Positions 1 through 39,706 of a stretch of 39,706 nt of DNA are shown piece by piece (positions within the stretch are counted from its first letter, which is position 1; the number at the start of each line of letters is the position of its first letter). This DNA comes from an uncultured Elusimicrobia bacterium (lineage in GTDB: Bacteria > Elusimicrobiota > Elusimicrobia > UBA1565 > UBA9628), in NCBI GenBank assembly GCA_903881545.1, contig CAIRTQ010000083.1, forward strand, positions 1-39,706, written 5' to 3'. Made by a program: the position numbers and the translations under genes. The notes under the pieces are model-generated. The model saw nothing but the letters and a program-made list of their open reading frames with translations. It ran no database searches and was not told the origin of the DNA.

Positions 1-1
1 G

Positions 2-448
2 CACGCCCTACAGCGGTTCCTCTACGGCGATTACGACAGCTGGGACCACGAGTACCGTCCGCGGGTGACCACGCCCTCCTCGATCAAGTACCTTGTGATC
101 GCCGCGATCTGGGGTTCGAAGCATGGTCTGGAGAAGAAGCCGGCCTGGCCCCAGGTGCCGGTGCGTCTGCCGTGCGCGGTCATCGGCCGGGGCGAGGGGA
201 TCACCGTGCGCGGGCGCCTGCTGGAGATGAGCCCGCTGGGCATGAACGTGGCCTTGAACGGCGCGGTCCCGCTCGCGCAGGAACTCACCTTCCTCTTCCC
301 GCCCCAGGACCAGCTGCCGGTACACCTACAGGGGCGCATGGTCACCGGGCGCATCGTGCGGCCGATAGGCGAAAACGGCCATGCGCATACCTACCGGATC
401 CGTTTCACGAAGCCCGACTTCGTGGACATGAGCGGTGTCGCGGCATGA
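2..448 (+). CDS. C-terminal part of a PilZ-domain protein, probably a BcsA-like cellulose synthase (5' truncated by window edge)
   Basis: The frame is open to the window edge, so only the last 148 residues are seen. The first residues (HALQRFLYGDYDSWDHEY) resemble the end of a PilZ domain as found in BcsA-type synthases, where a similar F-G-x-x-D-x-W stretch closes the domain. A second PilZ-like beta fold follows, with the G-x-x-x-x-x-G-R-L-L-E-M-S-P-L-G region standing in for the usual D-x-S-x-x-G box. The Asp is replaced and no clear RxxxR is seen, so c-di-GMP binding by this second copy is doubtful. The stop overlaps the next start as ATGA (445-448). The following genes are BcsG-type, which supports a glycan synthase. 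Identity as BcsA is inference; any PilZ glycosyltransferase of an exopolysaccharide operon would fit. Confidence 0.6.
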   Translation, partial: HALQRFLYGDYDSWDHEYRPRVTTPSSIKYLVIAAIWGSKHGLEKKPAWPQVPVRLPCAVIGRGEGITVRGRLLEMSPLGMNVALNGAVPLAQELTFLFPPQDQLPVHLQGRMVTGRIVRPIGENGHAHTYRIRFTKPDFVDMSGVAA

Positions 449-735
449 ACGAGACGCCACGCAGATCCGCCCCCGTCATCTGGGAAAGCCCCATGTCGGG
501 ACTTTGGGCCTTCTATTTCTTCGCCAAGCTCTATTTCTTCTACCGGGGGTACATGTCCTTCACCCCCACGTTCAACCTGCTCCTGCTTCTGGCCATCATC
601 GTGCCCCTGCCGCTGGCGTGGGGCTCCAACATGTTCGTCGCTTTCCTGCGCGGCCTAGCCCTGTTCGTGGCGGGTTTCCTTCTGTTGTGGAGAGATTCCT
701 TCCTGCCGAGCCTGGCCACCAGCCTTCTTTCGTGA
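445..735 (+). CDS. N-terminal membrane half of a split BcsG-like cellulose phosphoethanolamine transferase
   Basis: This 96-residue protein has two or three hydrophobic spans (about residues 18-35, 41-60 and 64-85). Its order of landmarks, S-G-x-W-x-F-Y-F near residue 20, then G-Y-x-x-F-x-P-x-x-N-L, a P-L-P turn and W-R-D-S-x-L-P at the end, matches from memory the start of E. coli BcsG, an inner-membrane protein whose N-terminal helices anchor a periplasmic transferase domain. Here the frame ends with TGA at 733-735 while the rest of BcsG continues in another frame from a GTG at 732. So the anchor and the catalytic part are separate, overlapping genes (GTGA), or the gene carries a one-base frameshift. 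The start is ATG 445, overlapping the upstream stop. Confidence 0.75.
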   Translation: MNETPRRSAPVIWESPMSGLWAFYFFAKLYFFYRGYMSFTPTFNLLLLLAIIVPLPLAWGSNMFVAFLRGLALFVAGFLLLWRDSFLPSLATSLLS

Positions 736-2051
736 CCGATACCTCCACCGCGCCCTCCAAGACATACATGATGGACTTTGCCCACCGCTACTACAATCCG
801 CGGGAGTTCGCCATCCTCTTAGCCCTGCTGGTCGCCTGCATCTGGGTGCGGCGCAAGGGCGTACGCCTGACGCCCTTACTCTTGCCCCTGATCTTCCTGG
901 CCACCATCTCGGGCATCTCCTCGCGGCACGGCGCCTCCGGCGACCGCATCGATGTCTTCTATGCCCAGGAGGGCAAACGCGTGGTCCGATTCCAGGCGCC
1001 GCCGGTCGGCGCCCCGGATTTCGACATCCTCCTGATCCAGATCTGCTCGCTGGGCTGGGACGATCTCGACGCCGCGGGCCTGCGGGATCATCCCTTCTGG
1101 AAGAATTTTGATTATCTCTTTACCAATTATAACGGCGCGACTTCCTACAGCAATCCCGCCGCGCACCGCCTGCTCCACGCGCCCTGCGGGCAGCTGGCGC
1201 ACGAGGACCTCTACCGCGACATACCCAAGGATTGCTATCTTCTCGACGAGTTGCGCCGAGTCGGCTTCCGCACCTACTCGGCTTTCGACCATGACGGGGT
1301 CTACGGCCATTTTGCCGAGGAGGCCGTGAGGATCGACCACGCCGATCCACCCATGCCGCTGGACGGACTTCCCGTGGTGGAGCACAATTTTGAGGGCTCC
1401 GCGATATACGACCCCTACGCTGTCCTTGAGAAATGGTGGCGCCGCAGGCAGGCGGACGGCGCTCCGCGCGTCGCGCTGTTCTACAACGCCACCCTCCTGC
1501 ACGACGGCGCCCATTTCGCGAAGGACAAGGAGTGGTGGAAGCGCGACCGGGGCGACCGCTACCACGAGGCAGTCCTGCAGCTCTTCGCCGACATCCAGCG
1601 CTTCCTGGAACTGCTGGCCGCCTCGGGCCGTCCCGTGATCGTGGTTTTCGTGCCCGAGCATGGCATGGGACTGCGGGGCTCCCGGATGCAGGCCGCCGGC
1701 CTGCGCGACATTCCCCTGCCGCCGCTGACGATGATTCCGGTGGGGATCAAGGTCTTCAACGGCGGCATTCCCGCCGCGGCGGCGGGCTCGCCCCGGATCA
1801 TAGACGCCCCGGTCAGCCACCTGGCCTTGGCCGAGATCCTTGCGGCCTTCATCCGCCAGCCCAGCCTCATGGCCGGCGATAACAGCGCCCTGATGTCGTC
1901 CCTGCCGCGGACATCGTATGTGGCCGAGAACACGGGCTGGAAGGTCGCGGAATTCGATGGGAAGTTCTACCTTCGCGGCAAGGACGAGCGTTGGGCGCTG
2001 CTCGCTCCGGACGCCGTCGCCGTCCCGAACCCGAGGTGGCTGCCGCGATGA
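732..2051 (+). CDS. bcsG: BcsG-like phosphoethanolamine transferase, catalytic part
   Basis: BcsG moves phosphoethanolamine from phosphatidylethanolamine to cellulose in the periplasm, using zinc. The 439-residue product from GTG 732 begins with membrane spans (about residues 25-40 and 46-63) and then an alkaline-phosphatase-superfamily domain. Residues matching those reported for the E. coli enzyme are present: Cys105 in I-C-S-L-G-W (Cys243 in E. coli), Ser140 in S-Y-S-N-P (nucleophile Ser278), L-L-H-D-G-A-H, and Glu309-His310 in P-E-H-G (Glu442-His443), followed by the G-L-R-D-I-P Arg. The site therefore looks intact. The first BcsG helices lie in the preceding overlapping gene. The GTG start has no independent support beyond the GTGA overlap. 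The stop overlaps the next gene as ATGA (2048-2051). Confidence 0.85.
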   Translation: MTDTSTAPSKTYMMDFAHRYYNPREFAILLALLVACIWVRRKGVRLTPLLLPLIFLATISGISSRHGASGDRIDVFYAQEGKRVVRFQAPPVGAPDFDILLIQICSLGWDDLDAAGLRDHPFWKNFDYLFTNYNGATSYSNPAAHRLLHAPCGQLAHEDLYRDIPKDCYLLDELRRVGFRTYSAFDHDGVYGHFAEEAVRIDHADPPMPLDGLPVVEHNFEGSAIYDPYAVLEKWWRRRQADGAPRVALFYNATLLHDGAHFAKDKEWWKRDRGDRYHEAVLQLFADIQRFLELLAASGRPVIVVFVPEHGMGLRGSRMQAAGLRDIPLPPLTMIPVGIKVFNGGIPAAAAGSPRIIDAPVSHLALAEILAAFIRQPSLMAGDNSALMSSLPRTSYVAENTGWKVAEFDGKFYLRGKDERWALLAPDAVAVPNPRWLPR

Positions 2052-3238
2052 AGCGATCCCTGGCGTTCTTGTTTTTGGCCGCGCTGGTGTTGGCCTGCGG
2101 GTCTTGCCGCGCGGTGTCCCACATTTTCTCCGACCGCCTGGAGGCTTTCTATGCCCAGGAGTCGCAGCGCGTCGTTCATTTCGAGACGCCGCCGGCTGGC
2201 GCCCCGGCTTTTGACATCATCCTGATCCACATCTGCTCGCTGGGCTGGGACGACCTGGAGGCCGCGAGCCTGCGGGACCATCCCTTCTGGAAGAATTTTG
2301 ATTATCTCTTCACCAATTTCAACAGCGTGGTTTCCTATACCAACCCCTCGGCGCACCGCCTGCTCCATGCGCCCTGCGGGCAGATGCCGCACGCCGCCCT
2401 TTACCGTCCCATCCCTCCGGAATGCGGCCTCCTCGACGAATTGCGCCGCGTCGGCTTCCGCACCTACGCGGCTTTCGACCATGACGGCCGCTACGGAGAC
2501 TTCGCCGAGGAGCTGAAGAAAAAAGACCGCACCGACCCGGCCCTCCCGCTGGACGGTCTGTCCGTCGTGGAACATAATTTCGACGGCAGCGACATCATCG
2601 ATCCTTCCGCCCTGCTGGAGAGATGGTGGCGCCAAAGGCAGGACGACGCCGCCCCGCGCGCCGCGCTGTATTTCAACACCACGCTCCTGCATGACGGCGC
2701 CCACTTCGTGAAGGACAAGGAATGGTGGAAGCGCGACCGGGTAGACCGCTACCGCGAGGCGGTCCTGCTGCTCTTCGCCGATGTCGAGCGCTTCATGAAG
2801 CTGCTGGCCGCCTCGGGCCGTCCCGCGGTCGTGGTCTTTGTGCCCGAGCACGGCATGGGCCTGCGGGGCTCCAAGATGCAGGCCGCGGGGGTGCGCGAGA
2901 TACCATTGCCCCGGCTGACCCTGGTCCCGGTGGCCGTCAAAGTGATAAACGGCGGCCCCGGAGCCGCGGGGGAGTCTCCCCGGGTCAGTAATGCGCCGGT
3001 CAGCCATCTGGCCCTGGCCGAGATGCTGGCGGCCTTCCTACGGCGGCCCAGCCTTGCAGCCGGCGACAGCGGCGCCCTGCTGGAGTCCCTGCCGCGCACC
3101 CCCTTCGTGTCGGAGAACAGCGGCATCAGGATCGCCGAGAAGGACGGCCAGCTCTCCCTTTACCCCGACTACCGGCCCCGGACCTTGCTTGAGCCGGAGG
3201 AGGCCGAGTTTTTTATCCAGAGGCGGCGGCCTAAATGA
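2048..3238 (+). CDS. Second BcsG-like transferase domain, exported without membrane anchor (probable lipoprotein), Ser-to-Thr nucleophile
   Basis: This 396-residue paralogue of the preceding gene lacks the membrane helices. It starts with a signal sequence (K2, R3, hydrophobic 4-16) ending at V-L-A-C17, an imperfect lipobox, so it may be a periplasmic lipoprotein. The domain keeps Cys63 in I-C-S-L-G-W, Glu267-His268 in P-E-H-G, L-L-H-D-G-A-H and the Arg of G-V-R-E-I-P. The nucleophile position reads S-Y-T (Thr98, ACC at 2339-2341) instead of S-Y-S. Threonine is the nucleophile in the EptA/MCR phosphoethanolamine transferases, so activity is plausible. Nucleotide identity with the upstream copy is high in patches, pointing to a fairly recent tandem duplication. 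It is translationally coupled at both ends (ATGA 2048-2051 and 3235-3238). Confidence 0.85.
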   Translation: MKRSLAFLFLAALVLACGSCRAVSHIFSDRLEAFYAQESQRVVHFETPPAGAPAFDIILIHICSLGWDDLEAASLRDHPFWKNFDYLFTNFNSVVSYTNPSAHRLLHAPCGQMPHAALYRPIPPECGLLDELRRVGFRTYAAFDHDGRYGDFAEELKKKDRTDPALPLDGLSVVEHNFDGSDIIDPSALLERWWRQRQDDAAPRAALYFNTTLLHDGAHFVKDKEWWKRDRVDRYREAVLLLFADVERFMKLLAASGRPAVVVFVPEHGMGLRGSKMQAAGVREIPLPRLTLVPVAVKVINGGPGAAGESPRVSNAPVSHLALAEMLAAFLRRPSLAAGDSGALLESLPRTPFVSENSGIRIAEKDGQLSLYPDYRPRTLLEPEEAEFFIQRRRPK

Positions 3239-4038
3239 AGAGTCACTGTTGGCGGCAGGCGCGCCGATTTTGGAGCGGGCTTCTCCTTATGGCCTGGCTC
3301 GCGGCGGCGGCTCCCGCCCGGGCCGTGGTCGGCTACGGGGGCTCTACCTGGGGGCAGGTGGCCCAGGATTTCGGCGGGTTGGAAGGCTTGGGTTCCATGG
3401 GCTATGTGGAGCAGGGCGTCGACTGGGCCGAACTGCCAGGCCATACTCTTTTCAGAAGCTACGCCGACTACCGCTGGCGTCTGCGGACCCTCAACACCAA
3501 TTATTACAACCTTCGCGGCTTCACCCTGGGAACGGAATTCCAGTTCCCTATCTTTCGTCTGGGAGCGCAGTACAATTGGTCGGACTACACATCCAGAAAC
3601 GAGAACACACGGTCCTTTGCCCTCTATCTGGGCCATTATTACAACTGGGACCTCTCGCGCTGGCCGGGCCTCGGCAGCTTCCTCGGCGTGCCCATCGTCG
3701 GCTATCCCGGCTCCACCTGGGGCTTCCATGCGACTGACTGCGGCGGCCCGGAAGGCTTCAGCACCATGGGCTTCGTTCAGCAAGGGATAGATTGGTTCAT
3801 CCTACCGGGCAACATCCCATTCCAGACTTTCGGCCTCTATCGCTGGCGCTTGCGCAGTAAGAATGTGGCGCTTTATAACGACTATGGGCCGGCGGTCGGC
3901 GCCAGCCTGCGCGGCGGCCCGTTCGAGGGCGGCTATGATTACAGCTGGCAGTACTATCCGGAGATTCGCACGACGGTGCGGGAGAGCGAGATCTTCCTCC
4001 GCTGGTATTACACCTGGGACCTCAAGCATCTGCGCTGA
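3235..4038 (+). CDS. Exported beta-rich protein with an internal duplication, probable outer-membrane barrel of the polysaccharide operon
   Basis: The product is 267 residues with a signal peptide (basic start, hydrophobic 14-26, A-R-A cleavage near residue 30). The mature part is two copies of one module, beginning near residues 33 and 157. Each carries G-Y-x-G-S-T-W-G, then G-G-x-E-G-x-x-x-M-G, Q-G-(V/I)-D-W-x-x-L-P-G and Y-R-W-R-L-R. The modules are rich in Tyr and Trp with alternating polar and nonpolar residues, and end with Y-Y-T-W-D-L, which suggests amphipathic beta strands. I recognise no named family. The ATGA overlap with the second transferase gene (3235-3238) ties it to glycan modification or export. 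It could equally be a periplasmic glycan-binding protein. Confidence 0.75.
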   Translation: MKSHCWRQARRFWSGLLLMAWLAAAAPARAVVGYGGSTWGQVAQDFGGLEGLGSMGYVEQGVDWAELPGHTLFRSYADYRWRLRTLNTNYYNLRGFTLGTEFQFPIFRLGAQYNWSDYTSRNENTRSFALYLGHYYNWDLSRWPGLGSFLGVPIVGYPGSTWGFHATDCGGPEGFSTMGFVQQGIDWFILPGNIPFQTFGLYRWRLRSKNVALYNDYGPAVGASLRGGPFEGGYDYSWQYYPEIRTTVRESEIFLRWYYTWDLKHLR

Positions 4039-4051
4039 TGCCGCGCACATA

Positions 4052-4666
4052 ATGCCTTCGTCCTCTCCGCCGGCGCGGCTCAGTTCCGAGCTGGCGCGTC
4101 TCGCCGCGCTTTGCCGCGGCGGCCGCGTGACCTTGGGGGAACTGCTGCCGGGCTTGGCCCCGCGTGACCAGGCGCTGCTGACCGCAGTGCTTTCCGTCGG
4201 CTTCTGCCATCCCGTGCCCTTGCCCGGACTCTCCACCGTCTGCGGCCTCGTCATCGCCCTGGCGGGCGGCCGCATGGCCCTGGGCCTGGGGCCATGGGTG
4301 CCTCAGCGCTGGCACGGCCGCCCTCTGCCGGCCCGCCGGCTGGAGAAGGTCTTCGCGGCCGGCGCCAGGCTCATGCGCAAGAGCGACTGGCTTATCAAGC
4401 CCCGCGGCCTGCGGTTTTGCGCGCACCTCTGGACTCAGCGGGCCAACGGAGCGGCGATTGCCCTGTGCGGACTGCTACTGGCCGCGCCGACGCCGCCGGG
4501 CACGGCCATGCCGCCGGCGGTGGCCATCCTTCTTATCTCGGTCGGGACCTTGGAAGCGGACGCCTTGTTCCTGGCCGCGGGCTACGCGGCCCTGGCGCTC
4601 AACATAGCGCTCTTCGGCGCCATGGGAGCCGCGGCCTGGCGCGGTGCCAGGATGCTGTTGCACTAG
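4052..4666 (+). CDS. exoD: ExoD-family exopolysaccharide synthesis protein
   Basis: The 204-residue product fits the ExoD family (Pfam Exopoly synthesis, ExoD), inner-membrane proteins first linked to exopolysaccharide production in rhizobia; the molecular role is not settled. A short soluble start (S-S-E-L-A-R-L) is followed by a hydrophobic segment with the P-x-P-L-P-G-L-S motif at about residues 52-60. Next comes G-R-x-A-L-G-L-x-x-W-V-P, then two or three C-terminal membrane spans (about 140-158, 160-175 and 177-195). The length is normal for the family. ATG 4052 is chosen because it gives the usual N-terminus, although the frame is open upstream. It lies 13 bases after the preceding stop and is probably the last gene of the operon. 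Confidence 0.85.
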   Translation: MPSSSPPARLSSELARLAALCRGGRVTLGELLPGLAPRDQALLTAVLSVGFCHPVPLPGLSTVCGLVIALAGGRMALGLGPWVPQRWHGRPLPARRLEKVFAAGARLMRKSDWLIKPRGLRFCAHLWTQRANGAAIALCGLLLAAPTPPGTAMPPAVAILLISVGTLEADALFLAAGYAALALNIALFGAMGAAAWRGARMLLH

Positions 4667-4865
4667 CCTGACTTCCGCAACGCTCGAATAATATTGTGGA
4701 TGCACCCAAATCCCTCCAGGATCGTGCGCGGTGACTCCGTCTGAACTCCTGACTCCGATTCGGGCGCGCGCTCCGACGGGGGGGGGATGTTGCTATCATT
4801 GCGTTTGCCAGGCCACGACAATCCAGCCTTGACAGCCAGCGCTTCGGATAACTAAGCTGTCAGCT
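4667..4865 (+). other. Intergenic region, drop in GC
   Basis: These 199 bases between exoD and the TPR/SGNH gene hold no recognisable gene. A run of G at 4778-4786 is followed by an extended -10 element at 4790-4799. From here to about 7480 the base composition is visibly lower in GC than on either side. Confidence 0.6.
4790..4799 (+). promoter_or_regulatory. Extended -10 promoter (TTGCTATCAT)
   Basis: TTGCTATCAT contains the extended -10 TGnTATCAT form. It lies 66 bases before the start of the TPR/SGNH gene. The same ten bases occur before the genes at 6868 and 31046 and on the other strand at 29178-29187. No convincing -35 box is seen. Confidence 0.6.
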
Positions 4866-6770
4866 ATGGCCGCAGCGCGCCGGGAAGACATCCGCCTCCG
4901 TCAAAAGCTATGGCTTGTGGCGTGGGGATTTTTTCTGACCGTTATCGGCCTTGAAGCGGCACTCCGTTTGGGCGGATTCATCATCTTAAGTCGGCAGGCG
5001 CACAGGAATGCGCTGGTCATGCAGCAGAAAGGCGCATATCGGATCATGTGCATCGGAGAGTCCACCACCCAGCTGCAGTATCCCGCATTATTGGAGCTCG
5101 CGCTCAACAAGCGCAATCCGGGGATGCGCTTCAGCGTGATAGACCGAGGTTTCGGCGGAACCAACACATCGCTGCTCTTGCACCGCTTGGAGTTGGACCT
5201 AGACACCTATCATCCGGACATGGTCGTGGCAATGATGGGGATCAATGACAACGGCCACCATATGCTTTATGAGTCGAAGACCAGCCCGCGCATCGTGCGG
5301 CTCATCAGGACTCTTAGGACCTATAAACTGGCGGGGATAGCATGGCAACACATCGCAAGCATGGGACGCCGCACCGGGGATATGCCGCACGGGGTTGCCC
5401 TGAAGACGGAAGGTCCGTACAAGCAAAAGGAATCGCTCCCGAAAGAGCCGGAGACATCGAAGTCGGTTCTGACAATCGATCCCAAGGATGAAAATGCTTA
5501 TGTGAAACTTGGGAATGCATATAAAAACCAGGGCAGATTCGCGGCTGCCGTTACGACCCTCCAGCAGGCTCTGGAGATCGATCCCAGGAATGACAAGGCT
5601 TATGTGGGACTTGGGAACACGTATCGAGCCCAGGGCAGAATCACGGATGCAGCGGCAGCCTTCAAGCGGGCTCTAAAAATAAATCCCCGCAATGAGTGGG
5701 CGCATGCGGAACTGGGAGAACTGTATCACAGCCAGGGCAGATTTACGGATGAAATGTCAGCCCTCAAGCGGGCGCTACAGATCAATCCCAGGATTGAATG
5801 GGCTTCTCTGTTGCTGGGGAGCACCTATCGAGCACACAGCAGATTCGCAGATGCAGTAGCGACCTTCAAGCGAGCTGTGGAAATTAATCCCAGCAATCAC
5901 GAGGCTTATCTGTCGCTTGAGAGCATGTATCAAGACCAGAGAAGATTCGCAGCTACAGCAGAGACCCTCAAGCGGACTCTAAAGATCAGTCCCAGCAATG
6001 ACAAGGCTCATGCGGAACTCGGAGAGCTGTATCAAGCCCAGGGCAGATTTGCGGATGCAGCGTCCTCCTTCAAGCGGGCTCTAAAGATCAATCCCAGCAA
6101 TGACAACGCTTATCTGTTGCTGGGGAGCGCGTATCAAGCACAGGGCAGATTCGCAGATGCAGCAACGGCCCTCAAGCGGGCGCTGGAGATCAATCCCGGC
6201 AACGACAGGGCCTATACGGAACTGGGAGGGCTGTATCAAGCCCAGGGCAGATTTGCGGATGCAACATCAACCTTCAAGCGGACTCTAAAGATCAATCCCA
6301 GGGATGACCGGGCTTATCTGCTGCTGGGAAGCGCGTATCGAGCGCAGGGCAGATTCGCGGAGGCAGCCGCGGCCCTCAAGCGGGCTCTGGAGATCGATCC
6401 CAGGAATGGCTGGGCTTCCGAGGAACTGGGGAAGGTGTATCAAGAACAGGGCAAATTGCCGATTTTTTTCGTTGCGGACAATTATCGCCGTCTGAAAGAG
6501 ATATTGGACAGGCGCGGTGTCATGCTGGTCTGCATGCAATATCCGATGCGCAGCATAGAGCCGTTAAAAAACATATTCCAAGGGTGCGACGGTGGGATCA
6601 TCTTTGTGGACAATGAGAAGATTTTCAAGGATGCGGTGAAGAGCGGTTCTTTGAAGGATTATTTCATAGATCTGTTCGCTGGAGATTTCGGCCATTGCAC
6701 GCCTAAGGGCAACAAACTCCTCGCCGGCAACATCGCGGACGTCCTATCGAGAGAACTGTGGAAGGAATAG
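4866..6770 (+). CDS. Membrane-anchored SGNH/GDSL hydrolase interrupted by a TPR repeat array
   Basis: The 634-residue protein has a transmembrane segment at about 15-40, then the first half of an SGNH hydrolase: block I G-E-S66-T-T, block II G-G-T-N100 and block III G-I-N127-D. The expected C-terminal block appears only at residues 607-610 (D-F-G-H) after L-F-A-G. Between them, from residue 205 to about 530, lie nine full and one partial 34-residue TPR repeats of A-Y-x-x-L-G-x-x-Y-x-x-Q-G-R-F type. Ser66, Asp607 and His610 would form the catalytic triad, so the enzyme looks complete apart from the insertion. SGNH proteins of this layout often act as esterases or acetyl transferases on glycans; the substrate here is unknown. 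GC is lower than in the neighbouring operons. Confidence 0.8.
   Translation: MAAARREDIRLRQKLWLVAWGFFLTVIGLEAALRLGGFIILSRQAHRNALVMQQKGAYRIMCIGESTTQLQYPALLELALNKRNPGMRFSVIDRGFGGTNTSLLLHRLELDLDTYHPDMVVAMMGINDNGHHMLYESKTSPRIVRLIRTLRTYKLAGIAWQHIASMGRRTGDMPHGVALKTEGPYKQKESLPKEPETSKSVLTIDPKDENAYVKLGNAYKNQGRFAAAVTTLQQALEIDPRNDKAYVGLGNTYRAQGRITDAAAAFKRALKINPRNEWAHAELGELYHSQGRFTDEMSALKRALQINPRIEWASLLLGSTYRAHSRFADAVATFKRAVEINPSNHEAYLSLESMYQDQRRFAATAETLKRTLKISPSNDKAHAELGELYQAQGRFADAASSFKRALKINPSNDNAYLLLGSAYQAQGRFADAATALKRALEINPGNDRAYTELGGLYQAQGRFADATSTFKRTLKINPRDDRAYLLLGSAYRAQGRFAEAAAALKRALEIDPRNGWASEELGKVYQEQGKLPIFFVADNYRRLKEILDRRGVMLVCMQYPMRSIEPLKNIFQGCDGGIIFVDNEKIFKDAVKSGSLKDYFIDLFAGDFGHCTPKGNKLLAGNIADVLSRELWKE
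5478..6455 (+). repeat. In-frame 102-bp tandem repeats encoding TPR units
   Basis: About 9.5 units of 102 bp (34 residues) with the core Q-G-R-F-A-D-A. Later units alternate between an E-L-G-x-L-Y form and an L-L-G-S-A-Y form, giving a 204-bp higher-order period (units 6 and 8 alike, 7 and 9 alike). This pattern suggests growth by duplication of pairs. Confidence 0.85.
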
Positions 6771-6795
6771 AGACTCCATCCCCTCAGTGGGGGGT

Positions 6796-6805
6796 TTGCT
6801 ATCAT
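6796..6805 (+). promoter_or_regulatory. Extended -10 promoter (TTGCTATCAT)
   Basis: Identical to the element at 4790-4799. It lies 62 bases before ATG 6868 and 25 bases after the stop of the TPR gene. Confidence 0.55.
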
Positions 6806-6867
6806 AGTGCTTGAGAGGCCGCCGAGGGGCCACTGGACGCTGGGAATCAACTTACGATAGGTCCGAT

Positions 6868-7464
6868 ATGATGCCCAGAAGCGTGTTTATCCTGACTACA
6901 ATCATAAGAGGATTCCTCAAGAATCTGGGCTTCCTGCGGCCGCAGGCCGATACCTTCGAGACCTCCTTGGTCCGCTGGCTTGACCAGATGATGCGCGGCA
7001 AAAAGGGAACGCCGTTGGAAGAAATCCTGATTTCAGCGGCCAAGCCGATCGATCTTAACAACGAATTGATCATCGCCTGCATGTACCTTCTGACGCGCCT
7101 GTCCCGGAAACACTATGCGGCCGAAGTCCGCTACCGCAAAGGGATGGACGAATTCCATGCCCAGGCCTATCGCTGGTTCGTCAAGGGCGCCGATCAGGAT
7201 ATCGGCCACGCCGAGCCTTTCGAAAAAATGCTGCGCACGCGCTATGCCGAATACGATGCCGCGTTCAACCGGAATGACGATCCGGGCATCCATCACTTCT
7301 CAAAGACTTTCCTCGCCGCCGCGAAGAACTCCTTGAAAGCGGACGGGCTGCCGCTGGCGACGTGCGCGATGGCGTTCAGCTCGTTCGTCCAGTCGGGCGA
7401 CGCCGCGCTGAAAGAAGCGCGGGAGCGGTATCCCAAGCCTCGGAAAAAACAAATCCTTAAGTAG
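6868..7464 (+). CDS. Unknown soluble helical protein
   Basis: I do not recognise this 198-residue protein. It is rich in charged and aromatic residues, has no signal peptide or membrane span, and looks mostly helical. Visible features include a basic C-terminus (K-P-R-K-K-Q), W-x-x-x-G-A-D-Q-D-I-G-H in the middle and a hydrophobic segment near L-A-T-C-A-M-A-F-S. The start is ATG 6868 (or 6871). The frame extends to a TTG at 6811, but those residues look noncoding. It follows an extended -10 element and lies in the same lower-GC segment as the TPR gene. The stop is just before the glpK promoter. Function unknown. Confidence 0.65.
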   Translation: MMPRSVFILTTIIRGFLKNLGFLRPQADTFETSLVRWLDQMMRGKKGTPLEEILISAAKPIDLNNELIIACMYLLTRLSRKHYAAEVRYRKGMDEFHAQAYRWFVKGADQDIGHAEPFEKMLRTRYAEYDAAFNRNDDPGIHHFSKTFLAAAKNSLKADGLPLATCAMAFSSFVQSGDAALKEARERYPKPRKKQILK

Positions 7465-7470
7465 TAGAAT
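7462..7470 (+). promoter_or_regulatory. Candidate -10 (TAGTAGAAT) for glpK
   Basis: TAGAAT at 7465-7470 lies 15 bases before ATG 7486 and would give a leader of about nine bases. The same TAGTAGAAT string occurs before the radical SAM gene at 13571-13579. It overlaps the stop of the preceding gene. Confidence 0.4.
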
Positions 7471-7485
7471 TTCCAAAGAGAACCT

Positions 7486-8964
7486 ATGCCAAGCTATATA
7501 CTCGCCATAGACCAAGGCACTACCAGCTCGCGGGCGCTCGTCTTTGATAAGGATCTTGCCATCCGCGGGACGGGCCAGAAGGAATTCCGGCAGATCTTCC
7601 CCAAGCCGGGCTGGGTGGAGCATGCCCCGAAAGACATCTGGGAATCGGTCGAGTTTTCCATAAAAGCCGCTCTCAAGGACGCCGCCATCAAGCCGCAAGA
7701 CATCGCGGCCATAGGCATCACCAACCAGCGGGAGACCATCGTCCTTTGGGACCCCAAGACTGGCGCGCCCCTGCACAACGCCATCGTCTGGCAGTGCCGC
7801 AGGTCGGCGGCCATCTGCGAGCGGCTCAAGAGAAAAGGCCTCGAAGCGGATTTCGCCAAGAAGACCGGCCTGGTTCTGGACCCTTACTTCTCCGGCACCA
7901 AACTGGCCTGGCTCTTCGAGAATGTCGCCGGCCTGAAGGAAAAGGCCAAGGCCGGAAAGATGAAGGCCGGGACCGTGGACTCCTACCTGGTCTTCAAGCT
8001 GACCGGCGGACACAGCCATGTCACCGACGCGAGCAACGCCTCGCGGACCTTGCTGCTCGACATCAAGAAGGTCGCCTGGGACGATGGCCTGGCGCGCGCG
8101 CTGGGCGTGCCGCTCGCCATCCTGCCCCGGGTCGCCTCCAGCTCGGAGGTCTACGGCAAGACGCGGGGGCTGGGCTTCCTGCCGGACGGCATACCGATCT
8201 CGGGCATGGCCGGCGACCAGCAAGCCGCCCTCTTCGGCCAAGCCTGCTTTAAGAAAGGCGACATGAAATGCACCTTCGGCACGGGCTCGTTCCTCCTGAT
8301 GAACACGGGGGCGGCCCCGGTGCATTCCCAGCACAGGCTGCTCACCACCATCGCCTGGAAGCTCGCCGGACGGACCACCTACGCATTGGAAGGCAGCGTG
8401 TTCATCGCCGGGGCCGCGGTGCAATGGCTCCGGGACGGCCTGGGCATCATCCGCAAAAGCCCGGACGTGGAGGCCTTGGCCGCGAGCGTGGATTCATCGG
8501 ATGGGGTGGTCATGGTGCCGGCCCTGGCCGGCCTGGGCGCGCCGCACTGGCGGGCCCATGCCCGGGGCCTCATCTGCGGCATCACGCGGGGCACCACCTC
8601 GGCGCACATCGCGCGGGCCGCCCTGGAAGCCATCGCCCTACAGAACTGCGACATCATCAAGGCCATGGAAGCCGACTCGGGCATCAAGGTCAACGCGCTG
8701 AAGGTAGACGGCGGCGCGTCGGCCAACAACCTGCTCATGCAGATCCAGTCCGACCTCGTGGGCGCGGACATCGTCCGGCCGAGGCTCATCGAGACGACCG
8801 CCATGGGCGCGGCCTTCCTGGCGGGCCTGGCCGTGGGCTACTGGTCCGGCCCCAACGAGATCGCGCGGGCCTGGCAGAAGGACCGGGTCTTCTCGCCGGC
8901 CATGGCGCCGGCGGCCAGGAAGGCGTTCATCGCCCGGTGGAAGGACGCGGTCGGCAAGGCTTAA
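7486..8964 (+). CDS. glpK: Glycerol kinase
   Basis: GlpK phosphorylates glycerol to glycerol-3-phosphate with ATP in the cytoplasm. The 492-residue product has the FGGY-kinase start [10 protein letters not shown], the conserved G-I-T-N-Q-R-E-T and I-V-W-Q-C-R-R-S, the glycerol-site [11 protein letters not shown], the G-T-G-S-F nucleotide loop, and the C-terminal D-G-G-A-S-A-N-N signature. The length is normal (about 500 in E. coli). No good Shine-Dalgarno is seen before ATG 7486. The aquaglyceroporin gene follows 16 bases later, so uptake and trapping of glycerol are encoded together. No glpD lies in the window. Confidence 0.97.
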
Positions 8965-8980
8965 GGCGGGGGGAGATACC

Positions 8981-9694
8981 ATGGCGAGAGCATTTCTAGG
9001 CGAACTGCTGGGCACGATGACGCTGATCATCTTCGGCGCCGGGGTGGTGGCCGGGGCCGTCCTGAACAGATCCAAGGCGCAGAACTCGGGGTGGATAGTC
9101 ATCATCACGGGCTGGTTCGTCGGAGTGGTGACGGGCGTGTTCGTGGCCCAGGCCTTCGGCAGCCCGGACGCGCACATCAATCCCGCGGTGACCTTGTGCT
9201 TCGCGCTCTTGAAGGGGGACTTCAGCAAGCTTTTGCCCTATGCTTTGGCCCAGACCATCGGCGCCTTCCTGGGCGCGACGGTCGTCTGGCTGCACTATTT
9301 CCCGCATTGGCGGGAATCCCCAGACCCGGCGGCCAAACTGGCCGTCTTCTCCACGGCCCCGGCCATCAGGAGCTATCCTTGGAACTTGGTCTCCGAGATC
9401 ATCGGGACCATGGTGCTGATGGTGGGCGTCTGGGCCATCAGCGCCGGCCAGGTGAGCCCGGCGCTGGGGCCGTACTTGGTGGGACTGTTGGTCTGGGGCA
9501 TCGGGGCCTCCTTGGGCGGCACCACGGGCTACGCCATCAACCCCGCCCGGGATCTGGGCCCACGGCTGGCGCACGCGCTGTGGCCGATCGCCGGCAAGGG
9601 AAGCTCCGACTGGGCCTACGCCTGGGTCCCGGTGCTGGGCCCGCTGGCAGGCGCCGGCCTGAGCGCGGCGCTCCTGACGCTCGCGGCGCGATAA
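8981..9694 (+). CDS. glpF: Glycerol facilitator / aquaglyceroporin (MIP family)
   Basis: An integral membrane channel of 237 residues, expected to form six spans and two half-helices. Both NPA boxes are present: H-I-N67-P-A-V-T and Y-A-I-N187-P-A-R-D-L-G-P-R. Asp after the second NPA-R is the mark of glycerol-conducting members as opposed to water-only aquaporins. A strong purine-rich ribosome site (GGGGGGAGA) lies just before ATG 8981. The gene follows glpK in the order opposite to E. coli glpFK. A short hairpin follows the stop. Confidence 0.95.
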   Translation: MARAFLGELLGTMTLIIFGAGVVAGAVLNRSKAQNSGWIVIITGWFVGVVTGVFVAQAFGSPDAHINPAVTLCFALLKGDFSKLLPYALAQTIGAFLGATVVWLHYFPHWRESPDPAAKLAVFSTAPAIRSYPWNLVSEIIGTMVLMVGVWAISAGQVSPALGPYLVGLLVWGIGASLGGTTGYAINPARDLGPRLAHALWPIAGKGSSDWAYAWVPVLGPLAGAGLSAALLTLAAR

Positions 9695-9703
9695 TCCGAA
9701 ACG

Positions 9704-9720
9704 GCTGGGTTCTCCCCAGC
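9704..9720 (+). terminator. Possible terminator hairpin after glpF
   Basis: GCTGGG (9704-9709) pairs with CCCAGC (9715-9720) around a five-base loop and is followed by TTCTCCTG. The T-run is poor, so this is a weak call. Confidence 0.35.
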
Positions 9721-9786
9721 TTCTCCTGCCGTTCTTCCTCACCATATCAATAATAATGATAGGCACATGCAAATGCAATTAACATA

Positions 9787-9795
9787 TGCTAAACT
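9787..9795 (+). promoter_or_regulatory. Extended -10 (TGCTAAACT) placing +1 at the ATG of the MerR gene
   Basis: TG-C-TAAACT ends six bases before ATG 9802. With the usual six-base spacing the transcript would start at the A of ATG (leaderless). The preceding 45 bases are unusually AT-rich for this window. Confidence 0.55.
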
Positions 9796-9801
9796 CCCAT
9801 C

Positions 9802-10140
9802 ATGCGGACGATGGCTGAAGTCGGAACCGGCGCTGCGCCAGGGTTTTTCACCATCGGCGCCGCCGCCAGGCAGTTGAAGGTCTGCCCGGCGACCCTGCGG
9901 ATATGGGAGCGCAAGAAGCTCATCGCGCCTCAGCGCCTGGGCCAGAACCGGCTTTACTCCGCTGACGACCTTGCCCGCCTGCGCGCCATCAAGGGCCTGA
10001 TCCAGGATCGGGGCCTGAACCTGCAAGGCGTCAAGGCCCTACTCGACCGCCCGCAGTGCTGGGAAGTGAAGAGATGCACTTCCCGCCAGAAATCTTCCTG
10101 CTCGTACTATCGCACCTGTTCCAAGGAGGGCACACAATGA
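9802..10140 (+). CDS. MerR-type HTH regulator with C-terminal CWE-type cysteine motif
   Basis: This 112-residue protein has a MerR-like winged helix at about 15-75 (F-F-T-I-G-A-A-A, then [19 protein letters not shown] and L-I-Q-D-R-G). The long coiled coil of typical MerR proteins is missing. The C-terminal 30 residues hold five cysteines in C-W-E-V-K-R-C and C-S-Y-Y-R-T-C; CWE-x-x-x-C motifs recur in small metal- or thiol-linked sensor domains. The stop overlaps the cysK start as ATGA (10137-10140), so the two are translated together. I infer a role in controlling cysteine synthase or a sulfur/redox response; the ligand is not known. ATG 9802 is favoured by the -10 element six bases upstream. 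Confidence 0.8.
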
Positions 10141-11102
10141 AATTCTTCGAAGACAACAGCCTCAGCATCGGGCACACGCCTTTGGTGCGCATCAATCGGA
10201 TGGCCAAGGGGCTCGGCGCCACGGTGCTGGCCAAGGTGGAAGGCCGCAACCCCTCCTACTCGGTGAAATGCCGCATCGGCGCCAACATGATCTGGGACGC
10301 GGAGATACGCGGCGTCCTCAAGCCGGGAGGAGACAACCCGACGGTGCTCGAACCCACCAGCGGCAACACCGGCATCGCCCTGGCCTTCGTCTGCGCGGCG
10401 CGCGGCTACCGCCTCACATTGACCATGCCGGAGACCATGTCGCTCGAGCGCCGGCGCATGCTCAAGGCTTTCGGCGCCGAGTTGATCCTGACCGATGGCG
10501 CCAAGGGCATGCCCGGCGCCATCGCCAAGGCCGAGGGAATATCCGCCGCCGACCCCGGAAAGTTCTGGATACCCCAGCAGTTTAAGAACCCGGCCAACCC
10601 GGATATCCACGCCCGCACCACCGGCCCGGAGATCTGGGACGACACGGACGGCCGCGTGGACATCTTCGTCTCCGGCGTGGGGACGGGGGGGACCATCACC
10701 GGCGTGTCCCGCTACATCAAGAATATCCGGCAGAAGGACCTTTGGTCCGTGGCCGTAGAGCCGGCCGCGTCTCCGGTGCTTACCGCCATCCGCAACAACG
10801 AAACGCCCAAGCCCGGCCCGCACAAGATCCAGGGCATCGGCGCGGGCTTCAAGCCCGACGTCCTGGACCTGGCCCTGGTAGACGAGGTCCAGACCGTCTC
10901 CAACGAGGAGTCCATCGAGACGGCCCGCCGCCTGCACAAGGAAGAGGGCATCACGGTAGGCATCTCCTCCGGCGCCGCATTGGCCGCCGCGCTGAGGATC
11001 GCCGGCCGGCCGGAGAACCAGGGCAAGCTCGTGGTTGTAGTCCTGCCGGACGCCGGCGACCGCTACCACTCCTCGGCGCTATTCTCGGATATCACGGTAT
11101 AA
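10137..11102 (+). CDS. cysK: Cysteine synthase A (O-acetylserine sulfhydrylase)
   Basis: CysK joins sulfide to O-acetylserine to make cysteine, with PLP. The 321-residue product has the PLP lysine Lys44 in [11 protein letters not shown], the E-P-T-S-G-N-T-G-I loop, the phosphate-binding G-V-G-T-G-G-T and the late S-S-G-A-A. Several stretches ([14 protein letters not shown] and [12 protein letters not shown]) are as in E. coli CysK from memory, closer to the gamma-proteobacterial type than I would expect for a distant lineage. That may mean transfer. AAGGAGG at 10122-10128 is a strong ribosome site inside the end of the regulator gene, and ATG 10137 overlaps its stop. Confidence 0.96.
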
Positions 11103-11135
11103 GAAAAGGGGCCGCGGCCATCAGCTCGATCCTCC

Positions 11136-11765
11136 ATGCTTTCAGCGTCGCAGGCTAATCGCGAGTATTTCCGGCGAGCCTACCGCAGCGGGGAGCACGG
11201 CTGGGGGGCGGAGGGGCCGTGCCGTTATACGGTGGCATTCCTAAGGCGCTTGAGGCGCCTTATCCCGGGCGGAAGGCTTCTCGACCTTGGCTGCGGTGAA
11301 GGGCGCCACTCCGTCGTGGCGGCGCGGCTCGGGTTCAAGGTCACGGCCGCGGACTCCGAGCCATTGGCTTTACAGCGGGCTCGCCGGTTTGCGAAGCTCA
11401 AGGGCGTCCAAGGGATTTCCTTTTGCCAAGCGGATGCCCTGCGTCTGCCGTTCCAGGCCTCCAGCTTCAACGCGGTGCTGGACTATGGCTGCCTCCATCA
11501 CCAGAGGAAGTCGGATTGGGCGGCCTACATGGCGGGCCTGGCGCGAGTCCTGCGACCGGGCGGCTTCTACGCGCTTTCGGTGTTCGCCCCTAAGTTCCAC
11601 CTGTTCCAAGGGGGACGCAGGCCTTGGCACATCGCTCAGGGGGCCTACCGCAGATGCTTCACGCCCCAGGACATCAGGGGGCTATTCGATAAGGACTTTA
11701 AGATCCTGGAGCTTATCCCCGAAAGCCGCGGCTTCTGGCACGCGCTGATGCGGCGGAGAGCCTAG
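11136..11765 (+). CDS. SAM-dependent methyltransferase (class I, type 11)
   Basis: The 209-residue product has a Rossmann-type methyltransferase fold. Motif I is L-L-D-L-G-C-G-E-G-R-H-S (about residues 48-59), the acidic loop after beta-2 is A-A-D-S, A-D-A-L-R-L-P-F follows, and the post-motif R-V-L-R-P-G-G-F-Y-A-L is near residues 131-141. The substrate cannot be told from sequence. It starts 33 bases after cysK and may be cotranscribed with it. A perfect 8-bp inverted repeat follows the stop. Confidence 0.85.
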   Translation: MLSASQANREYFRRAYRSGEHGWGAEGPCRYTVAFLRRLRRLIPGGRLLDLGCGEGRHSVVAARLGFKVTAADSEPLALQRARRFAKLKGVQGISFCQADALRLPFQASSFNAVLDYGCLHHQRKSDWAAYMAGLARVLRPGGFYALSVFAPKFHLFQGGRRPWHIAQGAYRRCFTPQDIRGLFDKDFKILELIPESRGFWHALMRRRA

Positions 11766-11787
11766 CCTCAGTTGTTTGCCTCGCCGC

Positions 11788-11813
11788 ATGCCTCTGTCCC
11801 GCGAGAGAGGCAT
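11788..11813. terminator. Inverted repeat between convergent genes, possible bidirectional terminator
   Basis: ATGCCTCT (11788-11795) and AGAGGCAT (11806-11813) are perfect 8-bp arms around a ten-base loop. They lie between the stop of the methyltransferase (+) and the stop of the antitoxin-like gene (-). There is no T-run, so intrinsic termination is uncertain. Confidence 0.4.
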
Positions 11814-11898
11814 TGTGTCCAGCCAGCGTTCGCGCGCCACGACTTGATGCACGCGGTCTTCGCGCTCGGCCTGCGGACACCGCAGGACTGGCGGAATC

Positions 11899-12210
11899 TT
11901 ATCGGCCGGCGGCCTCGGGGGCGATAGGGAAGAATCCGAGCCTGATGCCATACACGGCCAGAATGGCATCCAAGGTGCTCACCGCCGGGTTGCCGGTCTC
12001 GGACAGCGTCTTGTAAAGAGTGGTCCGGCCTAACTTCGTCTTCTCCGCCAGGGCCCCGACGCCGCCTTGGGCCTCCACGACATCGCGAATGGCCTTAAGC
12101 AAGAACTTGATGTCGCCGTCCTCCGCGACGGAATTAAGATAGGCCGAGGCTTCCGCCGGGGCGGCGAGATGCTTCATCAAATAGTCGCGATGGGAGAGGG
12201 TCTGATTCAT
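11899..12210 (-). CDS. HI1420-type addiction-module antidote-like HTH protein, without a toxin partner
   Basis: This 103-residue protein fits the probable addiction module antidote family (TIGR02684, HI1420-like). It has an N-terminal D-Y-L-M-K and A-Y-L-N-S-V-A-E-D-G-D segment, then an HTH with T-K-L-G-R-T-T-L-Y-K-T-L-S-E-T-G-N-P and the closing D-A-I-L-A-V-Y-G-I-R-L. Family members normally sit beside a RelE/HigB-like toxin. None is seen on either side, so it is an orphan antitoxin or a free-standing regulator. GGAGG lies eight bases before the ATG at 12210. Confidence 0.85.
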   Translation of the reverse strand: MNQTLSHRDYLMKHLAAPAEASAYLNSVAEDGDIKFLLKAIRDVVEAQGGVGALAEKTKLGRTTLYKTLSETGNPAVSTLDAILAVYGIRLGFFPIAPEAAGR

Positions 12211-12293
12211 CTCAACCTCCGGTACTACGCCCATAGGTCCTGAGCCCTGCGGATATCCTTTGCCTGGGTTGACTTGTCGCCGCTTAGCCGCGA

Positions 12294-13385
12294 CTAAGCG
12301 GGCAGAGGCAGGGCGGTCCGGATTTCTTGCGCGATGGTCTCCAGCACCTGCCGCACAGGCACGATCTCGTGGACCCGGGTGACGTTCTGCCCGGCGAAGA
12401 CCACGGCGTGGTCGAGGTCCCCGGCCACGGCATTGAACATGGCCTCGGCGATGCAGTACGGCGCGGTGGCGGGGTTGCAGGTGCGCAGGCACTGATAGCC
12501 GCACTTGAACGGGACGCGCTCCCCGGCCAAGATCCGGTCCACGAAAGCGGTGCGAATGGCCCGGCCGGGCATGCCCACCGGGCTCTCGATGATGACCAAG
12601 TCCTCGCTGCGGGCCTTGAGATAAAGGTCCTTGAAGGCCTGAGCCACGGAGCATTCCAGCGTGGCCACGAGCCGCGTCGCGATCTGCACGCCCCGGGCGC
12701 CCATGGCGAGAAAGCGCGCCGCGTCCTTGCCGTCGAAGATGCCTCCGGCCGCGATGACCGGAACCTTGGCCCCGGTCTCCCGCTCGCAGTCCTGCGTCAC
12801 GGCCAGGACCTCGGCGACCTCGGTCTCCAGCTGGCCGGGGCGGGGGGGCTTCAGCTCCTCGGGCTTATATCCCAGGTGCCCCCCGGCCAAAGGGCCTTCC
12901 ACGATGAAGCCGTCGGGGATGCGGCTATAACGCTTCCTCCAAGCCTTGATGATGATGGCCGCGGCCCGCGCCGAGGACACGATGGGGATGAGCCGCGTCT
13001 TGAAGCCTTCGGTGAACGACGGCAGGCTCAGGGGCAGGCCGGCCCCGGAAGCGATGAAGTCGGCCCCGGCCGCGGCCGCGGTCCGGGCCAAGTCCTCAAA
13101 ATTGGACAGGGCGCCGAGCAGGTTCACGCCCACGACCCCCTTGGTAATGGCCTTGGCCTTGAGGACCTCTTCCGTGAGCGCGCGCCGGGAGGCGCCGGGA
13201 TAGTCCGTGTTGTTCTCGGCCGTGCCATAACCCAGGCCGACTCCCGCGATGGTGCCGGCCGCGCCGCACTCGGCGACGGCGCTCGCCAAAGAAGAGGTGG
13301 AGACCTGGACGCCCATGCCGCCTTGCACGATGGGTAGGGGGAGCTCTAAATCCCCGATGACGAGAGGTTCCAAGCGACCGATCAT
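12294..13385 (-). CDS. Nitronate monooxygenase-family FMN enzyme
   Basis: The 363-residue protein is a 2-nitropropane dioxygenase/nitronate monooxygenase-type TIM barrel that uses FMN. Conserved features are P-I-V-Q-G-G-M-G at the start, G-V-N-L-L, D-F-I-A-S-G-A-G-L-P, the E-G-P-L-A-G-G-H-L-G loop and A-A-G-G-I-F-D-G. The C-terminal part has a cysteine group C-x3-C-x3-C-x7-C (C-G-Y-Q-C onwards), which I recall from anaerobe-type members of this family and which may bind a metal or cluster. True substrates vary (nitronates, or enoyl-ACP in the related FabK). GGAGG precedes the ATG at 13385 by four bases. The nearest promoter-like element is about 175 bases upstream. Confidence 0.88.
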   Translation of the reverse strand: MIGRLEPLVIGDLELPLPIVQGGMGVQVSTSSLASAVAECGAAGTIAGVGLGYGTAENNTDYPGASRRALTEEVLKAKAITKGVVGVNLLGALSNFEDLARTAAAAGADFIASGAGLPLSLPSFTEGFKTRLIPIVSSARAAAIIIKAWRKRYSRIPDGFIVEGPLAGGHLGYKPEELKPPRPGQLETEVAEVLAVTQDCERETGAKVPVIAAGGIFDGKDAARFLAMGARGVQIATRLVATLECSVAQAFKDLYLKARSEDLVIIESPVGMPGRAIRTAFVDRILAGERVPFKCGYQCLRTCNPATAPYCIAEAMFNAVAGDLDHAVVFAGQNVTRVHEIVPVRQVLETIAQEIRTALPLPA

Positions 13386-13558
13386 GCGTCCTCCAGAGAG
13401 GTGCTCAAAAATTCCTGATGCCTCGACGCTACGACAGCAGGGCGCAAATCACTCTCTTCCCGCAGATGCAGAAAAACTCTGGTTCGCGATGGGCCTTTCC
13501 GGCAGTCTCTAGAGTTCAGTGGGAATGGGGCTCTCGGCAACCCCGCGTCGTCAATCCT

Positions 13559-13568
13559 ATTATAGCAA
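13559..13568 (-). promoter_or_regulatory. Extended -10 promoter (TTGCTATAAT) for the nitronate monooxygenase gene
   Basis: Reading the minus strand, TTGCTATAAT is a perfect extended -10 (TGnTATAAT). It leaves a leader of about 165 bases before the gene start at 13385. Confidence 0.6.
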
Positions 13569-13573
13569 AATAG

Positions 13574-13579
13574 TAGAAT
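13574..13579 (+). promoter_or_regulatory. -10 element (TAGAAT) six bases before GTG 13586
   Basis: TAGTAGAAT at 13571-13579 places +1 at 13586, where an in-frame GTG begins the radical SAM frame. This supports a leaderless GTG start. Confidence 0.45.
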
Positions 13580-13585
13580 CCTGTT

Positions 13586-15069
13586 GTGCTCATGGGAGCC
13601 ATCACCATTGGCAGAGCGGATCGCGTTAAGATCGGGCTTATTACCTGTCCCACTTGGACTCCCCATGGACCGGCGCTCGGTCTTGGATTGCTCAACGGCT
13701 ATCTCAAGCAACATGGGCACGACTCCTTCGTCATGGACCTCGCCAACGAGTGGCGCGCCGTGGCCAGAGGCGAATTCCGCAAGGCTATGGATGATGTGGA
13801 TGTCCAGCGCCTCGAAAATAGGTCCTTCATCAATCGGCTTTTCTCCGAGCACGAGCGCTTCGTGCAGGAGAAGGTCGACCGGCTCTTGGATTCGGGGGCC
13901 AAGATTTTTGGCTTTTCCATCTATTTCACGACCCGGGAATCCTCGCTGGAGTTAGCGCGGAGGATAAAGCGGCGAGATCCTTCCTGTCTGATCGTCTGCG
14001 GAGGGCCCGAGTGCATCCGCCAACAGGAGCTGCTCCTTCGCATCGGGGCCGAGGAGGGGATCATCGATGCCATCGTCCCCGGCCTGGGGGAAACGACTCT
14101 CGTCAAGCTCCTCGACAGGCGACGGGAGGGGCGGTTCGATGTCTGCCCTGGAGCCCAGGTCCGCCTGGGCGCAAAGTTCTTAGATGGAGGCGCCGCCGAG
14201 CCGACGGGGGACCTCGACGGCATCCCCTTCCCGGACTTCGGCGACATCGACATGGCCCTTTACCGGCAGCCGGTCACGCTCCCCACCTACTTTAGCCGGG
14301 GCTGCCCTAATCAATGCGCTTTCTGCGAGACCAAGGCCTATTGGGGGAACCGGTGGCAGAATCGCTCCGGCGCACGGGTCGCCCAGGAAATCGAGGCTTT
14401 GTGTCTTCGTCATCCAGGCATCAAACGCATCGAGTTCTGCGACACGCTCCTCAACGCCAACATCCGCGAACTAGAGTCGTTCTGCGATCGCGTGCTCGAA
14501 GCGCGCCAGCGATCGAATGGTTGGGCAGCGTCATCATCCGGCTGGACATGACATTAGCACTGTTCCAAAAAATGAAGGCTGCGGGCTGTTGTTGCTTGAA
14601 CATCGGGGTTGAAAGTGGCTCACAGAGAATCTTGGATTCGATGCAAAAACAGCAGACCATCCCGACCATCGAGAGATTCCTAAAGGATGCCAAAGCCGTG
14701 GGAGTGACCGCCGTCGTGAATCTCATGGTGGGATTTCCAACCGAGACCGAGGCGGACTTCAGGCAGACGCTTGATTTCGTGGTCAGGAACGCGGATGCCA
14801 TCGGACTCATCTCTCTAAGCCCCGTGCTGGTCAAGGATAACACCTATCTTCATCAGCACGCTTTTGATGAGTACGGCATCGATGTGAACTCATTCCATCC
14901 CGAATTCTGGTCCAGCCAAGATGGACAAAACACTTATCCGGAGAGGATACGGCGGTTTCAGCTCCTCTGTGAAACCGCCAGCAGGGCAGACATCGCCACT
15001 GAGGGCGCATGGTGTAAGGATTCGAGACTCTGGGAATACGCTGAATTCAAGGCCTCTTGTCGCCTATGA
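13586..15069 (+). pseudogene. B12-binding-type radical SAM protein with an internal frameshift near 14510
   Basis: The first frame (13586-14551) carries an N-terminal cobalamin-binding-like domain (K-I-G-L-I-T-C-P-T-W, then I-F-G-F-S-I-Y-F-T and V-C-G-G-P-E-C). The radical SAM motif follows in S-R-G-C-P-N-Q-C-A-F-C-E, giving C-x3-C-x2-C. The homologous continuation (E-W-L-G-S-V-I-I-R-L-D-M-T, then G-V-E-S-G-S-Q-R-I-L and V-G-F-P-T-E-T-E) is in a different frame and runs to the stop at 15069. The switch falls between about 14500 and 14525 and needs one missing base. All domains are otherwise well kept, so this is a recent mutation or a sequence error. The start is GTG 13586 or ATG 13592. Such proteins often act as methyltransferases or in lipid or cofactor synthesis; the substrate is unknown. 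Confidence 0.8.
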
Positions 15070-15110
15070 GGAATGAGCAAGTCTCGCGCCCTCTTCTTGA
15101 ATTATTGTTG

Positions 15111-15116
15111 TAAAAT
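15111..15116 (+). promoter_or_regulatory. -10 element (TAAAAT) for tRNA-Arg
   Basis: TAAAAT ends ten bases before the first tRNA base in an AT-rich patch (15098-15120), so transcription would start about three bases before the mature tRNA. Confidence 0.5.
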
Positions 15117-15125
15117 AAAAGCGAA

Positions 15126-15197
15126 GTCCCCGTAGCTCAATGGATAGAGCTCCTGCCTTCTAAGCAGGCGATAGAGGTTCGATTCCCCTCGGGGACA
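15126..15197 (+). tRNA. tRNA-Arg (anticodon TCT)
   Basis: The acceptor stem GTCCCCG (15126-15132) pairs with CGGGGAC (15190-15196), with discriminator A15197. The D-stem GCTC/GAGC and the anticodon stem CCTGC/GCAGG are clear; the loop CTTCTAA gives anticodon TCT. The T-loop is TTCGATT with one A-C mismatch in the stem. CCA is not encoded. A membrane-protein gene begins 15 bases downstream. Confidence 0.95.
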
Positions 15198-15211
15198 AAC
15201 TTTTCTACCAG

Positions 15212-16159
15212 ATGATGAACAGCGACGAAGCGACAAAGGATTTCCCCTGCCGCCGCTGCGGTTATCAAGCGGCCAAGACCTTCAAATTCTGCCCCGAGTG
15301 CGGGACCCCTCTGCAAATCGCGCAGCCCCTCCCTGAGCCGGCCCCAAGACCCGAGGCCCCGGCAGCCCAGCCCCAATCTGCGTCGCGGCCGACAGGACAG
15401 CCCAAAACCACCGGTCTATCGATCGTATTGGCTGGATTCGCACTCATGATGATGCTCTTTGCATTGAGAGCCCTGTGGAACCTGCCGATGCCGATCCTGA
15501 AAGAGGCGCTCTTAGAAAGATTGCAGGCCGCCTCCTGGATCCTCCTAGGGCTCGTCGGGCTATCGGGCCTCGTCGGCGCGTATTACCTCCGGCTGAGAAT
15601 ACCCCTGCGGACTCTCAAGGCCTCCCTGACCTTCGGGCTTCCCACCTGCGTCGTCCTCATCGCCGCGAACACGCTGTACCGGCGCATGTACGAGGGGGAA
15701 CGGGAACCGAAGGTCGCGATCTCGGAAGCGCCCGTTCCCAAAAAGGTGAAAGCAAAACCCACCCCGGGACCGGCGGAGAGCAAGACCAGCACGCAACCGC
15801 AGAAAGGGCCGTCCGCCGCAGCGCCCAAAGCGCCGGCTCCGGCGCAATCAACGAAACGGGGGCTAAACGCCAGCGTGGTGCTGGGCGATGCGGAGATCCA
15901 TATCACCAACCGCAACGATTTCGCCTGGAACAACGTCGCGATGTATCTCAACGGCGTGCATGTCTTCGGCTCGAACTTCGTCTACCAATGCGCGACGCTG
16001 GGAGCGGGCGAGACCCACACGGTGGCGGCGAAGGACTTCACTTTGGATGATGGAACGCGTTTCAATCCCTTCTCCATCAAGATCCAGAGCCTATTTGTGT
16101 CCTGCGCCACGCCGAAGGGAACCGCTTCCGGGACCTGGAAAAGCGGCGAAAGCCGCTGA
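15212..16159 (+). CDS. Zinc-ribbon membrane protein with C-terminal extracytoplasmic beta domain
   Basis: The 315-residue protein begins with a zinc ribbon (C-R-R-C at residues 13-16 and C-P-E-C at 28-31), then a Pro/Ala-rich linker. Three hydrophobic spans follow (about 70-92, 108-130 and 138-155). A Lys/Pro/Ala-rich linker (about 168-215) leads to a C-terminal domain of beta character (I-H-I-T-N-R-N-D-F-A-W-N-N-V and later G-A-G-E-T-H-T-V). Cytoplasmic zinc ribbon plus membrane spans is a common architecture without a fixed function. ATG 15212 or 15215 is the start. No Shine-Dalgarno is seen, and the gene sits only 14 bases after the tRNA, so RNase Z cleavage of a joint transcript would leave a very short leader. 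Confidence 0.8.
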   Translation: MMNSDEATKDFPCRRCGYQAAKTFKFCPECGTPLQIAQPLPEPAPRPEAPAAQPQSASRPTGQPKTTGLSIVLAGFALMMMLFALRALWNLPMPILKEALLERLQAASWILLGLVGLSGLVGAYYLRLRIPLRTLKASLTFGLPTCVVLIAANTLYRRMYEGEREPKVAISEAPVPKKVKAKPTPGPAESKTSTQPQKGPSAAAPKAPAPAQSTKRGLNASVVLGDAEIHITNRNDFAWNNVAMYLNGVHVFGSNFVYQCATLGAGETHTVAAKDFTLDDGTRFNPFSIKIQSLFVSCATPKGTASGTWKSGESR

Positions 16160-16164
16160 ACGCC

Positions 16165-16395
16165 TCAGGCTTTGGCGCTCGGCTGTTCCGGCTTGACGGG
16201 CTGGCTCGCCGCGGGCGTCTCGATGGGAGCGGCCTTGGCCACGACCGGATCGGCTGAACCTTCCCGCATCGACTTCTTGAACACCCGGATGCCCTCGCCC
16301 AACGACCGAGCGATCTCAGGGATGCGCTTGGGGCCGAAAATCAGCAACGCCACGATCAAGACCACCAGCCAGTGCATCGGAGCGAATTCGCCCAT
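16165..16395 (-). CDS. tatA: TatA/TatB-family twin-arginine translocase subunit
   Basis: This is a 76-residue Tat pore component. An N-terminal membrane helix (M-H-W-L-V-V-L-I-V-A-L-L-I) is followed by the diagnostic F-G-P-K-R-I-P-E-I-A-R-S-L-G hinge and amphipathic helix, then a Pro/Ala/Lys-rich tail. The length fits TatA better than TatB. GGGAGG lies before the ATG at 16395, and a TATAAT at 16418-16423 on this strand suits a promoter. No tatC is in the window. Confidence 0.93.
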   Translation of the reverse strand: MGEFAPMHWLVVLIVALLIFGPKRIPEIARSLGEGIRVFKKSMREGSADPVVAKAAPIETPAASQPVKPEQPSAKA

Positions 16396-16417
16396 AATAA
16401 CCTCCCGCGACAAATCC

Positions 16418-16423
16418 ATTATA
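16418..16423 (-). promoter_or_regulatory. -10 element (TATAAT) for tatA
   Basis: A perfect TATAAT on the minus strand, 22 bases before the tatA start. It leaves a short leader that contains the ribosome site. Confidence 0.6.
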
Positions 16424-16440
16424 CTCATTTTCACCAAACT

Positions 16441-16448
16441 GTTATACT
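16441..16448 (+). promoter_or_regulatory. -10 element (TGTTATACT) for the PHP phosphatase gene
   Basis: TG-T-TATACT (16440-16448, hexamer 16443-16448) is an extended -10 lying 16 bases before ATG 16465. It is divergent from the tatA promoter 20 bases away. Confidence 0.5.
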
Positions 16449-16464
16449 GACTGCCCCGCGGACC

Positions 16465-17253
16465 ATGGACTCCTACCATAACCACACGGATTTCAGCGAC
16501 GCCAAGACCCCGTTAGCCGAGATGGTGGCCGCAGCGGATTTGGCCGGGCTGGACGAATTCGGCGTCTCGGACCACCTCGTCCTGCATCCCGAAGGGAAGA
16601 TATTCGAATGGGCCATGCCGCCCGAGCGGCTGGACGAGTACGCGGCCGAAGTCCGGCGCGTGAGCCGCGCCGCCCACCGGCCCGTGCGCCTGGGCGTTGA
16701 AGCGGATTTCTTCCCGGCCACGGTCGCCAGGCTCAGCGCCCTGCTTTCCCGATATCCCTTCGACTACATCATCGGCTCCGTGCATTTCGCCGGCGACTTC
16801 CTGGTGGATGAGAAGCGCAAGCCCTGGGAGAATCTCAACGAGGAAGAGCGCCAGGCCAAATGGGACCGCTACTGGGACCTCGTCGCCCAGCTCGCGCGCA
16901 GCCGCGCCTTCGACTTCGTGGCGCATCTCGACATACCGAAAAAATTCGGCCACCGCATGACGGAGGAGGCGCCCGCGCCCGCCCTGGCCGCGCTCGACGC
17001 CATCGCCGAGGCCGGCATGGCCGTGGAGATCAATACCTCGGGCTGGCACCAGCCCTGCCGGGAGGCCTACCCCGCGCCCGCCCTGCTCGAAGAGGCGCGC
17101 CGGCGCGGCATCCCCATCCTCATCAACGCCGACGCGCACGACCCGGCGCACGTGACGCGCTCCTACGGCCCGGCGCTGCTCCTGGCGCGCTTAGCCGGCT
17201 ACACGCAGACGGTGCGCTTCAAGGGCCGGCGGCGCAGCTTCGTCCCGCTCTGA
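16465..17253 (+). CDS. PHP-domain phosphoesterase, HisK histidinol-phosphatase-like
   Basis: The 262-residue protein has the PHP metal-binding start H5-N-H7-T-D-F-S, then G-V-S-D-H, G-V-E-A-D-F, I-G-S-V-H, F-V-A-H-L-D, V-E-I-N-T-S-G and I-N-A-D-A-H-D. These are in the order found in HisJ/HisK histidinol-phosphate phosphatases, where they bind three metal ions. The length (about 265) fits. No other histidine gene is nearby, so a different phosphoester substrate remains possible. Confidence 0.88.
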   Translation: MDSYHNHTDFSDAKTPLAEMVAAADLAGLDEFGVSDHLVLHPEGKIFEWAMPPERLDEYAAEVRRVSRAAHRPVRLGVEADFFPATVARLSALLSRYPFDYIIGSVHFAGDFLVDEKRKPWENLNEEERQAKWDRYWDLVAQLARSRAFDFVAHLDIPKKFGHRMTEEAPAPALAALDAIAEAGMAVEINTSGWHQPCREAYPAPALLEEARRRGIPILINADAHDPAHVTRSYGPALLLARLAGYTQTVRFKGRRRSFVPL

Positions 17254-17260
17254 GCGCCGC

Positions 17261-17476
17261 TCAGCAGAAGGCCAGGAAGGCCAGCATGACCAGGATGCCG
17301 CCCAGAAGCATGGCTTTGACGCTCTGGTCCCTCTTGCCCACGAACAGCCAGTAGGCGCCGGCCAAGCCCAGGACCGCGCAGCCCGCGGACTTGAGGATGA
17401 GTATCTGGTTGACGTTGAAGGGCAGCCGGCTCGCGGCAGGGACCGCTCCGCCCACGACTTGCGCCGCCATGGCCAT
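17261..17476 (-). CDS. Small membrane protein with two predicted spans, unknown function
   Basis: This 71-residue protein has predicted spans near residues 28-46 and 55-70, joined by a short K-R-D-Q-S loop. I recognise no family. A TATAAT at 17483-17488 on this strand ends exactly six bases before the ATG at 17476, so a leaderless start is favoured; a second in-frame ATG at 17470 is possible. It ends eight bases after the stop of the convergent PHP gene and is divergent from the epimerase-like gene. Confidence 0.6.
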   Translation of the reverse strand: MAMAAQVVGGAVPAASRLPFNVNQILILKSAGCAVLGLAGAYWLFVGKRDQSVKAMLLGGILVMLAFLAFC

Positions 17477-17482
17477 GCCCGC

Positions 17483-17488
17483 ATTATA
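17483..17488 (-). promoter_or_regulatory. -10 element (TATAAT) giving a leaderless start at 17476
   Basis: A perfect TATAAT with a six-base spacer (GCGGGC) before ATG on the minus strand. Confidence 0.55.
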
Positions 17489-17512
17489 CGAAAATCCCGG
17501 ATGGCGATTCGC

Positions 17513-17518
17513 TATAAT
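17513..17518 (+). promoter_or_regulatory. -10 element (CGCTATAAT) giving a leaderless start at 17525
   Basis: TATAAT with a six-base spacer (GGACGC) before ATG 17525. It lies 24 bases from the opposing element at 17483-17488. Confidence 0.6.
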
Positions 17519-17524
17519 GGACGC

Positions 17525-18574
17525 ATGCTTGGCGCCGAAGTGCGCTCTTACTCGGTACGCGTATTCCGGGCGCCACTGAAGCGGCCATTCGTCACCGCCC
17601 TAGGCCGCAAGACCGAGACCTGCAATATCGGCTTCACCCTGACCCTGCGCTGCGGCGCCCGCGGCTACGGCGAGGCCTCGGCCTCCCTGGCCCTGGCGCA
17701 TCTTGAGCCCGCGCGCCTGGCCCGGACTTTGGCCGGCCTGGGCCGCGCGGCCGTGGGGCAAGACGCGTCCTGCCTGCGGCCCCTCGTGGAGCGGGCCTGG
17801 AAGAAGCACGGCGACCAAGGGCCGGCGGCCTCGGCCTTTGAATGCGCCCTGCTCGACGCCTGGACGCGCTCCCGTGGCCTGAGCCTAGCCGCCTGGTTCG
17901 GAGGCCGGCTAAAATCCGTAGAGTCGGACATCACCATCTCGGATTGGGCCGATACCGAGTTGAGCCGCGAGGCGGCCCGCGAGGCCGCGCGCGAAGGCTT
18001 CCGCGTCCTCAAGGTCAAGGTGGGAAGATGCCCCGAAAGGGCCCTGGAGCGCCTGCGCCTCATCAGCCGGGCCGTCGGCCGCGCCAGGCCCAGCTTGGTG
18101 CTGGACGGCAACCAAGGCCTGAGCGCGGAGTCGGCCCTGCGCTTGGTCGGCTCCTGCCTCAAAGAGCGCATGAAGGTCCTGCTCCTGGAGCAGCCCCTGC
18201 CCAAGGACGATTTCAAAGGCATGGCGGCGCTCGCCCGGCGCTCTCCGGTGCCTTTAGCGGCTGACGAGATGGTGCACAGCCCTCAGGACGCGGTCAAGGT
18301 GGTGGAGATCGGCGCCGCCTCGGTCATCAACATCAAAGTGGCCAAGAGTGGACTCTTGCGTTCCCTGGACATCGCGGCCGTGGCGCGCGCCGGGGGGCTG
18401 GGGCTCATGATCGGCTGCATGGCGGAAACGAGCCGGGGCCTCATGCCGAGCGTGCACCTGGCCTTGGGGACAGGATTCTTCTCTTATGTGGACCTGGACA
18501 GCGACCATCTGCTGTGCCGGCACGCGGCCAGCGCGGATTGGCTGCGCCAGGGTCCGATGCTTTCCCTTCCTTAA
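17525..18574 (+). CDS. Enolase-superfamily dipeptide epimerase-like enzyme
   Basis: The 349-residue protein matches the muconate-lactonizing/dipeptide epimerase subgroup. The Lys pair is K163-V-K165, metal ligands are D194 (L-D-G-N-Q-G), E222 (L-E-Q-P-L) and D247 (A-A-D-E-M), and the opposite base is Lys274 in A-K-S-G. This pattern is that of L-Ala-D/L-Glu epimerases (YcjG/YkfB), which recycle murein peptides; the specificity motif near the C-terminus (G-C-M-A-E-T) fits loosely. The NlpC/P60 peptidase at 20526 could supply such dipeptides. ATG 17525 follows a -10 by six bases; the upstream extension of the frame is noncoding. Confidence 0.85.
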   Translation: MLGAEVRSYSVRVFRAPLKRPFVTALGRKTETCNIGFTLTLRCGARGYGEASASLALAHLEPARLARTLAGLGRAAVGQDASCLRPLVERAWKKHGDQGPAASAFECALLDAWTRSRGLSLAAWFGGRLKSVESDITISDWADTELSREAAREAAREGFRVLKVKVGRCPERALERLRLISRAVGRARPSLVLDGNQGLSAESALRLVGSCLKERMKVLLLEQPLPKDDFKGMAALARRSPVPLAADEMVHSPQDAVKVVEIGAASVINIKVAKSGLLRSLDIAAVARAGGLGLMIGCMAETSRGLMPSVHLALGTGFFSYVDLDSDHLLCRHAASADWLRQGPMLSLP

Positions 18575-18594
18575 AAAGCCGGGCCGCGTCCGCC

Positions 18595-19014
18595 TCAAGC
18601 CGGGTCGGGCTGGAATTTGAGCCGCAGCTTGCGGCTGCGGGGGCCGTCGAACTCGGCGAAATAGATGGACTGCCAGGTGCCCAGGACGAGGCGGCCGGCC
18701 TCGACGATGACGGTGAGCGAGGGGGAGAACAAAGACGATTTGATGTGCGCGTCCGAGTTGCCTTCGCCGTGGGCGAAGCCCGATTCCTCGGGGATGAGTT
18801 CGCCCGTGAATCTGACGATGTCGCGCGCCACATCAGGGTCGGCGTTCTCGTTGATGGTGACGCCGGCGGTGGTATGCGGGACGAAGAGCACGAGCAGGCC
18901 GTCGCGGGCCTCGCAGTCATCCAGGAAGGCCTGCGCCTGGCGGGTGATGTCTATAAGCTCGCAGCGCCGCGTGGTGGGAATCGAAATTTCCTTAGAAGCC
19001 GGGGAGAGTCTCAT
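18595..19014 (-). CDS. yjbQ: YjbQ/UPF0047 family protein
   Basis: A 139-residue member of the UPF0047/YjbQ family. Members are small beta-rich trimers; the E. coli protein has weak thiamine phosphate synthase activity and its true role is unclear. Family marks here are V-P-H-T-T-A-G-V-T-I-N-E-N-A-D-P-D-V, H-G-E-G-N-S-D-A-H-I-K-S-S and L-G-T-W-Q-S-I-Y-F-A-E-F-D-G-P-R. A GGAG lies before the ATG at 19014, with a TATCAT element further upstream. It converges with the epimerase-like gene. Confidence 0.92.
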   Translation of the reverse strand: MRLSPASKEISIPTTRRCELIDITRQAQAFLDDCEARDGLLVLFVPHTTAGVTINENADPDVARDIVRFTGELIPEESGFAHGEGNSDAHIKSSLFSPSLTVIVEAGRLVLGTWQSIYFAEFDGPRSRKLRLKFQPDPA

Positions 19015-19123
19015 GGTTGCTCCAGGACTAGTGCTGCCCTATGATAATAAATCCCACTGGCGCTTTACCTATGCCAGCAGGCACACGCTGGGGAACAAGG
19101 GAAGGGGAAGGACCGGAACGCCG
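19015..19123. other. Short intergenic region
   Basis: The 109 bases hold the promoter-like TATCAT (minus strand, about 19040-19045) for yjbQ and nothing else I can identify. Confidence 0.4.
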
Positions 19124-20446
19124 TCAGTGATCTTTCAGGCAGCGGAGACTCTGCCTCCAAGTCTCTTCGTTGGGGTTGTTGAAGTCGCCCGTCATGATGG
19201 AGGAGAGCTTGCCGACCCAGGAGGAGTCGTCCACGAACGCCCCATACTCACGGTTCAGCGTCAACGACTGCGTCGAACCGTTGGTAGAGCCCACCCAGGC
19301 GCGCTTGCCGTCGACCACGATCGCCTTGGCGTGCATATAGCCGGGCAGACCGGCCACCAGGATGCTCTTGTTGAACATCCGGCTCTCGATCCCTGCGTCG
19401 TCAAAGGCCGAATAAATCGAGCGGACTTGCGCCGCTTCCGAATCAGACGGCGTAGCGAAAGAGCAGAAGCTGGCCATGACGACCTTGACCCGCACACCGC
19501 GGCGCGCGGCCTCGGCCAAGGCGTCGTTGATGTGCGGCTCTTTGAGGTACTGCCCTTCCATCAGGATGCTGGTCTGGGCGGAGCGGATGAAGGCCAGCAG
19601 CGGCTGTAGCGCGAGCGGCCCCACGGTCAGCTTCGCGGCCGCGGCCGGGGAAATCAGAGAGCTCAGGTCATAAGAGACGCCGGCCAGGTCCTTGGTGAAG
19701 ATCGCCTCCAGCGTGCCCACGACATCGGCGTCCTGGAGCACAAGCGTGTAATCCCGGTTGCAGTGCTGCGGATTCTCGGCGCGGTCGCAGAGGTTGGAGG
19801 GGTCGAAGTTCCCGGTGCTCATCAAAGCGGCGCCGCCGTCGGAGATCGCAATCTTGCCGTGCTCCAGGCAGCTCTGGTTGGCCGCGCAGAGCCCGGCCTT
19901 GTTAAAAGGGATGTAGCGCCCGCCGGCCTTATTGACCTGGCGGACCAGCATCTGCTGATCTGCGCAGTCGGCCGCCTCCAAGGGATCGGCCGATACGCCG
20001 GGCGTCTGGGTTTTTGCGAAGACCTTGCACGCGCCGCCCACCGGATCGGGCTCCTTGATGATGCGCACCCGCACGCCGCGGCGCAGGGCGTCGCGGATGG
20101 CGTTGCGGACCGCATGGTCGTCCATCTGGTAGATCTCGATGTCGAGCGTGGCTTGGGCCTGATTGATGAAGGGGATGATGGGGGATCCGTCCGCGTTGTT
20201 GTAAAGCCCGGGCTGGACGGCGCGATGGCGGCCTCGGGTAGAGGCCGCAGCGTGAGCCGGCTCGACTACAGTGCCCATGATCGAAGCGGGAACCATCAGG
20301 TCCAGGTTCGGACTCATGGCCTTGAGCTGCTCCAAAGCGGACTGCGCCCCGGCCGGCAACGCCAGCATCAAAGCCAGAAAGCCGGCTGCCGAAACCATCC
20401 AGCGCACGGCCCGGACTTCTACAGCAGCTAGGAGTCTTAATTGCAT
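19124..20446 (-). CDS. Secreted phospholipase D-superfamily protein (two HKD motifs)
   Basis: The product is 440 residues from the chosen ATG 20446, with an exported N-terminus (V-R-A-V-R-W, then a hydrophobic run ending at P-A-G-A-Q near residue 35). It carries two HxKxxxxD motifs: H196-G-K-I-A-I-S-D with G-N-F-D, and H372-A-K-A-I-V-V-D with S-T-N-G-S. Both are complete, so an active PLD fold is expected. Members cleave or transfer phosphatidyl groups (phospholipase D, cardiolipin synthase) or, as nucleases, cut DNA. Six to eight cysteines between the motifs suggest disulfides in an exported enzyme. The start is uncertain: a GTG or ATG near 20398-20407 would give a shorter signal peptide. 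Confidence 0.85.
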   Translation of the reverse strand: MQLRLLAAVEVRAVRWMVSAAGFLALMLALPAGAQSALEQLKAMSPNLDLMVPASIMGTVVEPAHAAASTRGRHRAVQPGLYNNADGSPIIPFINQAQATLDIEIYQMDDHAVRNAIRDALRRGVRVRIIKEPDPVGGACKVFAKTQTPGVSADPLEAADCADQQMLVRQVNKAGGRYIPFNKAGLCAANQSCLEHGKIAISDGGAALMSTGNFDPSNLCDRAENPQHCNRDYTLVLQDADVVGTLEAIFTKDLAGVSYDLSSLISPAAAAKLTVGPLALQPLLAFIRSAQTSILMEGQYLKEPHINDALAEAARRGVRVKVVMASFCSFATPSDSEAAQVRSIYSAFDDAGIESRMFNKSILVAGLPGYMHAKAIVVDGKRAWVGSTNGSTQSLTLNREYGAFVDDSSWVGKLSSIMTGDFNNPNEETWRQSLRCLKDH

Positions 20447-20484
20447 TTGATTAAGTGTGCGCTCAAGCCGCCGACTGCACAAAG

Positions 20485-20525
20485 GCCCTAGAGCCTAGAT
20501 AGATATAGGTCTTTAGACCTAGGGC
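20485..20525 (-). terminator. Nested inverted repeat after the NlpC/P60 gene
   Basis: TAGGTC (20506-20511) and GACCTA (20516-20521) form a tight hairpin with a four-base loop. An outer pair, GCCCTA (20485-20490) and TAGGGC (20520-20525), offers an alternative longer fold. It starts right after the stop of the minus-strand peptidase gene. It may be a terminator or a processing site; no T-run follows. Confidence 0.4.
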
Positions 20526-21755
20526 TCATGGGCGGTTGCCTCCGGAGTAGTCCCCGTAAAAGACGGTGCCGATGCGGACGACCGCGCCCGGATGCGGCGC
20601 GTTGATCATCTTGCCTTTGCCCACATACATCCCCACATGATGCGGCGGTCTGCCGAAATAGACCAGGTCCCCGGGCAGGAGCTGAGCGTCCGCGACCCGC
20701 GGGAACTTCGTGGACTGCATGGCCGCCGAGTGCGGCATCGAGACCCCCGCCGCGCGCCAGGAAACCATCGTCAGGCCCGAGCAGTCGAAGACATCCGGAC
20801 CGGCGCCGCCGAAGACATACGGCTTGCCCATCTGAGCATAGGCCGTCCTCAGCGCTATCTGGGCCTGGGTCGAAACTCCGGCCATGGACGGCATGATGTA
20901 GTCCTGCGGGCTGATCTGCGCCTGCGGTCCGGTAATGGCTTCCAACCGCTTTTGTGTGTCCGCCAACTCAGCCATCTTTCCCCGAATCGGGCCTTCGAGC
21001 GCGTTCATCTCCCTGCGGATGGCGGCCTGTTCCTCCGGCTGCTGGGCCGCCTGCAAGGCCTCTCCCATCTGATTGTACCGCTCATCCAATTTCCCAAACT
21101 CGACGCTCATAGCGTCGAGTTTGGCGACCAAGGGGAGAGCTTTCTTGGCGTTGGCGACGGCCGCCAACGAATTGACCAAGGATGGCCGCCCCGCCGCCAG
21201 GCCCGAGTCACGGCCGCCTGCGGCGGCGAAGCCGCCGGCACGGGCGCCGCCCAGGCTCTGACGGCCACCTGCTCCAACGGTCCCGCCCGCGCCGTCTCCA
21301 GAACCCAGTCGAGGCCTCTTAAAGGCTGGAGCGCGCTGGACTTCATTTTGAAATCCCGCCCCCGGCCCCGGCGCCATTGGGCCTCGGCCAGTCTCCGACG
21401 GGCCCCGAGCCGAGGGGACCGACGCGGCGCCCGGCCCGTAACCGTAATAAGAGGAAGGGGGGATACTGGCAGAGTCGGCGACTCCGGTCTCCCCGGTCCG
21501 CTCGACGCCAATCCCGCCGGCACGGCGAGCCACCTCGGTCCCCATGGCGCCGGACGCGCGCGATTGAACGACAGCCGAGCCGCTCCCAATCGATTCAGAA
21601 TGAGCTCGCTGCCCCTCGCTTTCTTGGAGCGTTTCAGCCGGGCCCGGCGTCGAACGTATGGGCTCCTTCGTGCGCCAGAGGTCCGCTACGGCGGCTGCCA
21701 GCCAGCCCAAGGCCAGCGCTCCCACGAGGATCCACACAAACTTCTTCACATTCAT
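20526..21755 (-). CDS. Membrane-anchored NlpC/P60 peptidoglycan peptidase
   Basis: The 409-residue protein starts with a membrane anchor or signal (K-K-F-V-W-I-L-V-G-A-L-A-L-G-W-L, about residues 4-22). A long Gly/Ser/Ala/Arg-rich low-complexity stretch (about 30-190) and a helical, probably coiled-coil segment (about 200-270) follow. The C-terminal NlpC/P60 domain has Cys325 in F-D-C-S-G-L-T, His in H-H-V-G-M-Y-V-G and the final I-N-A-P-H-P-G. Such enzymes cut gamma-D-Glu to diamino acid bonds in murein peptides. The frame also has a GTG at 21764; ATG 21755 gives a cleaner anchor. A TATAAT lies at 21776-21781 on this strand. Confidence 0.85.
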   Translation of the reverse strand: MNVKKFVWILVGALALGWLAAAVADLWRTKEPIRSTPGPAETLQESEGQRAHSESIGSGSAVVQSRASGAMGTEVARRAGGIGVERTGETGVADSASIPPSSYYGYGPGAASVPSARGPSETGRGPMAPGPGAGFQNEVQRAPAFKRPRLGSGDGAGGTVGAGGRQSLGGARAGGFAAAGGRDSGLAAGRPSLVNSLAAVANAKKALPLVAKLDAMSVEFGKLDERYNQMGEALQAAQQPEEQAAIRREMNALEGPIRGKMAELADTQKRLEAITGPQAQISPQDYIMPSMAGVSTQAQIALRTAYAQMGKPYVFGGAGPDVFDCSGLTMVSWRAAGVSMPHSAAMQSTKFPRVADAQLLPGDLVYFGRPPHHVGMYVGKGKMINAPHPGAVVRIGTVFYGDYSGGNRP

Positions 21756-21775
21756 GTAGGCCACAACGCCATCTT

Positions 21776-21781
21776 ATTATA
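21776..21781 (-). promoter_or_regulatory. -10 element (TGATATAAT) for the NlpC/P60 gene
   Basis: A perfect TATAAT on the minus strand with TG two bases upstream, 11 bases before GTG 21764 and 20 before ATG 21755. Confidence 0.5.
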
Positions 21782-21880
21782 TCAGCTTTATCTGGTGTCG
21801 CGCACGGAACGGCTCAGAGGAAATATGTGATAATCTCAACCGCATAAGCCCGCTGGCCCGGGCCCTGGAGGGATAAGCGC

Positions 21881-23206
21881 ATGGATGTCCTGACATTGAG
21901 CCGTCTACAGTTCGCCGCCACCGCCTGCTTCCACTTCCTCTTCGTCCCATTGACCCTGGGCCTCTCCATTCTGGTGGCCATCATGGAGACCCGCTTCGTG
22001 AAGACCGGCGACGCCCTCTACCTGCGCATGACCAAGTTCTGGGGGAAGCTCTTCCTCATCAACTTCGCCCTGGGCGTCGTCACCGGCATCACCCTGGAGT
22101 TCCAGTTCGGCATGAATTGGGCCGCATTCTCCAAATACGTCGGGGACATCTTCGGCGCGCCCCTGGCCATCGAGGCCACGCTCGCCTTCTTCCTGGAGTC
22201 CACCTTCATCGGGCTCTGGATCTTCGGCTGGGACAAGCTCTCCGCGCGCGCCCATGCCGCCACCATCTGGGTCGTGGCGATCGCCTCCAGCCTTTCCGCG
22301 GTCTGGATACTGCTGGCTAACGGCTGGATGCAGCGGCCCGTGGGCTTCGTGCTGCGCAACGGCCGGGCCGAGATGGTGGACTTCGGCGCGCTGGTGAGCA
22401 ACATCTACAGCTGGGCCAAGTTCCTGCACACGGCCTCGTCGGCCTACCTCCTCGGCGCGTTCTTCGTCATGGCCATCTCCGCCTGGCATATCGCGCGGCG
22501 CAGCGAGCTGGAATTCTTCAAGCGCTCCTTTAAGATAGCGGCGGCCTTCGGCTTCCACGCCGCCGTCCTGACCTTGGCCAGCGGCGCATTCTCGGCGATC
22601 ATGGTCGCGAAGTACCAGCCGACCAAGCTGGCCGCCATGGAAGGCGTATGGACGACCCGGAAGGCCGCGCCCTATTATCTGCTCGCCTGGCCCGCCCCAA
22701 GCCAGGAGCGCAACAGCTTCCAGGCCTGGGGCGTCCCCCGCGGACTGAGCCTGCTGGCCCACCATGACCCCGACTCCGAGGTGACGGGCCTCAAGGACTT
22801 TCCCCGCGATATGCGGCCGCCGGTCATGGCCACCTTCCTGAGCTTCAAGGGCATGGTCCTGCTCGGCATGCTCCTCACGCTCGTGGCCTTCCTGGCCTGG
22901 CTGGTCTCGCGGAAAGACCTATTGGAGAGCAACCCCGCCTTGCTCCGCGCAGCGCTCTACTGCCTGCCCCTGCCCTATCTCGCCATCCAACTCGGCTGGA
23001 TCGTCTCCGAGGTCGGCCGGCAGCCCTGGATCGTTTACGGCCTGCTCAAGACTTCCGACGGCGTCTCCAAGTCCCTCTCCACCGGGCAGGTCCTCGCCTC
23101 TTTGGCGGGCTTTACCTTGTACTACGGGACATTGGCGGCCGTGGATTTCTACCTGCTCTACAAGAACGCGCGCCAGGGGCCCAGCCCCGCGCCGCAAGGG
23201 GCCTGA
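21881..23206 (+). CDS. cydA: Cytochrome bd ubiquinol oxidase subunit I
   Basis: CydA carries the three hemes and the quinol site of cytochrome bd, a high-affinity terminal oxidase of the inner membrane. The 441-residue protein has His18 in C-F-H-F-L-F-V-P-L-T-L-G (heme ligand, His19 in E. coli), the second ligand in K-F-L-H-T-A-S-S-A-Y, the Q-loop K-Y-Q-P-T-K-L-A-A-M-E-G and the late S-F-K-G-M-V Met region. It is the short Q-loop form (E. coli is about 520). GGAGGGA lies before ATG 21881. cydB follows after one base. Confidence 0.97.
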   Translation: MDVLTLSRLQFAATACFHFLFVPLTLGLSILVAIMETRFVKTGDALYLRMTKFWGKLFLINFALGVVTGITLEFQFGMNWAAFSKYVGDIFGAPLAIEATLAFFLESTFIGLWIFGWDKLSARAHAATIWVVAIASSLSAVWILLANGWMQRPVGFVLRNGRAEMVDFGALVSNIYSWAKFLHTASSAYLLGAFFVMAISAWHIARRSELEFFKRSFKIAAAFGFHAAVLTLASGAFSAIMVAKYQPTKLAAMEGVWTTRKAAPYYLLAWPAPSQERNSFQAWGVPRGLSLLAHHDPDSEVTGLKDFPRDMRPPVMATFLSFKGMVLLGMLLTLVAFLAWLVSRKDLLESNPALLRAALYCLPLPYLAIQLGWIVSEVGRQPWIVYGLLKTSDGVSKSLSTGQVLASLAGFTLYYGTLAAVDFYLLYKNARQGPSPAPQGA

Positions 23207-23207
23207 C

Positions 23208-24224
23208 ATGAATTTCGCAATCATCTGGTTCATATTGTGGGGCGTGCTGTGGACCGTCTATTTCGTGCTGGACGGCTTCGACCTGGGCGCGGGCATGCTG
23301 CAGCCCTTCATCGCCCGCGGCGAGTCGGAGCGCCACGCCGTCGCGGCCAGCATCGGGCCCTTCTGGAACGGCAACGAGGTCTGGCTGCTCACCGCCGGCG
23401 GCGCGACCTTCGCCGCGTTCCCGACCGCCTACGCCGTCATGTTCAGCAGCCTTTACTCCGCGCTCCTGCTCGTCCTCTTCGCCCTCATCGCGCGCGGAGT
23501 GGCCCTGGAACTGCGCAACAAGGAGCCGGGCGCGGCCTGGCGGCGCGCCTGGGACAGCGCCTTCTTCACGGGCAGCGCCGCGGCGGCCTTGCTCTTCGGG
23601 GTGGCCTTCGGCAACATCTTCTCGGGCCTGCCCCTGGACGCGGCGGGCTATCACGGCTCCTTGCTGGGCTTGCTCAATCCCTACGGCCTGCTGACCGGGG
23701 TCCTTTTCGTATTGCTCTTCCTGGTGCACGGAGCGCTGTGGCTGGCGATCAAGACCGCGGGCGCACTGTCGTCGCGCGCGGCCGTCGCGGCCAAGGGCCT
23801 GTGGCTCGCCCTGGTCCCGGTCGCGGTCGCTTTCCTGGCCGCGACCGCTTACGCAACCAAGCTCTACGATAATTACCTGGCGCATCCCGCGCTCTTCCTG
23901 GTGCCCTTGCTGGCGGTAGCGGGCCTGCTCGGCAGCAGGCTGGCGTCCGGCCTAAAGGCCTTCCTCTGCTCCGGTCTTACCATAGCCATGGTGACCGCGA
24001 CCGGGATCATCGGCCTGTTCCCGAACCTCCTGCCATCAAGCCTGGACCCCGCCTACAGCGTCACCATCGCCAACGCCGCATCGAGCCCCTACACGCTCAA
24101 GATCATGACCGTGGTGGCGCTCTGCTTCGTTCCGGTGGTCATCTGCTATCAGCTCTGGAGCTACCGGGTCCTCCGGCAGGCGGTAGACCCGTCGCGGCCG
24201 TCAGCCCAAGACGAGGCGTATTGA
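23208..24224 (+). CDS. cydB: Cytochrome bd ubiquinol oxidase subunit II
   Basis: The 338-residue second subunit of cytochrome bd is a multi-span membrane protein that supports heme insertion and assembly. Family marks are the start F-V-L-D-G-F-D-L-G-A-G-M-L, I-G-P-F-W-N-G-N-E-V-W-L-L and F-P-x-x-Y-A-V-M-F-S-S-L-Y. The start is one base after the cydA stop. The stop shares one base with the next start (TGATG at 24222-24226). No cydX-like microprotein or cydCD is seen. Confidence 0.97.
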   Translation: MNFAIIWFILWGVLWTVYFVLDGFDLGAGMLQPFIARGESERHAVAASIGPFWNGNEVWLLTAGGATFAAFPTAYAVMFSSLYSALLLVLFALIARGVALELRNKEPGAAWRRAWDSAFFTGSAAAALLFGVAFGNIFSGLPLDAAGYHGSLLGLLNPYGLLTGVLFVLLFLVHGALWLAIKTAGALSSRAAVAAKGLWLALVPVAVAFLAATAYATKLYDNYLAHPALFLVPLLAVAGLLGSRLASGLKAFLCSGLTIAMVTATGIIGLFPNLLPSSLDPAYSVTIANAASSPYTLKIMTVVALCFVPVVICYQLWSYRVLRQAVDPSRPSAQDEAY

Positions 24225-24946
24225 TGCCCGCCGTCGCCCGACGCGCGCTCAAGTCCGGCGGCCTCGCGGCCGTGCTTCTTCTCGGGCTTTGCCGCCCCGG
24301 CCAGGGCCAGCTGCCCAGTTCGGACCTGCGCGTCACGGTCTCCACGGCCGCGGTCACCGGCCTGGCCTGCCGCAAGCGCGCCTTTGCGCTGGAGATGACC
24401 ACCGCAGTCCGTTTAAATTTCAAGAAAGTGGTCTCCGAGGTCTTCACGAGCGATCCAGATCCGCAGATGCTGGTCCTCGGACTCCCCGTCCTGGCGTTGT
24501 TGGTCCCTGCGTTTCTGCTGGCGCCGCCTGCGGACCTCGCGGCGGCGCCGTGGCGCAAGGAATGCGATTTTACCTTGACGGCCCGCGGCGCCTTGATGGG
24601 CTGGGCCGGCGTCGCGGCCGGCCCGGAGCAGGTCTCCTTGGCGGGCAGGAACCTCCTTTCGCCCGGCATGGAGGGTATCGCGCCGCCCGTCTATGATCTG
24701 CGCCTGGCCTCCGCTACGGCGGACGGCCAAGGACGATTCTCCATCTTCCTGCCTGGCCATGTCGGCCGTAGCGCGGACTTAGAGCTCTCTTGGAAAGTCA
24801 ACGCCCTGCCTTCGGGCGCCATGGTCTTGCGCAAGAGGGGGGGGCACTTCACCCTCTTCGAGCCGGCTCAGCCCGAGTTCGGGGCCGCGCCGGACAGCGG
24901 CGAGGAATCCGCGCCCCTGCTGATCCATCCAAGAGGCGCGCCTTGA
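24224..24946 (+). CDS. Exported protein of unknown function in the cydAB operon
   Basis: A 240-residue protein I do not recognise. It begins with a signal sequence (A-R-R-A-L-K-S-G-G-L-A-A-V-L-L-L-G-L, residues 5-22). Near the middle is a hydrophobic run (about 80-105, M-L-V-L-G-L-P-V-L-A) flanked by charged stretches, so it may be membrane-anchored. The C-terminal half looks beta-rich (Y-D-L-R-L-A-S-A-T-A-D-G-Q-G-R-F-S-I-F-L-P-G). The start overlaps the cydB stop by one base, so it is cotranslated with the oxidase. A role in assembly or protection of cytochrome bd is only inference from position. Confidence 0.65.
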   Translation: MPAVARRALKSGGLAAVLLLGLCRPGQGQLPSSDLRVTVSTAAVTGLACRKRAFALEMTTAVRLNFKKVVSEVFTSDPDPQMLVLGLPVLALLVPAFLLAPPADLAAAPWRKECDFTLTARGALMGWAGVAAGPEQVSLAGRNLLSPGMEGIAPPVYDLRLASATADGQGRFSIFLPGHVGRSADLELSWKVNALPSGAMVLRKRGGHFTLFEPAQPEFGAAPDSGEESAPLLIHPRGAP

Positions 24947-24982
24947 GCCCTATCGCCCTGCCCGGCCTCGCAACCAAATAAA

Positions 24983-25396
24983 ATGGATTTGAGGAGTGTT
25001 CGGAAAAGTTCTAGAATCTGGCTGCGGTACCGTCCCATCCCGATGCTAGCGCGCTTGAAGACTCTCCGGCCTTCCAGGCTCCATCCAAAGGTGCGCGCCA
25101 AGGTGGCTCAAGGCGTGGGCAAGTTGCGCCGTTTCACCTTGGCCCGCATGCAGGCAGGCTACATCGCGCGGATGCGCCTGCGGCGCCGCGGGGAGTGCCG
25201 GCGCTGCGGCCTCTGCTGCAAGCTGCTTTTCGAATGCCCCTTCCTGAAGAACCTGCCCGACGGAACCTGCCGCTGCCGCATCCAAGGCCGCAAGCCTGAC
25301 AACTGCGCCGTCTTCCCCATCGACGAGCGGGACCTGCGGGAGCGCGACCTCATCGGCGCGGGCCAGCCCTGCGGCTTCCACTTCCACAACGCCTGA
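24983..25396 (+). CDS. CxxCxxCC-motif (YkgJ-family) cysteine cluster protein
   Basis: The 137-residue protein has a basic N-terminal half and then a zinc/iron-chelating cysteine domain: C-R-R-C-G-L-C-C, then F-E-C-P-F, D-G-T-C-R-C-R-I and P-D-N-C-A-V-F-P-I-D. This is the pattern of the putative zinc- or iron-chelating family PF03692 (YkgJ). Its biochemical role is unknown. It lies 36 bases after the cyd operon and may be cotranscribed. It converges with the nucleoside transporter gene; a CTCCCGCGGGAG palindrome lies at 25408-25419 between their ends. Confidence 0.85.
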   Translation: MDLRSVRKSSRIWLRYRPIPMLARLKTLRPSRLHPKVRAKVAQGVGKLRRFTLARMQAGYIARMRLRRRGECRRCGLCCKLLFECPFLKNLPDGTCRCRIQGRKPDNCAVFPIDERDLRERDLIGAGQPCGFHFHNA

Positions 25397-25433
25397 AAGC
25401 CTCTTCACTCCCGCGGGAGCCGGGCCCCGTGGT

Positions 25434-26702
25434 TTACGGGACGATGATGCCCACGATGCAGGCGGTGGAGAAGCAGGCCAAGGACCCGCCGATGAGCGCC
25501 TTCATGCCCAGCCTGGCCAGGTCCTTCTTTCTCGTAGGCGCCATGGGACCGATGCCGCCGATCTGGATGGCGATGGAGAGGAAGTTTGAGAAACCGCAGA
25601 GCGCCTGGATGCAGATGACCCAGGCCCGGTGCGACAGGGCCGCGGCGCCGCCGTGCGCGGCGGCGTAGCTGCTCAGGTCCAGGTAGGCCACGAATTCGTT
25701 GAAGAAGGTCTTCTCGCCGAGGAGCCGGCCGATGTTGGGGCACTCGGGCCACGGCACGCCCATGATCCAGGCCACAGGGGAGAAGACCCAGCCCAGCACC
25801 TGCTCGAAGCCGATCTCAGGATGGCCGAAGCAGCCGCAGAGGTGGTGCAGGCCCCAGTTCGCCATGGCCAGGATGGCCATGAAGGCCACGAGCATGGCCG
25901 CCACGTTCAAGGCCAGCTGCATGCCCATGGCGGCGCCGCTGGCGGCCGCGTCGATGACATTGACATGGTCCTCGATGCGCTCGACGCTGAGCCGGCCCAT
26001 GGTCTTGGGCACCCCGGTCTCGGGGACCATGAGCTTGGAGATGAGGAAGGTGGCGGGGGTGGCCATGACGCAGGCGGCCAGCAGGTGGCCGGACGCGTCG
26101 GGGAAGTAGGCCGCGAGCATGCCGCCATAGATGACGATGAGCCCGCCCGAGATGTGGGCCATGCCCGAGATCATGATGGTCAGGAGTTCGGACTCGGTCA
26201 TCTCAGCGATGTAGGGCTTGACCAGGAGCGGTGCCTCGGTCTGGCCCATGAATATGCTGGCCGAGGCGCTCAGGCTCTCGGCGCCGGAGACCCGGCAGGT
26301 CCAGGCCATGAGCTTGGCGAAGCCCCGGACCACGAACTGCATCACGCCCAGATAGTAAAGCACGGACATGAGCGTGGAGACGAACACGATGGTGGGCAGG
26401 ACCTGAAAGGCGAAGAACACGCCCATGGAGCCGGGCCGGCCCAAGGGCACGGCCAGGTTGCCGAAGACGAACCGGGCGCCGTCGGTCTGGAAGTCCAGGA
26501 GCTTATTGACGGCCCCGCCCACTCCTGAGAAGAATCTCAGGCCGACCCCGGTCTTTAGGATCAGGAGGGCGAAGGCAAACTGCAGGGCCACGCTCCAAAA
26601 AATAGTGCGCGGGCTCACATCCCTGCGGTTCTTGCAGAAGAGCCAGGCCAGGCCCATCATCACTACGGCGCCCGCGGCACTAGTGAGCTGGTAGCGGTTC
26701 AT
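25434..26702 (-). CDS. Concentrative nucleoside transporter (CNT/NupC family)
   Basis: The 422-residue membrane protein imports nucleosides with H+ or Na+. CNT marks are the N-terminal gate region (G-V-G-L-R-F-F), the G-Q-T-E-A-P-L-L-V-K-P-Y box, the later E-K-T-F-F-N-E-F-V-A-Y-L motif and the C-terminal A-L-C-G-F-S-N-F-x-S-I-A-I-Q-I-G-G-I. The length fits the bacterial family (about 400-425). It is the last gene of a minus-strand operon, 12 bases after the permease stop, which suggests joint nucleoside and base uptake. Confidence 0.93.
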   Translation of the reverse strand: MNRYQLTSAAGAVVMMGLAWLFCKNRRDVSPRTIFWSVALQFAFALLILKTGVGLRFFSGVGGAVNKLLDFQTDGARFVFGNLAVPLGRPGSMGVFFAFQVLPTIVFVSTLMSVLYYLGVMQFVVRGFAKLMAWTCRVSGAESLSASASIFMGQTEAPLLVKPYIAEMTESELLTIMISGMAHISGGLIVIYGGMLAAYFPDASGHLLAACVMATPATFLISKLMVPETGVPKTMGRLSVERIEDHVNVIDAAASGAAMGMQLALNVAAMLVAFMAILAMANWGLHHLCGCFGHPEIGFEQVLGWVFSPVAWIMGVPWPECPNIGRLLGEKTFFNEFVAYLDLSSYAAAHGGAAALSHRAWVICIQALCGFSNFLSIAIQIGGIGPMAPTRKKDLARLGMKALIGGSLACFSTACIVGIIVP

Positions 26703-26714
26703 GGGCCGGCCTCG

Positions 26715-28322
26715 TTAAGCGAGCTCGGGGGCGGGAGCCCGGCTTTCCTTAGTGAAGGACAGCGCGAAAAACATGAGCGCCAGGACCACATAGGCCATGC
26801 TGAACTGGTAGGGGATGCGGCTGGCCGGGGCGGCGAGGTGCCAGGGCAGGTACATGTTGCCGTCGGGAGAGGCGGAATGGATGATGCCCACGAAGCTCAG
26901 GGCGGCCGCGATGAAGAGATAGACCGCGGACATCCTGAGCTTGCGGTCGATCAGCTTGGCCATGAACGCGCCCCAGAGCATGGCGGTCAGGATGAAGCCG
27001 TTGCCCAGGGCCACGATGACCAGGAGTTCGGGCAGGGCCTTGCCCGGCGCAACCAGCTGCTTATTGAAGACCTCTATGGGCACGAAGTCAGGATTGGAGA
27101 GCTTGATCTGCAGCAGCCGGGCCACGGTGGGAAAATAGGCGAAAGCCACGGCCGGCGCGTGCGACTTCGGGCAGGCGTGGAAAGCTTGGCACATGATGTC
27201 CAGCGCGACGAAGATGAGGATGGGCGCCAGCACCGCCCTGGGAATGAGCTCGACGATGTAGCCGATGTAGCCGAACACTCCGCCCAGGCCGATGAAGAGC
27301 CCGGTCAGGAGCGTGTAGCCGGCGCGGCTGCCCATCTGCTTGTACGCGGGCTGGCCGATGTAAGGCGTAGACTGGGCCACTCCGCCGCAGACCCCGGCGA
27401 TCAAGGTGGCGAAGGCCTCGGTCAGCAGGATGTGCCGCGTGTTGTAGTCGTCGCCCGCAACGCGGGCGCTTTCGGTCACGTTGATGCCCCCGACCACGGT
27501 CAGGATGGCGAAGGGGATGGCGATGGGCAGATACTCCAACGCCTGGCGCAGTCCGTGCACGAAGCCCAAAGTGGGGATGGGGACGCCGAAATGGAGCTCG
27601 CCGATGGGCGCGTGGTAGGCGCCGCCAACCAAACCCAAGGGAGCGAAGATGTAGTAGGCGGCCGTCCCGATGGCCACGGCCGCGAGCACGCCCGGGAAGT
27701 TATGGGGGAGCTTGATGCCCGCCACGAGGTTATAAAGGATAAGCCCCAAGGCGATCATGCCCACCAAGGGCATGCCGAAGATGTCCATGAGCGGCACCAG
27801 GCCGATCAAGGCGAGGCCGATGCCGGCCAGCGAGCCGAGCAGGCCCGCCTGGGGCACGATCTTCTGCACCCAGCCGCCGATGAAGGAGAAGATCACCTTG
27901 ACGATGCCGATGAGGACCATGGTGGCCATGCCCACATACCAGGTGTTCATGGCGGCCTGCTCGACCGGCATGCCTTTCGCCTTCATGGCGAGGAAACACG
28001 GCCCCAGCACGGTCAGGGCGATGCCGATGGTGGAGGGGGTGTCCAGGCCCAAAGGCATGGCCGTGACCTTGGTATTGCCGGTCTTCTTGGCCAGGCGGAA
28101 GGCCATCCAGGTGTAGATGATGTCGCCGAAGAGCACGCCGAAGGCGGTGCCCGGGAACATGCGCTTGTAAACGATGGCCGCGGGGTAGCCGAAGCCGAAG
28201 ACGAGGATGCCGGCCAGGAAGGAGAGGACGGTCATGTTGTCGAACATGAGGCCAAAGAAGCCGTTGATATCACCCCTGACGAACCATTCGTATTTCTGAG
28301 GGCGGGAAGAAGCGTTGTCCAT
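26715..28322 (-). CDS. NCS2/AzgA-like nucleobase permease
   Basis: This 535-residue protein has about 12-14 membrane spans. The start G-D-I-N-G-F-F-G-L-M-F-D-N, then T-A-M-P-L-G-L-D-T-P-S-T and G-G-V-A-Q-S-T-P-Y-I-G-Q-P-A-Y-K resemble the xanthine/uracil/hypoxanthine permeases, most like the AzgA branch (COG2252). Substrate is inferred from the neighbouring nucleoside transporter. The frame stays open upstream into the hydrolase gene, but the conserved part begins at ATG 28322, 11 bases after the hydrolase stop. Confidence 0.82.
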   Translation of the reverse strand: MDNASSRPQKYEWFVRGDINGFFGLMFDNMTVLSFLAGILVFGFGYPAAIVYKRMFPGTAFGVLFGDIIYTWMAFRLAKKTGNTKVTAMPLGLDTPSTIGIALTVLGPCFLAMKAKGMPVEQAAMNTWYVGMATMVLIGIVKVIFSFIGGWVQKIVPQAGLLGSLAGIGLALIGLVPLMDIFGMPLVGMIALGLILYNLVAGIKLPHNFPGVLAAVAIGTAAYYIFAPLGLVGGAYHAPIGELHFGVPIPTLGFVHGLRQALEYLPIAIPFAILTVVGGINVTESARVAGDDYNTRHILLTEAFATLIAGVCGGVAQSTPYIGQPAYKQMGSRAGYTLLTGLFIGLGGVFGYIGYIVELIPRAVLAPILIFVALDIMCQAFHACPKSHAPAVAFAYFPTVARLLQIKLSNPDFVPIEVFNKQLVAPGKALPELLVIVALGNGFILTAMLWGAFMAKLIDRKLRMSAVYLFIAAALSFVGIIHSASPDGNMYLPWHLAAPASRIPYQFSMAYVVLALMFFALSFTKESRAPAPELA

Positions 28323-28333
28323 ACGGGATGCTC

Positions 28334-29170
28334 CTAGAGGGCGTAGTGCCGCAAGAATGCCAGCACCGCCTGCGGGTAGGCTTCTCCGGTCTCCACATAG
28401 CCTTCGCCGTGCCGGCCCTTGGTCACCACGAACTCCTTGGGCTGGGGCGCGGCCGCGAACAGGGCCTGGCCCATGCTGAAGGGCACCACGCGGTCCTCGC
28501 GGCTGTGCAGGATCATGAGCGGGAAATGAATGCGGGGGATCTTGGCCAGGTTGTCGTAGCGTAGGGTGACCACGCGGCCTGCGGGCAGCCAGGAGAAATT
28601 GCGCCGGCACATATCCACGATGGAGGTGAAGGTGCTGTCCAAAATGAGGACCTTGGGCGCATGGCGCAGGGCGGTCTCCAGGGCGATGGCGCCGCCAAGG
28701 GACTCGCCGTAGATGATGATCCTCTCCGGCGGGAAGCCCTTGTCCTGCGCCAGGTAGCGGTACGCGGCCTCCGCGTCAAGGTAAGTCCCTTCTTCCGAAG
28801 GCTTGCCTTCGCTCTTGCCGTAGCCCCGGTAATCAAAAAGCAGGACGTTAAGGCCCAAGCGCTGGAGTATGCTGACTTTGTGCACCCGGTTGCCCATGTT
28901 GCCCGCATTGCCGTGGCAGTACATGAGCACAAGCTTCTGGCCGGAGAGAGGCCCCTTCTCGGCGGGCAGGAACCACGCCTGGATCCGGGTCCCGTCGGAC
29001 GAGCGCAGCGCCGCGTCCTCGCAGGCCAATCCAGAATCGGCCGGAATGGTCTTGAATATCCGCGAGGGATGGTAAAGCTGCGCTTGCTCGAACCAGCGCA
29101 GGCCGGGCCGCGCCAGTCCCGCCAGAAGCATCACTGCGGCGGCCATGATAAGACGATTGCGCAGTCTCAT
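28334..29170 (-). CDS. Membrane-anchored alpha/beta hydrolase (BEM46/YfhR type)
   Basis: The 278-residue protein has an N-terminal signal anchor (R-N-R-L-I-M-A-A-A-V-M-L-L-A-G-L) and a serine hydrolase fold. It has the oxyanion strand M-Y-C-H-G-N-A-G-N, F-D-Y-R-G-Y-G-K-S, nucleophile Ser157 in G-E-S-L-G-G, the acid in H-S-R-E-D-R-V-V-P and His in K-G-R-H-G-E-G-Y. This is the BEM46/ABHD13 pattern. Substrate is unknown. The -10 TATCAT ends seven bases before ATG 29170, favouring a leaderless mRNA. It heads the operon with the two nucleobase/nucleoside transporters, so it may act on an esterified nucleoside source, though that is only a guess. Confidence 0.85.
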   Translation of the reverse strand: MRLRNRLIMAAAVMLLAGLARPGLRWFEQAQLYHPSRIFKTIPADSGLACEDAALRSSDGTRIQAWFLPAEKGPLSGQKLVLMYCHGNAGNMGNRVHKVSILQRLGLNVLLFDYRGYGKSEGKPSEEGTYLDAEAAYRYLAQDKGFPPERIIIYGESLGGAIALETALRHAPKVLILDSTFTSIVDMCRRNFSWLPAGRVVTLRYDNLAKIPRIHFPLMILHSREDRVVPFSMGQALFAAAPQPKEFVVTKGRHGEGYVETGEAYPQAVLAFLRHYAL

Positions 29171-29177
29171 GGGAGCT

Positions 29178-29187
29178 ATGATAGCAA
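29178..29187 (-). promoter_or_regulatory. Extended -10 promoter (TTGCTATCAT) seven bases before the hydrolase start
   Basis: On the minus strand TTGCTATCAT is followed by a seven-base spacer and ATG at 29170, placing +1 at or one base before the start codon. Confidence 0.6.
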
Positions 29188-29219
29188 AACGCCACCGGAG
29201 CGGCCGCGCCTCGACGGGC

Positions 29220-29870
29220 TCATGGCTTGAGGCAGGCAAGCAACTCCTGCGGCTTGCGGATCAGCACGCGCGCGCCGAACCGGCGCAATTCCGCGGCGTC
29301 CCGGAAACCCCAAAGAGCACCCACGGCGAACATGCCCGCGGCGTTGGCCGCCTTCATGTCCACGCTGGTGTCTCCTATATACAAGATATCATGCGGGGGG
29401 ACTTTCATCTTGCGGGCCGCGGCAAGGAGGGCCGCCGGGGCGGGCTTGAGCGGGATACCGGCCCTGGCCCCGCGCACGACCTCGAAGCGCCATCCCGGCA
29501 GGAGCTTTCCCACGCAGACCTCGGTAAAGTGCTGGGTCTTATTCGAAACGATGGCCATAGGCAAGCCCTGGCGGACAATGCCGTCGAGCATTCGCTTCAC
29601 GCCCGGATAGGGGCGCGTCTTATCGAAGGCATGCTTGGCGTAAAGCTCGGTGTAGCGCCGCGCGCGCAGGCGCATCCCGTTTCCTCGGAGGGCCTCAGCG
29701 GGAAAGGCCCGCGTCAGGAGCTCCTTGAGCCCATCGCCGACGAAATGACGGTAGGGATCCAAGGGATGCGGCGGCAGGCCGCATTCAACGCGAACGATGT
29801 TCACGCACTTGGCGATGTCGGCCAAGGTGTCGAGCAGGGTCCCGTCCAGGTCGAAGATGACGGCTTTCAT
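29220..29870 (-). CDS. HAD-superfamily phosphatase, phosphoglycolate phosphatase-like
   Basis: The 216-residue HAD hydrolase has motif I F-D-L-D-G-T-L-L-D-T, motif II I-V-S-N-K-T, the motif III Lys in P-L-K-P-A-P, and motif IV Y-I-G-D-T-S-V-D-M-K-A-A. The cap is of the C1 helical type, as in Gph, which removes 2-phosphoglycolate. HAD substrate calls are uncertain; pyrophosphatase or nucleotidase activity is possible. TAAAAT ends six bases before the ATG at 29870, so the mRNA is probably leaderless. It is separated by 49 bases from the hydrolase start downstream. Confidence 0.87.
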   Translation of the reverse strand: MKAVIFDLDGTLLDTLADIAKCVNIVRVECGLPPHPLDPYRHFVGDGLKELLTRAFPAEALRGNGMRLRARRYTELYAKHAFDKTRPYPGVKRMLDGIVRQGLPMAIVSNKTQHFTEVCVGKLLPGWRFEVVRGARAGIPLKPAPAALLAAARKMKVPPHDILYIGDTSVDMKAANAAGMFAVGALWGFRDAAELRRFGARVLIRKPQELLACLKP

Positions 29871-29876
29871 GCGGAT

Positions 29877-29885
29877 ATTTTACCA
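29877..29885 (-). promoter_or_regulatory. Extended -10 (TGGTAAAAT) giving a leaderless start at 29870
   Basis: TG-G-TAAAAT on the minus strand with a six-base spacer (ATCCGC) before ATG. Confidence 0.55.
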
Positions 29886-29932
29886 ATTCGCGCGGGACCT
29901 GGACGGCGAAAGCGCGATGTTTTCGAGGGCGG

Positions 29933-30901
29933 TCAGAACGCGTTCGGCATCACGTCAGAGGCGGGTATATCCAGGTCCAGCTGGGAGTTGATGGTCCGAA
30001 AGAACCTGTGAAAACCGATGAAATAGGAAGAGTGCCAGGCGCCGTGGTTCTTGAGCACCTTCAAATCCTTCTCCGCCCCGATCGTGTGCCGCAGATCCCA
30101 GCGGGCGTCTTCCAACAGGGCTTGGTCGCGGTCCGCGCCGCCATCCACGCGATAGTTGACATCGGCGGCGGGAATCTCATGCGAGACCACATCACGCTTG
30201 GCCCAAAAATTGGTCCAAAGCCCCACATTGGCCGGCTTGCTCACCTGCTCTCCGAAGTCTTGGGCGGGTAATTCCATGCGCGAAAATTCTCTGATGATCC
30301 AGTTGGATGGCACCAGCGGCGATCCTACCGTGATCATCTTCTCGATGCGGACCGGCGAGCCTTGCGCCGCCAAGCTAGCAAGCACGTGGCGGATGATCAC
30401 GGTGCCCCAGCTATGGGAGAAAGCATACACGGGCTTGTGATTGGCCTGGGCCACGGCATAGACCTGGGACAGCCAACCCTGGATCTGCGCTTCCGCCTCG
30501 GCAGTGTGGTCAGGATTCCTGGTCCAGCGCAGGGGCACGACCAGGTAATGCTTGCCCGCTCTGGCCAGCATCCCGTTCAGGGAGTCCTCCAAATAAGAAT
30601 TGGGCTGCGCAGAGTACCCCGGGTCGCCGAAAGTCAAATCCTCCGCTTCCACCGCTGCGGCGTCCCTGCCCACCGTCAGCCTCTTCAAGATCCTGTCGAT
30701 GACGGCCTTCTTGGCGTCATCCATGTTCATCCCGGTGACCGTGACCACCACCGCGTCGTAATTCGGCACATCCTGGGGCTTGAAATCAAAAAAGACCGGC
30801 GCGGCATTAAGGACGATTTCCTCGGCGGCGGCCGGCTTCAGAGGGACCAGGACAGTTGCGAGCAGGAGGAGCACGCCGCCTATGGTCTTTATTGATTTCA
30901 T
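29933..30901 (-). CDS. Secreted alpha/beta hydrolase, lipase-like (paralogue A)
   Basis: The 322-residue protein has a signal peptide (K-S-I-K-T-I-G-G-V-L-L-L-L-A-T-V, cleaved near A-A-A). The nucleophile motif is S-H-S164-W-G, a G-x-S-x-G variant with Ser in the first position. Conserved blocks shared with the gene at 33278 include F-F-D-F-K-P-Q-D-V, E-D-S-L-N-G-M-L, H-Y-L-V-V-P-L-R-W, A-Q-A-N-H-K-P and the C-terminal L-D-L-D-I-P, ending in N-A-F. A lipase or esterase role is inferred from the fold. It is divergent from the organophosphate transporter gene. The frame reads on far upstream, but ATG 30901 starts the signal peptide. Confidence 0.8.
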   Translation of the reverse strand: MKSIKTIGGVLLLLATVLVPLKPAAAEEIVLNAAPVFFDFKPQDVPNYDAVVVTVTGMNMDDAKKAVIDRILKRLTVGRDAAAVEAEDLTFGDPGYSAQPNSYLEDSLNGMLARAGKHYLVVPLRWTRNPDHTAEAEAQIQGWLSQVYAVAQANHKPVYAFSHSWGTVIIRHVLASLAAQGSPVRIEKMITVGSPLVPSNWIIREFSRMELPAQDFGEQVSKPANVGLWTNFWAKRDVVSHEIPAADVNYRVDGGADRDQALLEDARWDLRHTIGAEKDLKVLKNHGAWHSSYFIGFHRFFRTINSQLDLDIPASDVMPNAF

Positions 30902-31022
30902 GTTTGACTTGATTAGAATATAAGAAATAATCGGCATGCGTACAAGAGCCAGGAGTCCTAGAGCGCCATAGGCCAAAAGTCCCACCAAGACCCTCGCCTG
31001 CATCGCGGCCGGCGGCGGGCTT

Positions 31023-31032
31023 TTGCTATCAT
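31023..31032 (+). promoter_or_regulatory. Extended -10 promoter (TTGCTATCAT) overlapping an upstream ATG of the transporter frame
   Basis: The -10 includes the AT of the ATG at 31031, so that codon lies upstream of +1 and cannot be the start of this transcript. The next in-frame ATG, 31046, is about seven bases after the predicted +1. Confidence 0.6.
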
Positions 31033-31045
31033 GGCTCCCAGCGAC

Positions 31046-32371
31046 ATGCTCGCCGCTCTCTACCGCCCCGCCCCTTTCGCAGAACCCCTTCCCCCCGAGG
31101 AAGCGCGCCGCCGCTACCCGCGCCTGCGCTGGCGGATGATGGGAACCATCTTCACCGGCTACGCCGGGTACTACATCGTGCGCAACAATTTCTCCCTCGC
31201 CAAGCCCTACCTCATCCGCGAGCTGCATATGACGACCGGGCAAGTGGGCCTGATCGCGACCGCCCTGACCGTGGCCTACGGCATCAGCAAATTCGTCATG
31301 GGCAGCATGTCGGACCGCTCCAATCCGCGCTGGTTCCTGGCCACGGGCCTCATCCTCTCCGGCATCGTGAACATCTGCTTCGGCTTCCTCCCGGCCTGGT
31401 CCATGATATGGCTGTGGATGATCAACGGCTGGCTGCAAGGCATGGGCTGGGCCCCCTGCGCCAGGACCCTGACGCACTGGTTCTCGGACCGCGAGCGCGG
31501 GACCAAGTTCGCGCTCTGGAACATCGCCCACAACGTGGGCGGCGGCATCACGGGCCCCATCGTCAACGTCTCCATGCTGGTCTTCACCTCCTGGGCCTGC
31601 ATCTTCTACGCGCCGGGAGCGCTCGCCGTAGCGGTGGGCCTCCTGGTCATCGTGTTCCTGCGCGACACGCCCCAATCCGTCGGCCTGCCTCCCATCGAGC
31701 AATACGCCGACGACTATCCGGACACGGGCGTGGACGACCGCGAGCGCGAACTCCCCGCGCGCGAGGTCTTCCGGGACTTCATCCTGCCCAACCGCGCGCT
31801 CTGGGCGCTGGCCTTGGCCAACGCTTTCGTCTACGTCGTGCGCTACGGCGTGCTCAACTGGGCGCCCACCTATCTTACGGTGGTCAAGCACGCCACGGAC
31901 AGCACGGCCCGCTGGCAGTTCTTCGTCTTTGAATACGCGGGCATCCCGGGGACCCTCCTGGCCGGCTGGCTGAGCGACCGGTACTTCCAAGGCCGCCGCG
32001 CGCCGGTCTCCGTCGGCTACATGTTCGCGGTCACCGCCGCGGTGTTCGTCTATTGGTTCAATCCGGCCGGCCGGCCCTGGGTCGATTCCGCGAGCCTGTT
32101 CACCATCGGGTTCCTCATCTACGGGCCGGTCATGCTCATCGGCGTGGCGGCCGTGGACTCGGTGCCCAAGAAGGCGGCCGGGACGGCCGCAGGCGTGACC
32201 GGACTCTTTGGATACGTGGGGGGGGCCACCATCGCGGAACTCGGCATCGGAAAGATGGTGCAGCATTTCGGCTGGGACGGAGGGTTCGCGGTGGTCATCG
32301 CCGCATGCGTCCTCTCCATCCTGCTTTTGACTTTCACTTGGAGAGTCCACGACCGGAGGAAGAACTCATGA
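31046..32371 (+). CDS. Major-facilitator organophosphate:phosphate antiporter, GlpT/UhpT-like
   Basis: The 441-residue transporter has 12 membrane spans and the OPA-family start Y-P-R-L-R-W-R-M-M, then G-Y-A-G-Y-Y-I-V-R-N-N-F-S-L-A-K-P. Further marks are G-I-S-K-F-V-M-G-S-M-S-D-R-S-N-P-R and W-L-Q-G-M-G-W-A-P-C-A-R-T-L. Members exchange glycerol-3-phosphate or hexose phosphates for phosphate. The next gene is a periplasmic glycerophosphodiesterase, overlapping by ATGA, as with glpTQ in E. coli, so glycerol-3-phosphate is the likely substrate. ATG 31046 is chosen over 31031 because the promoter -10 covers the latter. Confidence 0.9.
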   Translation: MLAALYRPAPFAEPLPPEEARRRYPRLRWRMMGTIFTGYAGYYIVRNNFSLAKPYLIRELHMTTGQVGLIATALTVAYGISKFVMGSMSDRSNPRWFLATGLILSGIVNICFGFLPAWSMIWLWMINGWLQGMGWAPCARTLTHWFSDRERGTKFALWNIAHNVGGGITGPIVNVSMLVFTSWACIFYAPGALAVAVGLLVIVFLRDTPQSVGLPPIEQYADDYPDTGVDDRERELPAREVFRDFILPNRALWALALANAFVYVVRYGVLNWAPTYLTVVKHATDSTARWQFFVFEYAGIPGTLLAGWLSDRYFQGRRAPVSVGYMFAVTAAVFVYWFNPAGRPWVDSASLFTIGFLIYGPVMLIGVAAVDSVPKKAAGTAAGVTGLFGYVGGATIAELGIGKMVQHFGWDGGFAVVIAACVLSILLLTFTWRVHDRRKNS

Positions 32372-33237
32372 AAAGACTATTACTGCTCGCCGCCGCTCTC
32401 GCTTGGGCCGCGCCGTGCTGGGGCGTGCAGGTCCATGGCCATCGCGGCTGCCGCGCCGTGCGGCCGGAAAACACCTTGGCCGCCTTCAGCGAGGCCATCC
32501 GCGTGGGCGCAGACGTGCTGGAGCTCGACATGCAGGCGACCAAGGACGACATCATCGTCGTCTCGCATGATTTCTATGTCGGCCCGGAGCTCTGCCTCGG
32601 GCCGGGCGGAAAACGGCTTGCCGAACCGGTCCTGATCCGGTCACTGACTTCAGCCGAGCTCAAGGCCTACGATTGCGGCTCCATGCCCAATGCGCGCTTC
32701 CCCAGGCAAGAGGCGCGGCCCGGAGCGAAGATGCCGACCTTGGACGAGGTCTTTGGGCTGGTCAAGACTTCCAGCCTGCCCGCGGCCAGGACGATCCAGT
32801 TCAACATCGAGACCAAGATCGTGCCGGGCAAGCCCGAGCTATCTCCCGACCCGGAGCGCTTCGCGTCGCTCGTAGCCGATGTCGTCCGCCGCCACGGCAT
32901 GGAGAAGCGCGTCATCTTGCAATCCTTCGACCAGCGCACGCTCCTCGCATTCAAGAAGCTCCTGCCCGCCGTTCGGATTTCCCTGCTCACCTCCGGCAAC
33001 TACCTGGATTATCTCGCGGCGGCGCGCGCCGCGAAGGCGGACATCCTGAGCCCCGACCAATATTGGATCACGCTCGAAACCGTGCAAGAGATGCACCGAA
33101 ACGGCATCCAGGTCGTGCCTTGGACCGCAGACGAGCCCAAGGACTGGCAGAGGATGCTGGACCTGGGCGTTGACGCCATCATCACGGACGATCCGGAGGC
33201 ACTCATCGCCTTCTTAAAGGAAAAGGGCCGCAGATGA
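32368..33237 (+). CDS. glpQ: Periplasmic glycerophosphodiester phosphodiesterase
   Basis: The 289-residue protein has a signal peptide (M-K-R-L-L-L-L-A-A-A-L-A-W-A, cleaved near C-W-G) and the GDPD fold: H-G-H-R-G-C-R with P-E-N-T-L-A-A-F, the metal-binding E-L-D-M-Q, S-H-D, F-N-I-E-T-K, Q-S-F-D and a final W-T-A-D. It splits glycerophosphodiesters into glycerol-3-phosphate and an alcohol. GGAGGA lies before ATG 32368, which overlaps the transporter stop. Product release in the periplasm feeds the transporter next door. Named by function and context. Confidence 0.93.
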   Translation: MKRLLLLAAALAWAAPCWGVQVHGHRGCRAVRPENTLAAFSEAIRVGADVLELDMQATKDDIIVVSHDFYVGPELCLGPGGKRLAEPVLIRSLTSAELKAYDCGSMPNARFPRQEARPGAKMPTLDEVFGLVKTSSLPAARTIQFNIETKIVPGKPELSPDPERFASLVADVVRRHGMEKRVILQSFDQRTLLAFKKLLPAVRISLLTSGNYLDYLAAARAAKADILSPDQYWITLETVQEMHRNGIQVVPWTADEPKDWQRMLDLGVDAIITDDPEALIAFLKEKGRR

Positions 33238-33277
33238 CTTGCATAATCCAATATTAATTTGTATTTTTAGCACTACC
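33238..33277 (+). promoter_or_regulatory. AT-rich spacer, possible promoter for paralogue B
   Basis: Forty bases of unusually high AT content (CATAATCC, AATATTAATTTG, TATTTTTAG) separate glpQ from the hydrolase. No clear -35/-10 pair can be fixed. Confidence 0.3.
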
Positions 33278-34282
33278 ATGAAATCTAAATGGCCTACGGG
33301 AATCCTGATTTCACTGTCGCTCGCGCTGGGCTCCGGCTTGCCGCCGGTTGCCGCCGCGGCCGACGATCATGCCCATGATGAGGGAGCGCCGGTCTACTTC
33401 GATTTCAATCCCCAAGATGTGGCGAAGTACGACGCGGTGGTCATCACGGTCTGCGGGCTGAGTTTCCAATCCATCCCGAAATCGATTTTCGAGCGCATCT
33501 TCAGGGCGGGCGAGGCGGATTCCGCCACCGAAACGAATCTGTTGGGGGCCGCGGCTCCGGATCAGGATGAGCTGCTGATCAACGCCGCGCAGAAAACCAA
33601 GCTGCCCGACACCTATGTCGAAGACTCTGTTAACGCCATGCTGGCCAACTCCGGCAAACACTACATGGTGGTGCCCCTGCGCTGGGACCGCATCATCTCT
33701 CGGACTGCCGAGGCCGAAGCCAATATCCAGGACTGGCTGCCCCAGGTCTACGCTGCGGCCCAGGCCAACCACAAGCCCCTTTATGTTTTCGCGCACAGCT
33801 GGGGCAGCGTAATGACGCGGCACGTGCTCGCGGAGTTGGCGGCAAAAGGCTCGCCGGTCCATGTCGACAAGTACATCACCTTAGGGTCGCCGCTGGTGCC
33901 TGCCAATCTAGCGGTCAAGGAATTCGACCAGCTGGAGTTAGGCAACGCCAAAGAAGACTACGGGGAATCCGTGCGCAAGCCGGCGAATGTCACTTTATGG
34001 ACGAATTTCTGGGCCAAGCGCGATGTGTTCTCCAACGCCATCCCCGCGGCCGATGTCAACTATCGCGTCGATGACGATGCGGACCGCTATCAGGAACTGC
34101 TCCACGCCGCCATCAAGGCCCTGAAGAACCCCTTCAAGGCGCTGAAAGATCTCAGGAATCTGAAGAACTTCTCAATCTGGCACTTTGCCTATATGCTGGG
34201 CTATCATCAGACTTTCCCGGCCATCAACGTGCAATTGGACCTGGATATTCCCAACGCGGATATCGCACCGAATGCGTTCTGA
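33278..34282 (+). CDS. Secreted alpha/beta hydrolase, lipase-like (paralogue B)
   Basis: The 334-residue protein is a clear paralogue of the gene at 29933-30901. It has a signal peptide (residues 1-26, cleaved near A-A-A), then F-D-F-N-P-Q-D-V, E-D-S-V-N-A-M-L, H-Y-M-V-V-P-L-R-W and A-Q-A-N-H-K-P. The nucleophile is Ser174 in A-H-S-W-G, followed by the shared L-W-T-N-F-W-A-K-R-D-V and a C-terminus also ending in N-A-F. An insertion of about 12 residues is seen near residue 85. Together with paralogue A it brackets the transporter and glpQ. A role in deacylating phospholipids to glycerophosphodiesters would make biological sense but is inference. Confidence 0.8.
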   Translation: MKSKWPTGILISLSLALGSGLPPVAAAADDHAHDEGAPVYFDFNPQDVAKYDAVVITVCGLSFQSIPKSIFERIFRAGEADSATETNLLGAAAPDQDELLINAAQKTKLPDTYVEDSVNAMLANSGKHYMVVPLRWDRIISRTAEAEANIQDWLPQVYAAAQANHKPLYVFAHSWGSVMTRHVLAELAAKGSPVHVDKYITLGSPLVPANLAVKEFDQLELGNAKEDYGESVRKPANVTLWTNFWAKRDVFSNAIPAADVNYRVDDDADRYQELLHAAIKALKNPFKALKDLRNLKNFSIWHFAYMLGYHQTFPAINVQLDLDIPNADIAPNAF

Positions 34283-34301
34283 CCTCGACAAAGGTATGCC
34301 C

Positions 34302-35366
34302 ATGAACCGAATAGGGACGCTGGTCGTCGCGTTGCTGCTGGCTTGCCCCGCACTGCAGGCCAGCGCGGTGGACGACGGCTCTTTTCAGTCATCCCTCCGG
34401 CAGGCGTGGTCCGGAGTCCAGGACGCTTTCCGATCCCGCCCGGTCGCGGGGCGGCCGGCGCCGCTGGCCAACGGTGCCTTCTCCTTCGCGGTGTTCAGCG
34501 ATCTCCACATCGGCATGCCTTCCGCGGGGCCGCGGTACACACGGTATGCGGGCGCAGAAGACGCGGCGACCGCTCGCGCGCGCAGCGCGGTGGCGCGCAT
34601 CAACGCCCTGGCCCAGACCGAAAACATCGCGTACGCTTTCATCCTGGGCGATCTGACCGACAGCGCCCAGCCCGCCGAGTTCACCAAGGCGCGCGAGATC
34701 CTCGACGGCCTGCGCGTGCCCTGGTTCCCGCTCTTCGGCAACCACGACGTGTGGACCTACTCGACGGACAGCGAGGCTGCCGCTCCGGAGGGCGACGCCC
34801 TCTTCGCCCAGATCTTCGCGGACCGTTTCTCCGGCGTCGAACACCCGGACAAGACGGTCTGGAATCCCGAACGCCGCCTCCCGGTGCGCTTGCAGAACTT
34901 TGAACTGCGGCGCGACGGCTTCGTGTTCATCGCCCTCGATTGGAACACGCGCAAGCATGCGCTGCCCGGCTTAAAAGGCTCTCTGCCCAGCGGCGACCTG
35001 CACGATTTTGCGGGAGGCACGCTGCCCTGGCTGCGCGAGCGCTTGGCCCTTCTGCCCGCATCCACCAAGCGGGTCTTCTTCCTCCAGCATCACCCCTTCC
35101 GAACGAGCCCGCCGATCCCCGATTGGGAATTCACCTTCACCTCCGCCGAGAAGAGCATCTTCCGCGCGACGCTCGCCGCTGCACCGCCGCTGGACCGCTA
35201 CTACGGCGTATTCGCCGGCCACACCCACGTCGAGTACCACGGCACGGCTTTCGACGAGTGGTCGAGTTTCGCGCAGCACGTGCCCGCCGCTTGCAAGGAC
35301 CAGCCGCAAATCCTTCTGGTGCGGGTTTCCGCTGACGGGACCGCCAAAGTCGTGCCCAACCCCTGA
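34302..35366 (+). CDS. Exported calcineurin-like metallophosphoesterase
   Basis: The 354-residue protein has a signal peptide (M-N-R-I-G-T-L-V-V-A-L-L-L-A) and the calcineurin-like metal motifs: F-S-D-L-H-I, I-L-G-D-L-T-D, F-G-N-H-D-V, L-Q-H-H-P and A-G-H-T-H-V. These are the D-x-H, G-D, G-N-H-(D/E), H and G-H-x-H blocks of the superfamily. The substrate is a phosphoester, possibly cyclic nucleotide or glycerophosphodiester, given the neighbours. AAAGG lies seven bases before ATG 34302; ATG 34296 is also in frame but too close to it. It starts 19 bases after paralogue B. Confidence 0.9.
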   Translation: MNRIGTLVVALLLACPALQASAVDDGSFQSSLRQAWSGVQDAFRSRPVAGRPAPLANGAFSFAVFSDLHIGMPSAGPRYTRYAGAEDAATARARSAVARINALAQTENIAYAFILGDLTDSAQPAEFTKAREILDGLRVPWFPLFGNHDVWTYSTDSEAAAPEGDALFAQIFADRFSGVEHPDKTVWNPERRLPVRLQNFELRRDGFVFIALDWNTRKHALPGLKGSLPSGDLHDFAGGTLPWLRERLALLPASTKRVFFLQHHPFRTSPPIPDWEFTFTSAEKSIFRATLAAAPPLDRYYGVFAGHTHVEYHGTAFDEWSSFAQHVPAACKDQPQILLVRVSADGTAKVVPNP

Positions 35367-35396
35367 AGGTCCCGGCCCGACGAGGCGAGACCCGGC

Positions 35397-37541
35397 CTAC
35401 CGGACCGTGATGCGCAGTCCCGCCCCGCTCTGATCCTCCACCGTCAGCTGGGCACCCGGCTCCGGCGTATGCAGCACCGTGACCGTCACATCTTTCCCGG
35501 CAACCTTCTGCGCGACCGTCCAGGGGCCGAAGCGCAACCCCGTAACATCGGCCTTCGGAGCGGCCGTGTAGCGCAGGCGCAGCCGGCGGGGTTCGGGCGC
35601 CGCCACCGCCTCCAGGCCGACCTGCGAATCATAGAGCGCTTTGAGGAAATAGATGGATGCGGCCATCTCGTCGGCCTGGCCTTTCGGCAGCAGGCGTGAC
35701 GGCGCGCCGTCGCGCGGGTCGAAGTTCTCCCACAGCATGCCGCCGTGCCGCGCGGCCGCCAGCATCATCTTGACCATGCGCCGGCCCAGCTCGTTGGCGA
35801 CGCGGAACTCGCCGCTGCGGCGCAGGCCCTCATAGATGATGGCGTTGGAGAAGACCCACACCGGGCCGCGCCAGTAGACTGAAGAGTAGTCCTGCAGCCG
35901 CTCGGCCGCTCGGCGGCCCGTCTCGGGCGAGCCGTAGGTGTTGGCGAACCATTTCGGCTGCATGAACTGCGGCGCCTTCAGCGAGACCGACGGCACCGGG
36001 AACTTCGTCCAGAACTCGGAGGGATCGGTCAGGCGCGCCAGCAAGACGGCGCGGCGGCCGGCAGGCATCTGCGCATCCCAAAGCGGATAGAACCCCTGGA
36101 TGGCATAGACCGGGATGCGCTGGTCGCCCTTCAGCGGGAAATAGAATTTGCCGCTGACATCCCAGTAGCGCTCCAGGCGCTCGCGCCAGACCTGCTGCTG
36201 CTTCAGCCAGCCCTGGCGGTCGTCTCCCTTACCGAGGAGGCCCGCAATCTCCGCTAGGCAGCCGGCGTCCGCGAACAACTCGGCCGCCAGGTCCACATGC
36301 GCATCGGTGCCGGCGTCGAAGGCCGGAGAATTGTCCATGCCGCTCTCATCCGGCTGCTTCCAGAAAGGCAGGCCGTCGGGGCGCGTGCGGTTCTTGATGA
36401 ACCAATGGTGCAGCGCGGCCAGCTTGGGATAGGCCCGCTCCAGGAAGTCCCGACCGCCGTCGCTGGTATAGAGGCGCAACGCCGCCCAGGAGATCAGCGG
36501 CGGCTGCGAGATCTCCGTGCGCGAGCGCGGCGTGGACCAGTGCGGGACCAGCCCCGTGTCCGGGTTCTGCTGGGCCAGCAGCGCCTCCAGCAGTCGGGCC
36601 GCCCAGCCCGGATCGGCGTAGCGCAGCACTTGCGCCACGAACGCCGCGTCCCACAGCCACAGGCCGTCGATGCCCCAAGGTGCGCTGGTGCCCATGAAAA
36701 ACGCATGAGGAATGTTGCCGGAGGCGTTCTCGGCCAGCCCGCGCAGACGCTCCCACATGATGCGATGAAACAGGTTCAGCCGCGCGTCATGGAAGTCGAA
36801 CCGGGGCACGGCGGCGTAGAAGGCCTCCGACTGCTTCTGCCGTTCGGCGAGCAGCGCCGCGAAAGAAGCCTGCGCGAGTTTGGGGTCGGCGCCGAAATCC
36901 AGCGAAAACTCGACGACCCCGGGGTCGGCCGCGGGGGCCAGCCGCCAGGCATAGCGCACCCCCTCGCGGGTCGCGTCGGACGCCGGCACATTGCGAAAAT
37001 CCTGGAGGCGGCCCGTCTCGCTCTGCGCGACGATCCCGCCCATCAGGCGGGCCGTGACGCCCCGCGCGCCGGGCCCGGAGACCACCGCTCGCGAGCGGAA
37101 CAGCCGGGCGCTCACGGCCAGCATGGTCTGCGTCACCCGCGTCCCGGGGAAAGGGGAGTACTCCACGGTGACGGCGTCGGACTGCATACGGGTCATCCGC
37201 GCGCCGCCAGTGCCCGGAGTGAAAGGGGGGCAGAACTCGCGGCCGCCTTTGTCCCAGCAGAGATAGGCCGCCGCCGCCGGACCGAAGCGCAGGATTCCCA
37301 TCATGCCGGTGACCAAACCGTTGGAGCGCCACACGGCCGGCATATTCTTGCCGCCGAAATCGGCGGCGTCGGGATCGAGGTCGAAGGCCGGATGAACCTC
37401 GGCGATCTCCGCGCCGCGGTTGCCGGCGACCAAGGGCAGCGCGAACGGCGAGACATCGATCGCCGGCGCGGTCAGGGGGAGCCACAAAAGGGCTAGGGCG
37501 GCGCAGACGGCCTGGCTCGGCTTCTTCAATTGACGGTTCAT
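35397..37541 (-). CDS. Secreted GH63/trehalase-like glycoside hydrolase
   Basis: The 714-residue protein has a signal peptide (R-Q-L-K-K then a hydrophobic stretch to A-P-A) and a beta-rich N-terminal part to about residue 200. A (alpha/alpha)6-barrel follows, with L-W-L-W-D-A-A-F, T-G-L-V-P-H-W, D-E-S-G-M-D-N-S-P, Y-W-R-G-P-V-W-V-F-S-N and G-M-L-W-E-N-F-D-P. In GH63/GH37-like enzymes the Asp of E-S-G-x-D-x-S and the Glu of W-E-x-F/Y act in catalysis; both are present. A small beta domain ends the protein. Substrate is probably an alpha-glucoside or mannoside. It converges with the metallophosphoesterase gene. Confidence 0.83.
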   Translation of the reverse strand: MNRQLKKPSQAVCAALALLWLPLTAPAIDVSPFALPLVAGNRGAEIAEVHPAFDLDPDAADFGGKNMPAVWRSNGLVTGMMGILRFGPAAAAYLCWDKGGREFCPPFTPGTGGARMTRMQSDAVTVEYSPFPGTRVTQTMLAVSARLFRSRAVVSGPGARGVTARLMGGIVAQSETGRLQDFRNVPASDATREGVRYAWRLAPAADPGVVEFSLDFGADPKLAQASFAALLAERQKQSEAFYAAVPRFDFHDARLNLFHRIMWERLRGLAENASGNIPHAFFMGTSAPWGIDGLWLWDAAFVAQVLRYADPGWAARLLEALLAQQNPDTGLVPHWSTPRSRTEISQPPLISWAALRLYTSDGGRDFLERAYPKLAALHHWFIKNRTRPDGLPFWKQPDESGMDNSPAFDAGTDAHVDLAAELFADAGCLAEIAGLLGKGDDRQGWLKQQQVWRERLERYWDVSGKFYFPLKGDQRIPVYAIQGFYPLWDAQMPAGRRAVLLARLTDPSEFWTKFPVPSVSLKAPQFMQPKWFANTYGSPETGRRAAERLQDYSSVYWRGPVWVFSNAIIYEGLRRSGEFRVANELGRRMVKMMLAAARHGGMLWENFDPRDGAPSRLLPKGQADEMAASIYFLKALYDSQVGLEAVAAPEPRRLRLRYTAAPKADVTGLRFGPWTVAQKVAGKDVTVTVLHTPEPGAQLTVEDQSGAGLRITVR

Positions 37542-37550
37542 AAGGTGTAT

Positions 37551-37556
37551 TATAAT
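37551..37556 (+). promoter_or_regulatory. -10 element (TATAAT) in the divergent spacer
   Basis: A perfect TATAAT fifteen bases before ATG 37572. The surrounding sequence TATTATAATA is nearly symmetric and could also serve the minus-strand glycosidase gene. Confidence 0.55.
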
Positions 37557-37571
37557 ATGTTGGAGCCGATC

Positions 37572-38228
37572 ATGAGAGAAAAATCCATCTGGCTTGCCGC
37601 CGCCATGTTCGCGGCCGGCCTCGCGCGCGGCCAGGATATGGGCGCGCCGGCGACCAAGGCCTCGGCGTCCCAGGCGCCGGCGCGGATGGGCCCGCTGGGC
37701 GGCGGCTACAAGGACGCCAAGTGGGGCATGTCCTCGAACGAGGTCAAAAAACTCCGGCTGGGAAAAATCGAGTACGAGACCCGGCTACCCAAGGTCGAGA
37801 AGACCCTCCGCTACGACCTGGGCGAAGGCAAGAAGCTCGTCTGCTACTTCGACCATGACCAGTTTTATCACGCGTCCTACAGCCCCGTAGCGCAAGACGG
37901 CGACCTGGAGACCGCGCAAGCGGTCCTGGCGGGACTGCGCAGGAAATACGGCCCGGGCAAGGTCGCCGACAATTTCGTGGACGGCCAGAACCGGCCCCTG
38001 ATCGTCGTCACCTGGAACGACGGCGTCACGCAGATCGAGCTGCGCATGCCCGACCCCGCGTCATACGGGGCCAAAGCTGCCAAGCCCTACCCCAGTTCGG
38101 CCGTCATGGTCATCTACACCGGCATCGAGCTCAACGCCCGCAACGAGCAGTGGAAAGCCGAGGAGCGCCGGCTCCACGAAGCGGATAAGATCCAGAAGAC
38201 GCGCAAGAACGTCGAAGGCGACCTCTAA
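37572..38228 (+). CDS. Secreted protein of unknown function
   Basis: I do not recognise a named family. The 218-residue product has a signal peptide (R-E-K-S-I-W-L-A-A-A-M-F-A-A-G-L-A-R-G) and a Pro/Ala-rich spacer. A globular part begins with D-A-K-W-G-M-S-S-N-E-V-K-K, a short motif found at the start of several uncharacterised exported domains. A charged C-terminal helix follows. ATG 37557 in the same frame lies directly against the -10 and is unlikely. The stop overlaps the stop of the convergent rluE-like gene by four bases (38225-38228). Confidence 0.7.
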   Translation: MREKSIWLAAAMFAAGLARGQDMGAPATKASASQAPARMGPLGGGYKDAKWGMSSNEVKKLRLGKIEYETRLPKVEKTLRYDLGEGKKLVCYFDHDQFYHASYSPVAQDGDLETAQAVLAGLRRKYGPGKVADNFVDGQNRPLIVVTWNDGVTQIELRMPDPASYGAKAAKPYPSSAVMVIYTGIELNARNEQWKAEERRLHEADKIQKTRKNVEGDL

Positions 38229-38794
38229 AGGCGGAGCCCGACCTCCCGCCACCCTCCCGGCGCCAGCCCTTGCAGGGAGATTTCTCCGATGGCGGCGCGC
38301 ACCAAGCGCAGCGTGGGCAGGCCCACGGCCGCGGTCATGCGCCGCACTTGGCGGTTGCGGCCCTCGCGCAGGACCAGCTCCAGCCAGGCCGTGGGCACGC
38401 TCTTGCGAAAGCGGATAGGGGGCACTCGGGGCGGCAGTTCGGGCTCGGCCTCCAGCAGGCGCGCCCGGCAGGGGAGCGTCGGCCCGTCGCGCAGGGTCAC
38501 CCCGCGGGCGAGGTGCTGCAACGCCGCGGCATCCGGGACGCCTTCGACCTGCGCCCAATAGGTGCGGGGGTGGGCGAAGCGCGGGTCCGTCAGGCGCGCC
38601 TGTAGGCGGCCGTCGGCGGTCAGGAGCAGGAGTCCCTCGCTGTCATGGTCGAGCCGGCCGGCGGGATACACCTCCGCGGGCAGGCCGAAGCCGGCCAAGC
38701 CGGGGTGGCCGTCCCGCGGCGTGAACTGGGACAGCACTCCGTAAGGCTTGTAAAAGGCGACGGCCCGCTGCGCGGCGCCTGGACGCCGGTTCAA
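38225..38794 (-). CDS. rluE: RluE/RsuA-family pseudouridine synthase
   Basis: The 189-residue protein has F-Y-K-P-Y-G-V-L-S-Q-F at the start, the catalytic Asp49 in P-A-G-R-L-D-H-D-S-E-G-L-L-L-L-T, and R-E-G-R-N-R-Q-V-R-R-M. There is no S4 domain. The short length and L-S-Q-F are typical of RluE, which modifies U2457 of 23S rRNA in E. coli. The start is a TTG at 38794 overlapping the upstream stop (TTGA); no better start codon precedes the conserved F-Y-K-P-Y-G. Family certain, exact target inferred. Confidence 0.9.
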   Translation of the reverse strand: MNRRPGAAQRAVAFYKPYGVLSQFTPRDGHPGLAGFGLPAEVYPAGRLDHDSEGLLLLTADGRLQARLTDPRFAHPRTYWAQVEGVPDAAALQHLARGVTLRDGPTLPCRARLLEAEPELPPRVPPIRFRKSVPTAWLELVLREGRNRQVRRMTAAVGLPTLRLVRAAIGEISLQGLAPGGWREVGLRL

Positions 38795-39087
38795 GCGCGA
38801 GGGTGTTTGGGACGCTTGAGTACGAAATACGCGCCCGCGCCGCCCAAGGCCGCCAGCTCCCTGAAGCGCCGCAGCGCGTCGTCCGGATTGTTGTTCATGC
38901 CGTCAAGCTCGATGCAGAACAGGTCACTCTTGGCGTTGGCCCGCTTGATGCCCGCGATATTCTTGAGCTTTGCGACGAAACGCCGCTCCACGCGTATGCC
39001 GAAGCATCGGGATGTGATGGAACGGACCTCAATAATGCCAGGTCCCAAGTCGAGGCCGTCACCCGCGCGGTCCGTTTCAGTATTCAT
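38791..39087 (-). CDS. Small conserved-looking protein coupled to rluE, unknown function
   Basis: The 98-residue protein is not recognised. It has a mixed alpha/beta look, with C-F-G-I-R-V-E-R-R-F-V-A-K-L-K-N and L-F-C-I-E-L-D-G-M-N-N-N-P-D-D-A-L-R-R-F. A GGAG lies before the ATG at 39087. Its stop shares bases with the rluE TTG start, so rluE translation probably depends on it. Confidence 0.6.
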   Translation of the reverse strand: MNTETDRAGDGLDLGPGIIEVRSITSRCFGIRVERRFVAKLKNIAGIKRANAKSDLFCIELDGMNNNPDDALRRFRELAALGGAGAYFVLKRPKHPRA

Positions 39088-39130
39088 GGCGTCTCCTGCC
39101 TCCCTGTGCGGCTGATGGCCTCACGCGCCG

Positions 39131-39553
39131 TCACTTGACTTCACCCAGGTGCGCCAGGATATCCTGGCTCTCCCTAAGCTTCTTCCTCAGGATCTCGGCG
39201 ATCGGCCGCAAGACCTGGAAGATCGCGCGGTCGCGGATGAAATAGTGCACCGTCGCCTTCTCCTGCCGTGAAGACAGGATGCCCGCCGCGCGCAGCACGG
39301 CCAGATGCTTGGAGATGCCGGATTGCTCGACCCCGACCGCCTTGACCAGCTCCCCGACGGAGGCTTCCCTATCCTTTAGGAGTTCGATGATCTGCAGTCG
39401 GACGGGATGGGCCAAGGAGCGCAGGAAATCCGCCTTGATTCCGAAGACCAGCTCTGCGTTGACCATCTTCTTCCATCGAATGGTATCATATTTAAAAATA
39501 CTCGAGTCCGTCCTCCGTGTCAACTCATCTAAAAATGTTACCGAAGCCGTCAT
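39131..39553 (-). CDS. ArsR-family winged-helix repressor
   Basis: The 140-residue regulator has an N-terminal extension (about 35 residues). An ArsR fold follows: L-R-S-L-A-H-P-V-R-L-Q-I-I-E-L-L, V-G-E-L-V-K-A-V-G, then the recognition helix Q-S-G-I-S-K-H-L-A-V-L-R-A-A-G-I-L and the wing S-S-R-Q-E-K-A-T-V-H-Y. The metal-box cysteines of classical metal sensors (E-L-C-V-C-D) are absent, so the signal is not an ArsR/SmtB-type metal at that site. The C-terminal helix is long and basic. The start is ATG 39553, with AAAGGA upstream; the frame is open further. Confidence 0.85.
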   Translation of the reverse strand: MTASVTFLDELTRRTDSSIFKYDTIRWKKMVNAELVFGIKADFLRSLAHPVRLQIIELLKDREASVGELVKAVGVEQSGISKHLAVLRAAGILSSRQEKATVHYFIRDRAIFQVLRPIAEILRKKLRESQDILAHLGEVK

Positions 39554-39706
39554 AGGCCGGTCCTTTCTCTGGGTCTTCGTCCCGGCGAGTGGGTAAAAAC
39601 AGCATAAAAAACGATGTTCTCTCGAAGGAGAATCGGCTATTTTGATGGTCAAGAAATCTGGCATGATTGCTGGATGCGAAAACCCCGACGCCTCCAGGAT
39701 GCTTAC
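39554..39706. other. Window end, no assigned gene
   Basis: AAGGAG at about 39625 on the plus strand precedes an ATG near 39644 whose frame stays open to the edge. The piece is too short to call. On the minus strand the ArsR frame remains open upstream of its chosen start. Confidence 0.3.

Follow-up and report, generated by a model that had tools for sequence, protein, structure and literature searches.

The locus described here raises the question of what a second BcsG catalytic domain does when it has Thr at the position of the nucleophile and little of the usual membrane anchor. The window, by which we mean the whole 39,706-nt stretch of DNA analysed, is one contig (C83) of a 2.94-Mb genome in 158 contigs. 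At the DNA level, two matches to PF11658 (BcsG) lie head to tail on its plus strand, at 945-1994 (363.9 bits) and 2129-3151 (349.8 bits), and the encoded proteins score 370 bits (copy 1) and 351 bits (copy 2) against a curated cut-off of 24.8 bits. Together with the alignment to E. coli BcsG, these matches bear out the original prediction of tandem BcsG catalytic domains that differ in the nucleophile, Ser140 in the first and Thr98 in the second. The coordinates are collected in Table 1.

Table 1. Features at the start of the window (positions in the window)
Feature	Position	Strand	Basis or remark
PilZ C-terminal end of cellulose-synthase-like glycosyltransferase	1..448	+	PilZ E 6.3e-5; remainder on contig C46
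BcsG copy 1, N-terminal anchor ORF	445..735	+	ATG at 445, stop TGA 733-735; PF11658 positions 1-66, E 1.1e-8
BcsG copy 1, last anchor helices (by homology) and catalytic domain, Ser140	732..2051	+	GTG start
AGC codon of Ser140 (E. coli Ser278)	1149..1151	+	Alignment, sequence
BcsG copy 2, one N-terminal hydrophobic segment and catalytic domain, 396 aa, Thr98	2048..3238	+	PF11658, 351 bits
Residues 1-23 of copy 2, a signal-type segment carrying Cys17, Cys20 and a possible lipobox	2048..2116	+	Hydropathy, alignment
ACC codon of Thr98 at the nucleophile position of copy 2	2339..2341	+	Alignment, sequence
Two-repeat protein, predicted 12-strand beta barrel and signal-type helix	3235..4038	+	Model, Foldseek

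Residues were numbered by E. coli chain 9b8v_B, in which Cys243 falls at its published place. Ser278, the second Ser of the SYSGP motif, is aligned to Ser140 of copy 1 and to Thr98 of copy 2, and the two nucleophile codons differ by one base. According to passages of PMC10525099, zinc is bound in E. coli BcsG by Cys243, Glu442 and His443, and Ser278, His396, Tyr277 and Arg458 are important in vivo. Equivalents of Cys243, His396, Glu442, His443, Arg458 and Tyr277 are present in both copies, in copy 2 as Cys63, His215, Glu267, His268, Arg283 and Tyr97. The claim that copy 2 keeps the other catalytic residues is thus upheld by the alignment to E. coli BcsG. In other words, the Ser278 that marks a BcsG is found in copy 1 and replaced by Thr in copy 2, and copy 2 has the zinc ligands and the catalytic His and Arg that are likewise expected of a BcsG. 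Neither copy reaches the NCBIfam equivalog cut-off of TIGR03368 (410.2 bits): copy 2 scores 336.1 bits and copy 1, taken without its N-terminal ORF, 355.2 bits. A full-length relative with Thr (L042) also falls below it, with 396.7 bits. K276 of copy 2 was considered as a further altered catalytic residue and rejected, since Lys occupies this position in 45 of 90 domains.

The AlphaFold2 model of copy 2, built with 79 rows and without zinc, has a pLDDT of 91.5 and a pTM of 0.90. In this model a helix spanning 98-106 starts with Thr98, and Cys63 and Glu267/His268 are placed close to the ends of strands. Foldseek aligns the model to 6pd0 over 362 alignment columns with a TM of 0.90 by target and an rmsd of 2.0. 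The 50 matches listed are headed by five BcsG structures from E. coli and Salmonella (TM by target 0.86-0.91). Values for the remaining 45, which include YejM/PbgA, LtaS, sulphatases, EptC and MCR-1, are 0.35-0.64, with EptC and MCR-1 at 0.63. Copy 2 is therefore confidently predicted to have the fold of a BcsG catalytic domain. When PDB sequences were searched with the BcsG profile, no EptA or MCR enzyme appeared among the matches listed, with E values up to 5. Judged from these predictions and searches, the likeness to EptA/MCR is one of fold only.

To see how unusual the Thr is, it is necessary to look at other BcsGs. From a contig scan using 20 query rows, 80 of 228 confirmed stretches were taken; the scan queried with the two window copies alone gave no confirmed stretch. 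Across the 125 distinct domains with a length of 300 residues or more that the fetched loci provided, copy 2 included, the nucleophile column holds Ser in 121 and Thr in four. The equivalents of His396, Glu442, His443 and Arg458 are invariant (125/125), and that of Cys243 is found in 124, the remaining domain being cut short. The three other Thr-containing BcsGs (L042, L050 and L152) are all from Nitrospirota. They have the usual hydrophobic N-terminal segments, each is the sole BcsG match of its own genome, and in a tree of 99 domains they form one clade (support 100/99) apart from the window pair. Since this clade stands away from the window copies, we infer at least two changes from Ser to Thr. 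Thr is consequently not peculiar to the window organism. Coupling of Thr to anchor loss can also be rejected, because these three proteins are anchored with Thr, whereas another BcsG, L056, is anchor-less with Ser. For the same reason a link between Thr and a special role is not supported. As three anchored single-copy BcsGs have it, Thr is probably compatible with function, and it is probably tied neither to anchor loss nor to a relay.

These observations bear on the alternative that copy 2 transfers nothing and serves as a helper, either by binding to the polymer or to the complex of copy 1, or by hydrolysing phosphoethanolamine. Such a role would suit a protein from which most of the anchor and the C-terminal Trp are gone. 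In addition, passages of PMC3145672 report that a Ser-to-Thr change is not tolerated in E. coli alkaline phosphatase, even though a Sphingomonas enzyme naturally uses Thr. However, the remaining metal-binding and catalytic residues of copy 2 are all kept, the gene is under purifying selection (see below) and Thr occurs in the only BcsG of three Nitrospirota genomes. We consider the helper role unlikely.

The two window copies are sisters in the tree (support 100/99), with terminal branches of 0.21 for copy 2 and 0.15 for copy 1; the next well-supported set around them comprises 45 rows. Over 337 codons they share 72% amino acid identity, with dS of 0.54, dN of 0.17 and dN/dS of 0.32, and there is no stop or frame break within copy 2. 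We also compared columns conserved in the family, defined as those at least 90% conserved in 77 relatives. Each copy departs from the family at 7 of 56 such columns, whereas the relatives have a median of two altered columns and a maximum of nine, with 4 of the 77 reaching seven. By this measure both copies are rather diverged, copy 2 being no worse than copy 1. The departures of copy 2 include the nucleophile and the C-terminal Trp, which is present in all 67 relatives that have a letter there. Neither dN/dS nor the conserved columns, which do not set copy 2 apart, point to a decaying remnant, and a pseudogene can be rejected on the same grounds; by these sequence comparisons purifying selection acts on copy 2, which is a duplicate of copy 1.

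A simpler possibility is that copy 2 is an ordinary redundant duplicate, kept for dosage and to be lost later. The tandem arrangement within one operon, the observation of this pair in a single genome and the higher divergence of both copies at conserved columns than in most relatives would all be in line with this. So would the distribution of the family, because no BcsG match was found in six genomes of the same genus. Nonetheless, a dS of 0.54 combined with a dN/dS of 0.32 suggests retention under constraint, and copy 2 is free of stops and frame breaks, so that we hold mere redundancy to be improbable. More generally, the occurrence of BcsG is patchy. It is found in 18 of 340 genomes of the phylum and 11 of 56 of the order, and in other sets in 10 of 24 genomes (phylum of G340), 15 of 395 (phylum of G341), 5 of 369 (class of G349), 3 of 365 (phylum of G345) and 31 of 369 (order of G346, 29 of them above the cut-off); some genomes are shared between these sets, and larger groups were sampled. 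Two catalytic domains were found in only three of the genomes searched whole, namely the window genome (G000), G040 and G340, and the make-up of the two domains differs among them.

What remains of the anchor in copy 2 is its N-terminus, MKRSLAFLFLAALVLACGSC, which the alignment pairs with the last of the anchor helices in copy 1. A hydropathy scan finds one hydrophobic segment (residues 5-23), compared with the five N-terminal transmembrane helices expected of a BcsG, which in copy 1 are spread over two ORFs. Given this alignment, the duplicate seems to have retained the last anchor helix as a signal. The proposed loss of the membrane anchor is thus right for most of the helices but not for this segment. 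The case suggests that BcsG catalytic domains can shed most of their anchor. The stretch FLFLAALVLAC17 fits a loose pattern that we take to describe a lipobox, fails what we take to be a stricter one, and has a Gly after the Cys. When the residues of this segment were shuffled 20,000 times, 18% of the resulting sequences matched the loose pattern too. Lipidation of copy 2 is possible on this sequence. In the mechanism proposed for E. coli BcsG, a linker of ~45 residues lets the catalytic domain swing between the polymer and a corral that presents phosphatidylethanolamine (PE) (passages of PMC11379886 and PMC11470070), the corral being proposed to be helical (PMC11379886, in part). Copy 2 is without the helices for such a corral.

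Copy 1 itself is divided between two ORFs in different frames that overlap by 4 nt, the first of which has two hydrophobic segments above the threshold of the hydropathy scan. In three relatives (G040, G010 and G035) BcsG runs uninterrupted in a single frame across the break point, and no slippery motif for programmed frameshifting was seen by eye within copy 1. Stop/start overlaps of 4 nt are found at four successive junctions (445-448, 732-735, 2048-2051 and 3235-3238), chaining the end of the synthase, both ORFs of copy 1, copy 2 and the barrel gene. These four consecutive overlaps fit translational coupling, so that a genuine division of copy 1 is conceivable. The same appearance would result from an error of sequencing or assembly at 732-735, which could also lie behind it.

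The overlaps also bear on the neighbourhood of the pair. The end of contig C46, in reverse complement, has 141 nt identical to the start of the window, and the search match for its synthase lies at C46:45-1901. This part of C46 encodes a GT2 and PilZ cellulose-synthase-like enzyme with HAKAGN, DTDH and QRQRW motifs, a second GT2, a TPR protein and three ORFs that match nothing in Pfam. BcsG is expected to be encoded with cellulose synthase, and here its partner is the PilZ-containing GT2 that is split between C46 and the window. When ten upstream ORFs were scanned with Pfam, neither a BcsB nor a BcsC domain was recognised, and the polymer of the operon may therefore not be cellulose. Of 91 distinct BcsGs whose downstream sequence was long enough, 16, that of the window included, are followed directly by a gene for a relative of the protein encoded at 3235-4038; such relatives also come straight after some bcsG genes in other phyla. 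In the model of this protein (pLDDT 91.7), 12 long strands accompany a signal-type helix, and all 50 Foldseek matches listed are outer-membrane barrels or barrel-containing proteins by title, with low TM scores (0.24-0.44 by query). The pair apparently shares an operon with the genes of a PilZ-containing cellulose-synthase-like enzyme and of a predicted outer-membrane barrel. The genome also has a gene for phosphatidylserine (PS) decarboxylase, and PE can thus probably be made by this organism.

It is tempting to connect the barrel with the possible lipobox and to envisage a decoration in two stages, in which the inner membrane is the site of copy 1 and a lipidated copy 2 is the terminal or second-site transferase near the outer membrane. 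Copy 2 might then be relayed by copy 1 or take its PE from the outer membrane's inner leaflet, an arrangement resembling AlgJ/AlgX. The possible lipobox with a Gly after its Cys, the predicted barrel encoded beside copy 2 and the precedent of AlgX as a terminal enzyme (abstract of PMC4148444) are consistent with it. However, a lipobox matched by so many shuffles is a weak one, Thr and anchor loss are uncoupled among relatives, and no second tandem pair of an anchored and an anchor-less BcsG was seen among the genomes searched whole. We regard such a division of labour as quite improbable. Its fullest form, an inner-membrane BcsG and an outer-membrane-facing Thr lipoprotein BcsG that modify one exported polysaccharide in two stages and feed it to the small 12-strand barrel, strikes us as very improbable.

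Taking these considerations together, we favour copy 2 being a working BcsG-type phosphoethanolamine transferase that acts on the polymer of its own operon, and we give this a probability of roughly 0.55. The BcsG catalytic domain was duplicated inside the operon, and copy 2 would have remained an enzyme. Copy 2 would depend on zinc, and Thr98, in the place of Ser278, would be transiently loaded with phosphoethanolamine from PE. The product of the neighbouring PilZ-containing enzyme, a polymer that would be exported, would then receive the phosphoethanolamine. The single N-terminal segment would tether copy 2 to a membrane, acting either as a signal anchor or as the signal of a lipoprotein, and the activity of copy 2 would add to that of copy 1 or modestly diversify it. 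Points in favour are the sister relationship of the copies, the kept Cys, His, Glu, His and Arg, the BcsG-fold model, the Nitrospirota clade with Thr, the overlaps, the PS decarboxylase and the Thr of EptA, MCR and EptC. Points against are the intolerance of alkaline phosphatase to the same change, the missing corral, the lost C-terminal Trp, the 7 of 56 altered columns, the TIGR03368 scores and the lack of a recognised BcsB or BcsC. If a transferase, copy 2 would be a case in which Ser has naturally given way to Thr at the nucleophile of a zinc phosphoethanolamine transferase; a close sister with Ser lies in its own operon, and an independent clade with Thr is known from other genomes. Such a sister pair permits a clean test of the effect of Ser versus Thr in this superfamily.

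Within the open-licence literature no BcsG pair and no BcsG with a Thr nucleophile was found, in agreement with the original statement that no such pair is described. The strings 'BcsG1' and 'BcsG2' in PMC11379886 do not count as a pair, since they look like reference numbers attached to the name 'BcsG'. Duplications as such are on record, a survey of exopolysaccharide operons reporting 24 locus duplications in cellulose operons (PMC7112194, in part). A similar locus occurs in another Elusimicrobia genome (G040/L041, JACQPI010000091.1), where two BcsGs are likewise flanked by a PilZ synthase and by a relative of the barrel gene. Unlike the window pair, both have Ser and anchors and they are not sisters, so that the tree rejects the same duplication event; theirs is an older tandem pair. 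In G340 (WY2.bin26) one BcsG is anchored and the other is the secreted-type L056, which resembles copy 2 in having its catalytic domain behind one signal-type segment and in being accompanied by a second BcsG in the genome, but has Ser and is an orphan, with no synthase seen by eye in the ORF list of its 8.9-kb contig. AlgJ and AlgX are likewise modification enzymes of similar structure paired in one exopolysaccharide pathway, with separate roles in alginate acetylation (abstract of PMC4148444), although of another fold and chemistry. With EptA, EptC and MCR, copy 2 shares the fold of the alkaline phosphatase superfamily, a Thr where the nucleophile is expected and the presumed donor PE; Thr is the nucleophile in EptA and MCR enzymes, and EptC has a conserved Thr (PMC10525099, in part). 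The Thr noted originally as being like that of EptA/MCR does occupy this position, yet the likeness is confined to it. Zinc in those enzymes is bound by Glu, Asp and His together with Thr, and the second-site His of EptA/MCR class I (both from passages of PMC10525099) corresponds to Arg283 in copy 2, whose putative ligands Cys63, Glu267 and His268 are of the BcsG type. Compared with BcsG of E. coli and Salmonella (PF11658/TIGR03368), copy 2 has the same catalytic fold, Cys/Glu/His zinc ligands, catalytic His, equivalent of Arg458 and conserved Cys pair (Cys110 and Cys126), and adjoins a PilZ synthase; it differs in Thr for Ser278 and in one hydrophobic segment instead of five helices, and its locus differs in the second copy and in the ten upstream ORFs, among which neither BcsB nor BcsC is recognised. 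Copy 2 looks like a working variant of a known enzyme and not like a new kind of system.

Directly downstream of the second BcsG copy lies a gene whose protein had no match in a Pfam search. Its predicted structure consists of two 6-strand repeats making up a 12-strand barrel, together with a signal-type helix. Relatives were found at the bcsG loci L014/L041, L035, L038, L043 and L054, among others, and in several phyla a gene of this family directly follows bcsG on the 3' side. The family might possibly provide the exit pore of a compact phosphoethanolamine-polysaccharide system. Further downstream in the window, the two ends of a TPR-rich protein together look, by eye, like an SGNH-type esterase into which the TPR block is inserted.

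The first BcsG copy is divided between two ORFs that overlap at GTGA, and this split may reflect either real fission or an assembly error. Elsewhere, the BcsG pair of L041 is flanked by a PilZ synthase and a barrel gene, after which a GH10 gene follows. The genome of the orphan L056 also encodes an anchored BcsG; no synthase was seen on the contig of L056. In G217, the main BcsG is on a different contig from an N-terminal BcsG fragment.

Coordinates of the features discussed
Location	Feature
Window, 445-735	BcsG copy 1, first anchor helices
Window, 732-2051	BcsG copy 1, remainder
Window, 3235-4038	Gene for the predicted barrel
Window, 4866-6770	Protein rich in TPR repeats
L041 (G040:C55), 4702-8648	Older tandem BcsG pair, both anchored, both Ser
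L056, 2980-4335	Orphan BcsG catalytic domain, secreted-type
G217:C23:27376-27573	BcsG N-terminal fragment with internal stop

Thr also occupies the nucleophile position in a single-copy BcsG clade of Nitrospirota (L042, L050 and L152), of which L042 has His at the position of E. coli Tyr277.
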